Of a stretch of DNA of 64,000 bases, positions 1-64,000 are shown in pieces. The stretch covers positions 124,001 to 188,000 of the forward strand of contig JAAYJS010000018.1 of assembly GCA_012522805.1 (NCBI GenBank). Direction: 5' to 3'. How positions within the stretch are numbered: position 1 is the stretch's first letter; each line of letters opens with the position of its first letter. Source of the DNA: Eubacteriaceae bacterium. Its GTDB lineage: Bacteria; Bacillota; Clostridia; Eubacteriales; Eubacteriaceae. Position numbers and translations under genes: made by a program. The notes beneath the pieces were generated by a model. That model saw only the letters and a list, made by a program, of their open reading frames with translations. It ran no database searches and was not told the origin of the DNA.

Positions 1-1098
1 TTTTCGATCTGTAAAAAAGGAAACTTGGATGGGCTGGTTTGAGGGTAAAAGTTTCTCAGCTCGGAGCTGCAAAGAGCGGATGGGTCTTTGCCAATCGTAA
101 ATTTGGTAAAAAAGCGCCATGGCCGCCTCGATCAATTCCGCGGTGATGTGGGTAGGGGAATTCAGGAGCCCTTGTTTAGAATGATGTAATAGGCCGTTGT
201 CTCGAACGTCGATGGCCAGCCCACGACAGTAAAAGCCACTTTCTCGCAAACGCCTGCCCACGCTTTCCGCCAAGAGGGTAAAAACCAGGCGGACATCTTC
301 GTCGTTGACCAAATCCCTTGGGGTGGTCATCCCGTTGCCGATACTTATGACCTCCCGTTCAATATTATTCAATTTCACATTAAAAGGACGTACAGGGCTA
401 AAATCGAACCCGTTGGCATTGTGCCACAGCATCTCACCCACTTTTCCAAACTTTCTTTTCATAAAACCGATTGGTCATTGGGCCAACTCCCCAATGGTTT
501 CTATCCCGTAGCGAAACAATTTTTTTTTAGTGGCTCGCCCAACATAAAGCAAACTGGAAGCAGGGCTATTCCAAACCAAATCCTTGTAATTGTCTCTTGT
601 AATGATGGTGACAGCATCGGGCTTCTTATAATCGGATCCGAACTTGGCAAAAATTTTGTTGAAACTCACGCCGATGGAAACGGTTAAGCCGACTTCCTCC
701 TTAATGGTTTGTCGCAAAGTTTCTGCAATGTCCATCCCGGAGCCAAATTGGTGTGTAGAACCGGTGACATCCAACCAAGCTTCATCCAATCCGAAGGGTT
801 CTACAAAAGGCGTATAGCGGTAATAGATCTTGCGCACTTGGCGTGAGTATTCCGTGTACTTGGGGTAATCCGGCGGGAGCATCACCAAGTCGGGGCACTT
901 GTCTCTGGCCTGCCACAAAGCTTCACCGGTGATGACGCCATAACCCTTGGCGATTTCATTTTTTGCTAAAATAATACCGTGTCTTTTTTCAGGATTACCT
1001 CCGACAGCAACCGGTACCTCCTGAAGGTCGGGACGATCTAAACAAGAAACGGCGGCGTAAAAGCCATTTAAGTCGCTGTGTAATATATGCCTATCCAT
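1..1098 (-). pseudogene. Y-family DNA polymerase (DinB/UmuC-like), disrupted and cut by the window edge
   Basis: The gene reads leftward from an ATG at 1098 preceded by GGAGGAG and would encode a lesion-bypass polymerase. The N-terminal 200 residues are clear: LHSDLNGFYAAVSC metal site, the catalytic GLDEAWLDVTGS motif and the SIGVSFNKIFAKFGSDYKKP stretch. After GELAQ an in-frame TGA (475-477) interrupts the frame, yet the same frame continues with family-like sequence (FMKRKFGKVGEML) down to about position 114. There a run of six A (108-113, plus strand) marks a second lesion: only by shifting frame does the little-finger motif RPIRSLQLRAEKL appear. Two independent lesions argue for decay, although sequencing errors or recoding cannot be excluded. 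It diverges from an S24 repressor, an arrangement like umuDC-type or mobile-element SOS modules. Confidence 0.8.
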
Positions 1099-1122
1099 TT
1101 TATCTCCTCCACTCAAATAAAT

Positions 1123-1165
1123 AGCCATAAAAGATACTTACAAAATCATTATAAGCCATAAAAGA
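1123..1165. promoter_or_regulatory. 12-bp direct repeats around the polymerase promoter (candidate operator)
   Basis: The sequence AGCCATAAAAGA occurs at 1123-1134 and again at 1154-1165, start to start 31 bp, about three helical turns. The second copy lies inside the -35/-10 spacer of the leftward promoter and the first just downstream of its start point. This is where a repressor should bind to block the polymerase gene, and the divergent S24 repressor is the obvious candidate; the link is inferred. Confidence 0.5.
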
Positions 1166-1176
1166 CTATAACTCAA
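1148..1176 (-). promoter_or_regulatory. Sigma-A type promoter for the Y-family polymerase gene
   Basis: On the minus strand TTGAGT (1171-1176) is separated by 17 bp from TATAAT (1148-1153). Transcription would start near 1141, about 40 bp upstream of the ATG at 1098. Confidence 0.65.
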
Positions 1177-1216
1177 GGATGTTAGAGAAATAATGGTCTT
1201 ATATGGTAAGTCAATG

Positions 1217-1245
1217 GGGACAAAATCGAGAAATAATGGTATAAT
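1217..1245 (+). promoter_or_regulatory. Probable promoter of the S24 repressor gene
   Basis: A perfect TATAAT at 1240-1245 lies 31 bp upstream of the ATG at 1277. The -35 region (GGGACA, 1217-1222, 17 bp away) matches only the second half of the consensus. Confidence 0.5.
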
Positions 1246-1276
1246 GAGACTAAATAAGAAAAATTGGGAGGGAACT

Positions 1277-1999
1277 ATGGATATTACTGAAACTTTAAGA
1301 CAATTAAAAGAAGAATCACAAAAAACCGCCCGAGAAATCGCAGAACTTTCCGGTGTGTCCTTACACACCTTAAATAAATTGCTCAATGGGCAAACCGACA
1401 ACCCGACCTATACCACTTTACAGTCGGTATTGGCCGCCTTAGGATACGAATTGGAAATTGTCTCCCAAAACAAATTGGTGGAAGGGGTCATCACGGAATC
1501 GGAATCCTTACTGATACATCGTTTCAGGCGCTTGAGTAAGAAGGGAAAAGACTATACCCACAATCAACTCCAAAGTTTTTTAAACTACGAGGAAAACTTT
1601 GGGGTACTTCAAGAGAGTCTGGAAAAAACATGGACGGAGTTTCCTCTTTACCTTTTACCGGCATCGGCAGGCATTGGCCATTACTTAGATGACTCCACCT
1701 ACGAAATGTATCCCTTCGAAACGGATCAGGTACCCCGCGGCACCAACTTTGCCATTAGAGTGGTTGGTAACTCCATGGAACCCCAGTTTATAGAAGGAGA
1801 TATCGTTTTTGTTAAAAGCGAGGTCTTCCCGGAAGATGGCGACGTGGGGGTGTTTACCATTAACGGTGAAGCTTTTTTAAAAGAATACCGCAACGAAGGT
1901 TTGGTCTCTTATAATTCGGATTACCCCCTCATCGTTCCCCAAGAGGACGATACGGTGCGCATGGTGGGAAAGGTGTTGGGGCGGTATCACCCACAATAA
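1277..1999 (+). CDS. XRE-family HTH plus S24 peptidase repressor (LexA/CI-like)
   Basis: A 240-residue transcriptional repressor with an N-terminal helix-turn-helix (about residues 1-60, TAREIAELSGVSLHTLNKLL) and a C-terminal S24 self-cleavage domain. The Ala131-Gly132 cleavage pair sits in LPASAGIG, the nucleophile is Ser166 in GNSMEP, and the general base is Lys202 in EAFLKEY. These spacings (35 and 36) match LexA (35 and 37). The ATG at 1277 is chosen because GGGAGG lies just upstream; a longer reading from 1193 lacks one. It diverges from the broken polymerase gene, which it probably represses until DNA damage triggers RecA-assisted cleavage. The HTH is XRE-like rather than the winged helix of true LexA, so this is more likely a dedicated or mobile-element repressor than the global SOS regulator. 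Confidence 0.88.
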   Translation: MDITETLRQLKEESQKTAREIAELSGVSLHTLNKLLNGQTDNPTYTTLQSVLAALGYELEIVSQNKLVEGVITESESLLIHRFRRLSKKGKDYTHNQLQSFLNYEENFGVLQESLEKTWTEFPLYLLPASAGIGHYLDDSTYEMYPFETDQVPRGTNFAIRVVGNSMEPQFIEGDIVFVKSEVFPEDGDVGVFTINGEAFLKEYRNEGLVSYNSDYPLIVPQEDDTVRMVGKVLGRYHPQ

Positions 2000-2016
2000 A
2001 ATAAATGAAAACTTGA

Positions 2017-2053
2017 AACGCGTTGTAGCCATGAGTCTACAACGTGTTTTTTT
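2017..2053 (+). terminator. Rho-independent terminator after the S24 repressor
   Basis: An 11-bp stem (ACGCGTTGTAG paired with CTACAACGTGT, one wobble) is followed by seven T. Confidence 0.85.
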
Positions 2054-2148
2054 AATGATGGCCATAAGATCCACTTTCAACCTCCATAAAACACTCATTA
2101 TTACATAAAATGCAATGAAACTTAAATAAACCTGAAGAAATAGTTGAA

Positions 2149-2175
2149 TTAGCACTCTGCCTTTGACAGTGCTAA
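2149..2175. promoter_or_regulatory. CIRCE operator (HrcA binding site)
   Basis: TTAGCACTC, 9 bp, then CAGTGCTAA. This is the CIRCE inverted repeat TTAGCACTC-N9-GAGTGCTAA with one mismatch, where the first G of the right arm is C. That C is also part of the TTGACA -35 box of the hsp20 promoter. HrcA binding here would block transcription of hsp20 until heat shock. Confidence 0.9.
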
Positions 2176-2191
2176 CGAATTGTCCTATAAT
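2163..2191 (+). promoter_or_regulatory. Consensus promoter of hsp20
   Basis: A perfect TTGACA (2163-2168), a 17-bp spacer and a perfect TATAAT (2186-2191). The -35 box overlaps the right arm of the CIRCE element, so the promoter should be strong but fully repressible. Confidence 0.9.
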
Positions 2192-2198
2192 GGTGTTA

Positions 2199-2220
2199 AT
2201 CTAGTGGATAACCACTAGAT
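2199..2220 (+). promoter_or_regulatory. Perfect hairpin at the 5' end of the hsp20 transcript
   Basis: ATCTAGTGG and CCACTAGAT form a perfect 9-bp stem with an ATAA loop, placed right at the predicted start of transcription. It could stabilise the mRNA 5' end, act as an RNA thermosensor element, or be a second protein operator; the sequence does not decide. Confidence 0.6.
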
Positions 2221-2256
2221 ATTGATATAGATTGAATAAATTCAAGGAGGTACACT

Positions 2257-2685
2257 ATGTTATTCCCAACGACACGTTCATTTATGAATGTATTTGATAA
2301 TTTTTTCTCTGAACCATTTTTTACTAAAGCATCTGAAACCAAGGTGCCGATGGTGATGAAAACCGACATTAAAGAAGCTGAAGATCACTATCTCATCGAT
2401 GTCGATATGCCGGGCTACAATAAAGATGATATCAAAATTGAGCTTTCCGACGGTTACTTAAAGATTTCAGGTGAACGTCAATATGAAAAGAAAGAAGATA
2501 AGGATAACTATATCCACAGAGAACGTTACACGGGCCAATGCTCCAGAAGTTTTTATGTCGGAGACGACCTCACTGAAGAGGACGTCAAAGCTGCTTTCAA
2601 AGACGGTATTTTAAGCTTGACTTTACCTAAGAAAGAAAAAGAAGAAAAACTGCCGGAGAAAAAGTATATTGCCATTGAAGGCTAA
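2257..2685 (+). CDS. hsp20: Small heat shock protein, Hsp20/alpha-crystallin family
   Basis: A 142-residue ATP-independent holdase chaperone that keeps unfolding proteins soluble in the cytoplasm. The alpha-crystallin domain spans about residues 35-130, with the family signature YLIDVDMPGYNKDDIKIEL, the LKISGER strand and the closing AxxxxGxLxxxxPK motif (AAFKDGILSLTLPKKEK). The N-terminus (FPTTRSFMNVFDNFFSEPFF) is typical of Clostridium Hsp18. The start follows AAGGAGG at ideal distance. The gene is monocistronic, with a CIRCE operator upstream and a strong terminator downstream. Control of a small Hsp by HrcA rather than CtsR or sigma-B is the notable regulatory feature. Confidence 0.96.
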   Translation: MLFPTTRSFMNVFDNFFSEPFFTKASETKVPMVMKTDIKEAEDHYLIDVDMPGYNKDDIKIELSDGYLKISGERQYEKKEDKDNYIHRERYTGQCSRSFYVGDDLTEEDVKAAFKDGILSLTLPKKEKEEKLPEKKYIAIEG

Positions 2686-2753
2686 TATCTAAAAAAAAGA
2701 ATCGCAACAGTCTCATATCACCTAAAATTCAAGAAATGAATACCACCTACCTA

Positions 2754-2781
2754 AGAATCGGAGTACTCCGATTCTTTTTTT
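2754..2781 (+). terminator. Rho-independent terminator after hsp20
   Basis: AGAATCGGA and TCCGATTCT pair around a short GTAC loop and are followed by seven T. Confidence 0.9.
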
Positions 2782-3231
2782 ATGTCAATCTTCAATAGGT
2801 CTGTCAAAATTCAATGGTAAGGTGACCCCTGACGGCTATAAAATTTAAACTTACGTCGCTATTGGTTTGGCACTTTTTATCTTTCGGAGCGAACAAAACA
2901 AATCCAAAACTTTTGTAATGAAAGATCGATGGATCCGCTAAAACCCATTGGTTTTTGCTTATCTTTAAGATATCATTGAAGTAAGAGCAAAGGGTTGCAC
3001 GAGAGCATAACCATTGGGAGTTGTTGCTGTCAAAGAAAAGTGCCTGCCGCGTGGTTGTGCAAAGTCGCGACCACATTGGGGAGCGTTATTGAGCAATTGA
3101 GAAAAAGAGACAAGGGTTGCACGATGTATAGAAAATTTGGGTTGGGTTGATTTTGAAGAAGATATTTTGCCGGCTGATACAAAGGCACACGCTTCTTTCA
3201 TTTTTAAATTGTGGAAAGTTGAGGTATCGCG
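2782..3231. other. Gene-poor interval with a 13-bp direct repeat
   Basis: No reading frame here carries a recognisable domain or a good ribosome site. AAGGGTTGCACGA occurs twice (2990-3002 and 3112-3124). A 90-codon minus-strand frame (2804-3076) has no Shine-Dalgarno sequence and no family I recognise. The stretch could be the relic of a lost gene or insertion element, but there are no terminal inverted repeats I can identify. Confidence 0.4.
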
Positions 3232-3462
3232 ATGTCCGTTTTGATTGCAATTGTATTGATGTTGGGTCTGACCTTTACCACCTTTGGATATCTCATTTAT
3301 TTTAGGAAAAAATACAACCTCATCAATGATTTTAAGAAAAACTACAACGCCGGTCGCGTGGATCAACGGTATGCACAAAGGGTCGGATTCATTGAATTGT
3401 CAATCGGCATTGCTTTACTTGTGAGTGCTGTGGTGCTTTTGATCTTTAGGCTTACGAACTGA
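3232..3462 (+). CDS. Small membrane protein, DUF3784-like
   Basis: A 76-residue protein with two hydrophobic helices (about residues 2-24 and 52-73) joined by a basic, polar segment containing NLINDFKKNYNAGRVDQRYA and RVGFIEL. That central pattern resembles the DUF3784 family of small Firmicute membrane proteins of unknown function. Only a weak TTGAGG precedes the ATG. It has no clear partner gene; the thiamine transporter follows 190 bp later. Confidence 0.65.
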   Translation: MSVLIAIVLMLGLTFTTFGYLIYFRKKYNLINDFKKNYNAGRVDQRYAQRVGFIELSIGIALLVSAVVLLIFRLTN

Positions 3463-3652
3463 AGAAAGATTCGGTGAAAAGGTCATGTTTTTGGATATTG
3501 ATGACAAAATAGCAGACATGTTTAAACCGCTGCACAAAAATGGTAGATGACTGCCCTAGGCAGAAGTAGTGGAGAGGTTTGATACAGACAAGCCTGGATG
3601 TCTTTTAAATGAATCCGTAAAGTTGAAGAACCGATAGAAAGGAGATGAGATA

Positions 3653-4144
3653 TTGAAAACAAGAGAAATGGTGAACATCGCCATGATCGCAGTGCTGGCT
3701 TCGGTGCTGTCCTTGTTCGAATTATTTAGAATGCCCCGAGGGGGCAGTGTGACCCTTTATTTAATCCCCTTGTTTTTTGCCGCTGTGAACGAAGGGCTCA
3801 AAACAAATGTGATCATTGCAACCATCACAGCCACCTTGCAAATTTTGTTGGGCGGTTATATCTTAAATCCCATTCAAATCATTTTGGATTATTATTTGCC
3901 GGTGTTATTAATCTGCACCTCTCAAATTTTTCCTTTTAATCGCTACGTCAATTTGGGGATCAGTTCCTTGCTGGCAATGGGCAGCTATGTGGTGTCGGGA
4001 ATGTTATTTTTCGATGTTCCTTTTGTGGCCTCCATCATTTACAATGCGTCTTTTTTTGTACCGACCATTATTTTAAATATGATTGTTTTTGCCGCCATCA
4101 ATCCGAGATTATCCAAGGTATACAAAGCCAATCACACCGTGTAA
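3653..4144 (+). CDS. thiT: ECF transporter S component, ThiT (YuaJ)-like thiamine uptake
   Basis: A 163-residue integral membrane protein with about five hydrophobic segments. The loop FRMPRGGSVTLYLIPLFFAA and the later YILNPIQIILDYYLP match the thiamine-binding S component ThiT, which works with the shared EcfA/EcfA'/EcfT module encoded elsewhere. The start is TTG at 3653, eight bases after GGAGATGAG. It is somewhat shorter than most ThiT proteins (about 190 residues). I see no TPP riboswitch upstream, so either the gene is unregulated by thiamine or its ligand differs. Confidence 0.7.
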   Translation: MKTREMVNIAMIAVLASVLSLFELFRMPRGGSVTLYLIPLFFAAVNEGLKTNVIIATITATLQILLGGYILNPIQIILDYYLPVLLICTSQIFPFNRYVNLGISSLLAMGSYVVSGMLFFDVPFVASIIYNASFFVPTIILNMIVFAAINPRLSKVYKANHTV

Positions 4145-4225
4145 ATGGGATACGCGATGCATTAAATTGCCAAAGAGTGGCGCAAAACTTTTAAACAAAA
4201 CACGCATCAAATAAATTTTCAAAAG

Positions 4226-4257
4226 AACCTCGCCATCACGTTGGTGAGGTTTTTTTT
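4226..4257 (+). terminator. Rho-independent terminator after thiT
   Basis: AACCTCGCCA pairs with TTGGTGAGGTT (one wobble) and is followed by eight T. Confidence 0.85.
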
Positions 4258-4546
4258 AGTGCTTAAGTCTCTACTCAGTATTCAATTTTAAAAAATAAGT
4301 TAAAGAGACGGGGCAACAGAACTTTGCCTCAGGGTAACCATAGGTGCACTCTTGTCGGGATTGGTCTGTCCTTCAGGGAACTGAGAAGAAAAATTCCATG
4401 TACGTTGTGTTATATTCATTCAGCCAATCGGTCAACCGGATTGTAATAGGCTGTTCGGATTCTTTAATTCATTACAAATTTTGTAGAAGTTATTCCTAAA
4501 ATTAGACGGAAACTTTATTCTGGTGTACAATTTAAGGAGTTTCACA
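4258..4546. other. Long leader or intergenic stretch before gshF
   Basis: About 290 bp without a convincing gene. It holds several short complementary segments, for example TCAGGG near 4331 and again near 4374, and an imperfect dyad around 4418-4442, but no riboswitch family or T-box that I recognise. It may be a decayed repeat element or the gshF promoter region; a clear promoter is not visible. Confidence 0.35.
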
Positions 4547-4561
4547 ATGAAGGATTATTAA
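4547..4561 (+). other. Four-codon leader ORF abutting gshF
   Basis: The strongest ribosome site here, AAGGAG (4534-4539), serves an ATG at 4547 that encodes only Met-Lys-Asp-Tyr before TAA. The gshF ATG follows the TAA with no gap. The gshF start has its own AAGGA inside the mini-ORF. Translation coupling or attenuation is possible; it may also be a chance by-product. Confidence 0.4.
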
Positions 4562-6913
4562 ATGAAAAAAGAAATCTTAGACTTACTTAAAACACAATTT
4601 GAATCCGAGGAGTTATTGTTGGGTGAATATGGTATAGAAAGGGAGGGCTTAAGGGTTGACGCTGAAGGACGGCTTGCCTTAACGCCTCATCCGAAGGTGT
4701 TCGGTCCCAAATTGGGCAACCCCTACATTACAACGGATTTTTCCGAAAGCCAAGTAGAGGTCGTCACCCCTACCTACACCTCCATGTCCAAAACCCATCG
4801 CGTTTTAACGGACTTATGCGATATCGTCAACAATCAAATCGGGGAGGAATATTTTTGGCCGCAATCCATGCCTTGCGATATACCGGAGGATGATCAAATT
4901 CCCATTGCACAATACGGTAGCAGCTGTCAAAAAGCGATCGATGCTGAAGAGTACAGAAAAGGTTTAAGTGCCCGCTATGGTTCAAAAAAGCAATTGATCT
5001 CCGGAATACACGTTAACTTTTCATTCACAGAAGAATTCATTCAAAAATTTCATAGAATTTATGGTAAAGGTGAAAGCTATAAAGATTATAGGGACCGCAT
5101 GTATTTAAAAATGGTGCGCAATTTTTTAAGATACCGTTGGTTGGTCATCTATCTGACAGGCACCAGCTCCACCATGCACGAAACCTACATCGCTGAGTGT
5201 GTGGCAAAAATGCACCCCACTGGCGATGGGTCCTATATCCACCCGACCTGTGTTTCATTTAGAAACTCAGATTGCGGTTACAAAAATGAAGAACCCCTCT
5301 ATCCTTCTTACGAGAGCATCCAAGCCTATACGGAGGATGTGCGTCGGTTTGTTGCCCGTGGCGATATTTCGGCACCGAAGGAATTGTACACACAAATTCG
5401 CATGAAGGCGGAAGGTGTCGACAATATTTTAGAATCATTAGAAAACGATGGTATCAAATATTTAGAAATTCGCACGGTGGATTTAAACCCCTTCGAACTG
5501 ACCGGACTTGCCATGGTGGATTTGGATTTCATTCACAGTTTGATGCTGTACACCCTTCTGAAGGAAGAGAGCAACTATATGGATTGGCAACAGGAGGGCT
5601 TGGACAACGAAGAAGGGGTGGCAGTGGAAGGTTTGAATACCGAGATCTTATTGACGAGAGACGGACAACCCATTCAACTGAAAGACTGGGCTTTGGAAAT
5701 ACTCGATGAACTCTGTGAGATGAGCGAGATACTGAACCTCAACTATGGGGAGACACTTCTAACCATGATTGCAAGGGTAAAGGATCCCAAACAAACCTAC
5801 GCTTATCGCATTCGGGAATTGACTAAGGAAAAAGGATTCATACAAGCCAATTTGGATTTGGCAAAGAAACATAAAGAGATATCTTGGAATCGACGCTACG
5901 CCACCCAGGCGTTTACGGAGTACGAGTTGTCCACTCAAATTTTGATCAAAGAGTGTCTCAATCGGGGAGTTCAAGTGACGGAAATCGACCCCAGCGACAA
6001 CTTTCTCATCTTGGAATCCAGAGGGGTAAAGCATTACGTGAAACAAGCCAATAAAACCGCTTTGGACAACTACATTACCGTTTTGGCCATGGAAAACAAA
6101 GTGGTCACCAAGATCATCTTAAAGGAGCATGGCATCCCTGTGCCCGACGGTATACAAATCGATGCACCCGACCAATCGAAGCATTGGGCGCAAGTCTTTG
6201 CAGGGCGCCCCATCGTGGTGAAGCCCAAGTCCACCAATTACGGGTGGGGAATCTCCATATTGGATCAAGGCGGGTCGGTGGAGGATATCCAAAAAGCCAT
6301 TGGGATTGCCTTTGAATACGACGACACCGTATTGATTGAGGAATTTCTCATTGGCCAAGAATACCGATTTTTAGTGATTGATGATGAATTGGTTGCCGTT
6401 TTAAAACGAGTTGCCGCCAATGTAGTGGGTGATGGCCAAAGCACCATTCGCGATTTGGTCGCCCTTAAAAATCAGGATCCCAGACGTGGGGTGGGTTACC
6501 AAAAACCGCTTAAGAAAATTGTTTTTGATGAACAAACCCTTTTGTATTTAAAATTACAGGGCTTAACTCCGGAAAGCATACCGGAGCAAGGCGTTCAAAT
6601 CTTTTTAAGAGGTAACTCCAATATTTCCACCGGTGGAGACTCCATCGATGTGACCGACACCATGCCGCAAAAATACAAAGATTTAGCCGTACAGGCAGCT
6701 CGAGCAGTGGGGGCGGTTTTCTGCGGTGTGGATATTATGATAGAGGACGTTGCCAAAGAGAATTCCAGCTACGGAATCATTGAATTGAACTTCAATCCCA
6801 GTACCGATATGCACGCCTACCCGTACCAAGGTCAAGAGAGACCCATCGCCGCTTATACTTTAAAGGCGCTGGGCTTAATTGACGATATCGGACTGACAGA
6901 AGAGGATGCTTAA
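4562..6913 (+). CDS. gshF: Bifunctional glutamate-cysteine ligase / glutathione synthetase
   Basis: A 783-residue fusion enzyme that makes glutathione from Glu, Cys and Gly in two ATP-dependent steps. The N-terminal two thirds is a gamma-glutamylcysteine ligase (GIEREGLRV near residue 22; DFSESQVEVVTP; CVSFRNSDCGY; LEIRTVDLNPF). The C-terminal third is an ATP-grasp domain with RPIVVKPKSTNYGWGIS, a VLIEEFLIGQEYRFLVID strand and the metal-binding IIELNFNPSTDMH. Length and order match GshF of Listeria, Streptococcus and some clostridia. The stop is two bases from the start of the thioesterase gene, so the two are co-transcribed. Glutathione is sporadic in Gram-positive anaerobes, and GshF genes often move horizontally; base composition here does not stand out. 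Confidence 0.96.
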   Translation: MKKEILDLLKTQFESEELLLGEYGIEREGLRVDAEGRLALTPHPKVFGPKLGNPYITTDFSESQVEVVTPTYTSMSKTHRVLTDLCDIVNNQIGEEYFWPQSMPCDIPEDDQIPIAQYGSSCQKAIDAEEYRKGLSARYGSKKQLISGIHVNFSFTEEFIQKFHRIYGKGESYKDYRDRMYLKMVRNFLRYRWLVIYLTGTSSTMHETYIAECVAKMHPTGDGSYIHPTCVSFRNSDCGYKNEEPLYPSYESIQAYTEDVRRFVARGDISAPKELYTQIRMKAEGVDNILESLENDGIKYLEIRTVDLNPFELTGLAMVDLDFIHSLMLYTLLKEESNYMDWQQEGLDNEEGVAVEGLNTEILLTRDGQPIQLKDWALEILDELCEMSEILNLNYGETLLTMIARVKDPKQTYAYRIRELTKEKGFIQANLDLAKKHKEISWNRRYATQAFTEYELSTQILIKECLNRGVQVTEIDPSDNFLILESRGVKHYVKQANKTALDNYITVLAMENKVVTKIILKEHGIPVPDGIQIDAPDQSKHWAQVFAGRPIVVKPKSTNYGWGISILDQGGSVEDIQKAIGIAFEYDDTVLIEEFLIGQEYRFLVIDDELVAVLKRVAANVVGDGQSTIRDLVALKNQDPRRGVGYQKPLKKIVFDEQTLLYLKLQGLTPESIPEQGVQIFLRGNSNISTGGDSIDVTDTMPQKYKDLAVQAARAVGAVFCGVDIMIEDVAKENSSYGIIELNFNPSTDMHAYPYQGQERPIAAYTLKALGLIDDIGLTEEDA

Positions 6914-6915
6914 AC

Positions 6916-7629
6916 ATGTTTGCTTTTGAAACGCGTATCCAAAACGATGGTGGAGAAGAGGGAAAGGAAATAGGTGTCAGCGGCATTCTATCCATCTTTC
7001 AAGACACCATGACAGCCCTCAACAACCATTTGGGCATGAGTTATGATGATTTAATGGCTTTGGGCTATGTTTGGTTTGTGACAAAATACTGGTTACGAGT
7101 ATCGAGGTGGCCGGTTCAAGGAGAACGTATCCTCGTGGAAACAGAGCTGACAGCGGCCGAGGGTTTTATTGCTGAGAGAACTTTTTATCTATCCGACAGC
7201 AAAGGGAACTTGCTCATGCAATCGGTCAGCGACTGGATGCTCAACAGCCTGTCCGAAGAGCGGATTGTTCGATTGGAAGAAGTACCGGAAATGAAAATTT
7301 ACGAGGTCGTCGGAGATAAAAGAACGAATTTCAAACGCCTGAACCGAGTGACGCATTGGTCCAATCAAAGAGAACACATCGTCGAGGAAGCGGACTTAGA
7401 TGTGAACCGCCACGTCAATCACGGAAAATACGTTGTTTGGGTTGAAGACTGGCTGGCAGAGGCCAACCAGAATATAAGAGATTTCAATGATATTAAAGTG
7501 GTCTATAAAAACCAAGCCTACTTGGGAGACACACTCACTTTAAAAATCGCCGAACAAGGTGGAGGTTATCGTTTTGATATGCTCTCCGAAAACGACCAAC
7601 CGGCTTGTCAAATAGAAATACAGCCATGA
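6916..7629 (+). CDS. Acyl-ACP thioesterase (FatA/FatB-like)
   Basis: A 237-residue double hot-dog hydrolase that releases fatty acids from acyl carrier protein. The first hot-dog contains GVSGILSIFQDTMTALNNHLGM and WFVTKYWLRV; the second carries the catalytic-type motif DLDVNRHVNHGKYVVW, matching the N-x-H loop of plant and bacterial acyl-ACP thioesterases. The ATG lies two bases after the gshF stop, with a ribosome site inside the gshF end, so it is translated from the same mRNA. A terminator follows. The functional link between glutathione synthesis and fatty-acid release is not evident. Confidence 0.9.
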   Translation: MFAFETRIQNDGGEEGKEIGVSGILSIFQDTMTALNNHLGMSYDDLMALGYVWFVTKYWLRVSRWPVQGERILVETELTAAEGFIAERTFYLSDSKGNLLMQSVSDWMLNSLSEERIVRLEEVPEMKIYEVVGDKRTNFKRLNRVTHWSNQREHIVEEADLDVNRHVNHGKYVVWVEDWLAEANQNIRDFNDIKVVYKNQAYLGDTLTLKIAEQGGGYRFDMLSENDQPACQIEIQP

Positions 7630-7651
7630 GGTTGTCGCTTTAGAATCAAAG

Positions 7652-7684
7652 CAAGTTCTCATTTTGTTATGAGAACTTGTTTTT
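7652..7684 (+). terminator. Rho-independent terminator after the thioesterase gene
   Basis: CAAGTTCTCAT pairs perfectly with ATGAGAACTTG and is followed by five T. Confidence 0.9.
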
Positions 7685-7786
7685 GATAGGAGCAAATTTA
7701 AATTTTGTTGAACAAAGTGATGATACATCCTGTGAAAGGATTCAGTGGGTCCTTCCGTCGTGTTATGATAGAAACACGGAGTTGAT

Positions 7787-8302
7787 ATGAAACAATATAA
7801 AGGAAAGCAGAATCAAAAAGATACCTGTCGTCAAAGCATCGCTTTGATTCAACAGGGGAGTATCCGATATTGCACATCCGCTTGTTTGTGCGGCATACCC
7901 TGTCGCTATGACGGCCGTGCCAATACCGTGGAAATTTTAAAAAAAGCCTACGAAAAAGGCCAGGTGTTGCCTCTTTGCCCCGAAGTATTGGGTGGCCTAT
8001 CCACTCCCAGAGCCCCGGCGGAAATAAAAGGTGCAGGTTCAAAGATTAAAGTGTATAATAGTGAAAATTGCGATGTGACAGTCGCTTTTGTGAAGGGGGC
8101 AGAAATAGCACTACAAAAAGCTGCGGCATGGGGCGAAAAAATTGTTGTTTTAAAAAGCAAGAGTCCATCCTGTGGGCTGGGCGTCATCTACGACGGTACC
8201 TTTACCGGAACCTTGGTATCCGGAAATGGTGTAGCAGCACAGGCTTTCTTAGATGCAGGCTACTGCGTGTTGACAGAAAAAGATCTCGTTGATTCGATTT
8301 AA
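7787..8302 (+). CDS. DUF523 family cysteine-rich protein
   Basis: A 171-residue protein of the DUF523 family, whose biochemical role is unknown. The core motifs are all present: CTSACLCGIPCRYDGR (about residues 30-45), LPLCPEVLGGLSTPR, DVTVAFVKGAEIAL and the LKSKSPSCGLGVIYDGTFTG segment. The four conserved cysteines suggest metal or Fe-S binding. About 25 basic, polar residues precede the usual family N-terminus. A weak GGAG lies ahead of the ATG. It stands alone between the thioesterase terminator and ddl. Confidence 0.88.
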   Translation: MKQYKGKQNQKDTCRQSIALIQQGSIRYCTSACLCGIPCRYDGRANTVEILKKAYEKGQVLPLCPEVLGGLSTPRAPAEIKGAGSKIKVYNSENCDVTVAFVKGAEIALQKAAAWGEKIVVLKSKSPSCGLGVIYDGTFTGTLVSGNGVAAQAFLDAGYCVLTEKDLVDSI

Positions 8303-8384
8303 AAGGTCCTGCTCTTTAAAACCTAAGGTAAGAACATAGAATACAAAAGTTTTGATTGAGACGTTATATTAATAAGGAGTTGAG

Positions 8385-9440
8385 ATGAAAGATAAAATCC
8401 ATTTAGCGTTGTTTTTTGGTGGGCAATCGGGAGAGCACGAAGTATCCAGAGTGTCCGCATACAATATTGTAGGCGCGATAGATCCCCAAAAATACCAATT
8501 GACTTTGATCGGAATTACGAAAAAGGGAAAAATGATACGCTATACCGGCCCCTTAGATGCCATTCCGGGGGGAGAATGGGAAAACAATCGCGGTTACTTG
8601 GTGGAGGCTATGGATTTTTTCAACGATCCATTTTTGCAAAGTATCGACATTTGCTTTCCGGTCCTCCATGGCCCCATGGGCGAAGACGGCACCATTCAAG
8701 GATTGTTTGAATTGATCAACAAACCCTATGTGGGGTGCGGTGTCTTAAGTTCCGCCGTTGGAATGGACAAACATTTTTCGAAATTGGCTTTTGAACGGGC
8801 GGGTATTCCCACCGGTCCATACCAGGCCTACCATTCTTATCAATACGTAGAAGATCCGGAAAGTTTTATGGCGGATATTCAAAAGAGATTGAACTACCCC
8901 ATCTTTGTTAAGCCCGCCAACATGGGCTCTTCAGTGGGTATTTCTAAAGTGCATACCCATGAAGAATTACAACCGGCTTTGGAATTGGCCTTTGAGTACG
9001 ATCACAAAATCATTGTAGAAGCGGGAATAGACGGCCATGAGATTGAATGTGCCATTTTAGAAGATGGCGACACCCTCAGGGCAAGCACCCCCGGACAAAT
9101 TGTGGCATCCAAAGAGTTTTACGACTACGAGGCGAAATATTCCGACGATGAGGATTCTGAGATCATCATTCCGGCGCCCTTAGACCCTCAAACGACAGAA
9201 GACATTAAAACCTATGCCATCAAAGCGTTCCGCGCAATCGAAGGCTCCGGTCTATCCCGGGTGGATTTTTTTGTAGAGAAGACAACCGGAGAAATCTTTA
9301 TAAATGAAATCAACACGTTGCCCGGTTTTACCAATATCTCCATGTATCCTAAAATGTGGGAAGCCGACGGCATCCCCTACAAAACATTAGTCGACAGATT
9401 AATTCAAAGTGCATCGAGAAAAATAAAAACCCGAGATTAA
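8385..9440 (+). CDS. ddl: D-alanine--D-alanine ligase
   Basis: A 351-residue cytoplasmic ATP-grasp ligase that joins two D-Ala for peptidoglycan precursors. The N-terminus has the GGQSGEHEVSRVSA loop with the catalytic Glu and Ser. KPANMGSSVGISK is the ATP-binding loop, SKEFYDYEAKY is the omega loop whose Tyr is typical of true D-Ala-D-Ala ligases rather than VanA/VanB D-lactate ligases, and FINEINTLPGFT supplies Mg ligands. The ATG follows AAGGAG. It is about 80 bp from DUF523 and 55 bp before DUF1934. Confidence 0.96.
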   Translation: MKDKIHLALFFGGQSGEHEVSRVSAYNIVGAIDPQKYQLTLIGITKKGKMIRYTGPLDAIPGGEWENNRGYLVEAMDFFNDPFLQSIDICFPVLHGPMGEDGTIQGLFELINKPYVGCGVLSSAVGMDKHFSKLAFERAGIPTGPYQAYHSYQYVEDPESFMADIQKRLNYPIFVKPANMGSSVGISKVHTHEELQPALELAFEYDHKIIVEAGIDGHEIECAILEDGDTLRASTPGQIVASKEFYDYEAKYSDDEDSEIIIPAPLDPQTTEDIKTYAIKAFRAIEGSGLSRVDFFVEKTTGEIFINEINTLPGFTNISMYPKMWEADGIPYKTLVDRLIQSASRKIKTRD

Positions 9441-9495
9441 TGCTTGATAATTACCCTAAAGAGTGGTTTAATGAATTGGAATGAAAGGAGACGTT

Positions 9496-9936
9496 ATGAA
9501 AGATAGAAAAAAAGTCTGGCTGTCTATTACCGGTATCGTCAACGATATGGAAAATAGCGACAAGGACACCATGCAATTCCTTACAGAAGGAGATATGTAT
9601 CGCGAAAGCAACGCCTCCTGCTTCACCTATTTGGAAACAGCTGTATCGGGAATGGAAGGCACGACCACCACAGTGATGGTCGAGCCGAAAAAAGTGTCGG
9701 TCATCCGTTTGGGGACGGTCAACAGCATTATGGAGTTTGTGAGCGGCCAAAAAAATGTGACCCAAGTCAACACACCCTATGGTTCCATTAACATGGGTGT
9801 TGTAACGCGGGATATCGACATTCGTTACAATGATATCGATGAACCGGTTAAGGTCAATGTTCAATACGATATCAAGCTGGAAGGGTATACCAATTCGGAA
9901 AACACCTTGCAAATAGAAGTGAAAGACTACCAATAG
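9496..9936 (+). CDS. DUF1934 (YwiB-like) beta-barrel protein
   Basis: A 146-residue calycin-like protein of family DUF1934. It opens with KVWLSITGIVND and alternates short beta strands ending in DIDIRYNDIDEPVKVNVQYDIKLEG. Family members sit directly upstream of argS in many Firmicutes, as here, but their job is unknown. The ATG at 9496 is preferred over 9481 because AAAGGAG sits just before it. A terminator hairpin separates it from argS. Confidence 0.88.
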   Translation: MKDRKKVWLSITGIVNDMENSDKDTMQFLTEGDMYRESNASCFTYLETAVSGMEGTTTTVMVEPKKVSVIRLGTVNSIMEFVSGQKNVTQVNTPYGSINMGVVTRDIDIRYNDIDEPVKVNVQYDIKLEGYTNSENTLQIEVKDYQ

Positions 9937-9940
9937 CATG

Positions 9941-9973
9941 AAAAGGCGACGGTGCCCTGCGCCTCGCCTTTTT
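9941..9973 (+). terminator. Hairpin terminator between DUF1934 and argS
   Basis: AAAGGCGA and TCGCCTTT pair, enclosing a GC-rich loop, and five T follow. It may only attenuate, since argS starts 14 bases later without an obvious new promoter. Confidence 0.75.
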
Positions 9974-9986
9974 CTATGGAGGAAGA

Positions 9987-11675
9987 ATGTATATTCGAGA
10001 AAAAAACGAAGAAATAATTGAAAACGTCATCTCAACTGCCCTCATCTCTGCGATGGAAAAGGGCGATTTTCAAGTAGAAACCCTACCGGAGATCATGCTG
10101 GAGGTACCGCGGGAAAAGGAACACGGCGATTATGCCACCAACATCGCCATGCTTTTGCCAAAGCTGGCAAAAAAAGCACCGAGGGTGATAGCGCAAAGTA
10201 TTGTAGACAACGCGATGATTGACGATACGCCCATCAAGTCGATCGAAATTGCCGGTCCGGGCTTTATCAACTTCAGATTGAAAGACCAATGGCTTGATGA
10301 AGTGGTTACACAAATCCATGAAATGGGCAACGACTACGGAAAAACAACGGGACATCGCGGCAAAACCTACAACTTAGAATTTGTATCCGCTAACCCTACC
10401 GGGCCAATGCACATGGGCAATGCCCGGGGTGGCGCCATAGGCGATATCTTAGCCTCCATTGCCCAATGGACCGGTTACGAAGTGACACGGGAGTTTTACA
10501 TCAACGATGCGGGCAATCAAATAGAAAAATTCGGCGATTCCCTAGACGTGCGTTTTCGTCAATTGATGGGCGAAGACATTCCCTTCCCAGAAGACGGCTA
10601 TCAGGGAGAGGATATCACCGAGCACATGCAAACTTTTATCGAAGAAGAAGGCGGTACTGACGCTTGCGCCCGCTATATGCAAATGGAGGAGGCGCAAAGA
10701 AAAGAAATTTTTGTCCAACGCTGCCTCAAGCTGAACATTTCAAAAATGCAAAAGGATTTAGAAACCTACGGCATTCACTACGACGTGTGGTTTTCGGAAC
10801 AGAGCTTGTATGAAAACAAGGATATCGAAAAGGCGTTAACACTTTTAAAAGAAAGTGGCGATACCTACGAAGAGGAAGGGGCTCTGTGGTTTGCGACGAC
10901 AAAATACGGGTGCGAAAAGGACGATGTCCTCGTACGCAACAACGGTCTGCCCACCTATTTTTTAGGCGACATTGCCTATCATTTAAACAAATTTGTGACT
11001 CGGGGGTTTGACCGTTGCATCAACGTTTGGGGCGCGGACCATCACGGGCATATTGCTCGGCTTAAAGCAGCCATGACAGCCACCGGCGTGGATGCCCATC
11101 GGTTGGATATCGTCACCATGCAATTGGTGCGTCTGATGCGAGACGGCGAAACCGTCAGAATGTCCAAACGCAAAGGCGAAACCGTTTCCTTGGTGGACTT
11201 GATCGAGGAAGTTGGCAAAGATGCAGCCCGTTTCTTTTTCAACTTGCGTTCGCCGGACAGTCACTTTGATTTCGACTTGGGATTGGCCTTGGAACAATCC
11301 AACGACAACCCCGTTTTTTATGTCCAATATGCCCACGCCAGAATCTGTTCAATTCTCAGACAGATGGAAGAGGAACAACCACAATCCGATTTGAATTTAA
11401 CCCTTCTCAAAGAACCGGAAGAAAAAAGCTTGATGCTCAGATTATCGACCTTACCGGAAGAAATCATCATCGCAGAAGAAAAGATGGACCCCAGTCGCTT
11501 GACCCGCTATGCCATCGACTTGGCCTCGGACTTTCATAGTTTTTACAATGCGTGCCGTGTTCGTGTGGATGATGAAGGCCTGCGCAACGCGCGTTTGGCT
11601 TTAATTCAAGCGACACGTACCGTTCTTAAAAATACACTCACCCTACTGGGGGTGGAAGCTCCGGAAAGAATGTGA
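9987..11675 (+). CDS. argS: Arginyl-tRNA synthetase
   Basis: A 562-residue class I synthetase that charges tRNA-Arg. The HIGH-type signature is PTGPMHMGNARGGAIGD, the KMSKS-type loop is VRMSKRKGETVSL, and DPSRLTRYAIDLASDFHSFYN is the anticodon-binding helical domain near the C-terminus. An N-terminal additional domain (residues 1-115) recognises the tRNA elbow. GGAGGAAGA precedes the ATG. The stop TGA shares its last base with the ATG of tcdA, so the two are co-translated. There is no T-box upstream. Confidence 0.97.
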   Translation: MYIREKNEEIIENVISTALISAMEKGDFQVETLPEIMLEVPREKEHGDYATNIAMLLPKLAKKAPRVIAQSIVDNAMIDDTPIKSIEIAGPGFINFRLKDQWLDEVVTQIHEMGNDYGKTTGHRGKTYNLEFVSANPTGPMHMGNARGGAIGDILASIAQWTGYEVTREFYINDAGNQIEKFGDSLDVRFRQLMGEDIPFPEDGYQGEDITEHMQTFIEEEGGTDACARYMQMEEAQRKEIFVQRCLKLNISKMQKDLETYGIHYDVWFSEQSLYENKDIEKALTLLKESGDTYEEEGALWFATTKYGCEKDDVLVRNNGLPTYFLGDIAYHLNKFVTRGFDRCINVWGADHHGHIARLKAAMTATGVDAHRLDIVTMQLVRLMRDGETVRMSKRKGETVSLVDLIEEVGKDAARFFFNLRSPDSHFDFDLGLALEQSNDNPVFYVQYAHARICSILRQMEEEQPQSDLNLTLLKEPEEKSLMLRLSTLPEEIIIAEEKMDPSRLTRYAIDLASDFHSFYNACRVRVDDEGLRNARLALIQATRTVLKNTLTLLGVEAPERM

Positions 11676-12361
11676 TGGATCCCATATTTTCTCGCGCTTA
11701 TCCTCTTATCGGCTCCGAGGGTGTCGAGATTTTGCAACAAGCAAAGGTGCTGGTTTTCGGCGTTGGAGGTGTCGGTTCCTATACGGTGGAAGCCTTGGCG
11801 CGGTCGGGTATCGGTCACTTGGCGTTGGTGGATAAAGATGTGATCGATGAAACGAATTTAAACCGCCAATTGATCGCAACGAGGCAAACCGTCGGCTTGG
11901 ACAAGGTTGATGTGGCTGCCCGTCGCATTTACGAAATAAACCCGGCGGCACTGGTAACGATAGAAAAAAAGGAAGTAACCACCCACAATATAGAGGAGTT
12001 TTCGCTGGAAGATTACGATTATGTTGTCGATGCCATCGACAGCGTCTCTTCGAAAATTGCCATCATCGAAGCTTGTCATCACAACCAGGTGGGTTGCATT
12101 TCCGCAATGGGTACCGGTAACAAATTGGACCCGACTGCCTTCGTGGTGACGGATATTGCAAAAACTTCCTATTGTCCCTTAGCCAAGGTCGTGCGACAGG
12201 CTTTAAAGAAAAAAGGCATACAGGGCCACAAAGTGGTGTACTCCACGGAACAACCTAAAATACGTTGTACACCGCCGGCCACAGTATCCTTCGTGCCACC
12301 GGTTGCGGGTCTCATCCTGGCTGGGGAAGTCGTTCAAGACTTAATTAAAAAACAACTTTAG
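11675..12361 (+). CDS. tcdA: tRNA threonylcarbamoyladenosine dehydratase (TcdA/CsdL)
   Basis: A 228-residue ThiF/E1-like enzyme that uses ATP to cyclise t6A37 of tRNAs to ct6A. The adenylate-binding GVGGVGSYTVEALARSG and the following DKDVIDETNLNRQL motif are textbook. DAIDSVSSKIAII is the second conserved block. The short alternative start GTG at 11672 is less likely than ATG at 11675. Overlap with argS makes the pair an operon of two tRNA-related enzymes. The tsaE gene for the precursor t6A lies in the same window at 60.8 kb. Confidence 0.9.
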   Translation: MDPIFSRAYPLIGSEGVEILQQAKVLVFGVGGVGSYTVEALARSGIGHLALVDKDVIDETNLNRQLIATRQTVGLDKVDVAARRIYEINPAALVTIEKKEVTTHNIEEFSLEDYDYVVDAIDSVSSKIAIIEACHHNQVGCISAMGTGNKLDPTAFVVTDIAKTSYCPLAKVVRQALKKKGIQGHKVVYSTEQPKIRCTPPATVSFVPPVAGLILAGEVVQDLIKKQL

Positions 12362-12370
12362 GACAAAGGG

Positions 12371-12709
12371 ATGAATCAAAAAACAAATGGTAGGGCTTTC
12401 AACTTCCTACGTCGAAAAAAAATAGAAGACATGGTATTTTCCGGTTTGTTTTTCTTTCAGACCGACAAGGGTTTGCCTTATTGCCAAGCCTTTAACTTCA
12501 CTTTTTCAGATGAGCCCAAACATCGGATCATGCAGATGATCGCTTTGTTGGCAGTGGTTGTGTCCGTGAGTTTTCTCAATAGCTTGCTTCGCAATGTCGT
12601 CAGGCTGATTCGACAGGATCGGGCAGCTCAACAAAAAAAGAAGCGCTTAAAAAATAAGAAAGAAAAGGGTAACAGTTCAAATGGGAATGGACCGATGCCC
12701 TCATCTTGA
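12371..12709 (+). CDS. Hypothetical small membrane protein
   Basis: A 112-residue protein I do not recognise. One hydrophobic helix spans about residues 54-72 (MQMIALLAVVVSVSFLNSLL), followed by a very basic tail rich in Lys/Arg and ending in Ser/Asn/Gly. It begins nine bases after tcdA and ends just before a terminator, so it is the last gene of the argS-tcdA transcript. The AAAGG near the ATG is a fair ribosome site. Confidence 0.6.
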   Translation: MNQKTNGRAFNFLRRKKIEDMVFSGLFFFQTDKGLPYCQAFNFTFSDEPKHRIMQMIALLAVVVSVSFLNSLLRNVVRLIRQDRAAQQKKKRLKNKKEKGNSSNGNGPMPSS

Positions 12710-12717
12710 TAAAAGTT

Positions 12718-12768
12718 AACCCGAGTTCTACCGCACCTTTCAGTGCTTTTGAACTCGGGTTGTTTTAA
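12718..12768 (+). terminator. Rho-independent terminator of the argS-tcdA transcript
   Basis: AACCCGAGTTC pairs perfectly with GAACTCGGGTT, then GTTTT. The loop itself contains GCACC/GGTGC-like pairing. Confidence 0.85.
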
Positions 12769-12785
12769 TGGATCGCCGATGCAAT

Positions 12786-13112
12786 TCAAAAATGGCGCTT
12801 CTGCATATTTTTAAAGCCGGCAACCAGATGTCTCAATTGCCAATGGGAAGGAACGATAAAGGTACGCTCGGGGTTGGTGTAAAGAATGGGAAGAATGGTA
12901 TAGAGCGTTCCGTTTTGCCAGATAGTCAGTATGTCGCCGGCTTCCGGATGCATTGCCACAGATACCTCATCAACACGGTCAAAGGAAAGGATGGGATGCC
13001 TTTGTGTTGCATCAACTAAAGAAAATCCGCGCTCCGTTTCCATCAAAATGGCGGTGTCAGCGGTGCGCAATGTCTCGGGCCATGTTCCTACCGTAAACAA
13101 TACTTTGACCAT
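12786..13112 (-). CDS. Hypothetical protein
   Basis: A 108-residue protein of unknown family, rich in beta-strand-like segments (KVLFTVG; TAILMETERGFSLVD; EVSVAMHPEAGDILTIWQNGTLYTILP). It has no transmembrane helix or signal peptide. A good AAGGAG lies eight bases ahead of the ATG on the minus strand, which is the main support that it is real. It is monocistronic and diverges from the metallo-hydrolase gene. Confidence 0.6.
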   Translation of the reverse strand: MVKVLFTVGTWPETLRTADTAILMETERGFSLVDATQRHPILSFDRVDEVSVAMHPEAGDILTIWQNGTLYTILPILYTNPERTFIVPSHWQLRHLVAGFKNMQKRHF

Positions 13113-13273
13113 CCTTGACTCCTTTCCGGGAATCCTTTCTCACTAGGCTTTTATACCGAACAACAAGAATAAAATAACACAGTTCTCTTATTTTTAGCAA
13201 AATCATCCGAGATTATCGCTGTTCTTAAGAAAAAATGTGCAGAATAGAAGCGAATCAAATGTATCAGACTCAA

Positions 13274-13287
13274 TGACCGATCAGTCA
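13274..13287. promoter_or_regulatory. TGACCGATCAGTCA dyad (TetR-type operator candidate)
   Basis: A near-perfect 14-bp palindrome (one mismatched pair) 19 bp before the hydrolase ATG. The TGAC...GTCA half-sites resemble operators of many TetR/AcrR regulators. No regulator gene is adjacent. Confidence 0.4.
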
Positions 13288-13305
13288 ATCATAACGGAGG
13301 AAAAA

Positions 13306-14337
13306 ATGATAGAAGAAATTCGAAAAAATATATACAGATGTGAAGTCCCCTTGCCGAAGAGCCCTCTTAAGTGGATCAACAATTATGTCGTTGTTGGGGA
13401 TCAAAGAACCTTGGTGGTGGACACGGCCTTTAACAACCCCGATTGTTTCGATGCCTTCATGGCAAACATGGAAACCCTCAAGGTGGATCTCAGCAAGACC
13501 GATGTCGTCATTACCCATTTACATGCCGATCATTCCGGCTTAATCGCCGAGCTTTATGCCAGAGGTGCCACGATTTACGGTCCGGAACTGGACATCGAAG
13601 TGTTTACCAGACATATGGGCAGCGATGCTTATTATGACAGGTTTCTTCATTTTATGACGATGTTCGGTATGTCAAACCCTACCATCGCATTTTTTGAAAA
13701 GCACCCCGCCAGGCGGTACACAACTTCTCCGGAATTCGAATTCACACCTGTTAAGGAAGGGGATATCTTCGATTTGGGAGAGTATCAATTTCAAGTTATT
13801 TCCGTGCCAGGACACACACCGTCCATGATTAACTTATACGATGAAAAACACAAGGTGTACCTCTCTGCAGACCATGTTTTGGATACCATTACCCCCAACA
13901 TTTCTTATTGGGGTCCGGAATACCCGGTTATTTTGGAGACCTATTTTAAAAGCTTGATGAAAATTATAACCATTCCGGTAGAGGTGATGTTGCCGGCCCA
14001 CCGCAATGTCATAGAAGACCACCCCAGAAGAATCATCGAATTGTTGGACCATCACCGTTTCCGTTTAATGGAAGTAGAAGAAATTTTACAACAAGCAGAT
14101 CGAGAAATGACCGTTCTCGAAGTAACCCAAAAAATGAAGTGGCGGATCAGAGCCAAAAGCTGGGAAGAATTCCCCGATCCACAAAAAGCCTTTGCAACCG
14201 GGGAAGCCATGGTCCATCTAGAATATTTGGCGGCAAAAGATCGTATCGACTTGCGTATTGACGACAACGGTGTTTATTATTTCAGCCGTCGAGATAACAG
14301 GGTAAGCCAAGACTATCCCGTCGTTATCAGAGCGTAG
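13306..14337 (+). CDS. Metallo-beta-lactamase-fold hydrolase
   Basis: A 343-residue cytoplasmic hydrolase. The zinc motif THLHADHSG (His71, His73, Asp75, His76) is complete, with further ligands in VPGHTPSM, LSADHVLD and PAHR. The C-terminal 90 residues (about 250-343) form an extra helical domain often seen in lactonase- or thioesterase-like MBL proteins. The substrate cannot be read from sequence. The ATG at 13306 follows AACGGAGG; an in-frame upstream ATG at 13237 lacks a ribosome site. A possible TetR-type operator lies directly upstream. Confidence 0.88.
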   Translation: MIEEIRKNIYRCEVPLPKSPLKWINNYVVVGDQRTLVVDTAFNNPDCFDAFMANMETLKVDLSKTDVVITHLHADHSGLIAELYARGATIYGPELDIEVFTRHMGSDAYYDRFLHFMTMFGMSNPTIAFFEKHPARRYTTSPEFEFTPVKEGDIFDLGEYQFQVISVPGHTPSMINLYDEKHKVYLSADHVLDTITPNISYWGPEYPVILETYFKSLMKIITIPVEVMLPAHRNVIEDHPRRIIELLDHHRFRLMEVEEILQQADREMTVLEVTQKMKWRIRAKSWEEFPDPQKAFATGEAMVHLEYLAAKDRIDLRIDDNGVYYFSRRDNRVSQDYPVVIRA

Positions 14338-14363
14338 TAGCCGGTCATAATAAGGCAAAAAAT

Positions 14364-14434
14364 TCGACCTTCAATTGACATAGTCCCAACCTCTAAACTG
14401 TTTTAGAGGTTTTTTAATGCCAACTGAAGGTCGA
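14364..14434. terminator. Nested inverted repeats with terminator at the core
   Basis: The inner hairpin AACCTCTAAA/TTTAGAGGTT (14388-14411) followed by six T is a normal terminator for the hydrolase gene. An outer pair of arms (14364-14377 and 14421-14434, 13 of 14 matching, TCGACCTTCAATTG versus its complement) encloses it. Confidence 0.75.
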
Positions 14435-14495
14435 TTGGTGAAAGTATTAAAGAAATGCTCATCAACGGGTGCCCCGTCGCGATCATTTAATCCTT

Positions 14496-15170
14496 TTACT
14501 TAGTGGGTAAAAAACGAAATAGTTGTCCAGCCAATGCTGATGCCGGCATACTCTGAATGACGATTTTCCCGGGGCCGGTTACTTTGGTGTTAAAAATGCC
14601 CTCTCCGCCGAATAACATATTTTTAACGCCGGGCACTTGTTGAATATCCATGGTGCAACTCGCATCCATAGCAGCGAGATAACCGGTATCGATGATCATC
14701 GACTCGCCGGCTGCCAATTGGTACTCCTTTGCGTAACCGTCAATTTCTAAAAAAGCCGTTCCATTTCCGGACAGTTTTTGCATGATGAAACCTTCGCCAC
14801 CGAAGAAACCCGCAGAAAATTTTTTCTGAAAGTGAACGGAAAGTTCAACGCCGGATTCCGAGGCTAAAAATGCGGATTTTTGAACGATGATCGAGTTGTT
14901 CGGTGAAATCTGTACAGGAAGGATTGAGCCAGGCAAACTGGATGCAAAAGCAATCATGCCCTGTCCACCTTCTGCAGTATACAGATTCTGAAACATGTTC
15001 TCACCGGAGAAAAGACGACCGAGCATCTTCCCGGCACCGCCGCCTTTTGTAGACATTTTCATGTTCGGACTCATCCAAGCCATACCGCCGCCTTCGCTGA
15101 TCATTGTTTCCCCAGACGATAGGGTACAAATGACAACCGGTAGCGGAGTGCCTTCAATTTTATACTCCAT
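14496..15170 (-). CDS. AIM24/TIGR00266 family protein
   Basis: A 224-residue protein of the DUF124/TIGR00266 family, related to mitochondrial AIM24 and of unknown molecular function. It shows the Gly-rich repeats typical of the family (ISEGGGMAWMSPNMKM; FFGGEGFIMQKLSGNGTAFL; LFGGEGIFNTKVTGPGKI), which fold as a beta-helix-like trimer. The ATG at 15170 follows AAAGGAGG; the upstream in-frame ATG at 15233 has no ribosome site. It is monocistronic and separate from the bza operon by a terminator and about 130 bp. Confidence 0.88.
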   Translation of the reverse strand: MEYKIEGTPLPVVICTLSSGETMISEGGGMAWMSPNMKMSTKGGGAGKMLGRLFSGENMFQNLYTAEGGQGMIAFASSLPGSILPVQISPNNSIIVQKSAFLASESGVELSVHFQKKFSAGFFGGEGFIMQKLSGNGTAFLEIDGYAKEYQLAAGESMIIDTGYLAAMDASCTMDIQQVPGVKNMLFGGEGIFNTKVTGPGKIVIQSMPASALAGQLFRFLPTK

Positions 15171-15284
15171 GATTGCCTCCTTTGCTGTTTTGATCTTCGT
15201 CTTCATTATATATTTTCTGAATGGTCGGGTCAAGAAAAGAATGTATTAAAATAGTAATATTTAAAAAAAGTGATAGATTAAAAA

Positions 15285-15298
15285 TCCATCATGATGGA
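15285..15298. repeat. Perfect 14-bp palindrome
   Basis: TCCATCATGATGGA is fully self-complementary and lies between the AIM24-like gene and the bza terminator. It could be an operator for the AIM24-like gene or a minor hairpin. Confidence 0.45.
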
Positions 15299-15303
15299 GA
15301 AAG

Positions 15304-15348
15304 AGCCAAGGACACAGGGGTGACCCTTGTGTCCTTGGCTGGTTTTTT
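15304..15348. terminator. Terminator at the end of the bza operon
   Basis: A 17-bp near-perfect stem (AGCCAAGGACACAGGGG with its complement) seven bases beyond the bzaE stop. The T-run is on the plus strand, and the minus strand has only a short T-rich tail, so it may act in both directions. Confidence 0.8.
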
Positions 15349-15354
15349 AAAGAA

Positions 15355-16854
15355 TCAGTGAGAAATAATAGAATCGATCTTTTGATTGATTTTTTCTACG
15401 TAGGCCAATCCCTCCTCTTCATGAAAGGTTTTAGCCTTAAGGGTTTGCAAACACTCTTCAAAAGCAGCGACCAATACCTCGTTGATTTCGTTATAAATGG
15501 CTACGGTTTCCGGTTTTCTTTCGTGATAATCCTGCCAGGTATCCTTCATATAGTCGAAAAGGTGGTTGGTGATGTCCCGCATGATCTTGGCGAACATGGC
15601 CACCTCCGTGTGGATGTAATCGGTGTCGGCTTCGTAAACAGAATGTTCGGAAACTCTTAAACGCCCCAATTCCGCCAATTGTTGGTAAGACTGGGAGCCC
15701 GCCAGTATGATTTGGTGATGGTACAAGACGTTGACGCTGATATCCAGATGTTCGAGGAGGTCGTTGCGCTTTAAAAAGTCCAAGTTTACTTTTAAATCGT
15801 TTAAGGTGGAGTCCGGCTCAAACATGATAAAACCGACATTCGGCTCAATACCGTGTCGCCGTAAGATACGCAAGGCATTTTCGTTGTCCGACACCGTCGT
15901 GTGTTTATTGAGTCGTTTTAAGGATTCGTCTTTGCCGCTTTCCAAACCGACTAAAATATTTTGCAGCCCGGCATCCACCAGAGCGGCAGTGGTCTCTTCG
16001 TCGATGTCGTTAGCTCGCGCTTCGATACCGAAACGGATTTTTCTGGTTTTCAATAACTCCGCCAAGGCTAAAACACGTTTGCGGCCGTTGCGCCCCGGTC
16101 CATAAAAATTGGGATCGGTAAAATAAAAATAGCGGTAATCTGTGGTCGCCAAGATATGGTCGATTTCGCGGACGATGTTTTCCGGTGAGCGTCCCCGCCA
16201 CTTGCCTTGGGCAATGTGGTCGCCTTCGTAATAGGGGTTAATATAGCAAAAGGTGCAGTTGCCGTAACAACCGCGGGAGCCGAAAATATTCACCTCGCCG
16301 CCGGGGTAGGAGGATGGCTTGCGAATGGGAAAGGGCAAGCTATCCAAATCTTGGACTTGTTGGCCTCTGCTTTGGATAAAACCGTCGCCTTTTCGGGCGG
16401 CAATACCCTGCACTTCGCTAAAATCCGCCAATGAGGATAATAGGTTTAAAATGGTAATCTCATTTTCGCCCATCATGCAGGTGTCGATGGCGGGTGCATT
16501 GTTTAAAATCTCAAGATAGGCAAAGGTCGGGTAATAGCCGTAAACGGAAACATGGGAGATGTTAAATTCACCTTTTATTTTTTCGATGAACCGGTAAAGG
16601 TGGCTGTTGTCTTCCCAATTGTAGACCAGATGAATGCCCAAAAAATCCGGCGGGTCCATGGCGATTTGCTCGTAGATGGTATCGAAACTTAAGTTCTCCA
16701 TATACCCTTCAATGATACGGGTCGGGTAACCGGCTTCAATGCAACGAGCGGCTAAATAGCCGGTGTTTAAACAAGATGCCAAGGTCGTGTTGGCAATGTC
16801 GTTTTGCCGGTCTGCAAACAATTGTCTGGGGTGTTCTAAAAATAATACTTTCAT
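15355..16854 (-). CDS. bzaE: Cobalamin-binding radical SAM enzyme BzaE
   Basis: A 499-residue B12-dependent radical SAM protein, the last enzyme of anaerobic dimethylbenzimidazole synthesis, assigned to the final C-methylation/replacement step that gives DMB. An N-terminal B12-binding-like domain (about residues 1-150, DFLGIHLVYNWEDNS, HVSVYGYYPTFAY) precedes the radical SAM domain with the cluster motif GCYGNCTFCY (CxxxCxxC). The ATG at 16854 follows GGAGGC inside the bzaD end; a start at 16872 would overlap bzaD for no reason. The position as the terminal gene after bzaD matches the bzaABcobTCDE order known from Eubacterium limosum. Function assignment rests on that synteny plus domain type. 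Confidence 0.88.
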   Translation of the reverse strand: MKVLFLEHPRQLFADRQNDIANTTLASCLNTGYLAARCIEAGYPTRIIEGYMENLSFDTIYEQIAMDPPDFLGIHLVYNWEDNSHLYRFIEKIKGEFNISHVSVYGYYPTFAYLEILNNAPAIDTCMMGENEITILNLLSSLADFSEVQGIAARKGDGFIQSRGQQVQDLDSLPFPIRKPSSYPGGEVNIFGSRGCYGNCTFCYINPYYEGDHIAQGKWRGRSPENIVREIDHILATTDYRYFYFTDPNFYGPGRNGRKRVLALAELLKTRKIRFGIEARANDIDEETTAALVDAGLQNILVGLESGKDESLKRLNKHTTVSDNENALRILRRHGIEPNVGFIMFEPDSTLNDLKVNLDFLKRNDLLEHLDISVNVLYHHQIILAGSQSYQQLAELGRLRVSEHSVYEADTDYIHTEVAMFAKIMRDITNHLFDYMKDTWQDYHERKPETVAIYNEINEVLVAAFEECLQTLKAKTFHEEEGLAYVEKINQKIDSIISH

Positions 16855-16856
16855 GA

Positions 16857-18182
16857 TCAAGCCTCCTGCCACATCAATATATTCTTTGTGTTGTGGTACA
16901 CTTCAAGCGCATACCGCAAGGTGTTGGTTTCTTTCGGGTTGTAATAAGTCGGATAGAGGAGATCGGTGCTGTCGTCGATGAGGCCTCTTTCTCTGGCAAT
17001 GCGTTCTATCTCGGTATTGGGCATGATACGAATTAAATTCAGCACAATGGTCCCAATGGTTTTTGACCCTTCGTGGATATTGTAAATGCGGTCGATGAGA
17101 CGTTTGGCTTCATCGACATTTTTTTCAGAAACCGCCGGGGTGTTGACCAGAAAATGATAGACGGTCACAATACCCACATCGGATAAAACCTTTGCTGTGT
17201 GTAGGATATCATCAATGGTTAAGTTTTTCTTTAATATCTTGAGAGCATCTGCTGTTAAGCCGTCGGGGGACAGCGAGAAACACTCACAACCGGATTCGGC
17301 ATAAAGCCGTGCGTTATCCGGCGTCAATAGATTTTCTCTAAAAAAGCCACTCCAACGGATGGGCAATTGGCGTTTGATCAATTCCTTGCAGATTTCGTCC
17401 AAATGGTTGACGGGAAAATTGACGATGGAGTCGGTTAAATGGATACGCGTCACGCCGGAGCGGTGGTAAAGATCGGCGATCTCATCGACGACATCCACCG
17501 GGTTTCTGGTGCGCATACAGGTTCCCGACAAAAGGGGGTAGGAGCAATAGGCACATCGATAACTACAACCTCTTTTGCCTTCGACTCCGATGGATTCCAC
17601 GTATTTGTTGACTTCTAAATAGGGTTTGACCGGTAACAGTTCGCGGTTGGGTACGGTGTATTCCGCCATCTTAAAGGAGGCCACCGGTGGGTTGAGGATG
17701 ACGGCATCCCCTTTGCGGTAGATGACCCCGGGTATATTACCCGGTTGATCGAAATTCTTCAACAAGGGCAGAATATTCTGTTCCGCTTCGCCTACAATCC
17801 CACATTGAATTTGTGTAAACTCTTCCATTAAGCGTTTAGGAAAAAGGGAAAAAGCCGTTCCACCGGCTAGAATCGGTGTGTCCGGCGCATAGGTTTTGAG
17901 CAGGTTTAATGTAATGGCAAAGGGCACGATCAGGGAGTTGGTGCGGTTACCCAAAGGGTCTACATTGCGCAAAGAGACACCGATGAGATCCGGCTGTATG
18001 GCCTCAATTTTTTTCTTTAAATCACCGTAAGCATCGGTGGCCATATTCATATCGTAAAGGCTTAGATCATACTTTTTGCTCCTCTCGATGATACTCGCCA
18101 AAGTGACCAGACCGATGGGGTAAACCCGTTCTATATCGATTCCTTCCATGGAAAGGGTTTGGATCAATAAGATTTTCTTCAT
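16857..18182 (-). CDS. bzaD: Cobalamin-binding radical SAM enzyme BzaD
   Basis: A 441-residue protein with an N-terminal B12-binding domain (LIGVSLRNVDPLGNRTN, PILAGGTAFSLFPKRLM) and a radical SAM domain whose cluster motif is GCSYRCAYCSYP. In the described pathway BzaD methylates 5-methoxybenzimidazole at C6. It starts three bases after the bzaC stop and ends two bases before bzaE, so the genes are translationally linked. It is clearly paralogous in architecture to BzaE; which of the two does which step is taken from known operons, not from sequence here. Confidence 0.88.
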   Translation of the reverse strand: MKKILLIQTLSMEGIDIERVYPIGLVTLASIIERSKKYDLSLYDMNMATDAYGDLKKKIEAIQPDLIGVSLRNVDPLGNRTNSLIVPFAITLNLLKTYAPDTPILAGGTAFSLFPKRLMEEFTQIQCGIVGEAEQNILPLLKNFDQPGNIPGVIYRKGDAVILNPPVASFKMAEYTVPNRELLPVKPYLEVNKYVESIGVEGKRGCSYRCAYCSYPLLSGTCMRTRNPVDVVDEIADLYHRSGVTRIHLTDSIVNFPVNHLDEICKELIKRQLPIRWSGFFRENLLTPDNARLYAESGCECFSLSPDGLTADALKILKKNLTIDDILHTAKVLSDVGIVTVYHFLVNTPAVSEKNVDEAKRLIDRIYNIHEGSKTIGTIVLNLIRIMPNTEIERIARERGLIDDSTDLLYPTYYNPKETNTLRYALEVYHNTKNILMWQEA

Positions 18183-18185
18183 TCT

Positions 18186-19739
18186 CTACTCCAACAACAA
18201 TAATGCATAGTACTTGATGTATTCCCCTTTTTCCTTGAGGGTGTGCATGGTTTCACCCACTTGAGCAACCGTGGCAAACACGTCGATACCGGCTCCCTCC
18301 ATGGAGGGGCGCTTGTGTTTACGGTTGTTACAGGGCTTTGTTCGATCACAATTCGGGCAAATGGAGCAGGGGCCGGCCCAAAAGACAAAAGCCTTGTAAA
18401 AACCTTCTTTAAAGGCAAGAGATTCCGCTTGCAAGGCTTTTCTTTGAAAGACATCCGTGGGCGGTTGGTCTTTCAACAGGTAAGCACGGCGGTAATCCGC
18501 TAAAAGAGACGCTGTTTTTTCTACGGGGTACAAATCGTTGTCCACACATTCTTTTTGATGGGCGGAGCGACAGCCGTAGGAACATTTGTTTTTTGCAAAT
18601 TCCGAAAGGACTACTTGATCCGGGGAAATAGGAATCAACTCCTCAAAGCCCATGGCTTTAATGGGGTGGTAAATTCTCGCCATCGGATCGATTGACAATT
18701 GTTGCAACGGCTCCGGCGATAGGGCAGCAGCCATCAAAGCCGTGTCCGACGGGAGGGGTATTAAAGGAGTTGTGACAAGCCCGGCCTGCTCCAAGCAATG
18801 TTCTACATCCGCTGCTTTGTACACACGACCATTATAGGTGTTGGCAAACATATTGATATCAGAGAAATGCCCCTTAATCGGCCAATGTTCCAAAAAGAAA
18901 TCGTGGATGATTATCAAGCCCTCCGGTTTCAACAAGCGCCGGACTTCTTGAATCACGATGTGGTTTTCGTCCACACCATAGGCATGGACGATATTGGATA
19001 AAATAATCAAGTCGTACTGCTCCGTCATGGGCCAAGGCGCGTCCAAAATATTGCAAGGACTAAAGTGCATGCGATTAAAAACCGTTTCGTCACAACGTTC
19101 TTTTAAATAGTTTTCCGTGATGGGAATCATCTGTCGGATGTCCACCAAAGTGGCGTGACATTGGGGGAAGGCCTCTAAAAAACCTTTGGAAAAGGCACCG
19201 GAGCCGGCGCCGACATCTAAAATATCGCCTTTAAAATCTTTGAAGAAGGGCAAGATTTCCTGTACCTTGGATAAGGCGATATTGTCCATGGCTTTGATGT
19301 AGTTGAGTCGCCTTGCATTCAGGGTTTCTTCGGAGATATCCTCGGGTAAAAAATGCACCCGTTGTCCTTTTTCAAGTGCCCGGCCTAAGGTTTTCCAGTC
19401 TTCTCGGAGGCTTTTACGCCATTGTATATTGTTCCCTTGGTAAAGGGGGCTGTCTTTGAGCAAATACTTTTCCGAAAGGGTGCTGTTGCTCCACATACCA
19501 CGGTATTCGGAAACCAAGTCCAACTCTTTCAGCAATTGTAGGTAACGTTCCAAAGCCTGTGGCTCTAATTTCAGGCGCTTTCCAAGAGCTTCGGTGGAGA
19601 TAGAGGGATGTTCCTGCAAAATCTCAAAAAGGTCTTGCTCCATGGAGAGAAACAAGACCTCGGAATACCAATAGGCGGTTGCCAAATCTTCAATGTATTG
19701 TGGGCCGCCGGTATGGGGATCCCACTTAAGCATTGCCAT
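18186..19739 (-). CDS. bzaC: SAM-dependent O-methyltransferase with C-terminal DUF2284 domain, BzaC
   Basis: A 517-residue enzyme assigned to O-methylation of 5-hydroxybenzimidazole to 5-methoxybenzimidazole. Residues 1-110 form a winged-helix dimerisation domain of plant-type O-methyltransferases (TEALGKRLKLEPQALERYLQLL). Residues 150-340 hold the Rossmann SAM site (GDILDVGAGSGAFSKGF) and the HDFFLEHWPIKG catalytic region. Residues 350-517 are a cysteine-rich DUF2284-like predicted metal-binding domain (CSYGCRSA, GPCSICPNC, KPCNNRKHKRPSMEG). The start overlaps cobT by 14 bases. The role of the fused metal domain is not known to me. Confidence 0.88.
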   Translation of the reverse strand: MAMLKWDPHTGGPQYIEDLATAYWYSEVLFLSMEQDLFEILQEHPSISTEALGKRLKLEPQALERYLQLLKELDLVSEYRGMWSNSTLSEKYLLKDSPLYQGNNIQWRKSLREDWKTLGRALEKGQRVHFLPEDISEETLNARRLNYIKAMDNIALSKVQEILPFFKDFKGDILDVGAGSGAFSKGFLEAFPQCHATLVDIRQMIPITENYLKERCDETVFNRMHFSPCNILDAPWPMTEQYDLIILSNIVHAYGVDENHIVIQEVRRLLKPEGLIIIHDFFLEHWPIKGHFSDINMFANTYNGRVYKAADVEHCLEQAGLVTTPLIPLPSDTALMAAALSPEPLQQLSIDPMARIYHPIKAMGFEELIPISPDQVVLSEFAKNKCSYGCRSAHQKECVDNDLYPVEKTASLLADYRRAYLLKDQPPTDVFQRKALQAESLAFKEGFYKAFVFWAGPCSICPNCDRTKPCNNRKHKRPSMEGAGIDVFATVAQVGETMHTLKEKGEYIKYYALLLLE

Positions 19740-20796
19740 CAGTCACCCCGGCATCTTCAAAGGAAAGCATATCGTTGATGCAGCGGCAGGCACATTCACA
19801 AATGTGGAAGGCAACAGCGGCACCGGTACCTTCTCCTAAGCATAGGTTGAGTTGCAAGAGGGGCTCTAATCCCAATGCTTCCCACATGTATTGGTGCCCC
19901 GGTTCTTCCGAACGGTGGGAGGCGATCATATAATCCAGCGTTTCAGGTTTCAGTTTCTTGGCGATCATGGCACCGGCGGTAGAGATAAAACCGTCGACCA
20001 CAACGGGGATGCGGTGGTAGGCTGCGGCCAAAACGGTACCCGCAATTCCTGCGATGTCGTAACCGCCAATTTTGGAGAGCACGTCGATGGCATCCTCCGG
20101 ATCCGGATTGTTTAAAGCGATGGAATCTTTAATAACTTCGGCTTTGTTTAGTAATTGGGTGTTGTTGAGTCCGGTTCCTTTGCCGGTAACTGCAGTGACG
20201 GGGTAACCGCCCAATACAGCGACAACGGCAGAACTCGGGGTGGTGTTGCCGATACCCAATTCGCCGGTACCGACCAATTTCAAATCGTATTTTTCGATGG
20301 CGTCGGAGACGACAGCAAAGCTTCTTTCCAAGGCTTCCACGGCTTGTTCTCTGGTCATGGCAGGACCTTTTCTCATATTTTCGCTGCCGTAGGCAATTTT
20401 ACAATCCACCACTTGACCGGAGTCCACCAACTCGTTTAAGTCTTTTTTAACACCCATATCTACCAGACAGACGGTACCTCCGGCGGCTTTGGTCAGAACA
20501 TTGACGCCGGCTCCACCTCTAACGATGTTGTCGATCATTTCCAAAGTAACGATTTGAGGAAAGGCCGAAACACCTTCGTCGGCGACACCGTGGTCGGCAG
20601 CCATGGTAAAGATCATTTTATTGGTAACTTCCGGTGAATCGGTTCTTTCAATGGCTGAAATTTGTTGGGCAACGTCTAAGATTTTTCCCAAACTCCAAGT
20701 TGGAATGGCCAAGCCCTTTAGCTTTTCGGTAGCCTTAGCTTCCCAATGGGCATCCTTCGGTTCGATACCGTTTAAAATTTCTTCTAATGTTTTCAT
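19726..20796 (-). CDS. cobT: Nicotinate-nucleotide--dimethylbenzimidazole phosphoribosyltransferase
   Basis: A 356-residue enzyme that transfers phosphoribose from nicotinate mononucleotide to DMB, giving alpha-ribazole phosphate for the cobalamin nucleotide loop. Conserved blocks include FTMAADHGVADEGVSAFPQ, LVGTGELGIGNTTPSSAV and VVVDGFISTAGAM; the catalytic Glu is in LCLGEGTGAA near the C-terminus. Placed between bzaB and bzaC, as in acetogen bza operons, it lets the new base be activated as soon as it is made. No other cobalamin-assembly gene occurs in the window. Confidence 0.96.
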   Translation of the reverse strand: MKTLEEILNGIEPKDAHWEAKATEKLKGLAIPTWSLGKILDVAQQISAIERTDSPEVTNKMIFTMAADHGVADEGVSAFPQIVTLEMIDNIVRGGAGVNVLTKAAGGTVCLVDMGVKKDLNELVDSGQVVDCKIAYGSENMRKGPAMTREQAVEALERSFAVVSDAIEKYDLKLVGTGELGIGNTTPSSAVVAVLGGYPVTAVTGKGTGLNNTQLLNKAEVIKDSIALNNPDPEDAIDVLSKIGGYDIAGIAGTVLAAAYHRIPVVVDGFISTAGAMIAKKLKPETLDYMIASHRSEEPGHQYMWEALGLEPLLQLNLCLGEGTGAAVAFHICECACRCINDMLSFEDAGVTDGNA

Positions 20797-20853
20797 GCGC
20801 TTCTCCTTGTTTTTTTAATTATAAATGAGTGAATCCAATCGGCTAAGAACCGA

Positions 20854-22140
20854 CTAGGCAATTTCAAAATATTCCGCTGCGATATCGGCCAAACATTTTT
20901 CGTCACCACAGGCGGCACAGCCGTCATCTGTGGCTTTTTCCAATGCCATTTTAGCACGTAAGGTTTCAGGATCCAAGGCGTTGGCAATTTGAGCCTCTTT
21001 GTCCAAGGCAACTCTCGCTTTGGACATCGCCAAAGATCGGTTCCAAGCAGGGCCACCGCGGCGCAAAACGTTGGCGCAATCGGCGGCAATACGGGTGGTT
21101 CGCACACCGATGCGAACATCTTCTTCGGTGGGTAAACCTAGATGTTCAGCAGGGGTTAAATAGCACAGGAAGTCTGCGCCGTGTAAGCCCGCATAGGCAC
21201 CGCCGATGGCACCGGTAATGTTGTCGTAACCCGGGGCAACATCCGTCGCCAAAAATCCTAAAATGTAGTAGGGAACACCGTGGCACAAACGCTTTTGCAT
21301 TTGCATGGTGGTAGCGATGTGGTTTAAGGGTACGTGACCCGGTCCCTCGATCATCACCTGTACACCGGCTTCCAAAGCTCTCTTGGTTAAATCGCCGGCA
21401 ACCATGAGCCCGGTTATTTGGGCGGCATCTAAGGAGTCGGCGTTGGCACCGGGACGAATCGCGTCACCGATACTCAAAACCGTATCCGTGGCCTTTAAGA
21501 TCTCCAGTAGACGGTCAAAATGTTCAAACAGAGGGTTTTCCTTTTGGTTGTGGAACATCCATGCGGTTAAAAAGGAGCCACCCCGGCTCACCACGTCGCT
21601 GACACGGCCGGTTCGTTGCAGGGCGTTTAGAACATCCCAGTTCAACGCGGAGTGAATGGCCATAAAGTCCATCCCTTCCTGGCATTGTTTTTCGATGGTT
21701 TCCATTAAGTCGTCGGTGGTCATATCCACCATGGCGCCGTGTTTTTCAATGGCTTCAACAGAGGCCTGGTACACCGGCACGCAACCGGCGGCTATATTGG
21801 AAATGCTCAAACTTTGTTTGCCCATGGCGTCGATATCGTCCCCGGTGGAGAGGTCCATAAAAGCATTGGCACCGCATTCTTCCAGCATCATCAGCTTTTT
21901 GGCTTCCATTTCCATGTCGTTGCGGTCCGAGGAAGTACCCATTAAACCGTTGACTTTGACATCCAAACCGGTGCCGATACCGCAAATTTGACTGCGGTCT
22001 CTGTATTTGTTTTTAGGTATGACGATATGGCCTTTGGCTACTCCGGCTCTGATAAACTCCGGGGTCACACCTTCTAATTCGGCAACGATTTCCATTTCTT
22101 CGGTTATTTTTCCCTTGCGGGCTTGTAAGATTTGCGTCAT
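20854..22140 (-). CDS. bzaB: ThiC-like radical SAM enzyme BzaB
   Basis: A 428-residue paralogue of HMP-phosphate synthase ThiC. Together with BzaA it is assigned to conversion of aminoimidazole ribotide to 5-hydroxybenzimidazole. ThiC-family blocks are intact (GTGLDVKVNGLMGTSSDR, IEGPGHVPLNHI, FLATDVAPGYDNITGAIGG, DFLCYLTPAEHLGLP) and the C-terminal Fe-S motif is CAACGDEKC (CX2CX4C). Its ATG overlaps the bzaA stop as ATGA. A pair of ThiC-like genes next to cobT identifies the bza pathway rather than thiamine synthesis. Confidence 0.92.
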   Translation of the reverse strand: MTQILQARKGKITEEMEIVAELEGVTPEFIRAGVAKGHIVIPKNKYRDRSQICGIGTGLDVKVNGLMGTSSDRNDMEMEAKKLMMLEECGANAFMDLSTGDDIDAMGKQSLSISNIAAGCVPVYQASVEAIEKHGAMVDMTTDDLMETIEKQCQEGMDFMAIHSALNWDVLNALQRTGRVSDVVSRGGSFLTAWMFHNQKENPLFEHFDRLLEILKATDTVLSIGDAIRPGANADSLDAAQITGLMVAGDLTKRALEAGVQVMIEGPGHVPLNHIATTMQMQKRLCHGVPYYILGFLATDVAPGYDNITGAIGGAYAGLHGADFLCYLTPAEHLGLPTEEDVRIGVRTTRIAADCANVLRRGGPAWNRSLAMSKARVALDKEAQIANALDPETLRAKMALEKATDDGCAACGDEKCLADIAAEYFEIA

Positions 22141-23441
22141 TGACGGGCCTCCTGATTTTGATTCGGTCTTAAATATTTTTCTACGATACGCATGGCACAG
22201 TATTTACCGCACATGGTACATTCCGATGTAAAAGAGGTGGAACGTTCTCTCCAAACCCTCTCGGCGGTTTCGGGATCGATGGATAAGGCAAATTGTTTTT
22301 TCCAATCCATTTCCCGTCGTGCAACGGACATGTCAAAATCCCATTTAATAGCCTGTTCATGGCCTTTGGCCACGTCTCCGGCATGGGCGGCGATACGAGA
22401 AGCCATGACGCCTTCATAGACATCTTCCGGAGAGGGCATGCCGATGTGTTCCGCCGGGGTGACATAGCATAAGAAGTCGGCGCCGGCATAAGCGGCAATG
22501 GCGCCACCAATAGCGGAGGTTACATGGTCCATTCCGGCGGCGGTGTCGGTGGGCAGGCAGCCGAAAACAAAGTAAGGTGCTCCGTGGCAGAGTTTCTTCT
22601 GTAGTTTGACGGTGGTTTCTATTTCGTCTAAGGGCACATGTCCCGGACCTTTAACCATGACCTGTACGCCGGCTTCTCTGGCCCTACGGCATAGGGAACC
22701 TAAAAGCACCAGTTCTTCGACTTGAGCGGCGTCTAGGGAGTCGGCGATGCAACCGGGGCGCATGCCGTCGGCAAAACTCAACACCACGTCGTATTTTTTG
22801 CAAATCGCGATGATTTCGTCGAAACGGGTGTAAAGTGGGTTTTCAGTTTTATTCAGAAGCATCCAACCGATGAGGTGGCTTCCACCATAGGAAACCAACG
22901 GGTCGATGCGTCCTTCTTCTTTAGCGCGCTGAATGACGGACAGGGTGGTGCCCGGATGCATGGCTAAAAAGGCAACCCCTTCCTTCGCTTGGCGCTCAAT
23001 CATTTCGATCATGTCGTCGGCGGTAATGTGAACGGAAGATCCGCTCTTAGCTTCGGCTTCCGCCAGCGTTTGATACATGGGCAAGGTGCCCACGGGGCAG
23101 GTAACCGTTGAGAGGATTCTCTCTCTTAAGCCTTCGATATCGCCGCGAACGGAGAGATCCATCAGGGTATCCGTGTGGGCTTTTAAAGCTTGTTCGACTT
23201 TTTCCCATTCGCCATCCGGGGTATCTGTTGTTTCGTACATGCCCACAGAGGCACTGACTTTTGTAAACAACCCTTTGCCAATGGCAACCGGATCGACCTG
23301 CGGTCTGGAACTTTTTAAAATGACGATATTTCCGGCGGCAATGCCGTCGCAAATAAACTCGGGGGTGACCCCTTCTTTTTCAGCGACGCGAATCATTTCC
23401 GGGGTCAATTCACCTCGACGTGCACTTTCAAGTATGGTCAT
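22137..23441 (-). CDS. bzaA: ThiC-like radical SAM enzyme BzaA
   Basis: A 434-residue ThiC paralogue and first gene of the operon. Core blocks are present (VKGPGHVPLDEI, GCLPTDTAAGMDHVTSAIGG, DFLCYVTPAEHIGMP). The C-terminal cluster motif reads CTMCGKYC, that is CX2CX3C, one residue shorter than the CX2CX4C of ThiC and of the neighbouring BzaB. The ATG at 23441 is chosen because GAGGAGG precedes it; the longer frame to 23537 would run through the riboswitch terminator. The leader carries a cobalamin riboswitch, so expression should fall when cobalamin is abundant. Confidence 0.92.
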   Translation of the reverse strand: MTILESARRGELTPEMIRVAEKEGVTPEFICDGIAAGNIVILKSSRPQVDPVAIGKGLFTKVSASVGMYETTDTPDGEWEKVEQALKAHTDTLMDLSVRGDIEGLRERILSTVTCPVGTLPMYQTLAEAEAKSGSSVHITADDMIEMIERQAKEGVAFLAMHPGTTLSVIQRAKEEGRIDPLVSYGGSHLIGWMLLNKTENPLYTRFDEIIAICKKYDVVLSFADGMRPGCIADSLDAAQVEELVLLGSLCRRAREAGVQVMVKGPGHVPLDEIETTVKLQKKLCHGAPYFVFGCLPTDTAAGMDHVTSAIGGAIAAYAGADFLCYVTPAEHIGMPSPEDVYEGVMASRIAAHAGDVAKGHEQAIKWDFDMSVARREMDWKKQFALSIDPETAERVWRERSTSFTSECTMCGKYCAMRIVEKYLRPNQNQEARQ

Positions 23442-23478
23442 ACTTTCCTCCTCAAATTGCAATTGTTTTTGTAAAATA

Positions 23479-23530
23479 AAAAATCCATAGTCGAAAGAGT
23501 GAGATAGCATTCTCTCGACTATGGATTTTG
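23479..23530 (-). terminator. Riboswitch-controlled terminator before bzaA
   Basis: Reading leftward, an about 19-bp stem (AAAATCCATAGTCGAGAGA with its near-complement) is followed by TTTTTTATTTT. It lies between the aptamer and the bzaA ribosome site, so it is the natural expression platform for termination in the ligand-bound state. Confidence 0.88.
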
Positions 23531-23545
23531 CCTTCACCCATAGGT

Positions 23546-23706
23546 GGTTACCATTGTAGGCAGGTCTCCTGACTTACGGAATAGCACAATCGACGCCTTC
23601 CCGCTATCGCAGTGGCTTTGCCGATCATTACCGTTTACAGTGATGGGTTCGTTCGGGATTTGCACCCGATTCCCTATTCTCCCCGAAGGGCACCTTACAA
23701 GGTTTT
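23546..23706 (-). promoter_or_regulatory. Cobalamin (B12) riboswitch aptamer
   Basis: On the minus strand the element shows, in order, GGTGCCC, AATAGGGAA, CGGGTGCAAATCCCG, CCCATCACTGT, GCCACTG, GGGAAGGC and the B12 box AGTCAGGAGACCTGCC (23559-23575). This is the full conserved core of the cobalamin riboswitch. P1 can form from ACCTTGTA and TACAATGGT. It controls the bza operon downstream. Confidence 0.96.
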
Positions 23707-23720
23707 CTTCAATTGGACAC

Positions 23721-23749
23721 ATTATACCCTGTCCCCCATAGGAATGCAA
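23721..23749 (-). promoter_or_regulatory. Promoter of the riboswitch-bza transcript
   Basis: On the minus strand TTGCAT (23744-23749), a 17-bp spacer and TATAAT (23721-23726) lie just upstream of the aptamer. Confidence 0.75.
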
Positions 23750-23880
23750 GGACTTTTTTTAAATCGGTTTCAAGCCCTTGCAGGTTAGCGGTATAGGAGA
23801 AATGGGTTTATTAAAAATAGTGCATTCTGCAAATAAAGCGATTAAAGTGGTGGAATATTAATGGTGCTCAATATTTCAAC

Positions 23881-25098
23881 TCATAATTTATATTCTAAAG
23901 TACGGGAAAATTCTATGGGCATATCCATGTCGTCTTCGTAATAAATATGGGATATTTTAGGACTATAGCAGGGGTTGTTTTCTTGGATGTGTTCGTAGAT
24001 CTTATCGGTCAGGGGTTCTATCTCTTCGATGGTGATGTGGTTGGCTACCACCAACTCCATATTGATCATATAGCGATTTTTTTCTTCGTTCATTCGAAGG
24101 GTCTTTAAATAAACCCCTTGGGTCACACTTTTGATAGAGTGCATGCATTTCTTCTTGACTTGTTGGATCGCAGCGCGGTCGGTTTCTACAGGGTCAATGT
24201 GGATGACCATGTGAACACCGGTTTCCTTTTCAAGTTTTTCCTCCAGCTCGTCGATGACTGTGTGGACGTCCTTGAGACTTGCCGTATCCGGTACTTCTGC
24301 GTGAATGGACCCGATGACTCTGTTTGGGCCGTAATCGTGGATGATTAAATCGTGGCTGCCGATGATCCCTTCGCCGCTTAAGACAATTCGGTTAATCTCC
24401 TCTACGATTTCCGGATCCGGCTCGGAACCCAATAAAAGATCCACGGTTTGCTTGGCAATATCAAAACCCGCTTTGACAATGAGCAAAGAAGCCAACACCG
24501 CAATGTAACCGTCGATGTTGAGATGGGCGACCTGCATGATGATGACGGAAAAAATGATGGCGGAGGTTGCAATGACATCGCTGAGACTGTCTTTAGCAAT
24601 AGCCTCGTTGACGGTGGAATTGATGGTTTTTGCGATGTAGCGATTGTAAGAAAACATCCACACCTTGACAGAAATCGACAAAATTAAAATAACAATCGAC
24701 AGGGTGTTCATCGCTATGGGCTGAGGGTCGATGATTTTATCGATGGCACTTTTTAAAAGAGCAAACCCCACATAGATAATGAAAAAAGATAAAATCAGAG
24801 AAGCGATGTATTCGTACCGCCCATGACCGTAGGGGTGTTCCTCGTCCGCCGGTTTATTGCTGAGTTTAATGCCGACGATGGCAATAACCGAAAACCCTAA
24901 GTCCGATAAATTGTTAAAGGCATCGGAGATAACAGCTAGGGAATTGGCAAGAAGTCCAATGGTCAATTTGATGGCAAACAGGGAGAGATTACAGAGAATG
25001 CCTAAAACAGCTCCTAAGATGCTGTAAGATTCGCGAACTGCCCTATTTTCAGTATGCTGATAATTGGGAATAAATTTTTTAATCAATAAGACAATCAT
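23881..25098 (-). CDS. Cation diffusion facilitator, probably Mn2+ exporter
   Basis: A 405-residue cation/proton antiporter with six transmembrane helices (about residues 27-215) and a cytoplasmic metal-sensing dimer domain. The helix II site is DAFNNLSD (Asn62, Asp66) and the helix V site is DSLSD, the N-D/D-D pattern of manganese-type CDF proteins rather than the D-D/H-D of zinc exporters. The EEHPYGHGRYEYIASL loop is conserved. The C-terminal part is longer than usual, with about 110 residues beyond the standard cytoplasmic domain. The ATG at 25098 follows GGAGG. It is leftward and monocistronic. Confidence 0.9.
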   Translation of the reverse strand: MIVLLIKKFIPNYQHTENRAVRESYSILGAVLGILCNLSLFAIKLTIGLLANSLAVISDAFNNLSDLGFSVIAIVGIKLSNKPADEEHPYGHGRYEYIASLILSFFIIYVGFALLKSAIDKIIDPQPIAMNTLSIVILILSISVKVWMFSYNRYIAKTINSTVNEAIAKDSLSDVIATSAIIFSVIIMQVAHLNIDGYIAVLASLLIVKAGFDIAKQTVDLLLGSEPDPEIVEEINRIVLSGEGIIGSHDLIIHDYGPNRVIGSIHAEVPDTASLKDVHTVIDELEEKLEKETGVHMVIHIDPVETDRAAIQQVKKKCMHSIKSVTQGVYLKTLRMNEEKNRYMINMELVVANHITIEEIEPLTDKIYEHIQENNPCYSPKISHIYYEDDMDMPIEFSRTLEYKL

Positions 25099-25336
25099 AA
25101 AACCTCCATTATCAATTTGATATTCGGTGTGTATGAAGATAGAATTGAGCAAACTTTTCGAGATCATGCTTTTTTTAAAGTTTTGAATGCTACAATCTAT
25201 TCAACATAAATTTATTATACACCAAAGGCAAAAGGACATGAACGTAAAAATGGCCTTTAGCGAAGTCTTAAGGATTGTAGAGTAGAATAAGTGATCGAAT
25301 ACCCTACTAATGATCAGAGTTAAATAAGGAGTTTTT

Positions 25337-26098
25337 ATGGAAAAGAGCAAGAAAAAGACGATTTATTCGGTACTAATGGTTATATTTTTAGTGATATTTA
25401 TTGCTTCCGCTGTTTACATCGGAAATTATATGATCAATTCTAGAAAGCAAAAAGCAATATACGATCAATTAAAAATTGGAGCTGCGGATCTAACAAACAA
25501 TGAAGACGAGTATACCAATCAGGTCATGGCCCATTATCGAGCCTTGAAGGATGAAAATCCGGACTTTGTCGGTTGGATCAAAGCAGAAGGTACCAATATC
25601 GATTACCCCGTTATGCAAACCCCGGAACACAATGAGTTTTATCTCTATCGCAATTTTAAAAAAGAGGACAGCATCAACGGCAGTATTTTTGCCGATTTAA
25701 TTTCAACCATTTATCCTCCCAGTGACAACATCCTGTTGCATGGACACAATATGAAGGATGGATCGATGTTTGCAACCATGCTTCGCTACAGGGATGAATC
25801 TTTTTATCAAGAACACCCCACCATCCAGTTTGACACCTTAGATGGTTTGGGAACTTATCAAATCATTTCTGTTTTCCGTGTGGATGTCAGCATCAATAGC
25901 CCGGATTTCAAGTACTACAACTTCGGTAATGCTGAGAATGCACAGGAATTCGAAGATTATGTTAAAAATGTCAAGGCTTTGTCCTATTATGATACCGGAC
26001 ATACGGCCAGTTATGGTGATAAATTGATTACCCTATCCACTTGTGAGTTCAACTCCGAGAACGGACGTTTGGTCATCGTGGCTAAAAGAATCAAATAA
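25337..26098 (+). CDS. Class B sortase
   Basis: A 253-residue membrane-anchored transpeptidase. A basic N-terminus and one helix (about residues 8-30) place the catalytic domain outside the cell. Catalytic His is in ILLHGHNMKDGSMF, Cys in TLSTCEF and Arg in GRLVIVAKRI. FVGWIKAEGTNIDYPVMQ and the FYLYRNFKKE segment are typical of SrtB. It stands alone between terminators, and no protein in the window shows an NPQTN- or LPXTG-like sorting signal, so its substrates are elsewhere. Confidence 0.93.
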   Translation: MEKSKKKTIYSVLMVIFLVIFIASAVYIGNYMINSRKQKAIYDQLKIGAADLTNNEDEYTNQVMAHYRALKDENPDFVGWIKAEGTNIDYPVMQTPEHNEFYLYRNFKKEDSINGSIFADLISTIYPPSDNILLHGHNMKDGSMFATMLRYRDESFYQEHPTIQFDTLDGLGTYQIISVFRVDVSINSPDFKYYNFGNAENAQEFEDYVKNVKALSYYDTGHTASYGDKLITLSTCEFNSENGRLVIVAKRIK

Positions 26099-26120
26099 AT
26101 CGTCGGTTGGCGTATAAATG

Positions 26121-26157
26121 TGCACCCTAAGCCCTGGGCTTATGGGTGCATCTTTTT
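26121..26157 (+). terminator. Terminator after the sortase gene
   Basis: TGCACCC(T)AAGCCC pairs with GGGCTTATGGGTGCA with one bulge and is followed by TCTTTTT. Confidence 0.8.
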
Positions 26158-26257
26158 ATGTGGGAGAAATCCGATTGTTGACTCCTTCTTTACGCTAACC
26201 TTAAATATTGCTATAATGTTAAAGTGAAAGAATGATAAGAACAGAAAGGTCCGTGCT

Positions 26258-26851
26258 ATGCAAAGCTTAAAAGACAAAATTATAAAAGAAGGGCGTATTG
26301 TTGATGGGAAGATTTTAAAGGTCGATTCTTTTTTAAACCATCAGTTGGATGTTAAACTCTTTGAAGAAATGGGAAGAGAATTCGCCAAGCGATTTGAAGG
26401 TCAGGGGATCAACAAAATCATAACGATAGAAACTTCCGGGATTGCCATCGCGACAGCGGTAGCGCCTGCATTTGACTATTGCCCCGTGGTGTTTGCAAAA
26501 AAACACCAATCCCTCAACTTAGATGCAGAGGTGTATCAAAGCTCGGTGTATTCTTTTACCAAACAAGTCTCTTACCAAATTAAAATTGCAAAAAAATATT
26601 TAAATGAAAAAGATCGCGTATTGATCATAGACGATTTTCTAGCCAACGGCAAAGCGGTGGAGGCCTTGGAGGATATTATTCGCCAAGCCGGAGCCACCTT
26701 GGTTGGCGTTGGAATTGCCATCGAAAAAGGCTTTCAAGACGGCGGAAAATTACTGAGAAATTCCGGCATACACTTGGAATCCTTAGCGATTGTCGAATTG
26801 TTGGAAGAGGACGGCACCATAGTTTTTAAAGACGAACAGAACGACCTATGA
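26258..26851 (+). CDS. xpt: Xanthine phosphoribosyltransferase
   Basis: A 197-residue salvage enzyme converting xanthine and PRPP to XMP. The PRPP loop is VLIIDDFLANG (about residues 126-136), and the KVDSFLNHQLD and FAKKHQSLNLD segments are characteristic of Xpt. In many Firmicutes xpt has a guanine riboswitch, but the 100 bp here contain none that I can see, only a TATAAT at 26212. Its last codons overlap the murI start as ATGA, an unusual partnership of purine salvage with cell-wall precursor synthesis. Confidence 0.95.
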   Translation: MQSLKDKIIKEGRIVDGKILKVDSFLNHQLDVKLFEEMGREFAKRFEGQGINKIITIETSGIAIATAVAPAFDYCPVVFAKKHQSLNLDAEVYQSSVYSFTKQVSYQIKIAKKYLNEKDRVLIIDDFLANGKAVEALEDIIRQAGATLVGVGIAIEKGFQDGGKLLRNSGIHLESLAIVELLEEDGTIVFKDEQNDL

Positions 26852-27666
26852 GCGATGCACGGCCCATCGGCTTAATGGATTCGGGAGTGGGCGGCCTGAC
26901 GGTTTTAAAAGAGACTGCTGCCTTGCTGCCCAATGAGGATATCCTTTACTTAGGGGATTCGGCCAACATGCCCTACGGCGAAAAAACCAACGAAGAGATC
27001 ATCAAATTTGCGAATCAAGACATTGCATTTTTAGAAAGCAAAGGCGTTAAAGCCATTGTGTTGGCGTGCAATACCGTTTCTTCTTTAGTAGATCACGTCA
27101 CCGCCCGAGTTCCCTTGGTCAGCATTGTCGATGCCGGCTGTGCGGCCGTGTTGGAAAGTTGCAACAAGGGCAAAGTCGGTCTGATTGCGACCACCGCAAC
27201 CGTACGCAACCGCACCTACGAAAAAAAGATGGCCGCTCTAACCTCGGATGTACAATTTATATCCCACGGTACCAAGCATTTGGCCCAAGCGATCAACGAC
27301 AATATCGAAGAAAAAAAAGCATTGGTTAAATATATCGTCAATGCCATCGATCCGATTTTAAGGCAACATGGCATATCTAAAATTTTGTTGGGATGTACCC
27401 ATTACCCCATTGTCAAAGAAACGATGGAATCTTTATACCCCATGGTGCACATCATCAATCCGGCCGAAATGCAGGTAAAAGATTTAATACGTTCCTTAAA
27501 CGGAGCTGAGGGCTTAAATCCCCAAAAAACCAAAGGAAATATTAAACTGTACTTTACAGGCGATGCATCAAACCGTCAATCCTTTGTGGATATCGCCAAT
27601 ATTTTAGAATTACCTTACAACGAATTAAAACACGTCACCTTGGATGCATTTGAAAAAGAGGAATAG
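26848..27666 (+). CDS. murI: Glutamate racemase
   Basis: A 272-residue cofactor-independent racemase giving D-Glu for peptidoglycan. The two catalytic cysteines are in VLACNTVSS and LLGCTHYPI; the N-terminal IGLMDSGVGGLTVL and the YLGDSANMPYG loop are conserved. It overlaps xpt by four bases and precedes trpS by five, so xpt-murI-trpS form one transcript closed by a terminator. Confidence 0.96.
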   Translation: MSDARPIGLMDSGVGGLTVLKETAALLPNEDILYLGDSANMPYGEKTNEEIIKFANQDIAFLESKGVKAIVLACNTVSSLVDHVTARVPLVSIVDAGCAAVLESCNKGKVGLIATTATVRNRTYEKKMAALTSDVQFISHGTKHLAQAINDNIEEKKALVKYIVNAIDPILRQHGISKILLGCTHYPIVKETMESLYPMVHIINPAEMQVKDLIRSLNGAEGLNPQKTKGNIKLYFTGDASNRQSFVDIANILELPYNELKHVTLDAFEKEE

Positions 27667-27671
27667 AATTA

Positions 27672-28670
27672 ATGGAAAAAGCAAAAAAAACAGTTTATTC
27701 AGGCATACAACCCTCCGGGACCTTTACCATCGGTAATTATCTTGGAGCCATGCGCAATTGGGTACCCATGCAGGATCAATACGATTGCATTTATGCAATT
27801 GCGGATTTACACGCACTCACCGTACCCCAAGTACCGGCGGAACTGCGCAAAAGAACTTACGAATCCGTGGCCATGTTGTTGGCCATCGGCATCGATCCGC
27901 AAAAGTCCATCTTATACGTACAAAGCCATGTTCCCGCCCATACGGAACTCACCTGGTTGTTAAACTGTAACGCCTATATGGGTGAGCTCAGCCGCATGAC
28001 GCAATACAAGGACAAATCGGAAAGACAGGGTAAAAATATTCGGGTGGCCCTTTTCGATTATCCGGTGCTCATGGCAGCGGATATTTTACTCTATGAAACA
28101 GACTTGGTTCCCGTCGGGGACGACCAAAAACAACACGTGGAGTTGGTGCGGGACCTCGCCGGGCGTTTCAACCAAAACTACAGCCCGACCTTTGTATTGC
28201 CGGAACCTTATTTTGGAGAAAGCGGAACCCGGTTGATGAGTTTACAGGATCCCTCCAGAAAAATGTCCAAATCCGATGAAAATCAAAATGCTTATGTATC
28301 CATGACGGACCAACCTCAAGTCATTCGCAATAAATTTAAACGGGCTATCACCGACTCTATAGGAAAGGTACAATACGATAAAACTTCCCAACCGGGAATT
28401 GCCAACTTAATGGATATATACAGCAGTTGTACCGGACGGAGCTATGAAGAGATCGAAAAAGAATTCGAGGGCAAAGGCTATGGGGACTTTAAAATGGCTG
28501 TAGGAGAGGCAGTGGTGGAGGTTTTAGAACCCATACAACAGACTTACAACGAGCTGATCAAAGACAAAGCCAATTTGGACAATCTGATGAAAGAAAATGC
28601 CCAAAAGGCTGCTGTCAGAGCTCAAAAAGTATTGCGAAAAGTGCGCAGAAAAGTCGGTTTAGTTGGTTAA
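27672..28670 (+). CDS. trpS: Tryptophanyl-tRNA synthetase
   Basis: A 332-residue class I synthetase. The ATP-site signature is GTFTIGNYLGA (HIGH equivalent) following SGIQPSG, and the KMSKS loop is RKMSKSDEN. GDDQKQHVELVRDLAGRFN is the conserved Trp/tRNA region. The length is typical. No T-box precedes it, so expression follows the xpt-murI promoter. Confidence 0.97.
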   Translation: MEKAKKTVYSGIQPSGTFTIGNYLGAMRNWVPMQDQYDCIYAIADLHALTVPQVPAELRKRTYESVAMLLAIGIDPQKSILYVQSHVPAHTELTWLLNCNAYMGELSRMTQYKDKSERQGKNIRVALFDYPVLMAADILLYETDLVPVGDDQKQHVELVRDLAGRFNQNYSPTFVLPEPYFGESGTRLMSLQDPSRKMSKSDENQNAYVSMTDQPQVIRNKFKRAITDSIGKVQYDKTSQPGIANLMDIYSSCTGRSYEEIEKEFEGKGYGDFKMAVGEAVVEVLEPIQQTYNELIKDKANLDNLMKENAQKAAVRAQKVLRKVRRKVGLVG

Positions 28671-28677
28671 TGAGCGT

Positions 28678-28707
28678 GGAGCTGTCTGAGGATAGCTCCT
28701 TTTTTTG
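28678..28707 (+). terminator. Terminator after trpS
   Basis: GGAGCTGTC pairs with GATAGCTCC (one wobble) and is followed by seven T. The GGAGG of addB comes directly after the T-run, so addB either has read-through transcription or an overlooked promoter. Confidence 0.85.
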
Positions 28708-28716
28708 GAGGTTTTA

Positions 28717-31700
28717 ATGGGACTGACACTTTTAATTGGACGCTATCAAAGAAGTGGACAAACAAAAAGCGAAGTGATCTATGATGAAATGCTGCAAGCA
28801 AAGATTCGCGGCAATCATAAGCTCATTTTGTTGACCACAGAAAACCACACCCTGGCAGCGGAGAGAGAATTGATCGCTGCCACCGGTCTTCCCGGTTTAA
28901 TCGATATGGAAGTGTGGAGTTTTAAAACCCTTGCCCAACGCGTTTTTGAAGAGGTGGGTGGCAATCGGAAAAATATTTTAGACGAACACGGCAAACAGAT
29001 GGTTTTGCATAAAAGCATGGAGGAAGTTCAAGAAGACCTACAACTCTACGGCAAATCCATAGGAAAGGCCGGGTTTTTGGAAAATGTCGATCATTTAATT
29101 GTAGAGCTAAAGGAAAATAATATTGCCCCTCAGGATTTAGAGGACTATTTGCAAAAAAACAGACGACCGACGGACTTGTTGACAAAAAAAATAAAAGATC
29201 TCCGTAAGATTATTCAGCAATATCAGCATAATCTCGGTCAAGACCGCTTAGACACGCAAGACGAAATGGCCTATTTGAGGCAAAAGATCGACAGTTCAAA
29301 AAAATTAAAAGATACCTTGATTTGGATGGATGGCTTTATGGCCTTTAATCTGCAAGAGATCGCCATCATCATGGCCTTGGCACAAAAAGTTCAGCATTTG
29401 ACGATTGCTCTAACCGTGGATAAGGATGAACATGCGCGGGACGGAGACGTTTTTGAAATCGGCGTTCAAACACTGGAACATTTACAAGAACAAGCTCGCC
29501 TTCTAAAAATTCCTTTTCAGATAGAAGTGTTGAAAAACGGCGAAGGAAGCGTGAATCCGGCTTTAGATCATTTAGAGCGAGAATTTTTCACCTACTACCC
29601 TAAGGTTTATGCGGAAAAGCCGGAAGGCCTATCCCTGACGGAATGTGCCAGCCCCTGGGAGGAAGCACAACGTGCAGCGGCGCAAATCATCGCTTTGACG
29701 AGAGAACGGGGCTACCGCTATCAGGACATGGTGGTGGTAACCGGAGATATCGACGCCTACAGTGACACCATTAAACGTGTTTTTATACAACACGATATTC
29801 CCATCTACATCGATCATCCACAGCCCATCACCGACAACCTTTTAATCATCGCCGTCTTAACCGCCTTAAGCGCAGCTGTCAAAGGCTATCGTTACGAAGA
29901 CTTGTTTCAATTTGTAAAAAGCGGCTATGCGCCCATTACAGATGAAGAAGGAGACCTATTAGAAAACTACGTCCTGGTACATGGTATTCAAAGCCATTTG
30001 GAGGATTATACTTATTTAAAAGAGGGCGAAGACACCACATTGGAAGCCTTGAATGCCATCCGGGTTAAATTGATGACCCCTTTAAGAGCTTTACAGAAAG
30101 CCTTGGGTCAAGCGCGCCACTACGAAGGTAAACTGGCAGCCCTTTATCAATTTTTGCAGACCATCGATATTGCCGCACGCAATAGAGACAGAGTGGATGC
30201 TTTGAATTTGGAAGAGCTTTTTGAGCAAGCCAACAGACAGGAGCAAATCCTGGAAATGCTGGTAGAAATGATGGCGCAAATGGCCACCACCTTTCAACAA
30301 CAACCCTGTAACAATCAAAACTTCTTAAAGATGATGGAGGTAGGCTTAGGGACTTATAACGTCACCAGCTTACCCGTAGATCGAGATGTCGTCTTTGTGG
30401 GGGAAGTTCAAAAGAGCAGAGACACCGGTTTCAAAGCATTGTTCGTGTTGGGGCTTAACGAAGGGGTATTGCCCAAAGAAAGCGATGCCATCGGTTTACT
30501 CACCGAGGGTGAGCGCACCCTTCTCAGAGAAGGAGATTTTGCCTTAAATGAGGGAGCGCAATACCAAAGAAAACTTCAGGCCTACAACACCTATGTCGCT
30601 TTTACCAGACCTAAGGAAGCGTTGCATTTTTATTATACCTTAACATCTCAAGACGGCACGCCGATCAGACCGTCGGGGTACTGCGACACCCTGACCATGG
30701 TTTTTCCAAACATTTTACAAGGGTCTTCATCGGGAGATGGACCTCAGGGCATGTCCTTGGTTTCCAATGCTCAGGGCACCCTGAGCCATTTTGCCGCCTT
30801 AAAAAGAGAAGGGGAGAACAACGCGGAAAGTGCAGAACTTTGGCATCATTTGCTGATGTGGTATCAAGACCAACCGGCGTACCGGAAATACGTCGACCGC
30901 TATCAAAAAGGGGCTCGGTATCGCGGCATCGACACCGACCTAAGTGCGTCCATTCAAAAACAACTCTACCCTAAACCATTCGAAACCTCGGTTTCTCGAT
31001 TGGAAACTTACAGCAGTTGTCCCTTTAAGCACTTTGTCGACTATGCCATCTACCCTAAAAAAATCGAAGAGTACGAAGTGTCCTTACCGGATTTGGGCAG
31101 TTTATTTCATCAAGTAGTCAATGATATTTTTCAGAGTGCTCTGTCCCGGGGCATGGCTCCGGAAAACTTGAGCACGCAGGAGCTTTCAGAAATGGTGCAC
31201 ACCTTTTTTGAAGCCCGTACGGAACAAATTAAAAACAATATCTTTCAATCCAAGGGGCAGTACCGTTACCTGAAACGCAAGGCCCAACGAACGCTAATGA
31301 CCAGCCTAAAAGCCGCCTTCAAACATCTGAAAAGCGGTAGGTTCTCCTTTCAAAACGGGGAAAAAACATTCTACAAAAATTTGAAGATGTCCAGTAGCGA
31401 AGACTTTATTTTGAAGGGCACCATCGATCGCATCGATATCAGTAAAAAAGGGGAACGCACTTTGGTTAAAGTCATCGATTATAAATCCGGCGCCGGCGCT
31501 CTTTCCTTTACGGAAATTTATCACGGTTTAACCCTGCAATTACTGGTGTATTTGATGGTGGCTTTAGAGGACAGACAAGCGGCAGGGGATTGGTTAGTCC
31601 CCGGTGGATCCTTTTATTTTTATATCAGGGACAGCGTTGTTCCGATATCTAAAATAACTGCAGAAGAAATCACCAAATCCGTGGAAGATCAATTTAAAAT

Positions 31701-32064
31701 GGACGGTCTATTTTTAGACGACATCGATTTCTTTGAAGCAATGGATGAAGAAAAAGGAACGATGGTTTTCAAAGCCAGATCGCGGAGCATGAAACTGACG
31801 GAGGACGAGTTCACTCATTTATTGTCAAAGGTGCGAGCAAAGGTCATCGCCTTGGCTGAAGCCATCAACCAAGGGGATATTGCCGTAGCACCCATCGAGC
31901 TGGGCGATCAAACCCCCTGTAGCTATTGCGATTACAAAGCATTGTGTCAAATAGATGAAGAGATCAACCAGAAGGATTACCGCAGAATTTACCCGGACAA
32001 CCAAGCCTACAGGGCTATATTGGTAAGCGACGATGAGGAGGACACCCATGAAGTGGACAGATGA
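28717..32064 (+). CDS. addB: ATP-dependent nuclease/helicase subunit B (AddB)
   Basis: A 1115-residue subunit of AddAB, which resects double-strand breaks up to Chi. The C-terminal nuclease has the VKVIDYKSG motif and the Fe-S cluster cysteines (one in YSSCPFKHF, three in PCSYCDYKALC). The UvrD-like N-terminal half carries no intact Walker A: the expected GRxGSGKT reads GRYQRSGQTKS, with Gln for Lys and two extra residues. ATP hydrolysis by AddB is dispensable in related enzymes, so the complex may still work. The start at 28717 follows GGAGG; the in-frame TTG at 28705 does not have a better site. It overlaps addA by 17 bases. Confidence 0.94.
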   Translation: MGLTLLIGRYQRSGQTKSEVIYDEMLQAKIRGNHKLILLTTENHTLAAERELIAATGLPGLIDMEVWSFKTLAQRVFEEVGGNRKNILDEHGKQMVLHKSMEEVQEDLQLYGKSIGKAGFLENVDHLIVELKENNIAPQDLEDYLQKNRRPTDLLTKKIKDLRKIIQQYQHNLGQDRLDTQDEMAYLRQKIDSSKKLKDTLIWMDGFMAFNLQEIAIIMALAQKVQHLTIALTVDKDEHARDGDVFEIGVQTLEHLQEQARLLKIPFQIEVLKNGEGSVNPALDHLEREFFTYYPKVYAEKPEGLSLTECASPWEEAQRAAAQIIALTRERGYRYQDMVVVTGDIDAYSDTIKRVFIQHDIPIYIDHPQPITDNLLIIAVLTALSAAVKGYRYEDLFQFVKSGYAPITDEEGDLLENYVLVHGIQSHLEDYTYLKEGEDTTLEALNAIRVKLMTPLRALQKALGQARHYEGKLAALYQFLQTIDIAARNRDRVDALNLEELFEQANRQEQILEMLVEMMAQMATTFQQQPCNNQNFLKMMEVGLGTYNVTSLPVDRDVVFVGEVQKSRDTGFKALFVLGLNEGVLPKESDAIGLLTEGERTLLREGDFALNEGAQYQRKLQAYNTYVAFTRPKEALHFYYTLTSQDGTPIRPSGYCDTLTMVFPNILQGSSSGDGPQGMSLVSNAQGTLSHFAALKREGENNAESAELWHHLLMWYQDQPAYRKYVDRYQKGARYRGIDTDLSASIQKQLYPKPFETSVSRLETYSSCPFKHFVDYAIYPKKIEEYEVSLPDLGSLFHQVVNDIFQSALSRGMAPENLSTQELSEMVHTFFEARTEQIKNNIFQSKGQYRYLKRKAQRTLMTSLKAAFKHLKSGRFSFQNGEKTFYKNLKMSSSEDFILKGTIDRIDISKKGERTLVKVIDYKSGAGALSFTEIYHGLTLQLLVYLMVALEDRQAAGDWLVPGGSFYFYIRDSVVPISKITAEEITKSVEDQFKMDGLFLDDIDFFEAMDEEKGTMVFKARSRSMKLTEDEFTHLLSKVRAKVIALAEAINQGDIAVAPIELGDQTPCSYCDYKALCQIDEEINQKDYRRIYPDNQAYRAILVSDDEEDTHEVDR

Positions 32065-35000
32065 ACAATTAGAAGCCATTGAAGTAGACCGATGTAACGT
32101 GTTGGTCTCAGCTGCAGCGGGTTCGGGAAAAACCGCTCTGCTCATCGAACGATTGGTACGGTTGATATTAGACAAAAAAGCCGATGTCGATGAGTTGTTG
32201 GTCCTAACCTTTACCAGAGCCGCAGCGGGAGAGGTGAAGGAACGCTTGCGCAAAGCATTGCAACAGGCATTGATCCATGGTGAAGACAGTGCCTATTTGC
32301 AAAAACAAATGGCGTTGCTACCCTCGGCTTCTATTTCCACGATCCATGCTTTTTGCTCGAGAATCGTTCGAACCTACTTCCAAGAAGCAGAAGTGGACCC
32401 GGCGTTTACCATTGGCAATGAAGCGGCCTTAAGCATCCTCTACGAAGAAAGCATGGAAGCGGTTTTCGAAGAGCATTACTTAGAAGCCCAAGAAAAAGAT
32501 AGCACGGCCTTTACCCGATTGGTGGACCGCTATTCGGGAAATCGCGACGACAGAGGTCTGGTGGTGGAGGTGGACCGGCTGTATCGGTTTTTAAGCACCG
32601 TTCCGGAACCGCGTCAATGGTGTGATCGCGCCCTGGAAAGTATGGATGATCAAAAGGAGTTTTTTGACACGCCCTTTGGAGAATTGCTGCGACAGGATGT
32701 CCAAGGCACCTTCCAATCGGCGGCCTCATACTACAAAGAAGCGCAAAAGCTTTTGCAACAACACTCGGGGGATGCCTACGCCAAGATCCATTCGTTGCTT
32801 CAAGAAGAAGCGTCTGAAGTGGAACAAATTCTAAAACAATTGTCTGACAAGAATGTGGAATTTCTACAAGAAGAGATGCCCTTTAAAAACTTTCCAAGAC
32901 GCACCAAAGCCATGGACGAAACCATACACCATGAAGTTAAAAACCTAAGAGAAAAATCCAAAACCTTGATACGCGATTTTTATGCCGTCTACAATACGAC
33001 CTTACAAGTCGCTCTCAATCAACACAGCGAGATGAGACCATACATGGCAACCTTGGTGGACTTGTGTTTTGAGGTCAAAGAAGTCTATCGACGAAAAAAA
33101 AGTGAAAAGGGCTACTTGGATTTTAACGACTTGGAAGAATACAGCCTGAAAATTTTGAAGAATCCCGATATTGCTGAAGAAATAAAAGAATCTTTCACCT
33201 ACATCTTTATTGACGAATACCAAGATACCAATCAAATGCAGGAGAGTATTTTGTCGGCCATTGCCAGAGACGACAATTACTATATGGTGGGGGATGTCAA
33301 ACAAAGCATTTACCGTTTTCGACGGGCCGATCCCACGATATTTGTGAATAAATACCGTACATTTCCGAAAGAAAAAGGGCATATCAATCGTTTGCTGACC
33401 TTGAGTCGCAATTTTAGAAGTTCTCCTTCGGTCATCCACGGTGTCAACGATATTTTCTCTGAAGTGATGTCGGAAAACCTAGGCGGCATTCCATACGACT
33501 CCGGTGCACGGCTCTATCCCGGCAGAAAAAGCGTACAGAAGACGAAGCCGGTCACTTTTCGTCTTTTAGATGCTGAAGATGCTCAAATCGAAGGTTTACA
33601 CCTTACCAATGACGAGATCGAGGCCCATTACATCGCGGAGCAAATCCAGACCTTGGTTAACAACCCGCAACCGAGACCTTTCCACGAGAAGCCCACCCCT
33701 TACCGCTACCGCGATATAGCCATTTTAATGCGCTCTGCCAAAAATCAGGCACCTATTTACAATCGGGTTTTCAAAGAAAAGGGCATCCCGACATTTTACG
33801 ACAGTGGAGAAAATTATTACGAAACATCGGAAGTGTTGATCGTGCTCAACTTGTTGACAGCCATCGACAACAGACAACGGGACTTGCCGATGATTGCTGC
33901 AATGTTGGCGCCCTTTGGCGGTTTTTCTTCGGAAGAAGTGGCCGAAATTCGACAAGCCCAACCGGAAACCAGCTTTGTGGATGCCTGCAAACACATCAGG
34001 GAGGAGGGGAGTCATCGCCTTTCTCAAAAACTCAAAGACTTTGATGAGACCCTGACGAGATACCGCGAAAAGTCCCGCGTGCTCAAATTATCAGATTTTA
34101 TTTGGTACCTGTATTTAGACACGGGCTATTATGATTTTGTGGGTGCCATGCCCGGAGGGTCACAACGCCAAGAAAATCTTCGCTTTTTGTTGGAACAGGC
34201 AGAGGACTATCAACAAACCTATTTGCGAGGAATGTTTAACTTTGTCCAATTTGTAGAAAATATGAAAAAACGCAATCAAGAAGTTGCCAGTCCGCTCACA
34301 TTAAGTGAAAAGGACGATGTCGTGCGCATGATGACCATTCATAAAAGCAAAGGTTTGGAATTTCCCGTTGTCTTGATTGCCGGCATGGGCAAACGCTTTA
34401 ACATTCAGAGCGAAAGGGGCGATATCATCATCCATCCTGAGTTGGGCTTTTGCCCCAAGTATATCGACTGGGATCGACGCATCAAAGTGCCGACAACGCT
34501 GTATCAGATGGCACGAAATCAATTGCAGATTGAAAACACAGCGGAAGAGGCCCGGCTTTTGTATGTCGCCATGACCAGAGCGGAAGAAAAACTGGAAATG
34601 GTCGGTTGCTATAAAAACTTAGAAAAAGTTATGGCGGATTTTAGCGGGCTTTACAGCGAAATGGATTTAATCCAAAGCACCTCCTACGGCGAGTGGGTGA
34701 TGCGCCTGTGTCTCGGAACACCAATCCAAAATAATGAAAAGCCGGAAGAAAAGTGCGAAAAACGGATTGTTTTAGACAACCGCTCCTTTACCCCCGGTTC
34801 AGACATGGCCGCCATAGAGGAAAAAAAGGCTGTGGTTTTGGAAAACAAAGCGATGGAAAATGAAATCAACCGACGTTTAGATTTTACCTATCCCGTACAT
34901 GTAGGTAAAAAACTGCCGGTGAAGATAGGGGTAACGGCTTTACAACGACTGGAGCAAATGACCGACAGCGAGGAAGTTGAAAGTTTAAATGTGTTGCAGC

Positions 35001-35533
35001 CTCTTTTTGAAGAAGAAACCATCACACCGATGATGAAGGGTCATATCAACCATTACTTTCTTCAAATGGTCGATGTGGCGAGATTGCAACAGGGTCGTAT
35101 CGAAGAACAATTGCTTGTTTTAAAAGAAGAGATGATCCATCGGGAGCAATTGACAGAAGAGGAAGCAAAATGGGTGGAGATCTCCCAATTGTCAACATTT
35201 TTTAATTCGGATATCGGCCGGCGTTACCGTGCATCGGATACCATTAAAAAGGAGTGGTCCTTTAATATGATGTTGCATGGTCAAGAGATCGACAGCGCCT
35301 ATCGCGACGAAGAAATCCTGGTACAAGGAATTATCGACGCTTGCTTTTTAGAAAACGGAAAATGGATCTTGTTGGATTTTAAAACCGATCGATTCATGGA
35401 CGAGATGCGCTTGGATAGTTACAGAAAACAAATTACATTTTATGGAAAAGCATTAGAAAAACTTACACCTTATCCCGTAGGGGAAAAGTATTTGTGTTTC
35501 ATCAGCCTTCAAAAAAACGAGAAGATTCTCTAA
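32048..35533 (+). CDS. addA: ATP-dependent helicase/nuclease subunit A (AddA)
   Basis: A 1161-residue superfamily 1A helicase plus RecB-type nuclease. Walker A is SAAAGSGKTALLIER near residue 30, motif II is FIDEYQDTNQ, motif IV/VI regions appear as RMMTIHKSKGLEFPVV and RLLYVAMTRAEEKL, and the nuclease motif LLDFKTD sits near the C-terminus. The ATG at 32048 follows GAGGAG and lies within the addB end. Together with addB it forms the complete recombination nuclease of this organism. Confidence 0.96.
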   Translation: MKWTDEQLEAIEVDRCNVLVSAAAGSGKTALLIERLVRLILDKKADVDELLVLTFTRAAAGEVKERLRKALQQALIHGEDSAYLQKQMALLPSASISTIHAFCSRIVRTYFQEAEVDPAFTIGNEAALSILYEESMEAVFEEHYLEAQEKDSTAFTRLVDRYSGNRDDRGLVVEVDRLYRFLSTVPEPRQWCDRALESMDDQKEFFDTPFGELLRQDVQGTFQSAASYYKEAQKLLQQHSGDAYAKIHSLLQEEASEVEQILKQLSDKNVEFLQEEMPFKNFPRRTKAMDETIHHEVKNLREKSKTLIRDFYAVYNTTLQVALNQHSEMRPYMATLVDLCFEVKEVYRRKKSEKGYLDFNDLEEYSLKILKNPDIAEEIKESFTYIFIDEYQDTNQMQESILSAIARDDNYYMVGDVKQSIYRFRRADPTIFVNKYRTFPKEKGHINRLLTLSRNFRSSPSVIHGVNDIFSEVMSENLGGIPYDSGARLYPGRKSVQKTKPVTFRLLDAEDAQIEGLHLTNDEIEAHYIAEQIQTLVNNPQPRPFHEKPTPYRYRDIAILMRSAKNQAPIYNRVFKEKGIPTFYDSGENYYETSEVLIVLNLLTAIDNRQRDLPMIAAMLAPFGGFSSEEVAEIRQAQPETSFVDACKHIREEGSHRLSQKLKDFDETLTRYREKSRVLKLSDFIWYLYLDTGYYDFVGAMPGGSQRQENLRFLLEQAEDYQQTYLRGMFNFVQFVENMKKRNQEVASPLTLSEKDDVVRMMTIHKSKGLEFPVVLIAGMGKRFNIQSERGDIIIHPELGFCPKYIDWDRRIKVPTTLYQMARNQLQIENTAEEARLLYVAMTRAEEKLEMVGCYKNLEKVMADFSGLYSEMDLIQSTSYGEWVMRLCLGTPIQNNEKPEEKCEKRIVLDNRSFTPGSDMAAIEEKKAVVLENKAMENEINRRLDFTYPVHVGKKLPVKIGVTALQRLEQMTDSEEVESLNVLQPLFEEETITPMMKGHINHYFLQMVDVARLQQGRIEEQLLVLKEEMIHREQLTEEEAKWVEISQLSTFFNSDIGRRYRASDTIKKEWSFNMMLHGQEIDSAYRDEEILVQGIIDACFLENGKWILLDFKTDRFMDEMRLDSYRKQITFYGKALEKLTPYPVGEKYLCFISLQKNEKIL

Positions 35534-35650
35534 AAAAGCTTAAAAGAATCTTAATTTATACAGGGGGCTGATAAAAATTATCAAAACCAAGTGGGTGAAA
35601 ACTTACATGTAATAGTTTACAATCATGAAAAAAAGATATTTTTTTACATA

Positions 35651-35679
35651 TTGACAGAAATAATCATCCTTGCTATAAT
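35651..35679 (+). promoter_or_regulatory. Consensus promoter of veg
   Basis: A perfect TTGACA (35651-35656), 17 bp and a perfect TATAAT (35674-35679). The veg promoter of Bacillus subtilis is also one of the strongest sigma-A promoters. A second -10-like TACAAT lies at 35711-35716. Confidence 0.88.
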
Positions 35680-35753
35680 AATAGACTTTACGAATCGCTT
35701 ATAAATGTGGTACAATATCTAAGGTGAATTGTATATTAGAGAGGTGTATTGAC

Positions 35754-36002
35754 ATGCAAAAACAAAAAGCGACGATTATGGACGTCAAGCGACAAGTTGA
35801 AAATTGCATCGGACGCAGGGTTATACTTGAAGCTAACAAAAGTAAGAAGAAAATGTTTCAAAAGGTTGGCGTCATAGAGGAAGTTTATCCAAGTATTTTT
35901 ACGATCTATGTAAAAGATGACGAAGAAAAGCCCGCTCAACGCTTTTCCTTTTCCTATTCGGATGTTTTAACGCGAACTGTAAAACTGGCATTACTCAAGT
36001 AA
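35754..36002 (+). CDS. veg: Veg family protein
   Basis: An 82-residue small basic protein of the Veg family, linked in Bacillus subtilis to biofilm matrix gene expression. The family pattern DVKRQVENCIGRRVILEANKS, the KGxIEExYPSIFxV-like segment VGVIEEVYPSIFTIYV and the final RFSFSYSDVLTRTVKL are all present. The ATG at 35754 is chosen over 35724 because GAGAGG precedes it. It is a single-gene transcript with a consensus promoter and a terminator. Confidence 0.94.
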   Translation: MQKQKATIMDVKRQVENCIGRRVILEANKSKKKMFQKVGVIEEVYPSIFTIYVKDDEEKPAQRFSFSYSDVLTRTVKLALLK

Positions 36003-36013
36003 AAAAACAAAGA

Positions 36014-36037
36014 AGAGGCTCTGTGGAGCCTTTTTTT
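36014..36037 (+). terminator. Terminator after veg
   Basis: AGGCTC pairs with GAGCCT across a TGTG loop and seven T follow. Confidence 0.85.
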
Positions 36038-36102
36038 ATTGTTTACTTTATGCATCGTCATCACGCATAGATTAAGTGATCAAACATTGTTTTCGCCTTA
36101 CG

Positions 36103-36131
36103 TTGATTCCATACTTTTATTGGGGTAAAAT
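36103..36131 (+). promoter_or_regulatory. Promoter of the ornithine carbamoyltransferase gene
   Basis: TTGATT (36103-36108), 17 bp, TAAAAT (36126-36131), ending 33 bp before the ATG. Confidence 0.65.
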
Positions 36132-36163
36132 AGTCAGTAGAAATGAATGTGGAGTGAAAAGAT

Positions 36164-37177
36164 ATGAAACACCAAATCAACTTAAAAGGCAAAAGTTTTT
36201 TAACACTATTGGACTATACACCGGAGGAAATCATTTACCTGTTGGACTATACCCAAGCGCTGAAAAAAAAGAAAAAAGCGGGTATTAAAGGTCGCCTTCT
36301 AGAAGGGAAAAATATCGTTTTGCTCTTTGAAAAAACATCCACACGCACGCGCTGTGCCTTTGAAGTAGCAGGCTACGACGAAGGCGCTCAAATTACTTTC
36401 TTAAGCAATAGCCAAATGGGTAAAAAGGAATCCATTGAAGATACCGCCAAGGTGTTGGGTCGTTTTTACGACGGAATAGAATTTAGAGGATTCCAACAAA
36501 AAACCGTCGAGGCATTGGCCGAATATTCCGGCGTACCGGTGTTTAACGGTTTAACGGATCAATACCATCCTACACAAATACTAGCGGACTTTTTAACCAT
36601 TCGAGAAAATTTTGGAAAATTGCAAGGCTTGCGTTTGGCCTATGTGGGAGATGCCAGAAACAATGTATGCAACTCTTTGATGATCGGCTGTGCAAAATTA
36701 GGTATGCACTTTGTAGCGGTAGGGCCCCGATCTTTATGGCCGGAAGAGGACTTGCATTCAAAAATGGTTGATTTGGCAAAAACGACCGGTGGCAGCATTG
36801 TTTTATCCGACGATCCCACGACAGGGGTTCAGGGTGCCGATATTTTGTACACCGATGTATGGGTATCCATGGGCGAAGAAGATCAGATGGAAGAGCGTAT
36901 TCGATTGTTACATCCCTATCAGGTTAACCGTGCCATGGTAGAAGCAACGGGTAATCCGGAAGTTATATTTTTACATTGTCTGCCGGCTTTCCACGATACC
37001 CATACGGCGGTTTCACAGGAAGTCTATGAAAAATACGGACTGAAAGAAATGGAAGTCAGCGACGATGTGTTTAGAAGCGAGAAATCTAAAGTTTTTGATG
37101 AAGCGGAAAATCGCATGCATACGATCAAAGCGGTGATGTGTGCTTTACTGGCAGATAACGATGAAATGTCAAAGTAA
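36164..37177 (+). CDS. argF: Ornithine carbamoyltransferase
   Basis: A 337-residue enzyme that interconverts ornithine plus carbamoyl phosphate and citrulline. The carbamoyl-phosphate site is [13 protein letters not shown], the HPTQ motif is in [12 protein letters not shown], and the ornithine site is LHCLPAFHD followed by the long C-terminal segment ([20 protein letters not shown]) common to larger OTCs, including catabolic ArcB. No arginine-deiminase or other arg gene is nearby, so biosynthetic (argF) or catabolic (arcB) use cannot be decided. The phosphohexomutase gene follows 30 bp later on the same strand. Confidence 0.94.
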
Positions 37178-37207
37178 AGGTACATCGTCAAAGAGGAGCT
37201 TAATAAA

Positions 37208-38695
37208 ATGAAGATAGAAGATTTATTAGTATTGCAAAACGGATCGGATATTCGCGGTGTGGCAATGGATGGTGTCGACGGGGAAAAAGTAAACCTGACA
37301 CAAGAAGTGGTCATGAAAATCGGCTATGCTTTTGCACAATGGTTGATGAATCGAATACAAAAATCGCGTTTGGCCATTGCGGTGGGAAGAGACTCTCGTT
37401 TGACCGGAAAAGTTCTTGCCGAAGCCATCACCAAAGGTTTGGTGAGCAAGGGGTCTACCGTTTACGATTGCGGTATCTCCACAACGCCCGCTATGTTTAT
37501 GACCACTTTGGACAAAGATATCGATTGCGATGGGGCCATCATGGTCACTGCAAGTCATCTGCCCTTTAATCGAAATGGTATGAAATTTTTTACACGGGAT
37601 GGCGGCTTGAATAAAGAAGACATCACGGCCATCTTAGAATTGGCCTATTCTGTGGAAACAACCTTTACCTTAGGGGGGCAAAGCAATAAAATAGATTATA
37701 TCGAGGTTTATGCAGGGAGTATTGTCGAAAAGATCCGCAAAAAAATTGGTGAAAAACAACCTCTGTTGGGAACCCACATCGTTTTAGATGCCGGTAACGG
37801 CGCCGGCGGTTTTTTTGACGAAATGGTTTTAAGACCCTTAGGCGCAAACACCGCAGGTTCGCAGTTTTTAGAACCCGATGGACACTTTCCCAACCACGTT
37901 CCCAACCCGGAGGACCCCCAAGCTGTGGAATCCATTAGCCGTGCAGTTTTGGAGAACAAGGCGGATATGGGCATTATCTTTGATACCGACGTAGACAGGG
38001 CTGCCATCATCGACGAAAAAGGTCAACCCATCAATAGAAATCGTTTCATTGCATTCATAGCTAAAATTGTTTTAGAAAATTATCCCGGCACATGCATTGT
38101 TACGGACTCCATCACCTCTACGGGTTTGACGGCCTATATCGAAGCTTTGGGAGGAAAACACCACCGTTACAAACGCGGTTATCGCAACGTCATCAACGAA
38201 GCCATTCGCTTAAATGAAGCGGGTACCGAAACCCATTTGGCTATGGAAACCAGCGGCCACGGTGCCATGAAAGAAAACTATTTTTTAGATGACGGTGCCT
38301 ATCTGGTTACCTTGGCTTTAATTCGTTATGCGCAATTCAATAAAGACGGGATGCGCCTATCCCAGGTGTTGGCAGATCTCAAAGAACCTGCTGAGGAAAA
38401 AGAAATACGGATTCAAGTAACAGCGAAGGATTTCAAAGCTTACGGAGACAAGGTTTTAAAAGCCTTCACTGAGTTTGTAGAAGCCCAGGAAGGTGCCACT
38501 TTGGTCCAACCCAATTACGAAGGTGTTCGTGTCAATTGGGACAAAAACAACGGTAACGGTTGGTGCTTGTTGCGTTTATCCTTGCACGATCCGCTTTTGC
38601 CGCTTAACATTGAAAGTGATGAAGTCGGCGGTGTGGCAATCATTGAAAAACATTTGCAAAAATTTTTTGAACAATGGGATGAGTTGAAATTTTAA
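37208..38695 (+). CDS. Phosphomannomutase/phosphoglucomutase family protein
   Basis: A 495-residue alpha-D-phosphohexomutase that moves phosphate between C1 and C6 of a hexose. The active serine is in VTASHLPFNRNGMKFF, the Mg site is DTDVDRAAI, the sugar-recognition loop is METSGHGAMKEN, and the C-terminal phosphate-binding domain closes the protein. The LALIRYAQFNKDG stretch is typical of clostridial members near 500 residues. The exact sugar cannot be read from sequence. A bidirectional terminator separates it from the convergent proA. Confidence 0.9.
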   Translation: MKIEDLLVLQNGSDIRGVAMDGVDGEKVNLTQEVVMKIGYAFAQWLMNRIQKSRLAIAVGRDSRLTGKVLAEAITKGLVSKGSTVYDCGISTTPAMFMTTLDKDIDCDGAIMVTASHLPFNRNGMKFFTRDGGLNKEDITAILELAYSVETTFTLGGQSNKIDYIEVYAGSIVEKIRKKIGEKQPLLGTHIVLDAGNGAGGFFDEMVLRPLGANTAGSQFLEPDGHFPNHVPNPEDPQAVESISRAVLENKADMGIIFDTDVDRAAIIDEKGQPINRNRFIAFIAKIVLENYPGTCIVTDSITSTGLTAYIEALGGKHHRYKRGYRNVINEAIRLNEAGTETHLAMETSGHGAMKENYFLDDGAYLVTLALIRYAQFNKDGMRLSQVLADLKEPAEEKEIRIQVTAKDFKAYGDKVLKAFTEFVEAQEGATLVQPNYEGVRVNWDKNNGNGWCLLRLSLHDPLLPLNIESDEVGGVAIIEKHLQKFFEQWDELKF

Positions 38696-38712
38696 TAAAG
38701 CATGACGATAAT

Positions 38713-38750
38713 AAGAACCACGGCGGGCCAAACTGCCGTGGTTCTTTTAG
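38713..38750. terminator. Terminator shared by the phosphohexomutase gene and proA
   Basis: AAGAACCACGGC and GCCGTGGTTCTT form a perfect 12-bp stem between convergent genes, with T-rich tails, strongest on the plus strand. Confidence 0.88.
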
Positions 38751-38752
38751 TT

Positions 38753-40057
38753 TTAGAAAGGTTTTTTATTTTCGAGTGGCCGATGGGTAAAAGTCTTTTC
38801 GCCGTCGGCATAGGGGGCTACCCTGTCGCCATGGCCAATCAGCTGGTATTTGTAGGAGATCAGGCCGTCCAAACCGACGGGTCCCCTTGCGTGGATTTTG
38901 GAAGTGCTGATGCCGACTTCGGCGCCGAATCCAAAACGGAAACCGTCGCTGAATCGGGTAGAGCAATTGACAAAGACACAGGCGGAATCCACCAATGCTA
39001 AAAAGGTTTTCTGTGCTTCTGTATTTTCAGTTACAATGGCATCCGTATGGCCGGAACCATAGGTGTTGATGTGATCGATGGCGTCCTGTAAATGGTCTAC
39101 GACTTTAATGGATAAAATCAAATCCAGGTATTCGGTTTTAAAGTCTTCCTCCGTGGCGGTTTCAGTCGGGACGATGTTGCGCACGGCTTCATCGCCGCGG
39201 ACTTCAACACCTTTATTTTGAAGTGCCGAAAAGACTTCGGGTAAAAATCGGCTGGCCACATCTCGGTGCACCAGCAAGGTCTCCAAGGTGTTACAGGCGG
39301 CGATGTACTGGGTTTTAGAATCCACGGCGATGGCAAGGGCCTTTTCAAGGTCGGCATCTCCATCGATATACAAGTGGCAAATGCCGTCGGAGTGTCCCAT
39401 AACGGGTATATTGGAATGATCCATGATGTATTTGACGAATTCGTTGGATCCCCGGGGAATAATCAAATCGATGCAATCGGACAAAGCCAACATTTCTGTC
39501 ACTTCATCTCTGGATTCCATATTTTGTATCCACCCATGGGGGACACCTGCCTTTTCCGATGCTTCTGAAATCACTTCATAGAGTATGCGGTTGGTTTCCA
39601 AAGCTTCGCGTCCGCCCTTTAGCAAAATGGCGTTGCCGCTTTTCAGACAAAGCGTGGCGATTTGCACAAAAGCATCGGGACGGGATTCAAAAATTACCCC
39701 GATCACTCCGATGGGGCTGGTGACGCGGTACAAATCCAACCCTTCGTCTAACTCTGTCGCTAAGGTGATATGACCCAAAGGGTCCGGTAAGGTGATCAGA
39801 GAGGCGATGCCTTCGATGACACCGTCTATTTCATTGTAATCGAAGATTAAACGACTCAACAAAGGTGCTGCCAATTGTTCTTCCTTTGATCTTGCGATAT
39901 CGCGACGGTTTGCTTCTGCAATTTCTTTTCTATGCGTATTCAAGGCTTCTGCTATGGCCTTTAAGGCTTCGTTACGTTGGGATTCATCTAAAGCAGAGAG
40001 GGTAATGGCCGCTTTTTTTGCAGACATTCCTTTTTCTTGCATGGTTAATTCGGACAT
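38753..40057 (-). CDS. proA: Glutamate-5-semialdehyde dehydrogenase (gamma-glutamyl phosphate reductase)
   Basis: A 434-residue aldehyde-dehydrogenase-fold enzyme that reduces gamma-glutamyl phosphate in proline synthesis. The catalytic Cys is in YIAACNTLETLLVHRD, with SPIGVIGVIFESRPDAF and the GKGGREAL-like KGGREALETN nucleotide region; the C-terminus FGFGAEVGISTSKIHARGPVGL is diagnostic. The start follows AAGGAGG. The usual partner proB is not in the window. The 39-residue microprotein gene lies 85 bp upstream on the same strand. Confidence 0.96.
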   Translation of the reverse strand: MSELTMQEKGMSAKKAAITLSALDESQRNEALKAIAEALNTHRKEIAEANRRDIARSKEEQLAAPLLSRLIFDYNEIDGVIEGIASLITLPDPLGHITLATELDEGLDLYRVTSPIGVIGVIFESRPDAFVQIATLCLKSGNAILLKGGREALETNRILYEVISEASEKAGVPHGWIQNMESRDEVTEMLALSDCIDLIIPRGSNEFVKYIMDHSNIPVMGHSDGICHLYIDGDADLEKALAIAVDSKTQYIAACNTLETLLVHRDVASRFLPEVFSALQNKGVEVRGDEAVRNIVPTETATEEDFKTEYLDLILSIKVVDHLQDAIDHINTYGSGHTDAIVTENTEAQKTFLALVDSACVFVNCSTRFSDGFRFGFGAEVGISTSKIHARGPVGLDGLISYKYQLIGHGDRVAPYADGEKTFTHRPLENKKPF

Positions 40058-40142
40058 AGGGTTCCTCCTTAAAAGTTTTTTCTACTATGTACATCCGTTT
40101 TTACGGCCGACAAATTTTTCCTACAATTTAAGTGACTTGCCT

Positions 40143-40262
40143 TTAATAAAAGAAAGAAAGGCCATAGGTGGCTATTAAAGAGATGATCATAACGATGGCC
40201 GTCACCAAGGCGCCTATGCGATGGTGTTTTTTGATACGATGGGGTTTGCGTCGTTTACTCAT
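40143..40262 (-). CDS. 39-residue basic membrane microprotein
   Basis: The sequence begins MSKRRKPHRIKKHHRIG, then one hydrophobic helix (LVTAIVMIISLIATYGLSFFY) to the C-terminus. Its ATG overlaps the stop of the YjbQ-like gene (ATGAGTAA) and AAGGA lies eight bases upstream, so it is probably translated by coupling. The positive N-terminus predicts an N-in single-pass orientation. I do not recognise a family. Its tight coupling suggests it works with, or anchors, the YjbQ-like protein. Confidence 0.65.
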   Translation of the reverse strand: MSKRRKPHRIKKHHRIGALVTAIVMIISLIATYGLSFFY

Positions 40263-40800
40263 TTTCCTGTTCCTTTTGTTTTTCTAAATATTCTTGGTGC
40301 ATTTCTTCGATGAGACGGCGCTCTTCTGCCATTTGTTGCCGCAGAGTTTCCTCTTCTATCAAATGGAAATCGAATAGGGTTGTACCCTTGTCCGCAATAT
40401 CGCTTTGGTCGCCGACGGCATTTAAAAATATGTGACGATTTTTAGCAGGTCCGGCAAATTCTATAAAATACACACGCTGGCTTTTGCCTAGAGCTAATTG
40501 TCCATCGCAAACGATTAAAGATAAACATTTGCCGGCGACGCTGGCTTTGATGGCTTGGGTGTTTCGTCCCATAAATTGCATGCCGCTGTATTTCGGTATC
40601 AAGTGGTTGAGTTTGTTTAAATAATCTGAAGGGACATCGGGATCGATCAGCGTTAAAACGGTTAACGCTGTGCAGTCCTCCGGGACATGGAGGTTCAGGT
40701 TACCCATGTTGATCTGGGTATCGTCGACATACGCCTGCACCTGATCGGTAATATCGATACATTCTTCGTGTTTTGTTTTTGGTATGGTAAGAATGAGCAT
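40255..40800 (-). CDS. YjbQ/UPF0047-like protein lacking the family histidines, with coiled tail
   Basis: A 181-residue protein. Residues 1-135 follow the YjbQ fold: TKHEECIDITDQVQAYV, the DPDVPSDYLNKLNHLIP region, KASVAGKCLSLIVCDGQLALGKSQRVYFIEFAGPAKNRH. YjbQ proteins normally keep histidines in an HTTA-like loop and in a GNAxAH segment; here these positions read PEDCTAL and RNTQAIKA, so the probable metal/catalytic site is lost. Residues 140-181 are a charged helix (EEETLRQQMAEERRLIEEMH) likely to form a coiled coil. It is followed by a coupled membrane microprotein. The relation to YjbQ is from motif spacing and needs profile confirmation. Confidence 0.65.
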   Translation of the reverse strand: MLILTIPKTKHEECIDITDQVQAYVDDTQINMGNLNLHVPEDCTALTVLTLIDPDVPSDYLNKLNHLIPKYSGMQFMGRNTQAIKASVAGKCLSLIVCDGQLALGKSQRVYFIEFAGPAKNRHIFLNAVGDQSDIADKGTTLFDFHLIEEETLRQQMAEERRLIEEMHQEYLEKQKEQENE

Positions 40801-40906
40801 CGCGGCTCCTTGAGGTTTATTTTAATCATACTAGCCTATAAGTCTTTAAAATTCAAGTAAAGAGAAAAGGAAATAGCAATAACCACAAGAATATTGGGAA
40901 AAGCTC

Positions 40907-40935
40907 TTGTCAAGTGTTCGTATTTATAGTATTAT
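40907..40935 (+). promoter_or_regulatory. Promoter of tRNA-Pro
   Basis: TTGTCA (40907-40912), 17 bp, TATTAT (40930-40935); initiation near 40942 leaves a short leader before the tRNA. Confidence 0.65.
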
Positions 40936-40949
40936 AGCTAAGTGCTGAT

Positions 40950-41026
40950 CGGGGTGTGGCTCAGTTTGGTAGAGCGCATGGTTCGGGACCATGAGGCCGG
41001 AGGTTCAAATCCTCTCACTCCGACCA
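40950..41026 (+). tRNA. tRNA-Pro (anticodon CGG)
   Basis: A 77-nt cloverleaf: acceptor CGGGGTG/CACTCCG with one G-U pair, D arm with GTTTGGTAGAGC, anticodon stem CATGG/CCATG around TTCGGGA (anticodon CGG, codon CCG), T arm GGAGGTTCAAATCCTCT, and an encoded CCA end. It stands alone before the SGNH hydrolase gene. Confidence 0.97.
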
Positions 41027-41085
41027 TTTTAGAAATCAAACGTGGCGACCGCGTTTTTTTATTGTCAATGATTCGGGAGGCTATA

Positions 41086-41658
41086 ATGAAAATTTTGTGT
41101 ATCGGTGACTCTTTAACAAAGGGATTCGGCGTTGCGAGCAAGCAGAACTGGGTCTATTTGTCTTCTGAAAAGAGCGGTAACGCAATCATCAATCGGGGCA
41201 TTTCCGGAGATACCAGCGGCGGTATGTTGGCACGTTTTTATCAGGAAATATCCGAGACGTCACCGGACACCGTTATGATTATGGGTGGTGTGAACGACTT
41301 ATTTGCCGGTTGCCCGGCCGGTGTCCCTCAGGCCAATATCATGGCCATGGTTCATCAAGGTTTTTCTTTAGGGTTGAAGGTTTGGCTTGGCAAGCCGCCA
41401 ATTTGCGATTTTTCCAACTTCCGAAAGGATTGGGCGGTTTTAATCAACCACGAAGTGAGAAAAAACATCATCGCTTATCAAGAATGGTTGGATAGCTTCA
41501 GCAATGTTTTTCAAGTTCCCTTGGTGGACTTTAATGAAGCCTTTCGCAAAGAAAATTTCAATGCGTTATTATACTTAGACGGTATCCATCCTTCACAAAA
41601 GGGGCATCGTATGATGTCGGATACCTTTGTATCACATATCGATGGCACTAAAAAATAA
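41086..41658 (+). CDS. SGNH/GDSL hydrolase
   Basis: A 190-residue esterase/lipase-type hydrolase. The four family blocks are visible: GDSLTKGFG (nucleophile Ser near residue 8), NRGISGDT (Gly), GGVNDL (Asn) and DGIHPSQKGH (Asp-His). There is no signal peptide, so it acts in the cytoplasm, like TesA- or acylhydrolase-type members. The start at 41086 follows GGGAGG; longer frames would run back through the tRNA gene. It is 21 bp before lplA and probably co-transcribed with it. Confidence 0.93.
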   Translation: MKILCIGDSLTKGFGVASKQNWVYLSSEKSGNAIINRGISGDTSGGMLARFYQEISETSPDTVMIMGGVNDLFAGCPAGVPQANIMAMVHQGFSLGLKVWLGKPPICDFSNFRKDWAVLINHEVRKNIIAYQEWLDSFSNVFQVPLVDFNEAFRKENFNALLYLDGIHPSQKGHRMMSDTFVSHIDGTKK

Positions 41659-41679
41659 GAACCTAGACAGGAGGCATCA

Positions 41680-42675
41680 ATGACAACCGTTTATCTAGAA
41701 AGTAAAGAGACCGACCCGGCTTACAATTTAGCCTTGGAACAATACGTATTCGATTCTTTACCGAGGGATCGTGAATATTTTATGTTGTGGCAAAATGACA
41801 ATGCGATTATCGTCGGCAAACATCAGAACACCGCCGAGGAAATCAACGCAAAATATGTAGAAGACAACGGCATTCGTGTGGTTCGAAGACTTTCCGGCGG
41901 TGGTGCAGTGTACCATGATATGGGCAACATCAATTTTACCTTCATTGTAGATGCCAACAATATTGAATCTTTAAACCTACATTCTTTTTGTGAGCCGGTG
42001 GTTAAGGCTCTAGCTAAGATTGGCGTAACGGCGCAAGTAACAGGTAGAAACGACATTACCATCGACGGACAAAAATTTTCCGGCAATGCCCAATACATCA
42101 AACAAAAGCGCATCATGCATCACGGTACCATCATGTTCGATTCCAACTTGCCGGTGGTAGCGTCAGCGCTCAATGTATCCAAGGATAAAATCGAGTCGAA
42201 GGGCGTTAAATCTGTACGTTCTCGGGTGACCAACGTCAAGCCCCATGTAAAAGGGGATGTCAGCATCCAAGATTTTTGGGAAATTTTACGCCGCTATATG
42301 GTCGAAGAGCAGGATATGCCAACTTACCAATTGACTGCGGAGGATGAACAAGCCGTGCAAAAGCTCAGAGAAGAGCGTTATGCCACCTGGGATTGGAATT
42401 TCGGCTACTCTCCCAACTTCAGTGTCCAAAAAGAAAGACGTATCGAAGGTGTCGGTAAGATTCAAGTCTTTATGGAAGTGGAGAAAGGCCACATCAAAGC
42501 CTACACCACCTACGGAGACTATTTCGGCACCGGCGAATCCTCCGAATTAGAAGAAATTTTAACGGACTGTGCCTTGGAAAAATCTGCCTTGGAGGAAGCT
42601 CTAAAAGATGTAGACATCAACTATTACTACAATAATTTAACAAAAAAAGATTTTATTGACATCTTATTGCAATAA
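41680..42675 (+). CDS. lplA: Lipoate--protein ligase A
   Basis: A 331-residue enzyme that activates free lipoate with ATP and attaches it to lipoyl domains such as GcvH or E2. The catalytic domain shows VRRLSGGGAVYHDMGNINFTF, the catalytic-lysine region GRNDITIDGQKFSGNAQ, and RIMHHGTIMFDSNL; the C-terminal accessory domain (about residues 250-331) is present. It means the organism lipoylates proteins from scavenged lipoate, although the E2-like protein at 62 kb itself has no lipoyl domain. Confidence 0.95.
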   Translation: MTTVYLESKETDPAYNLALEQYVFDSLPRDREYFMLWQNDNAIIVGKHQNTAEEINAKYVEDNGIRVVRRLSGGGAVYHDMGNINFTFIVDANNIESLNLHSFCEPVVKALAKIGVTAQVTGRNDITIDGQKFSGNAQYIKQKRIMHHGTIMFDSNLPVVASALNVSKDKIESKGVKSVRSRVTNVKPHVKGDVSIQDFWEILRRYMVEEQDMPTYQLTAEDEQAVQKLREERYATWDWNFGYSPNFSVQKERRIEGVGKIQVFMEVEKGHIKAYTTYGDYFGTGESSELEEILTDCALEKSALEEALKDVDINYYYNNLTKKDFIDILLQ

Positions 42676-42682
42676 AAGCCCT

Positions 42683-42709
42683 AAGGCCTTCTCAAAGAAG
42701 GCCTTTTTT
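42683..42709 (+). terminator. Terminator after lplA
   Basis: AAGGCCTTCT pairs perfectly with AGAAGGCCTT around a CAA loop, with a T-run. Confidence 0.9.
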
Positions 42710-42831
42710 AAATATTATCTGAAGATAAATAGATGGTGATATTTCGTTTTTAAACAAAGTGCATTGCGTCAAGCCTTTGTCATAGTGTATGATTGAATCA
42801 ATGCTCATATTGGATGCATAGTGGAGGTAAC

Positions 42832-43413
42832 ATGAAAACCTGTATTCTGTTTGGAAGTCCTAGAATTAAGGGAAACACTTCTTCCTTATTAAGACCTTTT
42901 TGTGACGAATTGTCCCGACACGGACATGAGATAGAAGTGATCGACTTGTTTGACAATAAGAGAATCGAACCCTGCATAGCGTGCAGGGTCTGCCAAAAGG
43001 ATTGGTCTGTCTTTGGCTGTGTGATCAAAGATGATGCCCATGCCATTTTCGATGCAGTTTTGGAATCGGATCTCATTCTTTTGGCCACGCCGATCTACTC
43101 ATTTTATTGTACACCGCCCATGAAAGCACTCTTAGATCGCTTCGTATACGGTATGAACAAATATTACGGAGAGACGAAGGGGCAGTCTCTATGGGCCGGA
43201 AAAAAAGTGGGTATTTTGGCAACTTGCGGTTATCCGCCGGAAAAGGGTGCAGATTTATTTGAAGAAGGCATGAAGCGCTACTGCAAACATTCCCAATTAA
43301 ATTATGTGGGAATGCTCTGCGAGCGCCATTTAGGCTACGATACCGAATTTATGAACGAAGAAAAAGTGGAAAATGCGAGACGTTTTGCCTGGAGTTTAGA
43401 TAAATTGGTATAA
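42832..43413 (+). CDS. Flavodoxin-fold NAD(P)H:FMN oxidoreductase
   Basis: A 193-residue iron-sulfur-flavoprotein-like reductase. The FMN phosphate loop is LFGSPRIKGNTSSLL at the N-terminus; ATPIYSFYCTPPMKALLDR binds the flavin ring; the compact cysteine motif CIACRVCQKDWSVFGC (three Cys plus one) resembles the cluster motif of Isf proteins and the cysteines of many clostridial NAD(P)H-dependent reductases. The ATG at 42832 follows GGAGG. It stands alone; the substrate is unknown. Confidence 0.88.
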   Translation: MKTCILFGSPRIKGNTSSLLRPFCDELSRHGHEIEVIDLFDNKRIEPCIACRVCQKDWSVFGCVIKDDAHAIFDAVLESDLILLATPIYSFYCTPPMKALLDRFVYGMNKYYGETKGQSLWAGKKVGILATCGYPPEKGADLFEEGMKRYCKHSQLNYVGMLCERHLGYDTEFMNEEKVENARRFAWSLDKLV

Positions 43414-43459
43414 AATAGCAATTACTCTAGATAAAAGAGCGAATCAATTGTATAATAAT

Positions 43460-43599
43460 AGAAACGCAGTTGGACCGGGTAGAGATAATATCAATACCCT
43501 GTTGCGATGACAATCGACGTAATTGACAATAGCCGTTGTGTAGATGACGTCGGTTATATTTTGTGGCCCAATTGCTTTACTGCTTTAAAGGAGTGTAAA
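43460..43599 (+). promoter_or_regulatory. Structured 140-nt leader of the amino-acid transporter
   Basis: Downstream of a TATAAT (43451-43456) about 140 nt precede the binding-protein gene. CGACGT (43515-43520) can pair with ACGTCG (43547-43552), with an inner ACAA/TTGT pair. No known riboswitch class or T-box is recognised. Confidence 0.35.
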
Positions 43600-44424
43600 A
43601 TGAAAAGAAGTAAACTGTTTGTTCTTGTTTTGGTTGTGTTGTTGGTTGCAAGTCTGGTAGCCGGTTGTGGCGGTGACAATCAAACCGCAGAACCCGCTGA
43701 AGAGACTCAACAAGCCGCAGCGAATGACGAAAAAACTTTTGTCATCGGTGTGGACGATTCCTTTCCACCGATGGGATTCAGAGACGAAAAAAATGAAATT
43801 GTCGGTTTTGATATCGATTTAGCTGAAGAGGCTGCTAAACACATGGATATGGAACTGAAAGTTCAAGTCATCGACTGGGATTCCAAGGAATTAGAATTAA
43901 ACTCCGGTAATATCGATGCCATTTGGAACGGCTTTTCCATCTCTGAAGAGAGAGAAAAACAATTTCTCTTTACGAAACCTTATTTAGAAAACGCACAAGT
44001 CGTCGTGGTTAAAAAAGACAGTGGCATGAATGCCATTGCCGACATGGAAGACAAAAATATCGGTATTCAAAAAGGCTCAACGGCTTTAGATGCTTTCTTG
44101 TCCGATCCGATCCATGAAAAAGTAAAAGACACCGTAGAATACCCCGACAACGTCGCAGCGTTTAAAGATATGGAAATTGGCCGTATCGATGCAGTGGTCG
44201 TCGACGCAGTCGTGGCACGTTACTACATCACAGAAAACGAAATGGATTTTGTCGTCATGGACGAAGCCTTGGCACCGGAACTTTACGGTATCGGCTTTAA
44301 AAAGGACAACGAAGCCTTGAGAGATAAAGTACAAGCAGCCATGGATGCCATGATCGAAGACGGCACAGCAGCTGAAATATCTAAAAAATGGTTTGGAAGC
44401 GACATCGTATATAAGGGTGAATAA
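43600..44424 (+). CDS. Amino acid ABC transporter substrate-binding lipoprotein
   Basis: A 274-residue family 3 solute-binding protein. The lipoprotein signal (LVVLLVASLVAGC, Cys about residue 22) anchors it outside the membrane. FVIGVDDSFPPMGFRDEKNEIVGFDIDLA is the classic polar amino acid-binding motif, followed by WDGFSISEERE-type WNGFSISEERE and IGVQKGS-like IGIQKGST. The ATG at 43600 follows AAAGGAG; the longer frame from 43507 has no signal peptide at its start. Its own terminator limits read-through to the permease and ATPase genes, which favours higher expression of the binding protein. Confidence 0.95.
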   Translation: MKRSKLFVLVLVVLLVASLVAGCGGDNQTAEPAEETQQAAANDEKTFVIGVDDSFPPMGFRDEKNEIVGFDIDLAEEAAKHMDMELKVQVIDWDSKELELNSGNIDAIWNGFSISEEREKQFLFTKPYLENAQVVVVKKDSGMNAIADMEDKNIGIQKGSTALDAFLSDPIHEKVKDTVEYPDNVAAFKDMEIGRIDAVVVDAVVARYYITENEMDFVVMDEALAPELYGIGFKKDNEALRDKVQAAMDAMIEDGTAAEISKKWFGSDIVYKGE

Positions 44425-44443
44425 GCAATTGCCTTTCCCCTTG

Positions 44444-44477
44444 CTTAGAGTATCCTCCGGGTACTCTAAGTTTTTTT
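44444..44477 (+). terminator. Terminator between binding protein and permease genes
   Basis: CTTAGAGTA pairs with TACTCTAAG and is followed by seven T. It probably allows partial read-through. Confidence 0.88.
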
Positions 44478-44544
44478 ATAGGACTCTCATCGTCTATAAG
44501 ATTTGATCGGTGGTGCAACCGCTTAGGCTCAATAGGAAAATCGT

Positions 44545-45201
44545 ATGAATGTTAATTATTTTTTAAATGTTTTGATCCCCATGTTAAAAGGCGGCATCAT
44601 CACCTTGACCGTATTCACAGCTACCATTGGCCTGTCTATACCGTTAGGCTTTGTGGTCACACTCATGGTGATGGGCAAAGTAAAACCCTTAAAGGCTGTT
44701 GCGGAATTTTATATTTACGTCTTGAGGGGAACGCCCTTGTTACTGCAATTAATGTTTGTGTACTACGGCTTGCCGATTCTACCGGTGATCGGTCAATACT
44801 TTGTTTTTGACCGTTTGACAGCTGCATGTATCGCTTTTGTGCTCAACTACGCAGCTTATTTTGCCGAAATTTTTAGAGGCGGACTGTTATCCATCGATAA
44901 AGGACAGTACGAAGCGACCAAAGTATTGGGTTTAAACCGTTTCCAAACGATGATTAAAGTTGTGATCCCTCAGATGATCAGAGTTTCCTTACCCTCTGTC
45001 AGTAATGAAACCATTACCTTGGTCAAGGACACCGCTCTCATTACGGTTATCGGAGTGACAGAAATACTGCACTACGCAAAGACAGCCGTCAATCGCGATG
45101 CCAATAACTTTGCTTTCTTGGTAGCGGCGATGTTGTATTTGCTGATTAACTTTGTATTGACCGTCGTCTTCAAAAAGTTGGAAAAATCTTATGATTTTTA
45201 G
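44545..45201 (+). CDS. Amino acid ABC transporter permease (HisM/GlnP family)
   Basis: A 218-residue inner membrane subunit with about five helices. The N-terminal [20 protein letters not shown] and [17 protein letters not shown] segments and the EAA loop ([25 protein letters not shown]) that contacts the ATPase are typical of polar amino acid permeases. It ends eight bases before the ATPase gene. Confidence 0.95.
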
Positions 45202-45209
45202 GTGATAAA

Positions 45210-45962
45210 ATGACGCCCATGATAAAAGTAAACAATTTACATAAAAAATTTGGCGATGTAGAAGTCTTAAAAGGCATCGACTTTGAAGTCAATAAAGGAG
45301 ATGTCATCGCGGTAATCGGATCTTCCGGGTCGGGTAAATCCACTTTATTGCGTTGTCTCATTGATCTGGAAACGGCCGATGTCGGAGATATCGTCATAGA
45401 AGGACAATACTTAATGAAGAACGGTACCTATGGAGCACCTGCAGAAGTTCGAAAAATCATCGGTAAAATGGGAATGGTTTTTCAACACTTTAACCTATTT
45501 CCCCATCTCAACGTTCGAGATAACTTGGAATTAGCGCCTAAAATGGTCAAAAAATCTAAGAAGATGCAACTACTTAAAAGAGTAGAAGAACAACTGAAAG
45601 AAGTAGGTTTAGCGGATAAAATAGATTGTATGCCCTCCACTTTGTCCGGAGGGGAAAAACAGCGGGTAGCCATTGCAAGGGCCCTGATGATGGACCCGGA
45701 TATTTTGTTGTTTGACGAGCCGACATCCGCTTTGGATCCGGAATTAACCGGAGAGGTTCTCAACGTGATTCAAAAATTAGCAAACAACAAGATGACGATG
45801 ATGGTGGTTACCCACGAAATGGCTTTTGCCAGAAAAGTTGCCAATAAAGTATTGTTTATGAGCGACGGTGTTATTTTGGAAGAAGGGCTACCGGAGAAGA
45901 TTTTCGAAAACCCTCAAAACAATCGAACCAAGGAATTTTTATGTAACTATATGCAAGATTAG
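45210..45962 (+). CDS. Amino acid ABC transporter ATP-binding protein (GlnQ-like)
   Basis: A 250-residue ABC ATPase: Walker [14 protein letters not shown]-loop [13 protein letters not shown], signature [15 protein letters not shown], Walker [15 protein letters not shown] and the switch His in VVTHEM. The insertion [18 protein letters not shown] before the Q-loop is slightly longer than in GlnQ. AGGTG precedes the ATG at 45210; the second Met at 45219 is an alternative. It completes the importer. Confidence 0.96.
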
Positions 45963-45964
45963 AA

Positions 45965-46004
45965 AAAGGCATCCCTGAAAGTGAATTTTCAAGGATGCCT
46001 TTAT
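45965..46004 (+). terminator. Terminator of the transporter operon
   Basis: AAAGGCATCC pairs with GGATGCCTTT, with further TGAAA/TTTCA pairing inside; the T tract is short. Confidence 0.75.
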
Positions 46005-46139
46005 GTTATCCGTAAAAGTCAAGTATTAAAGTTGTTGTTTGGAATGTTGAGCAACAGTTTTTATAAAATTGAGATCTAGTATGGATTTCCGGCCGATACC
46101 GTGCACAGAGCGTTACAAAGAAAATATCTTGAAACAATT

Positions 46140-46793
46140 TTAGTCCAATGCTTTGATATCTGAAAAATCCTGAGACCCATAAAAGGTAAGAGCCTCCTTA
46201 CGGGATTCGTAAATAATATCCTCCTGTATAGAGAACATACGACCGGTGTTAGAAATTAAAAAGGCTGCAAATTCGTTCACCGACATTTGAATTTGACCAT
46301 TGTAAAAGGCCATTGCACTGGCGCGTCTTGCGCCCAAGTCGGCGATTAAAATGGCTTCAAACTCGCTAGGTGTTATGCGTAGGTTGAAGTCCCTAATAAA
46401 TCCTTGATAGATGGAGCCGATATCTCTAAATAAAAAATCGAACAATGCAGAATTCAGATGTGTTTCATAGTAAAAGCGTTTGGTCTTTTCGTCATTTAAA
46501 AGATTGTTGTAATAAATAATCGTTAAAAAAAAGTGTTCTTTAAAATGATTGAGTTTATCTTTTTTATAAGTACTCTGTATGCGTTCCTTAATTGCCGAGA
46601 GATACTCCGACATAATCGCATCGACAATGGTTGCCTTTGTGGCGAAGTGATAGGTCAAGGAGCCTAGGGTCGTTTCGGATTCGTCGGCGATTTGTTGAAC
46701 AATGGCATCGTCATAACCATTCTCGTAAAAAACTTTTTTCGCACTTTCTAAGATGCGCATCTTTGTACGCATTCCTTTGGACATTTTTTCCAT
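46140..46793 (-). CDS. TetR family transcriptional regulator
   Basis: A 217-residue regulator. The N-terminal HTH (about residues 8-55) reads MRILESAKKVFYENGYDDAIVQQIADESETTLGSLTYHF, where SLTYHF is the usual recognition-helix end. The ligand-binding C-terminal domain shows no specific signature. The ATG at 46793 follows AAAGGAG; the frame could be extended to 46823 without a better site. It diverges from the UroD-family methyltransferase gene, whose start region carries a dyad that is the likely operator. Confidence 0.92.
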   Translation of the reverse strand: MEKMSKGMRTKMRILESAKKVFYENGYDDAIVQQIADESETTLGSLTYHFATKATIVDAIMSEYLSAIKERIQSTYKKDKLNHFKEHFFLTIIYYNNLLNDEKTKRFYYETHLNSALFDFLFRDIGSIYQGFIRDFNLRITPSEFEAILIADLGARRASAMAFYNGQIQMSVNEFAAFLISNTGRMFSIQEDIIYESRKEALTFYGSQDFSDIKALD

Positions 46794-46971
46794 ATTGATT
46801 ACTCCTTTCCTAGTAAAATACATATCTTATAAAAATTCCTAAATTTATACTTTTTAAGAAATTTATTGAGATATCAATGTCAAGTTTTCTTAAATAATAT
46901 CATTATTGTCTCATATTTACAAGGAAAAACTCAAATATAATAGTAAATACAAATGAAATTCTTAAAAACCC

Positions 46972-47000
46972 TTGACAATGTTTACAAGCGGGTGTAAAAT
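46972..47000 (+). promoter_or_regulatory. Promoter of the methyltransferase gene
   Basis: TTGACA (46972-46977), 17 bp, TAAAAT (46995-47000). Confidence 0.8.
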
Positions 47001-47029
47001 AACAGTAAATATAATTCCTATTACTGTAA
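47000..47029. promoter_or_regulatory. Inverted repeat overlapping the transcription start (TetR operator candidate)
   Basis: TAACAGTAA (47000-47008) and TTACTGTAA (47021-47029) form a dyad with 8 of 9 matching pairs around a 12-bp AT-rich centre. It overlaps the predicted start point, ideal for repression by the divergently encoded TetR protein. Confidence 0.6.
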
Positions 47030-47051
47030 CAAAGAGAAAAGGAGAGTTGTG

Positions 47052-48206
47052 ATGGAAAATATGAAACAACTTCAAGAAGAAAGAGCCCAATTATTTAAAG
47101 ATGTGTATGATGGGAAAATTCCGAAAAGAGTGCCGATGGAAATATCGATCACTTGGGATGCTGCCATAGAATACGCAGGATTGGATTTAAAGGAAGCGCA
47201 ATACAATCCCGAAATGTTTCCAATTTTTTTCGACAAGGTTGCCAAGGATTTTCAAACGGATAAAAGCCCCATTGCGCCTACGTTGAGACCACCGGCATTT
47301 TACAACATTTTAGGTTCTGTCGGTATTGTCATGAGTAATACGGGAAGCATGCAGCACCCGGAAGTTCACTCCCTAGAAGTCGATGAGTACGACGAATTCA
47401 TCGAAGATCCCTACAAATGTATGGTCGAAACGTGCTTGCCGAGAATCTACAAAGCATTGGATGCCAGCCCCGGCGAAGCAGCATTGGCTTTAGCTAAAGC
47501 TTTTAAAGCAAAGAATGATTACGATGCCATTGCAGGTAAAATAGCAGTCGAAACCTGTGAAAAATATGGCTATCCTATGTTCCCGAGAGGTGGCTTTACC
47601 GAAGCACCCATGGACTTTATCGCCGACTTCCTACGCTCCTTTACCGGTGCTGTTATGGATATGCGCAGAAACAAAGAAAAACTTTTAGGCGCTATCGAAG
47701 CGATAACCCCCCACATGAAAAAGATCGGTATTGCACCGACTTCCAGCCGTTATGCTAGAACTTTTATCCCGTTACATATGGCACCTTTCATGCGTGAAAA
47801 GCAATTTGCAGAATTCTGGTGGCCGTCCTTCAAAGAATTGATGGATCACTTAAGAGATAATGACGCCGGCGTGCGTATTTTCGTAGAAGGCGACTGGATG
47901 GATAAAATCGATTATTTGGCGACCTTAGACAATCGCGTAGAAATGCAATTTGAATTTGGTGACCCGAAATTAGCTAAAGAAAAAGTCGGTAAAGATCATA
48001 TTATTTCCGGTTTCTTCCCCATCACCATGTTACAAACCAACACCAAACAAGAATGTGTCGACAAAGCAAGAGAATTAATCGACACATTGGCACCGGGCGG
48101 TGGTTATATCTTTAATACAGATAAGAGTCTTTATTCCTTAGAAGGTCCAATAGCTGAAAACTTACAAGCAGTTCTTGAAGTAGTCAGAACTGAAGCGGTT
48201 TATTAA
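47052..48206 (+). CDS. Uroporphyrinogen decarboxylase-fold methyltransferase
   Basis: A 384-residue protein of the UroD superfamily, which includes corrinoid-dependent methyltransferases. It opens with the EERAQLFKDVYDGKIPKRVP segment frequent in acetogen members. The HxCG zinc motif of MtaA/MtbA is absent; at the equivalent place the sequence is FVEGDWMDKI. Glu279 there, a Glu in VEMQFEFGD and His316 in KDHIISG give an E...E...H set reminiscent of the metal site reported for anaerobic O-demethylase methyltransferases, but the spacing is not identical. It has a strong promoter, a candidate TetR operator and a downstream microprotein. A methyl-group substrate such as a methoxylated compound is inferred, and no corrinoid protein is nearby. 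Confidence 0.82.
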   Translation: MENMKQLQEERAQLFKDVYDGKIPKRVPMEISITWDAAIEYAGLDLKEAQYNPEMFPIFFDKVAKDFQTDKSPIAPTLRPPAFYNILGSVGIVMSNTGSMQHPEVHSLEVDEYDEFIEDPYKCMVETCLPRIYKALDASPGEAALALAKAFKAKNDYDAIAGKIAVETCEKYGYPMFPRGGFTEAPMDFIADFLRSFTGAVMDMRRNKEKLLGAIEAITPHMKKIGIAPTSSRYARTFIPLHMAPFMREKQFAEFWWPSFKELMDHLRDNDAGVRIFVEGDWMDKIDYLATLDNRVEMQFEFGDPKLAKEKVGKDHIISGFFPITMLQTNTKQECVDKARELIDTLAPGGGYIFNTDKSLYSLEGPIAENLQAVLEVVRTEAVY

Positions 48207-48234
48207 GAAAAAGAAAACACTGAAGGAGAAAACC

Positions 48235-48372
48235 ATGAAAAGTGAATATTTTAAAACATGGGAAGATTATGTCGAAACTCATCCCGAATTAAACGATATA
48301 GAATCGGCAGAAGCCGGCATTCAACCTTACGAAGAGGAAATGTACGCTTTCATTATGAAGCTATTCTTATAA
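48235..48372 (+). CDS. 45-residue acidic microprotein downstream of the methyltransferase
   Basis: The protein starts MKSEYFKTWEDYVETHPEL and ends MYAFIMKLFL; it is acidic with an amphipathic C-terminus and no membrane helix. GAAGGAG lies at the right distance before the ATG, the gap to the methyltransferase stop is 28 bp, and the terminator comes right after, so it is the second gene of that operon. It might be a regulatory or structural partner of the methyltransferase. No family is recognised. Confidence 0.7.
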   Translation: MKSEYFKTWEDYVETHPELNDIESAEAGIQPYEEEMYAFIMKLFL

Positions 48373-48385
48373 AATGAAACAAAAA

Positions 48386-48414
48386 AACATCGATACTTAT
48401 ATCGATGTTTTTTT
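48386..48414. terminator. Terminator of the methyltransferase operon
   Basis: AAACATCGATA and TATCGATGTTT form a perfect stem followed by T-runs on both strands. Its arm overlaps the stop of the convergent EamA gene. Confidence 0.9.
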
Positions 48415-49317
48415 AATTGATACTTCTTTTTTAACTTCTAAGGATTCGGATTGATCGATAGAGCGGTTGTATTGAAACAACAAAATGGCCGCACCGATGA
48501 TGATCAAATAACCGATCACATTGCTGAAACCCGGGACGACACCAAAAACCGCAAAATCCAAGAGTGCAGCATAGAGTACAATGGAGTAGTCGTAGACGGA
48601 TATTTCCTTGGCCGGTGCATGGGTATAGGCTGCGGTAATACCGAACTGCCCAATGGATGCGAAAACACCTGCCATGACCAAAATAGCGGTTTGGTAAAAA
48701 GTCATAGGGTGGTAGCGAAAAACCAAAAAGGGCAAGGTCACCACGGACGAAAATAAGGAAAAGAAGGCTATAATCACAGGGCCTTTTTCACCGTGGTTTC
48801 CCAGATACCGCACACAGGTGTAGGCGGCGCCGGCGGTCATGGCCCCCAACAGGGAAACGATGGCAGGCAGGGATACCAGTGTCTGAAAATCCGGTCGGAT
48901 GACAAATATTGTTCCGATAAAAGCAATTACAATGGCTGATACTTGTACCCAAGTGACCTTTTCCTTTAAAAAGAAATAGGAAAAGATGATGACAAAAAAA
49001 GGGCTCAACTTATTGAGAACATTGGCATCAGCCAAGCTCATTTTGGATATGGCATAAAAATTAAATAAAATACCCAAGGTACCCATGGTTGCCCTTAAAA
49101 TCATAATGCCCATGTTCTTTCTTTGTACTCTAAAAGGTTCGCCGGATTTGATCAAGACAAAGAATGCGGCAAAAAATGCAATCAGATTTCTAAAAAAAGA
49201 TTTTTGTATCGTAGGGATTTCCGGCCCTGCAAATTGCACACAAAAACTCATCAGGGCGAAACCCATAGCGGAGATAAGAATATAGACGATGCCTTTAAGT
49301 CGATTGTTTTGTAACAT
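48397..49317 (-). CDS. EamA/DMT family transporter
   Basis: A 306-residue integral membrane protein with ten predicted helices in two EamA repeats. The first repeat includes GIVYILISAMGFALMSFCVQF and KMSLADANVLNKLSPFFVIIFSYFFLKEKV (the conserved helix 4 region), the second GVFASIGQFGITAAYTHAPAKEISVYDYSIVLYAALL. Such carriers export amino acids or other metabolites; the substrate is not evident. The ATG at 49317 replaces a longer frame to 49443 because GAAAGG precedes it. It is convergent with the methyltransferase operon. Confidence 0.92.
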   Translation of the reverse strand: MLQNNRLKGIVYILISAMGFALMSFCVQFAGPEIPTIQKSFFRNLIAFFAAFFVLIKSGEPFRVQRKNMGIMILRATMGTLGILFNFYAISKMSLADANVLNKLSPFFVIIFSYFFLKEKVTWVQVSAIVIAFIGTIFVIRPDFQTLVSLPAIVSLLGAMTAGAAYTCVRYLGNHGEKGPVIIAFFSLFSSVVTLPFLVFRYHPMTFYQTAILVMAGVFASIGQFGITAAYTHAPAKEISVYDYSIVLYAALLDFAVFGVVPGFSNVIGYLIIIGAAILLFQYNRSIDQSESLEVKKEVSIKKTSI

Positions 49318-49440
49318 AAGATGCCTTTCTTTTAAAATGAAAATATAATCGTACACGACCCGGACGGAATGCTTATGGATTGGCCCGGTTGTGGACAGAA
49401 TTCTAAAATTTACCAAAAAACGATTGCGTACTCTAAAAAA

Positions 49441-49479
49441 CAATCAAGCAATCCATTCGAAAACCGGATTGCTTGATTG
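49441..49479. terminator. Terminator downstream of the GlpA-like gene
   Basis: CAATCAAGCAATCC and its perfect complement form a 14-bp stem; on the minus strand it is followed by GTTTTTTAG, so it ends the leftward transcript. Confidence 0.9.
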
Positions 49480-49521
49480 CAGAGAATTTAAATACTGGTG
49501 GGCGAAACCCAATGGAATTTG

Positions 49522-51012
49522 TCATGAGGGGAGGGTTTGATCCAACTCTTTTAATTTTTTCTCGATATATCGGACCACATCGGTTTTTCCAACACGGTTG
49601 ATGCCGCTGTGTTCGATATCAAAACTCGGATCAATATCATAGCCCAACACATCGGACATCACTTCCGCTACCCTGGGTCTACAAAATTCTCCTTGGCAAA
49701 AACCCATTCCGGCTCGGGTTCTACGTTTAATACCGTCGATGGTGGTAACCTTGATGCCACGGTTCATAGCATCTCTGATGGTTTTTTCGGACACCTGTTC
49801 ACATCTGCAAACAAAGCGATTCTCCTGACCAAAGGGTAAATCGACGAAAGCTTGAGCCTTTGAAGCGGGGATCAAATCTTTACGCCGGATAATCGGCTTT
49901 CTATACGGATTAAAGTTCTCTTTTTCCGTCAAGGCGATGCCCATATCCCTTAGAATATCCACGACTAAATCTGCAATGGCAGGGGAAGAGGTCATGCCTG
50001 GAGATTGTATGCCCGCCACGTTGATGAAGCCTCGGACCGTTTCGGATTCTTGTATGATAAAATCGTCCGTACTGGAGACAGAACGCAGTCCGGTAAAGGA
50101 ACGAATAAATTTTTTAATATTCAACTGATCTGTTGTCAACATAGCTTCATGAAAAATCTTCCACAATCGTTCCACGTGGGTATCCAGATCGCTGATTTCT
50201 TCGTTGATGGCATCCGGTCCTATTAATAAATTGCCGTGGTAAGTCGGGGTGACCAGTATGCCCTTACCCATTTTGGTGGGCATTTGAAAAAGCACCGTAT
50301 TCACCAAGGACCCGGATCCGCGCACCATGACCAAATATTCTCCGGAGCGCGGCGCGATGGAAAAAGAATCGTCGCCGGCTAGGGCGGAGATGGTACCGGC
50401 GTGTAAACCGGCAGCGTTGATGATGGTTCTCGTGCTGAAACATTGATTTTCCGTGGTGTTGATTACAAAATGCTTCTCTTGTTTTTGTATGGCGGTAACT
50501 TCCGATTGTAGATAGAGGTCAAGGCCATTTTCTACGGCATTTTCCGCCAGAGCAATGGTCATTTCGTAGGGAGAACAAACACCGGCACCTTTGCAATACA
50601 AAGCATATTGAACGTCTGGGTTGATATTGGGCTCCAATGTCATAATGTCATCGTGACCGATGATGGACAAATCATCCAAACCATTGAGTTTTCCATTTTT
50701 ATAAAGGTCTTCTAAACCTTTTTTCTGTTCTTCATTGAAGGCAATGACCAAAGAACCAATGGGGTCAAACCCGAAATTAAGCTCTTGATCCAATTGCGCA
50801 AATTGTTTTCGTCCTTGGTAACACAAACGTCCCTTTAATTTATCGTGGGATTCCGCGTAGCCACCGTGGACGATGGCGGAGTTTGCCTTGGACGCTCCCA
50901 TGGACACGTCGTTCTCTTTTTCCAAGAGGGCAACTCTTAATTGATATCGGCTTAATTGACGTGCGATTGAAGTACCGACGATGCCTCCACCAATAATGAT
51001 GATGTCGTACAT
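49522..51012 (-). CDS. GlpA-like FAD-dependent oxidoreductase with C-terminal [2Fe-2S] domain
   Basis: A 496-residue flavoprotein of the glycerol-3-phosphate dehydrogenase/2-hydroxyglutarate oxidase type. The dinucleotide-binding motif is IIIGGGIVGTSIARQLSRY, with ANSAIVHGGYAE and INAAGLHAG. The C-terminal Bfd-like domain (about residues 395-450) has cysteines in FVCRCEQVSE and GFCQGEFCRP that bind a [2Fe-2S] cluster. In clostridia such proteins occur with GlpB/GlpK or with a partner pyridine-nucleotide oxidoreductase, none of which is adjacent. The natural substrate may be glycerol 3-phosphate or a 2-hydroxy acid. Confidence 0.9.
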   Translation of the reverse strand: MYDIIIIGGGIVGTSIARQLSRYQLRVALLEKENDVSMGASKANSAIVHGGYAESHDKLKGRLCYQGRKQFAQLDQELNFGFDPIGSLVIAFNEEQKKGLEDLYKNGKLNGLDDLSIIGHDDIMTLEPNINPDVQYALYCKGAGVCSPYEMTIALAENAVENGLDLYLQSEVTAIQKQEKHFVINTTENQCFSTRTIINAAGLHAGTISALAGDDSFSIAPRSGEYLVMVRGSGSLVNTVLFQMPTKMGKGILVTPTYHGNLLIGPDAINEEISDLDTHVERLWKIFHEAMLTTDQLNIKKFIRSFTGLRSVSSTDDFIIQESETVRGFINVAGIQSPGMTSSPAIADLVVDILRDMGIALTEKENFNPYRKPIIRRKDLIPASKAQAFVDLPFGQENRFVCRCEQVSEKTIRDAMNRGIKVTTIDGIKRRTRAGMGFCQGEFCRPRVAEVMSDVLGYDIDPSFDIEHSGINRVGKTDVVRYIEKKLKELDQTLPS

Positions 51013-51081
51013 AACACAATCCTTTCCCGTACTTTATTTACATTCATTTTACACTGGAATCCAATAAAATAAAAGCCCTTC

Positions 51082-52095
51082 CTAAAAATGAGGTGGTAGA
51101 ACTTCAAAATAAAGGCATTGGGTTGCTCTTTCCTTTAAATGGTTTGGCTCGGTAGCAGCACAATAATACAACTTTGCCAATGCTGCTTCCGGGCAGATAT
51201 TTTGAAGGGGAATGCCACCCGCTTCTATCAATCGGTGACTGGAGTCGTATAGCGCTTGATCACTGTGTTTAAAAGAAAGCAAAAAATGTGGCACGGTTGG
51301 ATGTTTCTTTATAAAATGCATTAAAGACAAAGGGGTGCCTTCGGTCGTATTGGCGGTAGCCGAATGGTATAGGATGTGTAAAAAAGCCGTCGGCGGTTCT
51401 TCACAATGAAGATTGGCGTAACGCAACCCGGGGTGGGTGCGAAGGGCTAAAATGTCGATACCTTTAAAACACGGTGCTGGCGTAAACTCTTTTCGTTTGG
51501 GGAAATCCTTTAAAGATTCTGCCAAACTTAGATTCAAACCGATGTCGCTGCGATAGACGACACCGTCTCCAAAGGAATTAAAGTCGTCGTAATACCAGTC
51601 GGACGCCATCAAACGACTGCCCAAGTGAACACTTATTTTCCCATCATGATTTTGATAAGTGACAAAAACACCGGGCAAGGGCGTGTCGCAAATAAAATCC
51701 ACTGCTTTGGAAAAATTGATCATTCCATTGGAGTGAGGCGTATCGATGGGCTTGTTGGCACACACCAAAATGAGAGGTATCGAGATACCTCTAAAATGGT
51801 AAGCTAATAATGCGGCTGTATAAGGCAAGGTATCGGATCCGTGGGTCAATAAAATACCGTCGTAAAGGTCCAATGCTTGCGACTGTATAAAGTTTATTAA
51901 CTGTTGCCAATGTCGGGGTTCTAAATTCTCTGAAAGAATATGAAAGGGTGTGTGGAGGTCGAAAACAACATTCCGCCCTCCACCTTTCAGGTACACCTCA
52001 CTTAAAGGGATAACTTGGTCTCTAACATTGATGTTTTTATCAATTGTCGTAGAACCGATGGTTCCGCCGGTTTGTATCAACAGAATTCGCTTCAT
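51082..52095 (-). CDS. L-asparaginase (type I-like)
   Basis: A 337-residue amidohydrolase releasing ammonia from asparagine. The first active-site Thr is in LLIQTGGTIGS. The second motif reads LLTHGSDTLPYTAAL, with Ser where most asparaginases have the Thr of HGTDT. ILVCANKPIDTPHSNGMINF corresponds to the conserved lysine/Asp-Asn block. There is no signal peptide, so it is cytoplasmic. It sits 20 bp from the DsbA-family gene and 70 bp from the flavoprotein gene on the same strand. Confidence 0.85.
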   Translation of the reverse strand: MKRILLIQTGGTIGSTTIDKNINVRDQVIPLSEVYLKGGGRNVVFDLHTPFHILSENLEPRHWQQLINFIQSQALDLYDGILLTHGSDTLPYTAALLAYHFRGISIPLILVCANKPIDTPHSNGMINFSKAVDFICDTPLPGVFVTYQNHDGKISVHLGSRLMASDWYYDDFNSFGDGVVYRSDIGLNLSLAESLKDFPKRKEFTPAPCFKGIDILALRTHPGLRYANLHCEEPPTAFLHILYHSATANTTEGTPLSLMHFIKKHPTVPHFLLSFKHSDQALYDSSHRLIEAGGIPLQNICPEAALAKLYYCAATEPNHLKERATQCLYFEVLPPHF

Positions 52096-52115
52096 GCATC
52101 TACCATAAAGGATGA

Positions 52116-52997
52116 TCAGTTGGATGCTTTGCCATTTAAGGTTACAACCTGACCGTTACCGACATCGGATACTGTTATTTCTCCTTTTTTTTGCAAATCA
52201 TCGAGGATAGGATCCAAACTCTTTTCGTCCATGACAAAACTGGAGATGATTTCTTGAGGGTACAGCTTGTAGTGTTCTTTGATAAATTTTGAAATTTCCG
52301 TGGCGGTTCCTTTTTTGTTTAAAGGAGATAGTTCCCCAAGGGTTAACATATCAAAGTATTCTTGGAATTGTTCCACGGATTGAGAACCCGTCAACACCAT
52401 TTCTTTACCGTCATACACCAATAAGTAGCTGGGGAAAACTGTGATCTTATACTTTTTAACCAAGGCTTGATCTTCCTCATAAAAGAGTTTTTCTGCAGAG
52501 CCATCGGTCATGGCTGTATAAAAAGCATGGCCGTCCAACCCAACTTCCTTTGCCAGATCCGTCAAAACGTTTATATCCCCGGTAACAGCACCTTCCAAAG
52601 CAGTGGCCTCTCTCATTCTGCGTAAAAATGGTTTTGCCAATGATGGGTTGACCAATTTAGCTGCTCGATAAGCGATATTTTGGGGATAGGTGGAGGGAAA
52701 ATTCCGGCTGAACAAATTCATATTGGTGGAATTCGTCGGCATTTTATGCATAGCCGATGCTTTCTCCCAATGGGATGCAATGGTTTCATTGACCTTGTCG
52801 AAATTATCGTCCTGCGCACCGCCGATACCGTTGTCGCTATCGTGAAAGCGGTGCATATCTTCTACCAAACCACCCATAATAAAGTCGATCTCGATTTGAT
52901 CTCGATAAAGATGTTGTAAAGCGATTAAAATGGGTTCTGCCCCCCAGCACCAAGTGCAAGCGGGGTCTGTAAACTGATATATGTTTAATTTTTTCAT
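52116..52997 (-). CDS. DsbA-family thioredoxin-fold protein (FrnE/SpxH-like)
   Basis: A 293-residue cytoplasmic DsbA-family protein. The redox motif TDPACTWCWGAEP (CxxC followed by W/G) is typical of the FrnE and SpxH/YjbH branch, not of exported DsbA. VKKYKITVFPSYLLVYDGK contains the cis-Pro loop. The ATG at 52997 is preferred over 53015 since GAGGC lies ahead of it. A C-terminal winged-helix-like segment (about residues 225-293) extends beyond the core domain. It may protect against thiol stress in a cell that makes glutathione; that link is inferred. Confidence 0.85.
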   Translation of the reverse strand: MKKLNIYQFTDPACTWCWGAEPILIALQHLYRDQIEIDFIMGGLVEDMHRFHDSDNGIGGAQDDNFDKVNETIASHWEKASAMHKMPTNSTNMNLFSRNFPSTYPQNIAYRAAKLVNPSLAKPFLRRMREATALEGAVTGDINVLTDLAKEVGLDGHAFYTAMTDGSAEKLFYEEDQALVKKYKITVFPSYLLVYDGKEMVLTGSQSVEQFQEYFDMLTLGELSPLNKKGTATEISKFIKEHYKLYPQEIISSFVMDEKSLDPILDDLQKKGEITVSDVGNGQVVTLNGKASN

Positions 52998-53257
52998 AGT
53001 TTGCCTCATTAACAAATTTAAAATAAGATAAATAATGTCTATTTATCTTACAGTATGGAATTTTAATATAAAAAAAAGAATTACGCAAATAATCATTTCA
53101 AAATAACAGTTTAATTTAAGCTTTAAGAGATTAAGAATACTGGGAAAAGGAGCGGATTTCTTGTAATAGAAAAAAAATTAAAGTATAATAGGTAAGTTAC
53201 TTTAAAAGTTATTGGCCCTTGAGTCAAGGACGATATGAAATATGTAGAAAGGAAGTT

Positions 53258-55084
53258 ATGAAGGATAGCAAATTAAAAGGAATCATCAATATCGCAGTGA
53301 TTGCCCACGTCGATGCGGGAAAATCGACATTGGTGGATGCTTTTCTCAACCAAAGCGGTGTTTTTAGAGAAAATCAAGACGTTGTAGACTGTGTGATGGA
53401 CAGCAACGCTCTGGAACGAGAAAGAGGCATTACCATCTACTCTAAAAACTGTTCGGTGATGCACGATGGCTACAAAATTAATATCGTGGACACCCCGGGA
53501 CACGCAGACTTTTCATCAGAAGTTGAGCGTATCCTAAAAACGGTGGATACCGTTATCTTGTTGGTAGATTCCTCAGAAGGACCGATGCCACAAACCCGAT
53601 TTGTGTTGAACAAATCCCTAGAGCAGGGCTTACGTCCGATTTTACTCATCAATAAAATAGATAAAAAAGACCAACGAGCTGAAGAAGTGGTCGACGAAGT
53701 TTTCGATTTATTTGTAGAGCTGGACGCCAACGACGCACAACTGGATTTTCCAATTTTATACGGCGTTGCCAAAGAGGGTATTGTTAAAAGGGAGCTGGAT
53801 GATGATAACAACGACTTGACCCCTTTGTTTGAAACCATCATCGAGATGATTGGTCAAAAGGAAGACTTAAGCCTCGAACCCTTACAATTGCAAATATCGA
53901 CACTGGCCTACGACGATTACATCGGACGCTTGGGAATCGGAAAAATCAGTACCGGTACCATTTACCCGGGTCAAAATTTAGAAGTCAGCAAAGCGGACGG
54001 AAGCTTTAAAAAAGTGAAGACCGGACAAATCTTCGTATATAAAGGATTGTCTCGGGTGGAGGTAAAGGAAGCTAAAGCCGGCGATATCGTGGTGGTATCC
54101 GGCATAGCAGATATTTCCATTGGAGAAACTATCGGTGAGATCAACCAAGTACAACCCATGGAACTGATTCGAATTGAAGAGCCGACATTGTCTATGAACT
54201 TTATGGTCAACACCTCTCCCTTTGCAGGACAATCGGGTAAATTTTTAACCACACGTCACTTAAAAGCACGATTGGAGAAAGAACTGGAAGTCAATGTCGG
54301 GCTGACGGTTGAACCCTTGCCGGACACCACCGATGGTTTTAAGGTTTCAGGTAGAGGTGAGCTGCATTTGTCAATCCTGTTGGAAAACATGCGCCGGGAA
54401 GGCTACGAAATCGGAGTATCCCGTCCGGAAGTCATCATTAAAAAAGATGAAAAAGGAAAAACCTTGGAACCGGTGGAAAAAGTGTACGTCAATGTACCTG
54501 AAAAATATTCAGGTACGGTTATATCCGATTTGAATCAAAGAAAAGGCGAGATGGTTGCCATGAGCACCGCCGACAATTGGTGTGATATCGAATACTTCGT
54601 ACCCACCCGAGGCTTATTGGGTTACCACTCGGAATTTATCAACGATACCCGAGGCGAAGGCACCATGGTGCGACAATTCCATGCCTTTGAACCTTATAAA
54701 GGGGATCTACCCCTTCGCCAAAACGGTGTTCTGGTTTCCTCGGAAAACGGAGAGACCATGGCTTACGCTCTATTCAATTTAAATGAAAGGGGAACGATGA
54801 TTGTTGAACCCCAAACCAAAGTTTACGAAGGCATGATTGTGGGCATCAACCATCGTTCCGACGATATGGTTGTCAATCCCATCAGAAATAAAAAAATGAC
54901 CAACGTACGAGCAGCAGGATCGGACGAAGCGCTTAAATTGGAAGATCCAAAAATATTTACCATGGAAGAAGCCTTGGAATTTATTGAAGAAGATGAATTG
55001 GTAGAAATTACACCGGATGCGATTCGTTTGCGGAAAAAAATATTAAAAGAAATCGACCGTAGAAGAAATAGAAGGCAACATTAA
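53258..55084 (+). CDS. typA: GTP-binding translation factor TypA/BipA
   Basis: A 608-residue ribosome-associated GTPase that aids 50S assembly and growth under stress. G motifs: AHVDAGKSTLVDAF (G1), RERGITI (G2), VDTPGHADF (G3) and LLINKIDKKDQ (G4). Domains II, III, V and the TypA-specific C-terminus (FVPTRGLLGYHSEFINDTRG, and the basic end) are all present. The ATG at 53258 follows GAAAGGAAG; the earlier in-frame start at 53219 lacks a site. It is monocistronic. Confidence 0.97.
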   Translation: MKDSKLKGIINIAVIAHVDAGKSTLVDAFLNQSGVFRENQDVVDCVMDSNALERERGITIYSKNCSVMHDGYKINIVDTPGHADFSSEVERILKTVDTVILLVDSSEGPMPQTRFVLNKSLEQGLRPILLINKIDKKDQRAEEVVDEVFDLFVELDANDAQLDFPILYGVAKEGIVKRELDDDNNDLTPLFETIIEMIGQKEDLSLEPLQLQISTLAYDDYIGRLGIGKISTGTIYPGQNLEVSKADGSFKKVKTGQIFVYKGLSRVEVKEAKAGDIVVVSGIADISIGETIGEINQVQPMELIRIEEPTLSMNFMVNTSPFAGQSGKFLTTRHLKARLEKELEVNVGLTVEPLPDTTDGFKVSGRGELHLSILLENMRREGYEIGVSRPEVIIKKDEKGKTLEPVEKVYVNVPEKYSGTVISDLNQRKGEMVAMSTADNWCDIEYFVPTRGLLGYHSEFINDTRGEGTMVRQFHAFEPYKGDLPLRQNGVLVSSENGETMAYALFNLNERGTMIVEPQTKVYEGMIVGINHRSDDMVVNPIRNKKMTNVRAAGSDEALKLEDPKIFTMEEALEFIEEDELVEITPDAIRLRKKILKEIDRRRNRRQH

Positions 55085-55173
55085 AGCTCAAACAGGGTGC
55101 ACTTTAAGGAAAACTTATAATCTATGTGCTATCTTGAAAAGAGTATGAAATTATTACGAATTGGAGAGGAAAT

Positions 55174-55617
55174 ATGAAAAGAATACTGGCGATACTTTTG
55201 GCGCTGTCCATCATATTGTTAGCCGGATGTGGAGCTAAAAAATCCGGCATGGCAAACGACGATTTCAAAGCGCAGATGTTAGAGAAAGGCTACGAAATTG
55301 TCGATGCAACTGACAAAGTAAACCCCAATACCATTGGTGCTGTCAGCATAGCCATCAAGGACGGATACCAAATCGAATATTATGTCGCTCATTCTGTGGA
55401 CAAGGCACAAACCGTTTATGATTTGAATGTATCGAGTTTTAAGGAAGTAGATGGTGAAGAGAATAATTCTCAAAAAGGGAACTATTCATCCTATGAAAAA
55501 ACCTCTGCAGATACTTTTTATACCATTTCTAAGGTTGACAACACCTTTATTTATTCCGTTGCACCGGTAGAATATAAGGACGAAATAAAACAAGTGATCA
55601 AAGACTTGGGCTATTAA
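55174..55617 (+). CDS. Small lipoprotein of unknown function
   Basis: A 147-residue protein with a lipobox (LLALSIILLAGCGAKKSG, Cys about residue 19), so it is anchored on the outer face of the membrane. The mature part is small and mixed alpha/beta with a repeated layout (KGYEIVDATD, DGYQIEYYVAHSV, FIYSVAPVEYKDEIKQVIKDLGY). No family is recognised. GGAGAGG precedes the ATG and a terminator follows. Confidence 0.8.
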   Translation: MKRILAILLALSIILLAGCGAKKSGMANDDFKAQMLEKGYEIVDATDKVNPNTIGAVSIAIKDGYQIEYYVAHSVDKAQTVYDLNVSSFKEVDGEENNSQKGNYSSYEKTSADTFYTISKVDNTFIYSVAPVEYKDEIKQVIKDLGY

Positions 55618-55624
55618 AAAAGCA

Positions 55625-55648
55625 AGAGGCTAACAGCCTCTTTTTTTA
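55625..55648 (+). terminator. Terminator after the lipoprotein gene
   Basis: AGAGGCT and AGCCTCT pair around AAC and are followed by seven T. Confidence 0.9.
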
Positions 55649-55814
55649 TATCTAAAAGCCGCCTTCATAGAATGGATGTCTTTGAGATATCCGGACAATC
55701 GATGCATTGAATAGTTTGTAATTTTATTTAAAAATGATAAAATAAAACTTAATCGCAAAATTAAAATGGTCGGTGACCAGACAATACGAAATCAATAAAG
55801 TGGAGAGAATCAGC

Positions 55815-56858
55815 GTGAAGAGAAATTATAGAAAAGCGGCTTTTATAGTGAGCCTTATATTCTGTTTAATGTGCCTGCCCGGCATACAAATTTTAGCCGA
55901 AACCACGGGCATCCATTGGAAACGTGTTTACGATATTGAGAACACGGAAACTTTTTTCGACAACGATGACGCCGTCCCTCAACTGGAAGGCTACGACTTG
56001 GTATTCAGCCATAGCGGAGATTTTGACAAAGACGGTTCCGAAGAAACCTACTTCGCTACCGGCACCCGTACATGGGGCGCAACTTACTCCCAGTACACGA
56101 ACTTAGTTATTTGGTATCAAAAAGGCGAAGAGATCCAATTGGTCGAAGAAATAGACTTTGGGGATATCAAGGGCATCGTCAATTACTACGGTAGGCAGTT
56201 TTTAGTCATCAATCGCAATTACGGCGAAGGTCGTACCTGGAGTCGGCTATACGGTGTCCGGAATGGCGAAGCCTATGCACCGGATATTAACGGCACCTAC
56301 AACGACATAACCGTTCATGACAATAAAATATTTGCCGTTTTATCTTTGGATAGAGACCCTGCGAGTGAAATACCCTTGGCCATCGAACCGGACACCATGG
56401 TGTTTTATGAAACAACGATAGAGGCATACCCTATCGAAAACCCCTTTGGGGATAATCTTGAACCCTCGACGGTTAAGGAAGAGAAGAAAGATGTTTGGAC
56501 TGAAAAACACGCTGCACCGGTCATCGTAGAGTACGATAACAATTTATCGGAAGGACGCAATTACGTTTTCAGCGTCAGGGCAAAAGACCATGGGGAGGGG
56601 GAAAAAATAAAAATTCGCTACGATAAAGGCGTTTTAAGCCCTTATGGCAAAACCTCGGAGGCGGATCGGCTCCTCTTAACAACGGAGGGCATTCATTTAG
56701 TTTATCGAAAACCCCCATGGTACGACTTGCGCCAATGGTTTGGCGGACAGAAGGCAACGGACCCCATTCGTCTTTCCGTTTGCAACGAGGACGACAAAAT
56801 CTATTCGATTATCGAGTTTACACCGGAGGGAAAAAAGAAAAGTGCTTTGAAAGAATAA
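55815..56858 (+). CDS. Exported protein of unknown function
   Basis: A 347-residue protein with an N-terminal signal peptide (basic MKRNYRKAA, hydrophobic FIVSLIFCLMCLPGIQILA, cleavage after ALA-like ILA). The mature part starts with a DFDKDGSEETYFATG segment like FG-GAP/VCBS calcium loops, then beta-rich sequence. The start is GTG at 55815 with GGAGAG upstream; the GTG at 55773 would add residues before the signal. No known enzyme motif is seen. It could be a cell-wall or secreted factor. Confidence 0.7.
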   Translation: MKRNYRKAAFIVSLIFCLMCLPGIQILAETTGIHWKRVYDIENTETFFDNDDAVPQLEGYDLVFSHSGDFDKDGSEETYFATGTRTWGATYSQYTNLVIWYQKGEEIQLVEEIDFGDIKGIVNYYGRQFLVINRNYGEGRTWSRLYGVRNGEAYAPDINGTYNDITVHDNKIFAVLSLDRDPASEIPLAIEPDTMVFYETTIEAYPIENPFGDNLEPSTVKEEKKDVWTEKHAAPVIVEYDNNLSEGRNYVFSVRAKDHGEGEKIKIRYDKGVLSPYGKTSEADRLLLTTEGIHLVYRKPPWYDLRQWFGGQKATDPIRLSVCNEDDKIYSIIEFTPEGKKKSALKE

Positions 56859-56902
56859 CGATGGACTGCAAATGAATGCAGGTCAGAGAGATAGAAACGA
56901 TA

Positions 56903-56945
56903 AACGCCCCGGACAGGTCCTTGTGGACCCTCCGGGGCGTTTTGT
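56903..56945. terminator. Bidirectional terminator
   Basis: AACGCCCCGGA/TCCGGGGCGTT is a perfect 11-bp GC-rich stem with an inner GGTCC/GGACC hairpin, placed between convergent genes with T-rich flanks. Confidence 0.88.
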
Positions 56946-56950
56946 ATTGT

Positions 56951-57403
56951 TTAGATTTCGTAAGTGGACTCATGTTTCGTCGCTGTTGCTTGTCGAATTT
57001 CTGAATCCAAGCAATGAATGCTTTTCTCCATGAGCTCCCACAGGCGGTGGGTTTGGTTGGTGAGTTTTAAATAACCCAACAAGCATTCAAACCCCGTAGC
57101 GCGGCGATAGTCGATCACCTTGGCATTTTTTGGTGGCTGAGAGGAGGTGTTGCGCCCTCTTTTTAAAAAATAGCGTTCTATTTCCGTCAGTTCGGGCAGT
57201 AAAGATACTGCCATTTGTGCTTGAGAACGGGCATTTTCGTAACGATTGGAAGACTTCGTCAATTGATGCACCGATTGCTTGCCGCTTAACACCAACTTTT
57301 CTCGAACAAAGTAAGAAAATATCGCATCTCCGATATAGGCTAGTGTCAAGGGATTTAACCGTTTGGCTTCTTCAATCGTCATGGGGGTTATACTCTCTTC
57401 CAT
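56951..57403 (-). CDS. mrnC: Mini-ribonuclease III
   Basis: A 150-residue RNase III-fold enzyme lacking the dsRNA-binding domain, which matures 23S rRNA. The catalytic signature LAYIGDAIFSYFVREKLV is at about residues 21-38 and the second acidic helix is TGFECLLGYLKL. KSSNRYENARSQAQM is conserved. The first 16 bases overlap the cysS end, the usual Firmicute order. Confidence 0.95.
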   Translation of the reverse strand: MEESITPMTIEEAKRLNPLTLAYIGDAIFSYFVREKLVLSGKQSVHQLTKSSNRYENARSQAQMAVSLLPELTEIERYFLKRGRNTSSQPPKNAKVIDYRRATGFECLLGYLKLTNQTHRLWELMEKSIHCLDSEIRQATATKHESTYEI

Positions 57404-58785
57404 TTAACGCCTTCCCGGGTATCTTCCAGCACGATACCCTGTGCGGTCAACTGATCTCTGATTTCGTCTGCCCGAGCAAAGTCTTTATTTTTACGGGCTT
57501 CTTGCCGTTCAGCGATCAAAGCTTCGATGGCATCATCTAAATTGGTCTCTCTTTCTTTTACAACCAAACCCAAGACATCCGTCAGTTCGGTAAAGAGAGA
57601 ATAGGCAGCTTCGATGGTTTTCTTTGCGGAACTTTCATTTAAATGAGAGTTGATATCCCGTACCAATTCAAAAATCGTGGCGATGCCGTCGGCCGTATTT
57701 AAATCGTCCTTTAAATCGGCTATAAACTGCTCTTTATAGTTGGCAAGCTCGGAGACCCAAATCTTTTCCTCTTCGCTCGGCTCATGGTCATCGACGTTAT
57801 CCAGCAAAAAGAGCATTTGATCCCTGACGGTATACATCCGTTCCAATGCGGATCCCGCTGCGGTTAACAATTTGTCGTTGAAGTCGATGGGGCTTCTGTA
57901 ATGCGCCATCAGCATAAACATGCGCACGACCTCTAAATCGTAGTGCTTGGAGATATCCCGTATGGTTTTAAAATTACCCAAGGATTTGGACATTTTAGCC
58001 CCGTCGATTTGTATATAGCCGTTGTGCACCCAGTAATTGGCAAAGGTGCAACCACAGGCGCCTTCGCTTTGGGCGATCTCGTTTTCGTGGTGGGGAAAGA
58101 CCAAATCCTTGCCGCCACCGTGAATATCAATGGTATCTCCTAAATATTTTCTGGACATGGCGGAGCATTCGATGTGCCAACCCGGACGTCCCGGACTCCA
58201 AGGGCTATCCCAATAGGGTTCCCCTTCCTTTTTGCGTTTCCAAAGGGCAAAATCCAAGGGGCTTTCCTTTTCGTCATTGACATCAATGCGGGCGCCGCAG
58301 TTTAAATCGTCAATGGATTGACCGGATAATTTTCCGTAATCTTCAAAACTGGCAACTCTGTAGTAGACGTTGCCGTTCACCTGATAGGCATGGCCCTTGT
58401 CCACCAAAATGGAAATCAATTCAATAATTTCGGGCATATTCTCCGAATCCCGTGGGTGGACATCCGCACGGCGAATGCCGAGAGCATCGGCATCTGTGAA
58501 ATACTCTTCGATATAGGTTTCGGCAACCTCCTGAGGGCTCCGTCCTTCCTCGTGGCTTCTGTTGATGATTTTATCGTCGACATCGGTAAAGTTCTGAACA
58601 AAGGTTACCTCGTAACCGATGTACTCAAAAAAACGACGCAACACATCGAAGACGATAAAGGGACGAGCATTACCGATATGGAAGAAATCGTATACGGTTG
58701 GTCCACAGGCGTAGATGTTGACCTTTCCCGGTTGTATCGGTACAAACTCTTCCTTTCGTTGATGCATGGTATTGTATAATTTCAT
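57388..58785 (-). CDS. cysS: Cysteinyl-tRNA synthetase
   Basis: A 465-residue class I synthetase. The zinc-ligand Cys opens the ACGPTVYDFFHIGNARPFIVFD signature (HIGN), the KMSKS loop is GAKMSKSLGNFKTI, and the conserved ECSAMSRKYLG and GGKDLVFPHHENEIAQSE blocks supply the remaining zinc ligands. Length and C-terminal DALR domain are normal. It is the first gene of the cysS-mrnC transcript; no T-box is visible upstream. Confidence 0.97.
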   Translation of the reverse strand: MKLYNTMHQRKEEFVPIQPGKVNIYACGPTVYDFFHIGNARPFIVFDVLRRFFEYIGYEVTFVQNFTDVDDKIINRSHEEGRSPQEVAETYIEEYFTDADALGIRRADVHPRDSENMPEIIELISILVDKGHAYQVNGNVYYRVASFEDYGKLSGQSIDDLNCGARIDVNDEKESPLDFALWKRKKEGEPYWDSPWSPGRPGWHIECSAMSRKYLGDTIDIHGGGKDLVFPHHENEIAQSEGACGCTFANYWVHNGYIQIDGAKMSKSLGNFKTIRDISKHYDLEVVRMFMLMAHYRSPIDFNDKLLTAAGSALERMYTVRDQMLFLLDNVDDHEPSEEEKIWVSELANYKEQFIADLKDDLNTADGIATIFELVRDINSHLNESSAKKTIEAAYSLFTELTDVLGLVVKERETNLDDAIEALIAERQEARKNKDFARADEIRDQLTAQGIVLEDTREGVKWKRV

Positions 58786-59058
58786 CCTCTATCCTCGTTT
58801 CATTTCAATTAGATTTAAATTGTTATTTAACTTGATAATATTCATTATTCTACCATAAACGATAGGGGTTGGCTATACGATATCTAAGAGTGTGGGGGCA
58901 GTTTGCATAAAAAACTTGCTCCGGCAAAAGCGCATCGTCGGGCAATACCTTTTATTCGACTAAAGTGCATGCTATAATGAAGGATAATAACTGTAGAAAT
59001 CGATACAAAGTAAAGATTAAGATTGATAAAAGATAATATAGTTTTAAGGAGTTGACCA

Positions 59059-59352
59059 ATGGATAATAGAAAGAGAAATTTGGCCGAGGCCTTCATCGCC
59101 TTGGAGAGCATAGAAGAATGCGAAGCGCTCCTCAGTGATCTTTGCACGATAAAAGAAATAGAAGATATGGCCAATCGCTTTCAAATTGCCCTGTTGCTGC
59201 AACAAGGTCATACCTTCATTGATGTGGAAAAAGCTACCGGTGCCAGCTCCGCGACCATCTCCCGCGTTAATCGCTGTTTAAAACACGGCAAAGGCTACAA
59301 TCACATCATAGAAAAACTAAACCTAAACGACAAGGAAGGCTTTAAAAGATGA
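59059..59352 (+). CDS. YerC/TrpR-like transcriptional regulator
   Basis: A 97-residue DNA-binding protein of the TrpR/YerC/YecD family, with the HTH VEKATGASSATISRVNRCL at about residues 55-75. Unlike E. coli TrpR it is not tied to tryptophan genes; in Bacillus yerC occurs near purine/house-keeping genes. The ATG follows AAGGAG. It overlaps the aminotransferase gene as ATGA, so it may regulate or simply share its transcript. Confidence 0.92.
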   Translation: MDNRKRNLAEAFIALESIEECEALLSDLCTIKEIEDMANRFQIALLLQQGHTFIDVEKATGASSATISRVNRCLKHGKGYNHIIEKLNLNDKEGFKR

Positions 59353-60566
59353 AGACCATTAAAAAATCAACAAAATTAGATAATGTATGCTACGACATTC
59401 GCGGCCCTATCGTAGATGAAGCAAACCGCATGCTGGACGAAGGGATCGATATCATCATGCTGAATACCGGAAACCCTCCGGAATTCGACCTCCATGCCCC
59501 GGACGAAATCATCCGAGATATTCGTTACAATATTCGCGAGGCAGAGGGATACAGCCATTCTAAGGGTATCTTTCCGGCGCGAAAGGCAATCGTTCAATAC
59601 TACCAAACCAAAGGCCTGATGAACATCACGGAAGAGGATGTTTATATCGGCAACGGCTCCAGCGAGCTGGTTCAGTTTTGCGTGCAAGCCCTGATGAACG
59701 ATGGCGATGAATTGCTGATTCCGAAACCGGATTACCCCCTATGGACCGCCAGCGTTACCATAGCCGGGGGCAAAGCCGTACACTACCTTTGCGACGAGGA
59801 GTCCAATTGGTATCCGGACATCGAAGATATTCGAAAAAAAGTCAACGACAAAACCAAGGGTATTGTGGTTGTCAATCCCAATAACCCCACCGGTGCTCTG
59901 TATCCCAAAGAGATTCTAGAAGAGATCGTTCAAATTGCGGAAGAAAACAATCTGATCATCTTTGCAGACGAAATTTACGACCAGGTCTTGTACGACGATG
60001 CCGTGCATATTCCCTTGGCATCTCTCACAGAAGATGTTTTGGTGATCACCTTGAACGGACTTTCCAAATCGCACCGCATTCCGGGATTTCGCGTCGGTTG
60101 GATGGTCATCAGCGGCAATCGCAAAAACGCCAAGGATTATATCGAAGGCATCGACATCATGACGTCCATGCGTTTGTGTTCCAATGTTCCGGCGCAATAC
60201 ACCATCCAAACATCCCTGGGGGGTTATCAAAGCATTTACGATTTGACCCGATCCGGCGGGAGGCTTTGGAAACAACGCAATATCGTCTATCAAAGACTCA
60301 ATGAAATACCGGGTATTTCTTGTACAAAACCGGAAGGCGCCATGTATTGCTTTCCTAAAATAGATGTTAAAAGGTTTAACATTACCGACGACGTTCAATT
60401 TGTATTGGATTTCTTAAAACAGGAACGGGTGTTACTGGTTCAAGGAACCGGTTTTAATTGGCACGCTCCGGATCATTTCAGAGTCGTGTTCTTACCGGCT
60501 CCCACCATGTTGACGGAAACCATGGATCGGCTACAACGTTTTATGGGAGGGTACATTCAAAAGTAA
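59349..60566 (+). CDS. Pyridoxal-phosphate aminotransferase (AlaA/AspC-like, class I)
   Basis: A 405-residue fold type I aminotransferase. The PLP lysine is in LNGLSKSHRIPGFRVGWM; VNPNNPTGALYP and FADEIYDQVLYDD are the Asn and Asp motifs. The N-terminal DIRGPIVDEANRMLDEGIDI matches alanine-synthesising (AlaA) enzymes. Alanine or a related amino acid with glutamate as donor is likely. The C-terminal FNWHAPDHFRVVFLPAP contains the carboxylate Arg. Confidence 0.93.
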   Translation: MKTIKKSTKLDNVCYDIRGPIVDEANRMLDEGIDIIMLNTGNPPEFDLHAPDEIIRDIRYNIREAEGYSHSKGIFPARKAIVQYYQTKGLMNITEEDVYIGNGSSELVQFCVQALMNDGDELLIPKPDYPLWTASVTIAGGKAVHYLCDEESNWYPDIEDIRKKVNDKTKGIVVVNPNNPTGALYPKEILEEIVQIAEENNLIIFADEIYDQVLYDDAVHIPLASLTEDVLVITLNGLSKSHRIPGFRVGWMVISGNRKNAKDYIEGIDIMTSMRLCSNVPAQYTIQTSLGGYQSIYDLTRSGGRLWKQRNIVYQRLNEIPGISCTKPEGAMYCFPKIDVKRFNITDDVQFVLDFLKQERVLLVQGTGFNWHAPDHFRVVFLPAPTMLTETMDRLQRFMGGYIQK

Positions 60567-60839
60567 ATGAAAAATAAACGATTGGTACGGAATAAAAAAC
60601 GGGGCTTGATCTCCGGTGTTTGTCAAGGGTTGGGAGAATATTTTAATCTTTCGCCCTTTATTTTTAGAGGCGTCTTTTTAGCACCTTTTTTACTGTGGTT
60701 TTCCATCGGGTTTTTGAGTTTGTTCAGCGCTGGCATTTACATACTTTTGTCAAGCGTTTTACCCGATATCGAGGATATTGACGCCAACGCCATAGAAAAT
60801 GTGGAATACGAAGTATTGAAAGATGACGATGAACAATAA
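60567..60839 (+). CDS. PspC domain membrane protein
   Basis: A 90-residue protein. RLVRNKKRGLISGVCQGLGEYFNLSPFIFRGVF is the PspC signature, followed by one or two hydrophobic segments (about residues 35-63) and an acidic tail. Such proteins sense envelope stress, often with PspA/LiaF. It follows the aminotransferase stop immediately and overlaps tsaE by 17 bases. Confidence 0.93.
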   Translation: MKNKRLVRNKKRGLISGVCQGLGEYFNLSPFIFRGVFLAPFLLWFSIGFLSLFSAGIYILLSSVLPDIEDIDANAIENVEYEVLKDDDEQ

Positions 60840-61266
60840 TTTTCAAACTTTTTATAGCGAAAATGCCTATGCTACCTATGCTTTAGGAATCGAAATCGGT
60901 AGAAACCTGACCGATCACATCGTCCTTTTAAAAGGCGATATGGGTGTGGGGAAAACCTTGTTGACCAAGGGTATCGTCAAAGGCTTGGAATTAACCGACG
61001 ACGTGACAAGCCCCACCTTCGCTTTGGTCAATGTCTACGATCAGGGCGCCAAACAGGTGTATCATTTCGATTTATACCGTCTAACGGATCTCGACGAATT
61101 GTATGAAATAGGTTTTGATGACTACTTAAAGGGCGATGGCATCGTCATCATCGAATGGCCGGAACCGGTGGAGCCTTATCTGGAACCGCCCTTGTTGTGC
61201 ATTGAAATCGAAAACCCCGACCATCAGGATACACGGCGCATCACATTGAAGGGAATGAATCTTTAA
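60823..61266 (+). CDS. tsaE: tRNA threonylcarbamoyladenosine biosynthesis ATPase TsaE
   Basis: A 147-residue P-loop ATPase that works with TsaB and TsaD to form t6A37. Walker A is LLKGDMGVGKTLLTKG, SPTFALVNVYD and YHFDLYRL are conserved, and IVIIEWPEPVEPYL supplies the catalytic Trp/Glu region. TsaB and TsaD are not in the window. Starts at 60823 or 60829 are both possible. It completes the transcript yerC-aminotransferase-pspC-tsaE-ispD. Confidence 0.95.
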   Translation: MTMNNNFQTFYSENAYATYALGIEIGRNLTDHIVLLKGDMGVGKTLLTKGIVKGLELTDDVTSPTFALVNVYDQGAKQVYHFDLYRLTDLDELYEIGFDDYLKGDGIVIIEWPEPVEPYLEPPLLCIEIENPDHQDTRRITLKGMNL

Positions 61267-61269
61267 AAT

Positions 61270-61971
61270 ATGAAAGAACCGTTTATCAGTGTGATTATTC
61301 CCGCAGCCGGACAGAGTAGTCGCATGCAAACCGCTATCAACAAACAATACCTATCCGTTAAAGGCCGCCCCCTGCTTTATTATACGTTAAAGCCCTTCGA
61401 AGCCATTAAGGGGATCGATGAGATCATCGTTGTCACCGGCAAAAGAGAACAGAAATTTTGTCAGAAAAATGTGATCAACCGTTACCGTTTTAAAAAAGTC
61501 AAAACGGTTCTGGGTGGCAACACCAGACAGGCATCGGTGTATGCGGGGTTAAAGGCTGTGGATCCACGATGCCAAATGGTCGTCATCCATGACGGTGCGC
61601 GCCCTTTGGTAACGGAAAAAATAATTGTGGACAGCATCGAAGCGACCAAAATTCACAAAGCGACCATTGTGGCTGTACCGGCTAAAAATACCATTAAAAT
61701 GATTAAGCGAGAGAACTTGGTGGACTACACCCCTAATCGGAATTTGATGATAGAGGTGCAAACCCCCCAAACCTTTGACTATTCATTGATACGCCATGCC
61801 CATGAAAAAGGATTGGAGGAAGGTACTGTAGCCACAGACGATGCCTTTCTTTTAGAGCGCTTAGGCTATCCGATTAAAATAGTCCGCGGTCATTACAACA
61901 ACATCAAAATTACCACACCGGAGGACTTGCTCGTGTTGGAAGCCATGATCGATTTGAAAGGAAATCCGTAA
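61270..61971 (+). CDS. ispD: 2-C-methyl-D-erythritol 4-phosphate cytidylyltransferase
   Basis: A 233-residue nucleotidyltransferase of the MEP isoprenoid pathway. The CTP loop is IIPAAGQSSRMQTAINKQYL; VVIHDGARPLV and VEVQTPQTFDYSLI are family motifs, and ATDDAFLLERLGYPI binds MEP. It follows tsaE by three bases. The downstream E2-like gene has its own strong ribosome site and may continue the transcript. Confidence 0.96.
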   Translation: MKEPFISVIIPAAGQSSRMQTAINKQYLSVKGRPLLYYTLKPFEAIKGIDEIIVVTGKREQKFCQKNVINRYRFKKVKTVLGGNTRQASVYAGLKAVDPRCQMVVIHDGARPLVTEKIIVDSIEATKIHKATIVAVPAKNTIKMIKRENLVDYTPNRNLMIEVQTPQTFDYSLIRHAHEKGLEEGTVATDDAFLLERLGYPIKIVRGHYNNIKITTPEDLLVLEAMIDLKGNP

Positions 61972-62005
61972 ACGTGGCATCAACCGTCGAAGGAGGACAA
62001 AACCA

Positions 62006-63427
62006 TTGAAAAAAAACCAAAACGTGGCGTATTTTAAAATCAGTAAAAAACCCACAGACATAAGAATCGCCGCCGGAAAAATCATCAAAAATGACATTCC
62101 ACAAAGAAAAATCTTTGTATCTGAAAATCTCACAAATATGGCATCAGCCTCCGGGGACGACAGCATGATGACCAGCACCGAACAATCTCTGAGAGAGTTG
62201 GTGGAAGACCTGAAGAGATTGGATGAACAGGAGACAGGGTTTGATTTAAAGACCTATAGCGACGTTCACATCTCTCCCTTGGCGAAAAAAATTGCGGAAG
62301 TTGAAGGATTGGCATTGGAGGATATCCCCTTAACCTCAGGGAGAATCGAAAAAAAAGATGTGCTCCGGGTGCTGGAGCTGAGGGAGGCCGGTCTGCTCAG
62401 TGAAAAACAAGAAGCCGGCAATGCGTTAGAACCGGAATCGCTTTTGCCATTAAAGGCAAAACCGGCAACGCCGCCGATGGTTCAGCCGGAAAAACAACCG
62501 GAAGAGCCTGTTCAATCAACCGGAGAAGTGAGCGGCAGCTCCATCCAAGAGCCAACTCAGAACAGCGAAGAAAAGAGCAGCTCCCCTCGGCATGCGTCGG
62601 AGTCTCTAAAAAAAACAGATGCGCAACCCCAAGCGGTCCAAGAGAATAAAAAGCTTGACCGCACCGATTCTATTGCCGAAGAGACACAACCGGAACCGGA
62701 GCACACCGCTCCCACAGAAAAGGCAAAAGAGGATGGGTGCTTACGGAATGTGCAAGGATACAACGAGAAGAACTTGGAGGAAAAAACCATGCTTGAAGCC
62801 CAGTCGCCTATCATTCGATTGATGACGGAAGTGGACATGACGGAAATCAAAGAATTGCGCAAACGCATTTCCAAAAAAATAGAGGTAGAAACCGGTGTCA
62901 AATGTACCTTTACCGATTTTTTGTTGATGAGCGTGGCAAAGGCTTTAGTCGAAAACCCTCAGCTCAACGGTTATTATGACGATTTTCAAGAACAAATCGT
63001 TCTATATGAAGGCGTTCAACTGGGTTTGTCAGCCTTAGGAGACAAGGGCAATACGATTTTCCCGACGATCAAAAACGCAGAGGATTTAAGTTTTACGCAA
63101 ATGATCATAGCTCGCAACGACTTATTGTGGCGAGCTAAAAAAGGTGAACTCGCTGAAACAGAACAAGACCCGAGCTTTGCCATTGTCAACTTAGGCATGT
63201 ACGGAATACTGGAGTTTTCATCCAGAATACAGGATGGTAATGCCGCCGTACTTTCTGTAGGAAAGGTGGTCGATCGCATTCGCATGGTTGGCAATGAAGA
63301 ATCTCTCCGGGCGATTATGCGATTGAATTTCAATTTGGATACCAGAGTCTGCGACGGCATCATCGGTGCGCAGTTTTTAAAAACCGTCGTCGACACTATG
63401 GAAAACCCTGCGGTTCTCCTGTTTTAG
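62006..63427 (+). CDS. E2-like acyltransferase-fold protein without lipoyl domain or catalytic His
   Basis: A 473-residue protein related to 2-oxoacid dehydrogenase E2 subunits. Residues 1-85 contain no lipoyl domain (no DKA-type loop). Residues 86-125 are a peripheral-subunit (E3)-binding domain, HISPLAKKIAEVEGLALE then SGRIEKKDVLRVLE. Residues 135-250 are a Pro/Glu/Ser/Thr-rich linker. Residues 265-473 are the catalytic-type domain: ITEVDMTEIKELRKRISKK region, TFTDFLLMSVAKALVENPQLNG, and the final FNLDTRVCDGIIGAQFL. There the canonical DHRxxDG is DTRVCDG, with Thr446 for the catalytic His; Asp450 stays. The TTG start follows AAGGAGG. An E3-like gene follows 15 bp later. It probably builds a scaffold rather than transferring acyl groups. 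Confidence 0.82.
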   Translation: MKKNQNVAYFKISKKPTDIRIAAGKIIKNDIPQRKIFVSENLTNMASASGDDSMMTSTEQSLRELVEDLKRLDEQETGFDLKTYSDVHISPLAKKIAEVEGLALEDIPLTSGRIEKKDVLRVLELREAGLLSEKQEAGNALEPESLLPLKAKPATPPMVQPEKQPEEPVQSTGEVSGSSIQEPTQNSEEKSSSPRHASESLKKTDAQPQAVQENKKLDRTDSIAEETQPEPEHTAPTEKAKEDGCLRNVQGYNEKNLEEKTMLEAQSPIIRLMTEVDMTEIKELRKRISKKIEVETGVKCTFTDFLLMSVAKALVENPQLNGYYDDFQEQIVLYEGVQLGLSALGDKGNTIFPTIKNAEDLSFTQMIIARNDLLWRAKKGELAETEQDPSFAIVNLGMYGILEFSSRIQDGNAAVLSVGKVVDRIRMVGNEESLRAIMRLNFNLDTRVCDGIIGAQFLKTVVDTMENPAVLLF

Positions 63428-63442
63428 AATGTGGAGATAAAA

Positions 63443-64000
63443 ATGCAAGTAAGTCGAAAAAAATACGATGTCGTTGTTATCGGTGGTGGCATCGCCGGTA
63501 TTTATACCGCTATCTCCGTAGCGGAAAATGGATTTTCCGTGCTCATCGTAGAAGAAAACCCGTTGAGTGAAGGCAATTTTTTAAACAAAGAATACGATTT
63601 TCAGTATTTATATGACCTGACTTTAACCCTCAGCGACGTACAAAACAAAAAGCGGGACGGCATTCAACTCAAAGAAATGTCGCTGCGCTTTGATAAATTG
63701 GCGGAAAACAAAAAAGCAAAAAAAGAAGCTTTGATCGCGGCGATACGCGATCGACTGGCTTCTCTGGGTGTGGAAGTCCTTCAAGGCTTTGCTCAAATGC
63801 TGGATAATTCTCGTATTGACGTGCACCACCAAGGTCGGTCCACAGGGCTTTACGCAAACAATGTCGTCATCGCTACGGGTTGCAAATCTGTTCTTAAGGA
63901 ACAATTTGCCGCTGTACCGGGCCTGACGACATTAGAAGAACTATTTTCCATGATGAAAATACCCGGAGAGTTGCTTCTCATCGGTGGTGGGATTAAAGCC
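63443..64000 (+). CDS. Dihydrolipoyl dehydrogenase-like flavoprotein lacking redox cysteines (partial)
   Basis: The first 186 residues of a FAD/NAD-linked reductase of the E3 family, cut by the window end. The FAD motif is DVVVIGGGIAGIYTAISVAENG (Gly14-Gly19), VLIVEENP ends the second strand, NNVVIATGCKS is the ATG motif, and ELLLIGGGIKA begins the NAD domain. Where E3 has GTCLNVGC, this protein reads GNFLNKEY, with Phe46 and Tyr51 for the two disulfide cysteines at the exact five-residue spacing. Dihydrolipoamide oxidation by the normal mechanism is therefore impossible. GGAGA precedes the ATG. The rest of the gene, including the E3 C-terminal His-Glu pair, is not visible. Confidence 0.82.
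   Translation, partial: MQVSRKKYDVVVIGGGIAGIYTAISVAENGFSVLIVEENPLSEGNFLNKEYDFQYLYDLTLTLSDVQNKKRDGIQLKEMSLRFDKLAENKKAKKEALIAAIRDRLASLGVEVLQGFAQMLDNSRIDVHHQGRSTGLYANNVVIATGCKSVLKEQFAAVPGLTTLEELFSMMKIPGELLLIGGGIKA

Follow-up and report, generated by a model that had tools for sequence, protein, structure and literature searches.

The bza operon of the window

The window, the whole 64,000-nucleotide stretch of Eubacteriaceae DNA that was analysed, holds a bza operon on its minus strand. It comprises the ThiC-like genes bzaA (22137..23537; ThiC_Rad_SAM, 586 bits) and bzaB (20854..22140; TIGR04386, 761 bits), the phosphoribosyltransferase gene cobT (19726..20796; TIGR03160, 406.6 bits), bzaC (18186-19739), bzaD (16857..18182), which encodes a B12-binding radical SAM protein (TIGR04385, 714.8 bits against a cut-off of 450), and bzaE (15355..16872; Radical_SAM, 5.1e-21). 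The last of these is a second B12-binding radical SAM gene that occupies the bzaE place in the operon, its B12-binding match in Pfam being 25 bits, under the cut-off of 32, and its product is the partner proposed below for the domain under study. It shares 68% identity with the last operon gene in Eubacterium callanderi, which we take to be the strain group studied as E. limosum, and the window's bzaA shares 79% with the first.

The bzaC open reading frame starts with ATG, encodes 517 aa, overlaps cobT by 14 bases and is separated from bzaD by 3 bases. Residues 1-350 (18690..19739, minus strand) form the methyltransferase part, with Pfam matches to Dimerisation at 12-93 and Methyltransf_2 at 143-320 (E 3.1e-14) and the motifs ILDVGAGSGAF, HDFF and NTYNG. 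Residues 351-517 and the stop codon (18186..18689, minus strand) form a C-terminal domain, of which residues 371-516 match DUF2284 (PF10050) with a score of 80.2 bits (curated cut-off 25; E 1.9e-22), so that the assignment is not due to chance. The motifs CSYGCR, GPCSICPNC and KPCNNRKHKRP, which the preliminary description had placed after the methyltransferase in a DUF2284-like domain, are all present as quoted, and the domain is DUF2284. Its cysteines lie in two groups on the minus strand, C386, C390 and C398 (18546..18584) and C458, C461, C464 and C470 (18330..18368). By homology to the E. limosum-group BzaC and by its position in the bza operon the gene belongs to BzaC, and its product is, on the same grounds, a known vitamin-B12 building enzyme carrying an extra cysteine-rich domain.

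Occurrence of the fusion

BzaD is present in 21 of the 398 genomes of the phylum sample, the window's genome included. In the 20 loci examined around 19 BzaD genomes (G000 and G338 were left out), BzaC carries DUF2284 in 19, including L047 with its start cut off, and is bare in L046. A scan of named genomes made with the methyltransferase part alone returned 126 relatives, the best 80 of which were kept; by record title these belong to Bacillota, Nitrospirota, Chloroflexota, Desulfobacterota and others. In this set, which is biased to close relatives and under-samples divergent BzaC, the protein is fused in 63 of the 80 loci, E. callanderi included, and unfused in 17, among them L065, cut by a contig end, and L079, where the domain is broken. 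Judged by these sequences, the BzaC-DUF2284 fusion is the usual form of BzaC and no peculiarity of the window. A lone fused BzaC is found in Candidatus Formimonas warabiya (L100:9932-11536), where no other bza genes were recognised within ~10 kb.

Association of the domain with bzaE

Within the phylum sample, bzaE occurs in 26 of the 398 genomes (A4, E up to 1e-100) and a bza-type DUF2284 domain of at least 200 bits in 28, with 23 genomes shared. For comparison at the level of the locus, 109 loci and the window were reduced to 93 distinct BzaC rows, leaving out L052, L065, L072, L083, L275, L112 and L268 (truncated, duplicate or pseudogene), ten identical sequences and G080. DUF2284 is found in the locus in 73 of the 80 rows with bzaE (71 fused, 2 as a neighbouring gene) versus 2 of the 13 rows without it; the Fisher value of 3.5e-8 is not a fair probability, because the rows are related. 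Absence of bzaE was verified genome-wide, with the exception of L103, for which ~10 kb downstream was covered, and a 206-bit bzaE-like match in G404 (L088) was scored as a paralogue.

Relatedness is taken into account by the tree of the methyltransferase part, on which nine independent pairs differing in bzaE can be drawn. DUF2284 goes the same way as bzaE in seven of these and the opposite way in 0 or 1, with a median sign-test p of 0.016 (range 0.016-0.07). An association with bzaD instead was considered and set aside as weaker: a mean of 4.2 of 8 pairs agree, at a median p of 0.125 as against 0.016.

Bare BzaC and separate domains

Eight genomes combine bare BzaC with bzaE: G067 and seven members of the Acetobacterium group, two of which are labelled just Firmicutes or Bacillota. 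In six of the seven there is a single bza-type DUF2284, on a contig other than that of bzaE, versus a second bza-type copy in none of 14 relatives with fused BzaC (Fisher 1.3e-4); one of the 14 has a further stand-alone domain of 121 bits. All six of these trans copies consist of a degenerate methyltransferase part and a DUF2284 domain of 243-248 bits; NTYNG is lost, as is the SAM motif in the aligned rows. G067 likewise has its single bza-type DUF2284 elsewhere, on a catalytically degenerate methyltransferase. In G398, a 2.7-Mb draft with bare BzaC and bzaE, a bza-type DUF2284 was not found. On the domain tree the trans copies L159-L162 fall inside the Acetobacterium BzaC clade and the G067 copy clusters with the copies from G181, G206 and G255, which implies that this state arose at least twice. 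Seven rows with bzaE lack the domain in the locus, and five of these form one lineage beside L051 and L046, so that the argument from trans copies rests on two origins.

A further arrangement is seen in L261 and L262 (G252 and G276, of one genus), where DUF2284 is its own gene between the methyltransferase gene and bzaE, and bzaD is absent. The methyltransferases here are divergent, keeping 39-40 of 64 invariant residues, and the pathway may therefore differ. The preliminary description had proposed looking for stand-alone DUF2284 genes in bza clusters that lack the fusion; this search found them in L261 and L262, and, for the Acetobacterium group, copies on other contigs.

The surroundings of the trans copies offer another possible partner. 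In L159 (Acetobacterium), UbiD/hydantoinase/ECF-type genes adjoin the trans copy, and in L263 and L264, from genomes of the G181 type, a dead-methyltransferase-DUF2284 gene lies beside genes for UbiX, hydantoinase A and B, UbiD and an ECF transporter. Hydantoinase A lies within ~12 kb of the trans copy in five of the six Acetobacterium-group genomes, and genes of this kind may be the true partner of the trans copies. The link is not strict, since five Acetobacterium genomes with fused BzaC and without a second DUF2284 copy also have hydantoinase A. The hydantoinase A homologues L307, L308, L309 and L310, from four Acetobacterium genomes, each contain one in-frame TAG, possibly read as pyrrolysine.

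Cysteines and predicted fold

Across 67 aligned relatives, the window included, C386, C390, C398, C458, C461 and C464 each occur in all 67 rows and C470 in 65. Six DUF2284 stretches contain an in-frame TGA, and four give a readable domain, in which C386 and C390 are kept, C398 is replaced by histidine and C458 and C461 are gone; the TGA coincides with C464 in three of them and lies one residue further on in the other. The pattern suggests residues 386, 390, 398 and 464 as putative core ligands. The genes with TGA at or next to the C464 position (L327, L328, L329 and L330) probably encode selenoproteins.

The full-length BzaC model is poor in the cysteine loops, and the domain was therefore modelled alone, with a mean pLDDT of 90.4. 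Its best VIA-align match reaches Z 7.6 (rmsd 3.5, 126 aligned), below the level that would indicate kinship, and its best Foldseek match E 0.1; the 50 VIA-align matches listed are, by title, presumably nitroreductase-type proteins. Searching by sequence returned no solved structural relative of the domain up to E 10.

A proposed role at the BzaE step

We consider it probable that DUF2284 is an accessory module for BzaE, and not for BzaC or BzaA/B, with the methyltransferase part acting independently. This reading is built on sequence features, namely the architecture, the conserved cysteines, a distribution and losses shared with bzaE, and the split and trans forms; assistance to BzaE is the most likely role because the domain tracks bzaE, survives in trans or as a separate gene, and was in Desulfosporosinus lost separately from bzaE around an intact bzaD. 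What is new is the evidence that this second domain serves BzaE, the fusion itself being ordinary for BzaC.

In the proposed scheme, the methyltransferase part of BzaC would O-methylate the hydroxybenzimidazole ligand unaided, and BzaE, assisted by DUF2284, would convert the ring methoxy group to a methyl group, giving dimethylbenzimidazole. By our reasoning, replacing methoxy by methyl would call for additional reducing equivalents, over and above what the two methylations use; the module would supply electrons for this exchange, the methylations by BzaC and BzaD needing none. The cysteines may hold an iron-sulfur cluster or another metal, and fusion to BzaC would put the module near the ligand. 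More tentatively, BzaE could be seen as a two-protein system for turning an aromatic methoxy into a methyl group, in which a B12 radical SAM enzyme requires a dedicated cysteine-rich DUF2284 redox partner, present as part of BzaC, as a separate gene or attached to a dead methyltransferase encoded elsewhere in the genome. We know of no mechanism for this exchange, with which the anaerobic synthesis of the vitamin-B12 ligand ends. A partner that disappears together with BzaE, and persists elsewhere in genomes whose operon lacks it, makes a direct test possible; it may also account for a possible stalling of bza operons moved to another host, and it gives a first functional handle on DUF2284.

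Several genomes run counter to this reading. G181, G206 and G255, of one genus, keep a dead-methyltransferase-DUF2284 protein with bzaE absent, the only B12 radical SAM protein being one of 69-73 bits, 15-19 kb away. Fused BzaC without bzaE is found in L100 (G413) and in L267 (G108), where the contig ends in the gene. In G237 the domain is retained in a deletion chimera, and in G080 bzaE and methyltransferase fragments are present with the bza-type domain absent. The draft G398, with bzaE and no bza-type domain found, is a further counter-example. In a genome consisting of a single contig, pieces of bzaA, cobT and DUF2284 are joined in a 412-aa chimera (L266:9318-10556), which resembles what a deletion in a bza operon would leave behind.

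Among the alternatives, it is somewhat doubtful that the domain is a module for corrinoid or metal handling, which would for instance load or reduce the cobalamin of BzaE and not donate electrons to a substrate radical. Two stand-alone DUF2284 genes of the window's genome (L333 and L334) adjoin corrinoid-protein genes, as such a module might, and the cobalamin enzymes QueG and RdhA are among the nitroreductase-type structural matches listed; however, a structural Z below 8 is weak, and BzaD, which has a B12-binding domain, occurs without DUF2284 in L105 and L095. Corrinoid neighbours were found at 7 of 24 stand-alone DUF2284 loci; leaving out the two that supplied the queries gives 5 of 22, compared with 1 of 20 control windows drawn from six of the genomes. 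This is not a significant enrichment (p 0.19), and a common partner for the stand-alone genes was rejected. The seven stand-alone loci for which genes were listed have varied neighbours; L333 is also adjoined by URO-D-type methyltransferase and pterin-binding genes.

It is unlikely that linkage explains the pattern throughout, DUF2284 being simply the end of bzaC near bzaD and bzaE, liable to joint deletion and with no task at the BzaE step. Such a deletion fits the Moorella pair G013 and G132, whose operons share 96% identity as far as the domain junction, where the alignment breaks and DUF2284 and bzaE are jointly missing from G013; linkage alone accounts for this pair. The bare loci L103, L108, L120, L270 and L271, which have neither bzaD nor bzaE, are also as linkage would have them. 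In L105, L095 and L079, however, bzaD remains between the two losses, BzaC being bare in L105 and L095 and the domain broken by an internal deletion in L079. Compared with L077, the Desulfosporosinus locus L105 has lost ~418 bp of DUF2284 and lacks bzaE with bzaD intact, which argues for two separate losses, and linkage therefore does not explain all cases. The domain is also kept where bzaE is present without bzaD, fused in L099, L126 (Moorella) and L272, and it is kept too in L273 (Moorella) and the G390 loci (L127 was scored as lacking bzaD, yet holds a fragmentary bzaD); it is also retained in trans or as a separate gene.

That the domain helps BzaC itself, through stability, dimer formation or hand-over of the ligand to CobT, and can be dispensed with in some lineages would suit the fusion in 63 of the 80 named loci and the methyltransferase-like scaffold still on the trans copies, but is distinctly unlikely given that the correlation is with bzaE, that the trans copies retain the domain with catalytic motifs lost, and that 59-64 of the 64 invariant methyltransferase residues are intact in each of 13 rows with bare BzaC (L079 with its broken DUF2284 among them; the bare_L057 row is a fused BzaC and was left out). 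The same 13 rows support the earlier expectation of a methyltransferase independent of the domain. The suggestion that the domain receives the BzaA/B product is not supported, since bzaA-bzaB-cobT-bzaC clusters with bare BzaC occur in L108 (G408) and G013, where no DUF2284 was found genome-wide. The extra redox step once proposed for the domain would now fall at the BzaE step, as in the BzaE-accessory reading that we favour.

Comparison with known systems

Passages of PMC8123684 and PMC9405231 deal with bza in E. limosum and A. woodii. Together with passages of PMC6461909, PMC8620254, PMC11697101, PMC11321594, PMC13188914 and PMC7883539, these make up the literature covered; the passages found make no mention of the DUF2284 domain of BzaC, which Hazra 2015 and Mathur 2020 may describe, and those on DUF2284 contain no treatment of bza.

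The stand-alone DUF2284 proteins L001-L003 of the window's genome belong to the same Pfam family as the BzaC domain, but score 20-51 bits on the bza-type profile versus 246 for the window's domain; the best stand-alone DUF2284 in the 398 genomes reaches 154 bits. Another methyltransferase-DUF2284 fusion is the arsenite methyltransferase/DUF2284 selenoprotein NF041536, to which the window's protein is most similar over residues 353-517 (E 2.7e-24). Membership of that family was rejected at 85.3 bits versus a curated cut-off of 575, and the window's bzaC, unlike the selenoprotein, has no in-frame TGA.

The bare BzaC proteins of Moorella G013, an Acetobacterium woodii isolate (L053) and Syntrophomonas (L120) have the same methyltransferase with motifs intact, but unlike the window's protein are without DUF2284, the G013 bzaC gene stopping at the domain junction. 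The window's BzaC resembles that of E. callanderi FD (L049), with the same methyltransferase-DUF2284 architecture and 55% identity over the whole length. It has VDN after C398, where most other aligned rows shown have PPN, and the window's operon has the gene order of E. callanderi, with no difference in layout seen.

Follow-up and report, generated by a model that had tools for sequence, protein, structure and literature searches.

An E2-like and an E3-like gene of the pyruvate dehydrogenase type lie side by side at the end of the 64,000-nucleotide stretch of Eubacteriaceae DNA analysed here (the window), and the locus raises the question of whether two neighbouring genes that have lost their lipoate chemistry are decaying or have been kept for another purpose. 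The first-pass annotation of the window had favoured the latter, holding that the losses are not random decay and that a pyruvate dehydrogenase-type complex has been reused. The features of the locus are as follows.

60823..61266, + strand: tsaE, conserved upstream neighbour (PF02367, synteny)
61270..61971, + strand: ispD, upstream neighbour throughout the family (PF01128, synteny)
61990..61997, + strand: ribosome-binding site AAGGAGGA of the E2-like gene, with the TTG start 8 bases further on (sequence)
62006..63427, + strand: E2-like gene, 473 aa, TTG start (ORF, ribosome-binding site, Pfam, orthologues)
62264..62365, + strand: peripheral subunit-binding (E3-binding) domain, residues 87-120 (PF02817, alignment, pLDDT about 80)
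62783..63421, + strand: E2 acyltransferase core, residues 260-472 (PF00198, AlphaFold2 pLDDT about 90, Foldseek)
63185..63187, + strand: Val394 in place of the catalytic Ser/Thr, which is Ser558 in A. vinelandii (alignment, 52-residue spacing to the His position)
63341..63343, + strand: Thr446 in place of the catalytic His, turning DHRxxDG into DTRVCDG (alignments)
63443..64000, + strand: E3-like gene, in-window part, start at ATG 63443 or GTG 63431 (ORF; Pfam Pyr_redox_2, Pyr_redox_dim)
63572..63595, + strand: GNFLNKEY replacing the redox disulfide motif GTCLNVGC (alignment)

The two genes and their lost residues

In Pfam searches, the E2-like core matched 2-oxoacid_dh at 1.4e-40, and the match to E3_binding (1.5e-4, 22.3 bits) fell just under the cut-off of 23.7, with one subunit-binding domain kept out of the usual two. 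No Pfam match to Biotin_lipoyl (PF00364) was found in the E2-like protein, the four such matches of the genome lying elsewhere. Its N-terminal stretch contains no known domains, and the linker between the subunit-binding domain and the core is predicted to be disordered. AlphaFold2 modelling with 15 family sequences gave a confident core (pLDDT about 90), and the solved structures nearest to the core model in Foldseek are E2 cores. The core motif reads NLDTRVCDG. The His and Ser used by canonical E2, His610 and Ser558 in the A. vinelandii protein and named in the titles of PDB entries 1dpb and 1dpc, are 52 residues apart, and Thr446 and Val394 of the window protein have the same spacing; the catalytic His of DHRxxDG and the catalytic Ser/Thr are thus both replaced. 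In the alignment, 51 core residues do not vary among 13 canonical relatives, and the window protein retains 31 of them. The 20 lost residues fall mostly in the active-site region (H446T, N409Q, Q410D, P411G, I407R, T392A, and S389P), with a second cluster in the N-terminal RxxIAxRM helix. Pfam and the alignments agree with the first description of the protein as an E3-binding domain plus a catalytic-type fold with DTRVCDG and no lipoyl domain, and they add the losses of the Ser equivalent (V394), the RxxIAxRM helix, and P411G.

For the E3-like gene, ATG 63443 has a better-placed GTGGAG than GTG 63431. Reading past position 64000, as had been suggested at first pass, reveals that the frame continues intact to a stop at window-equivalent position 64765 (444 aa counted from the GTG). 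Directly after it comes a terminator, a strong hairpin (z = -6.3) and a run of T, and nothing essential stands between this terminator and the E3-like gene. The FAD motif (GGGIAG) and the ATG motif are retained and both redox cysteines of CxxxxC are absent, as originally read from the window. Beyond that reading, the third Gly of the NAD motif is lost (GxGxxG to GxGxxA), as is the Asp of the second FAD motif (GD to GS), and the C terminus is shortened and without its His-Glu dyad; Pyr_redox_2 and Pyr_redox_dim are found alongside these changes. A frameshift concealing a normal E3 C terminus was rejected, as no other reading frame downstream encodes one. The structure model of the E3-like protein, built from four sequences only, was poor (pLDDT 52) and was set aside.

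The E2-like and E3-like genes are 15 bases apart (to ATG 63443). The tsaE, ispD, E2-like, and E3-like genes look like a single transcript because the gap between ispD and the E2-like gene is 34 bases and contains no strong promoter match.

The window ispD (61270-61971) is retained though neither DXP synthase (DXS) nor DXP reductoisomerase (DXR) was found in the genome, and IspD may therefore be either an orphan or serve another cytidylyltransferase reaction. DXP reductoisomerase was found in G004, G012, G018, G022, and G025 (E. callanderi group), in G009 and G034, and in several other families of the order; a full-length DXP synthase was found in none of those genomes, complete ones included, which gave only transketolase-like partial matches. 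The idea that the E1 of the locus, which follows ispD, stands in for DXP synthase in genomes without one was rejected for the window genome because DXR is also absent and no E1 is present at the locus.

A fixed locus with differing losses across the family

The window genome is a draft of 2.02 Mb in 47 contigs (97.8% complete). Its contig C16 carries a canonical operon encoding E1a, E1b, an E2 with a lipoyl domain and DHR, and an E3 with a lipoyl domain and CxxxxC; the E1 of this operon is the only one found in the genome, and E1 is missing from the window locus. According to the first-pass annotation, a nearby second copy with a lipoyl domain would mark the pair as simple degenerate paralogues. 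A normal copy does exist. The window E2 core, however, shares just 28% identity with the C16 E2, as against 42-49% with the orthologues of the E. callanderi group, so the pair did not arise as a degenerate duplicate of the C16 operon; synteny likewise rules this out.

The gene order tsaE-ispD-[E1a-E1b-E2-(E3)]-(guaB)-guaA recurs in each of the nine genera sampled for the family. By synteny and sequence, the window pair is orthologous to the four-gene operon at this fixed locus and is the remainder of it, the E1 genes being missing in the window genome only. The named carriers are Eubacterium callanderi, E. barkeri, and E. aggregans and Acetobacterium woodii, A. bakii, A. tundrae, A. paludosum, A. 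fimetarium, A. dehalogenans, and A. wieringae. An initial contig scan with the window E3-like protein as the query gave no relatives, and an E2 search suggested operon loss in four genera. This loss was rejected, since E3 and E1a searches find the operon there, with an E2 too diverged to be detected, and extend it to all nine genera. The E1a search gave a match in 38 of 40 genomes across the family, that of the window genome being its C16 copy.

Normal motifs throughout the operon were found in the E. callanderi group only, and eight of the nine genera keep the locus with its lipoate chemistry lost. The first-pass annotation had held that normal DHR and CxxxxC motifs in close relatives would point to local mutation or sequence error; such a case is confined to that one group. 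The lipoyl domain, the E2 His, and the E3 Cys have been lost by differing routes in differing lineages. In Acetobacterium, E. barkeri/E. aggregans, and further genera, the lipoyl domain, the E2 His, and the E3 Cys are eroded or lost and the frames are mostly intact. In Acetobacterium, the locus keeps E1 and lacks an E3 gene, and its E2, mostly devoid of a lipoyl domain, carries DHR, DRR, DRQ, DQR, or DHQ; G009 and G034 retain the lipoyl domain, with the motif DHQ. In E. barkeri and E. aggregans, E1 is kept, the E2 has DSR and no lipoyl domain, and the E3 lacks one cysteine. The E1 active site is intact in most Acetobacterium, in E. barkeri/E. aggregans, and in genus g6; genera g3, g4, g7, and g8 have additionally lost active-site residues of E1, the E1b His among them. 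G021 has no E2 core, and its subunit-binding domains form one protein with E3. Two fragmented assemblies (G013 and G014), in which E2 is split or broken by unread bases, were left out of the judgement. In the E2s that are most heavily eroded, the subunit-binding domains are the best-preserved part (1e-13 to 1e-30); GDG...NN of E1a and the FAD motif of E3 are also preserved in relatives. In several genera, E3 and guaA adjoin or overlap. Among these loci, the window genome is the extreme case.

The G021 fusion (L137, 6793-9009) is a 739-aa protein with two subunit-binding domains and an E3-like protein but no E2 core. The E2 linkers of Acetobacterium (L039-L058, L067-L084) are long, acidic, and strongly variable between species, with a constant core length; the total E2 length is about 430-690 aa and reaches 866 aa in G009/G034.

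An RpoB tree placed Acetobacterium outside all others and did not separate the window lineage clearly from either the E. barkeri or the E. callanderi side. Grouping the window lineage with the E. barkeri side was not rejected (p=0.45), and grouping it with the E. callanderi side was marginally rejected (p=0.046). The window protein, E. barkeri, and G007 have in common P411G, the loss of the E2 His and Ser/Thr, the loss of the first E3 cysteine, and the Gly-to-Ala change in the E3 NAD motif; because of these shared changes, a single loss in their common ancestor is possible, with a separate loss in Acetobacterium.

Selection on the operon and competing explanations

The dN/dS ratios of close pairs of relatives, calculated by the Nei-Gojobori method, were 0.03-0.11 for E1a, 0.02-0.10 for E1b, 0.06-0.19 for the E2 core, 0.13-0.29 for the whole E2 (the highest in the operon), and 0.05-0.11 for E3, with reference values of 0.01-0.10 for guaA and 0.06-0.18 for ispD. 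In the pair G011/G017, whose E1, E2, and E3 all lack their catalytic residues, the values were 0.035 for E1b and 0.046 for E3, versus 0.042 for guaA. The operon genes are under purifying selection wherever this was measurable, and these low ratios, well below the value near 1 expected of neutral evolution, indicate that they are not pseudogenes in those genera. The dN/dS values come from relatives only, and the window pair itself is presumably under purifying selection as well. Both of its frames are open, over 917 codons together, so that the frame disruption expected of pseudogenes is absent from both genes, and its codon usage is inside the range of the window genes and above off-frame controls. 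By a rough estimate, the neutral gain of 20 changes at invariant core residues would be accompanied by about 26 stops in the two genes. The terminal branch of the window protein in the E2-core tree is 1.7 times that of guaA, and the ratio for E. callanderi is 1.6, both from single-gene trees with long branches.

A sequencing or assembly error, to which the draft state of the genome in 47 contigs might have pointed, is effectively refuted by the comparative data, since the frames are open over the whole length of both genes and similar losses are found in many independent assemblies, including single-contig genomes. A slowly decaying relic is a more serious alternative, albeit an unlikely one: the complex would have lost its use once pyruvate:ferredoxin oxidoreductase took over, and its frames would persist because they lie inside an essential operon, where a broken frame may be polar. 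Such decay fits the repeated and differing losses across many lineages, the missing E1 and missing second subunit-binding domain of the window genome, the absence of the E3 gene in Acetobacterium and of the E2 core in G021, and the whole-E2 dN/dS, which tops the operon. However, E1 and E3 proteins without catalytic residues have the same dN/dS as guaA, and polarity favours open frames, not conserved amino acids. Nor can polarity explain the open frames in the window genome, because the terminator directly follows the E3-like gene.

The intact E1 active site in most Acetobacterium, E. barkeri/E. aggregans, and g6, together with the partly retained FAD and NAD-domain motifs of E3, would suit a new catalytic use, in which E1 with thiamin diphosphate and the E3-like flavoprotein perform lipoate-free 2-oxoacid or electron-transfer chemistry on the E2 scaffold. 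This is improbable, given that the E1 active site is lost in four genera (g3, g4, g7, and g8), that E1 is missing at the window locus, and that the window E3-like protein has neither the FAD-binding Asp nor the C-terminal dyad. Still harder to sustain is a role of the pair as accessory subunits of the C16 complex, in the manner of the mitochondrial non-catalytic protein X (E3-binding protein). The genome does contain a canonical complex, and an E2 that lacks the His and carries a subunit-binding domain is similar to protein X (6h60, E=1.7e-15), but the window core shares only 28% identity with the C16 E2, and no other E2 was detected in the genomes of E. barkeri, A. tundrae, A. paludosum, and A. 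fimetarium, which carry inactive versions. Protein X, moreover, retains a lipoyl domain.

Known relatives and the possible role of the remaining complex

The window pair resembles the pyruvate/acetoin dehydrogenase (E1a, E1b, E2, and E3) found at the same locus in the E. callanderi group in its gene order, E2 core, subunit-binding domain, and E3 fold, but it lacks the lipoyl domain, the E2 His and Ser, both E3 cysteines, and an E1 at the locus. Members of the pyridine nucleotide-disulfide family without the disulfide are known, e.g., the SthA-type transhydrogenases, which have the E3 fold and lack one or both redox cysteines; these stand alone as enzymes, whereas the window E3-like gene adjoins an inactive E2. 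The actinobacterial 2-oxoglutarate dehydrogenase E1/E2 fusion (OdhA) shares an E2 core without its own lipoyl domain, and OdhA-type entries are among the matches of the window E2-like protein. OdhA, however, keeps the catalytic His and receives lipoyl groups in trans from another E2. The protein X of mitochondrial and fungal pyruvate dehydrogenase complexes is likewise a non-catalytic E2 homologue with a subunit-binding domain (PDHX; PMC10156792, PMC7494870). The window E2-like protein has this same combination of a non-catalytic E2 core and a subunit-binding domain, with its own lipoyl domain absent; protein X works within an active complex, whereas at the family locus the partner E3, and often E1, is inactive too.

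Free-standing lipoyl proteins of 78 aa are present in Acetobacterium and in E. barkeri/E. aggregans, and none was found in the window genome or G031. A supply of lipoyl groups in trans was rejected as a general answer because of this absence and because the E2 His is lost in many carriers anyway. The 78-aa lipoyl domain (ATDKIS) lies in a recurrent operon with an AcoR-like activator, a LipB-like octanoyltransferase, a short-chain dehydrogenase, and an AMP-ligase with a carrier domain, which recurs in L104, L109, L110, L111, and L113 and was read over its full length in L106 (258-5855, A. paludosum) and L112 (E. aggregans); the window genome lacks it. Another kind of free-standing lipoyl-like protein, of 79 aa with an ETEK motif, occurs in L105, L107, and L108 (A. 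paludosum and A. woodii) and in one case adjoins a lipoyl synthase-like gene. A. woodii, a species in which deletion mutants have been constructed, also has a separate pyruvate/acetoin dehydrogenase cluster, Awo_c01690-01720, that is strongly induced in a metVF mutant (PMC10472528); the available portion of that report makes no mention of the ispD-gua locus.

The persistence of the locus without lipoate chemistry in eight of nine genera suggests that the complex has probably ceased to serve as an enzyme and is maintained for another job. The comparative evidence, namely this persistence and the purifying selection in relatives, thus strongly favours the original proposal of reuse over random decay, and that proposal is borne out in part; the electron carrier, compartment-like scaffold, and sensor it named are candidate functions. 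On balance, we favour by a modest degree the reading that the window pair is the surviving half of a 2-oxoacid dehydrogenase-type operon and now forms a non-catalytic, lipoate-free assembly, either a scaffold or a ligand sensor. Lipoate chemistry was given up in every genus except the E. callanderi group, and the parts needed for assembly remained under selection, namely the subunit-binding domains, the folds of E1 and E3, the motifs that bind cofactors, and the E2 core of most genera. Because the subunit-binding domains, together with GDG...NN of E1a and the FAD motif of E3, are kept best, the selected trait may be an assembly that keeps E1-like and E3-like proteins together, rather than acyl transfer. 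The E2-like protein would oligomerise via its core, its subunit-binding domain would hold a dimer of the E3-like flavoprotein, and the E1-like and E3-like proteins would probably still bind their cofactors. In the window genome the E1 half has been dropped from the locus, and what remains would be an E3-like flavoprotein carried on an E2 core. The assembly could act as a scaffold or as a sensor of bound nucleotide or flavin, a role picked by elimination and one that seems the most economical reading of these sequences. Against the scaffold or sensor reading, the subunit-binding domain of the window protein scores under the Pfam cut-off and E1 is gone from the locus, and late decay fits these two observations too.

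More tentatively, and at somewhat less than even chances, the entire E1a-E1b-E2-E3 complex may have turned family-wide into a conserved lipoate-free pseudo-enzyme complex with a structural or regulatory role, of which the window pair would be the most reduced form. Such a role is perhaps tied to GMP synthesis, because in several genera guaA follows the operon directly; this coupling is speculative and is suggested by gene order only.

Lone inactive paralogues of metabolic enzymes are common. To our knowledge, a complete 2-oxoacid dehydrogenase operon whose lipoate chemistry has disappeared in several lineages of one family, with subunit dN/dS as low as that of GMP synthase, has not been described, and the open-access literature yielded nothing relevant on a lipoyl-less or pseudo pyruvate dehydrogenase in acetogens. 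The genes of this locus are likely to be named pyruvate dehydrogenase E1 or E2 in genomes where the locus cannot give that activity, which calls for caution in annotation. The locus raises the question of what job such a complex has apart from acyl transfer, which can be tested in cultured acetogens such as A. woodii and E. barkeri.
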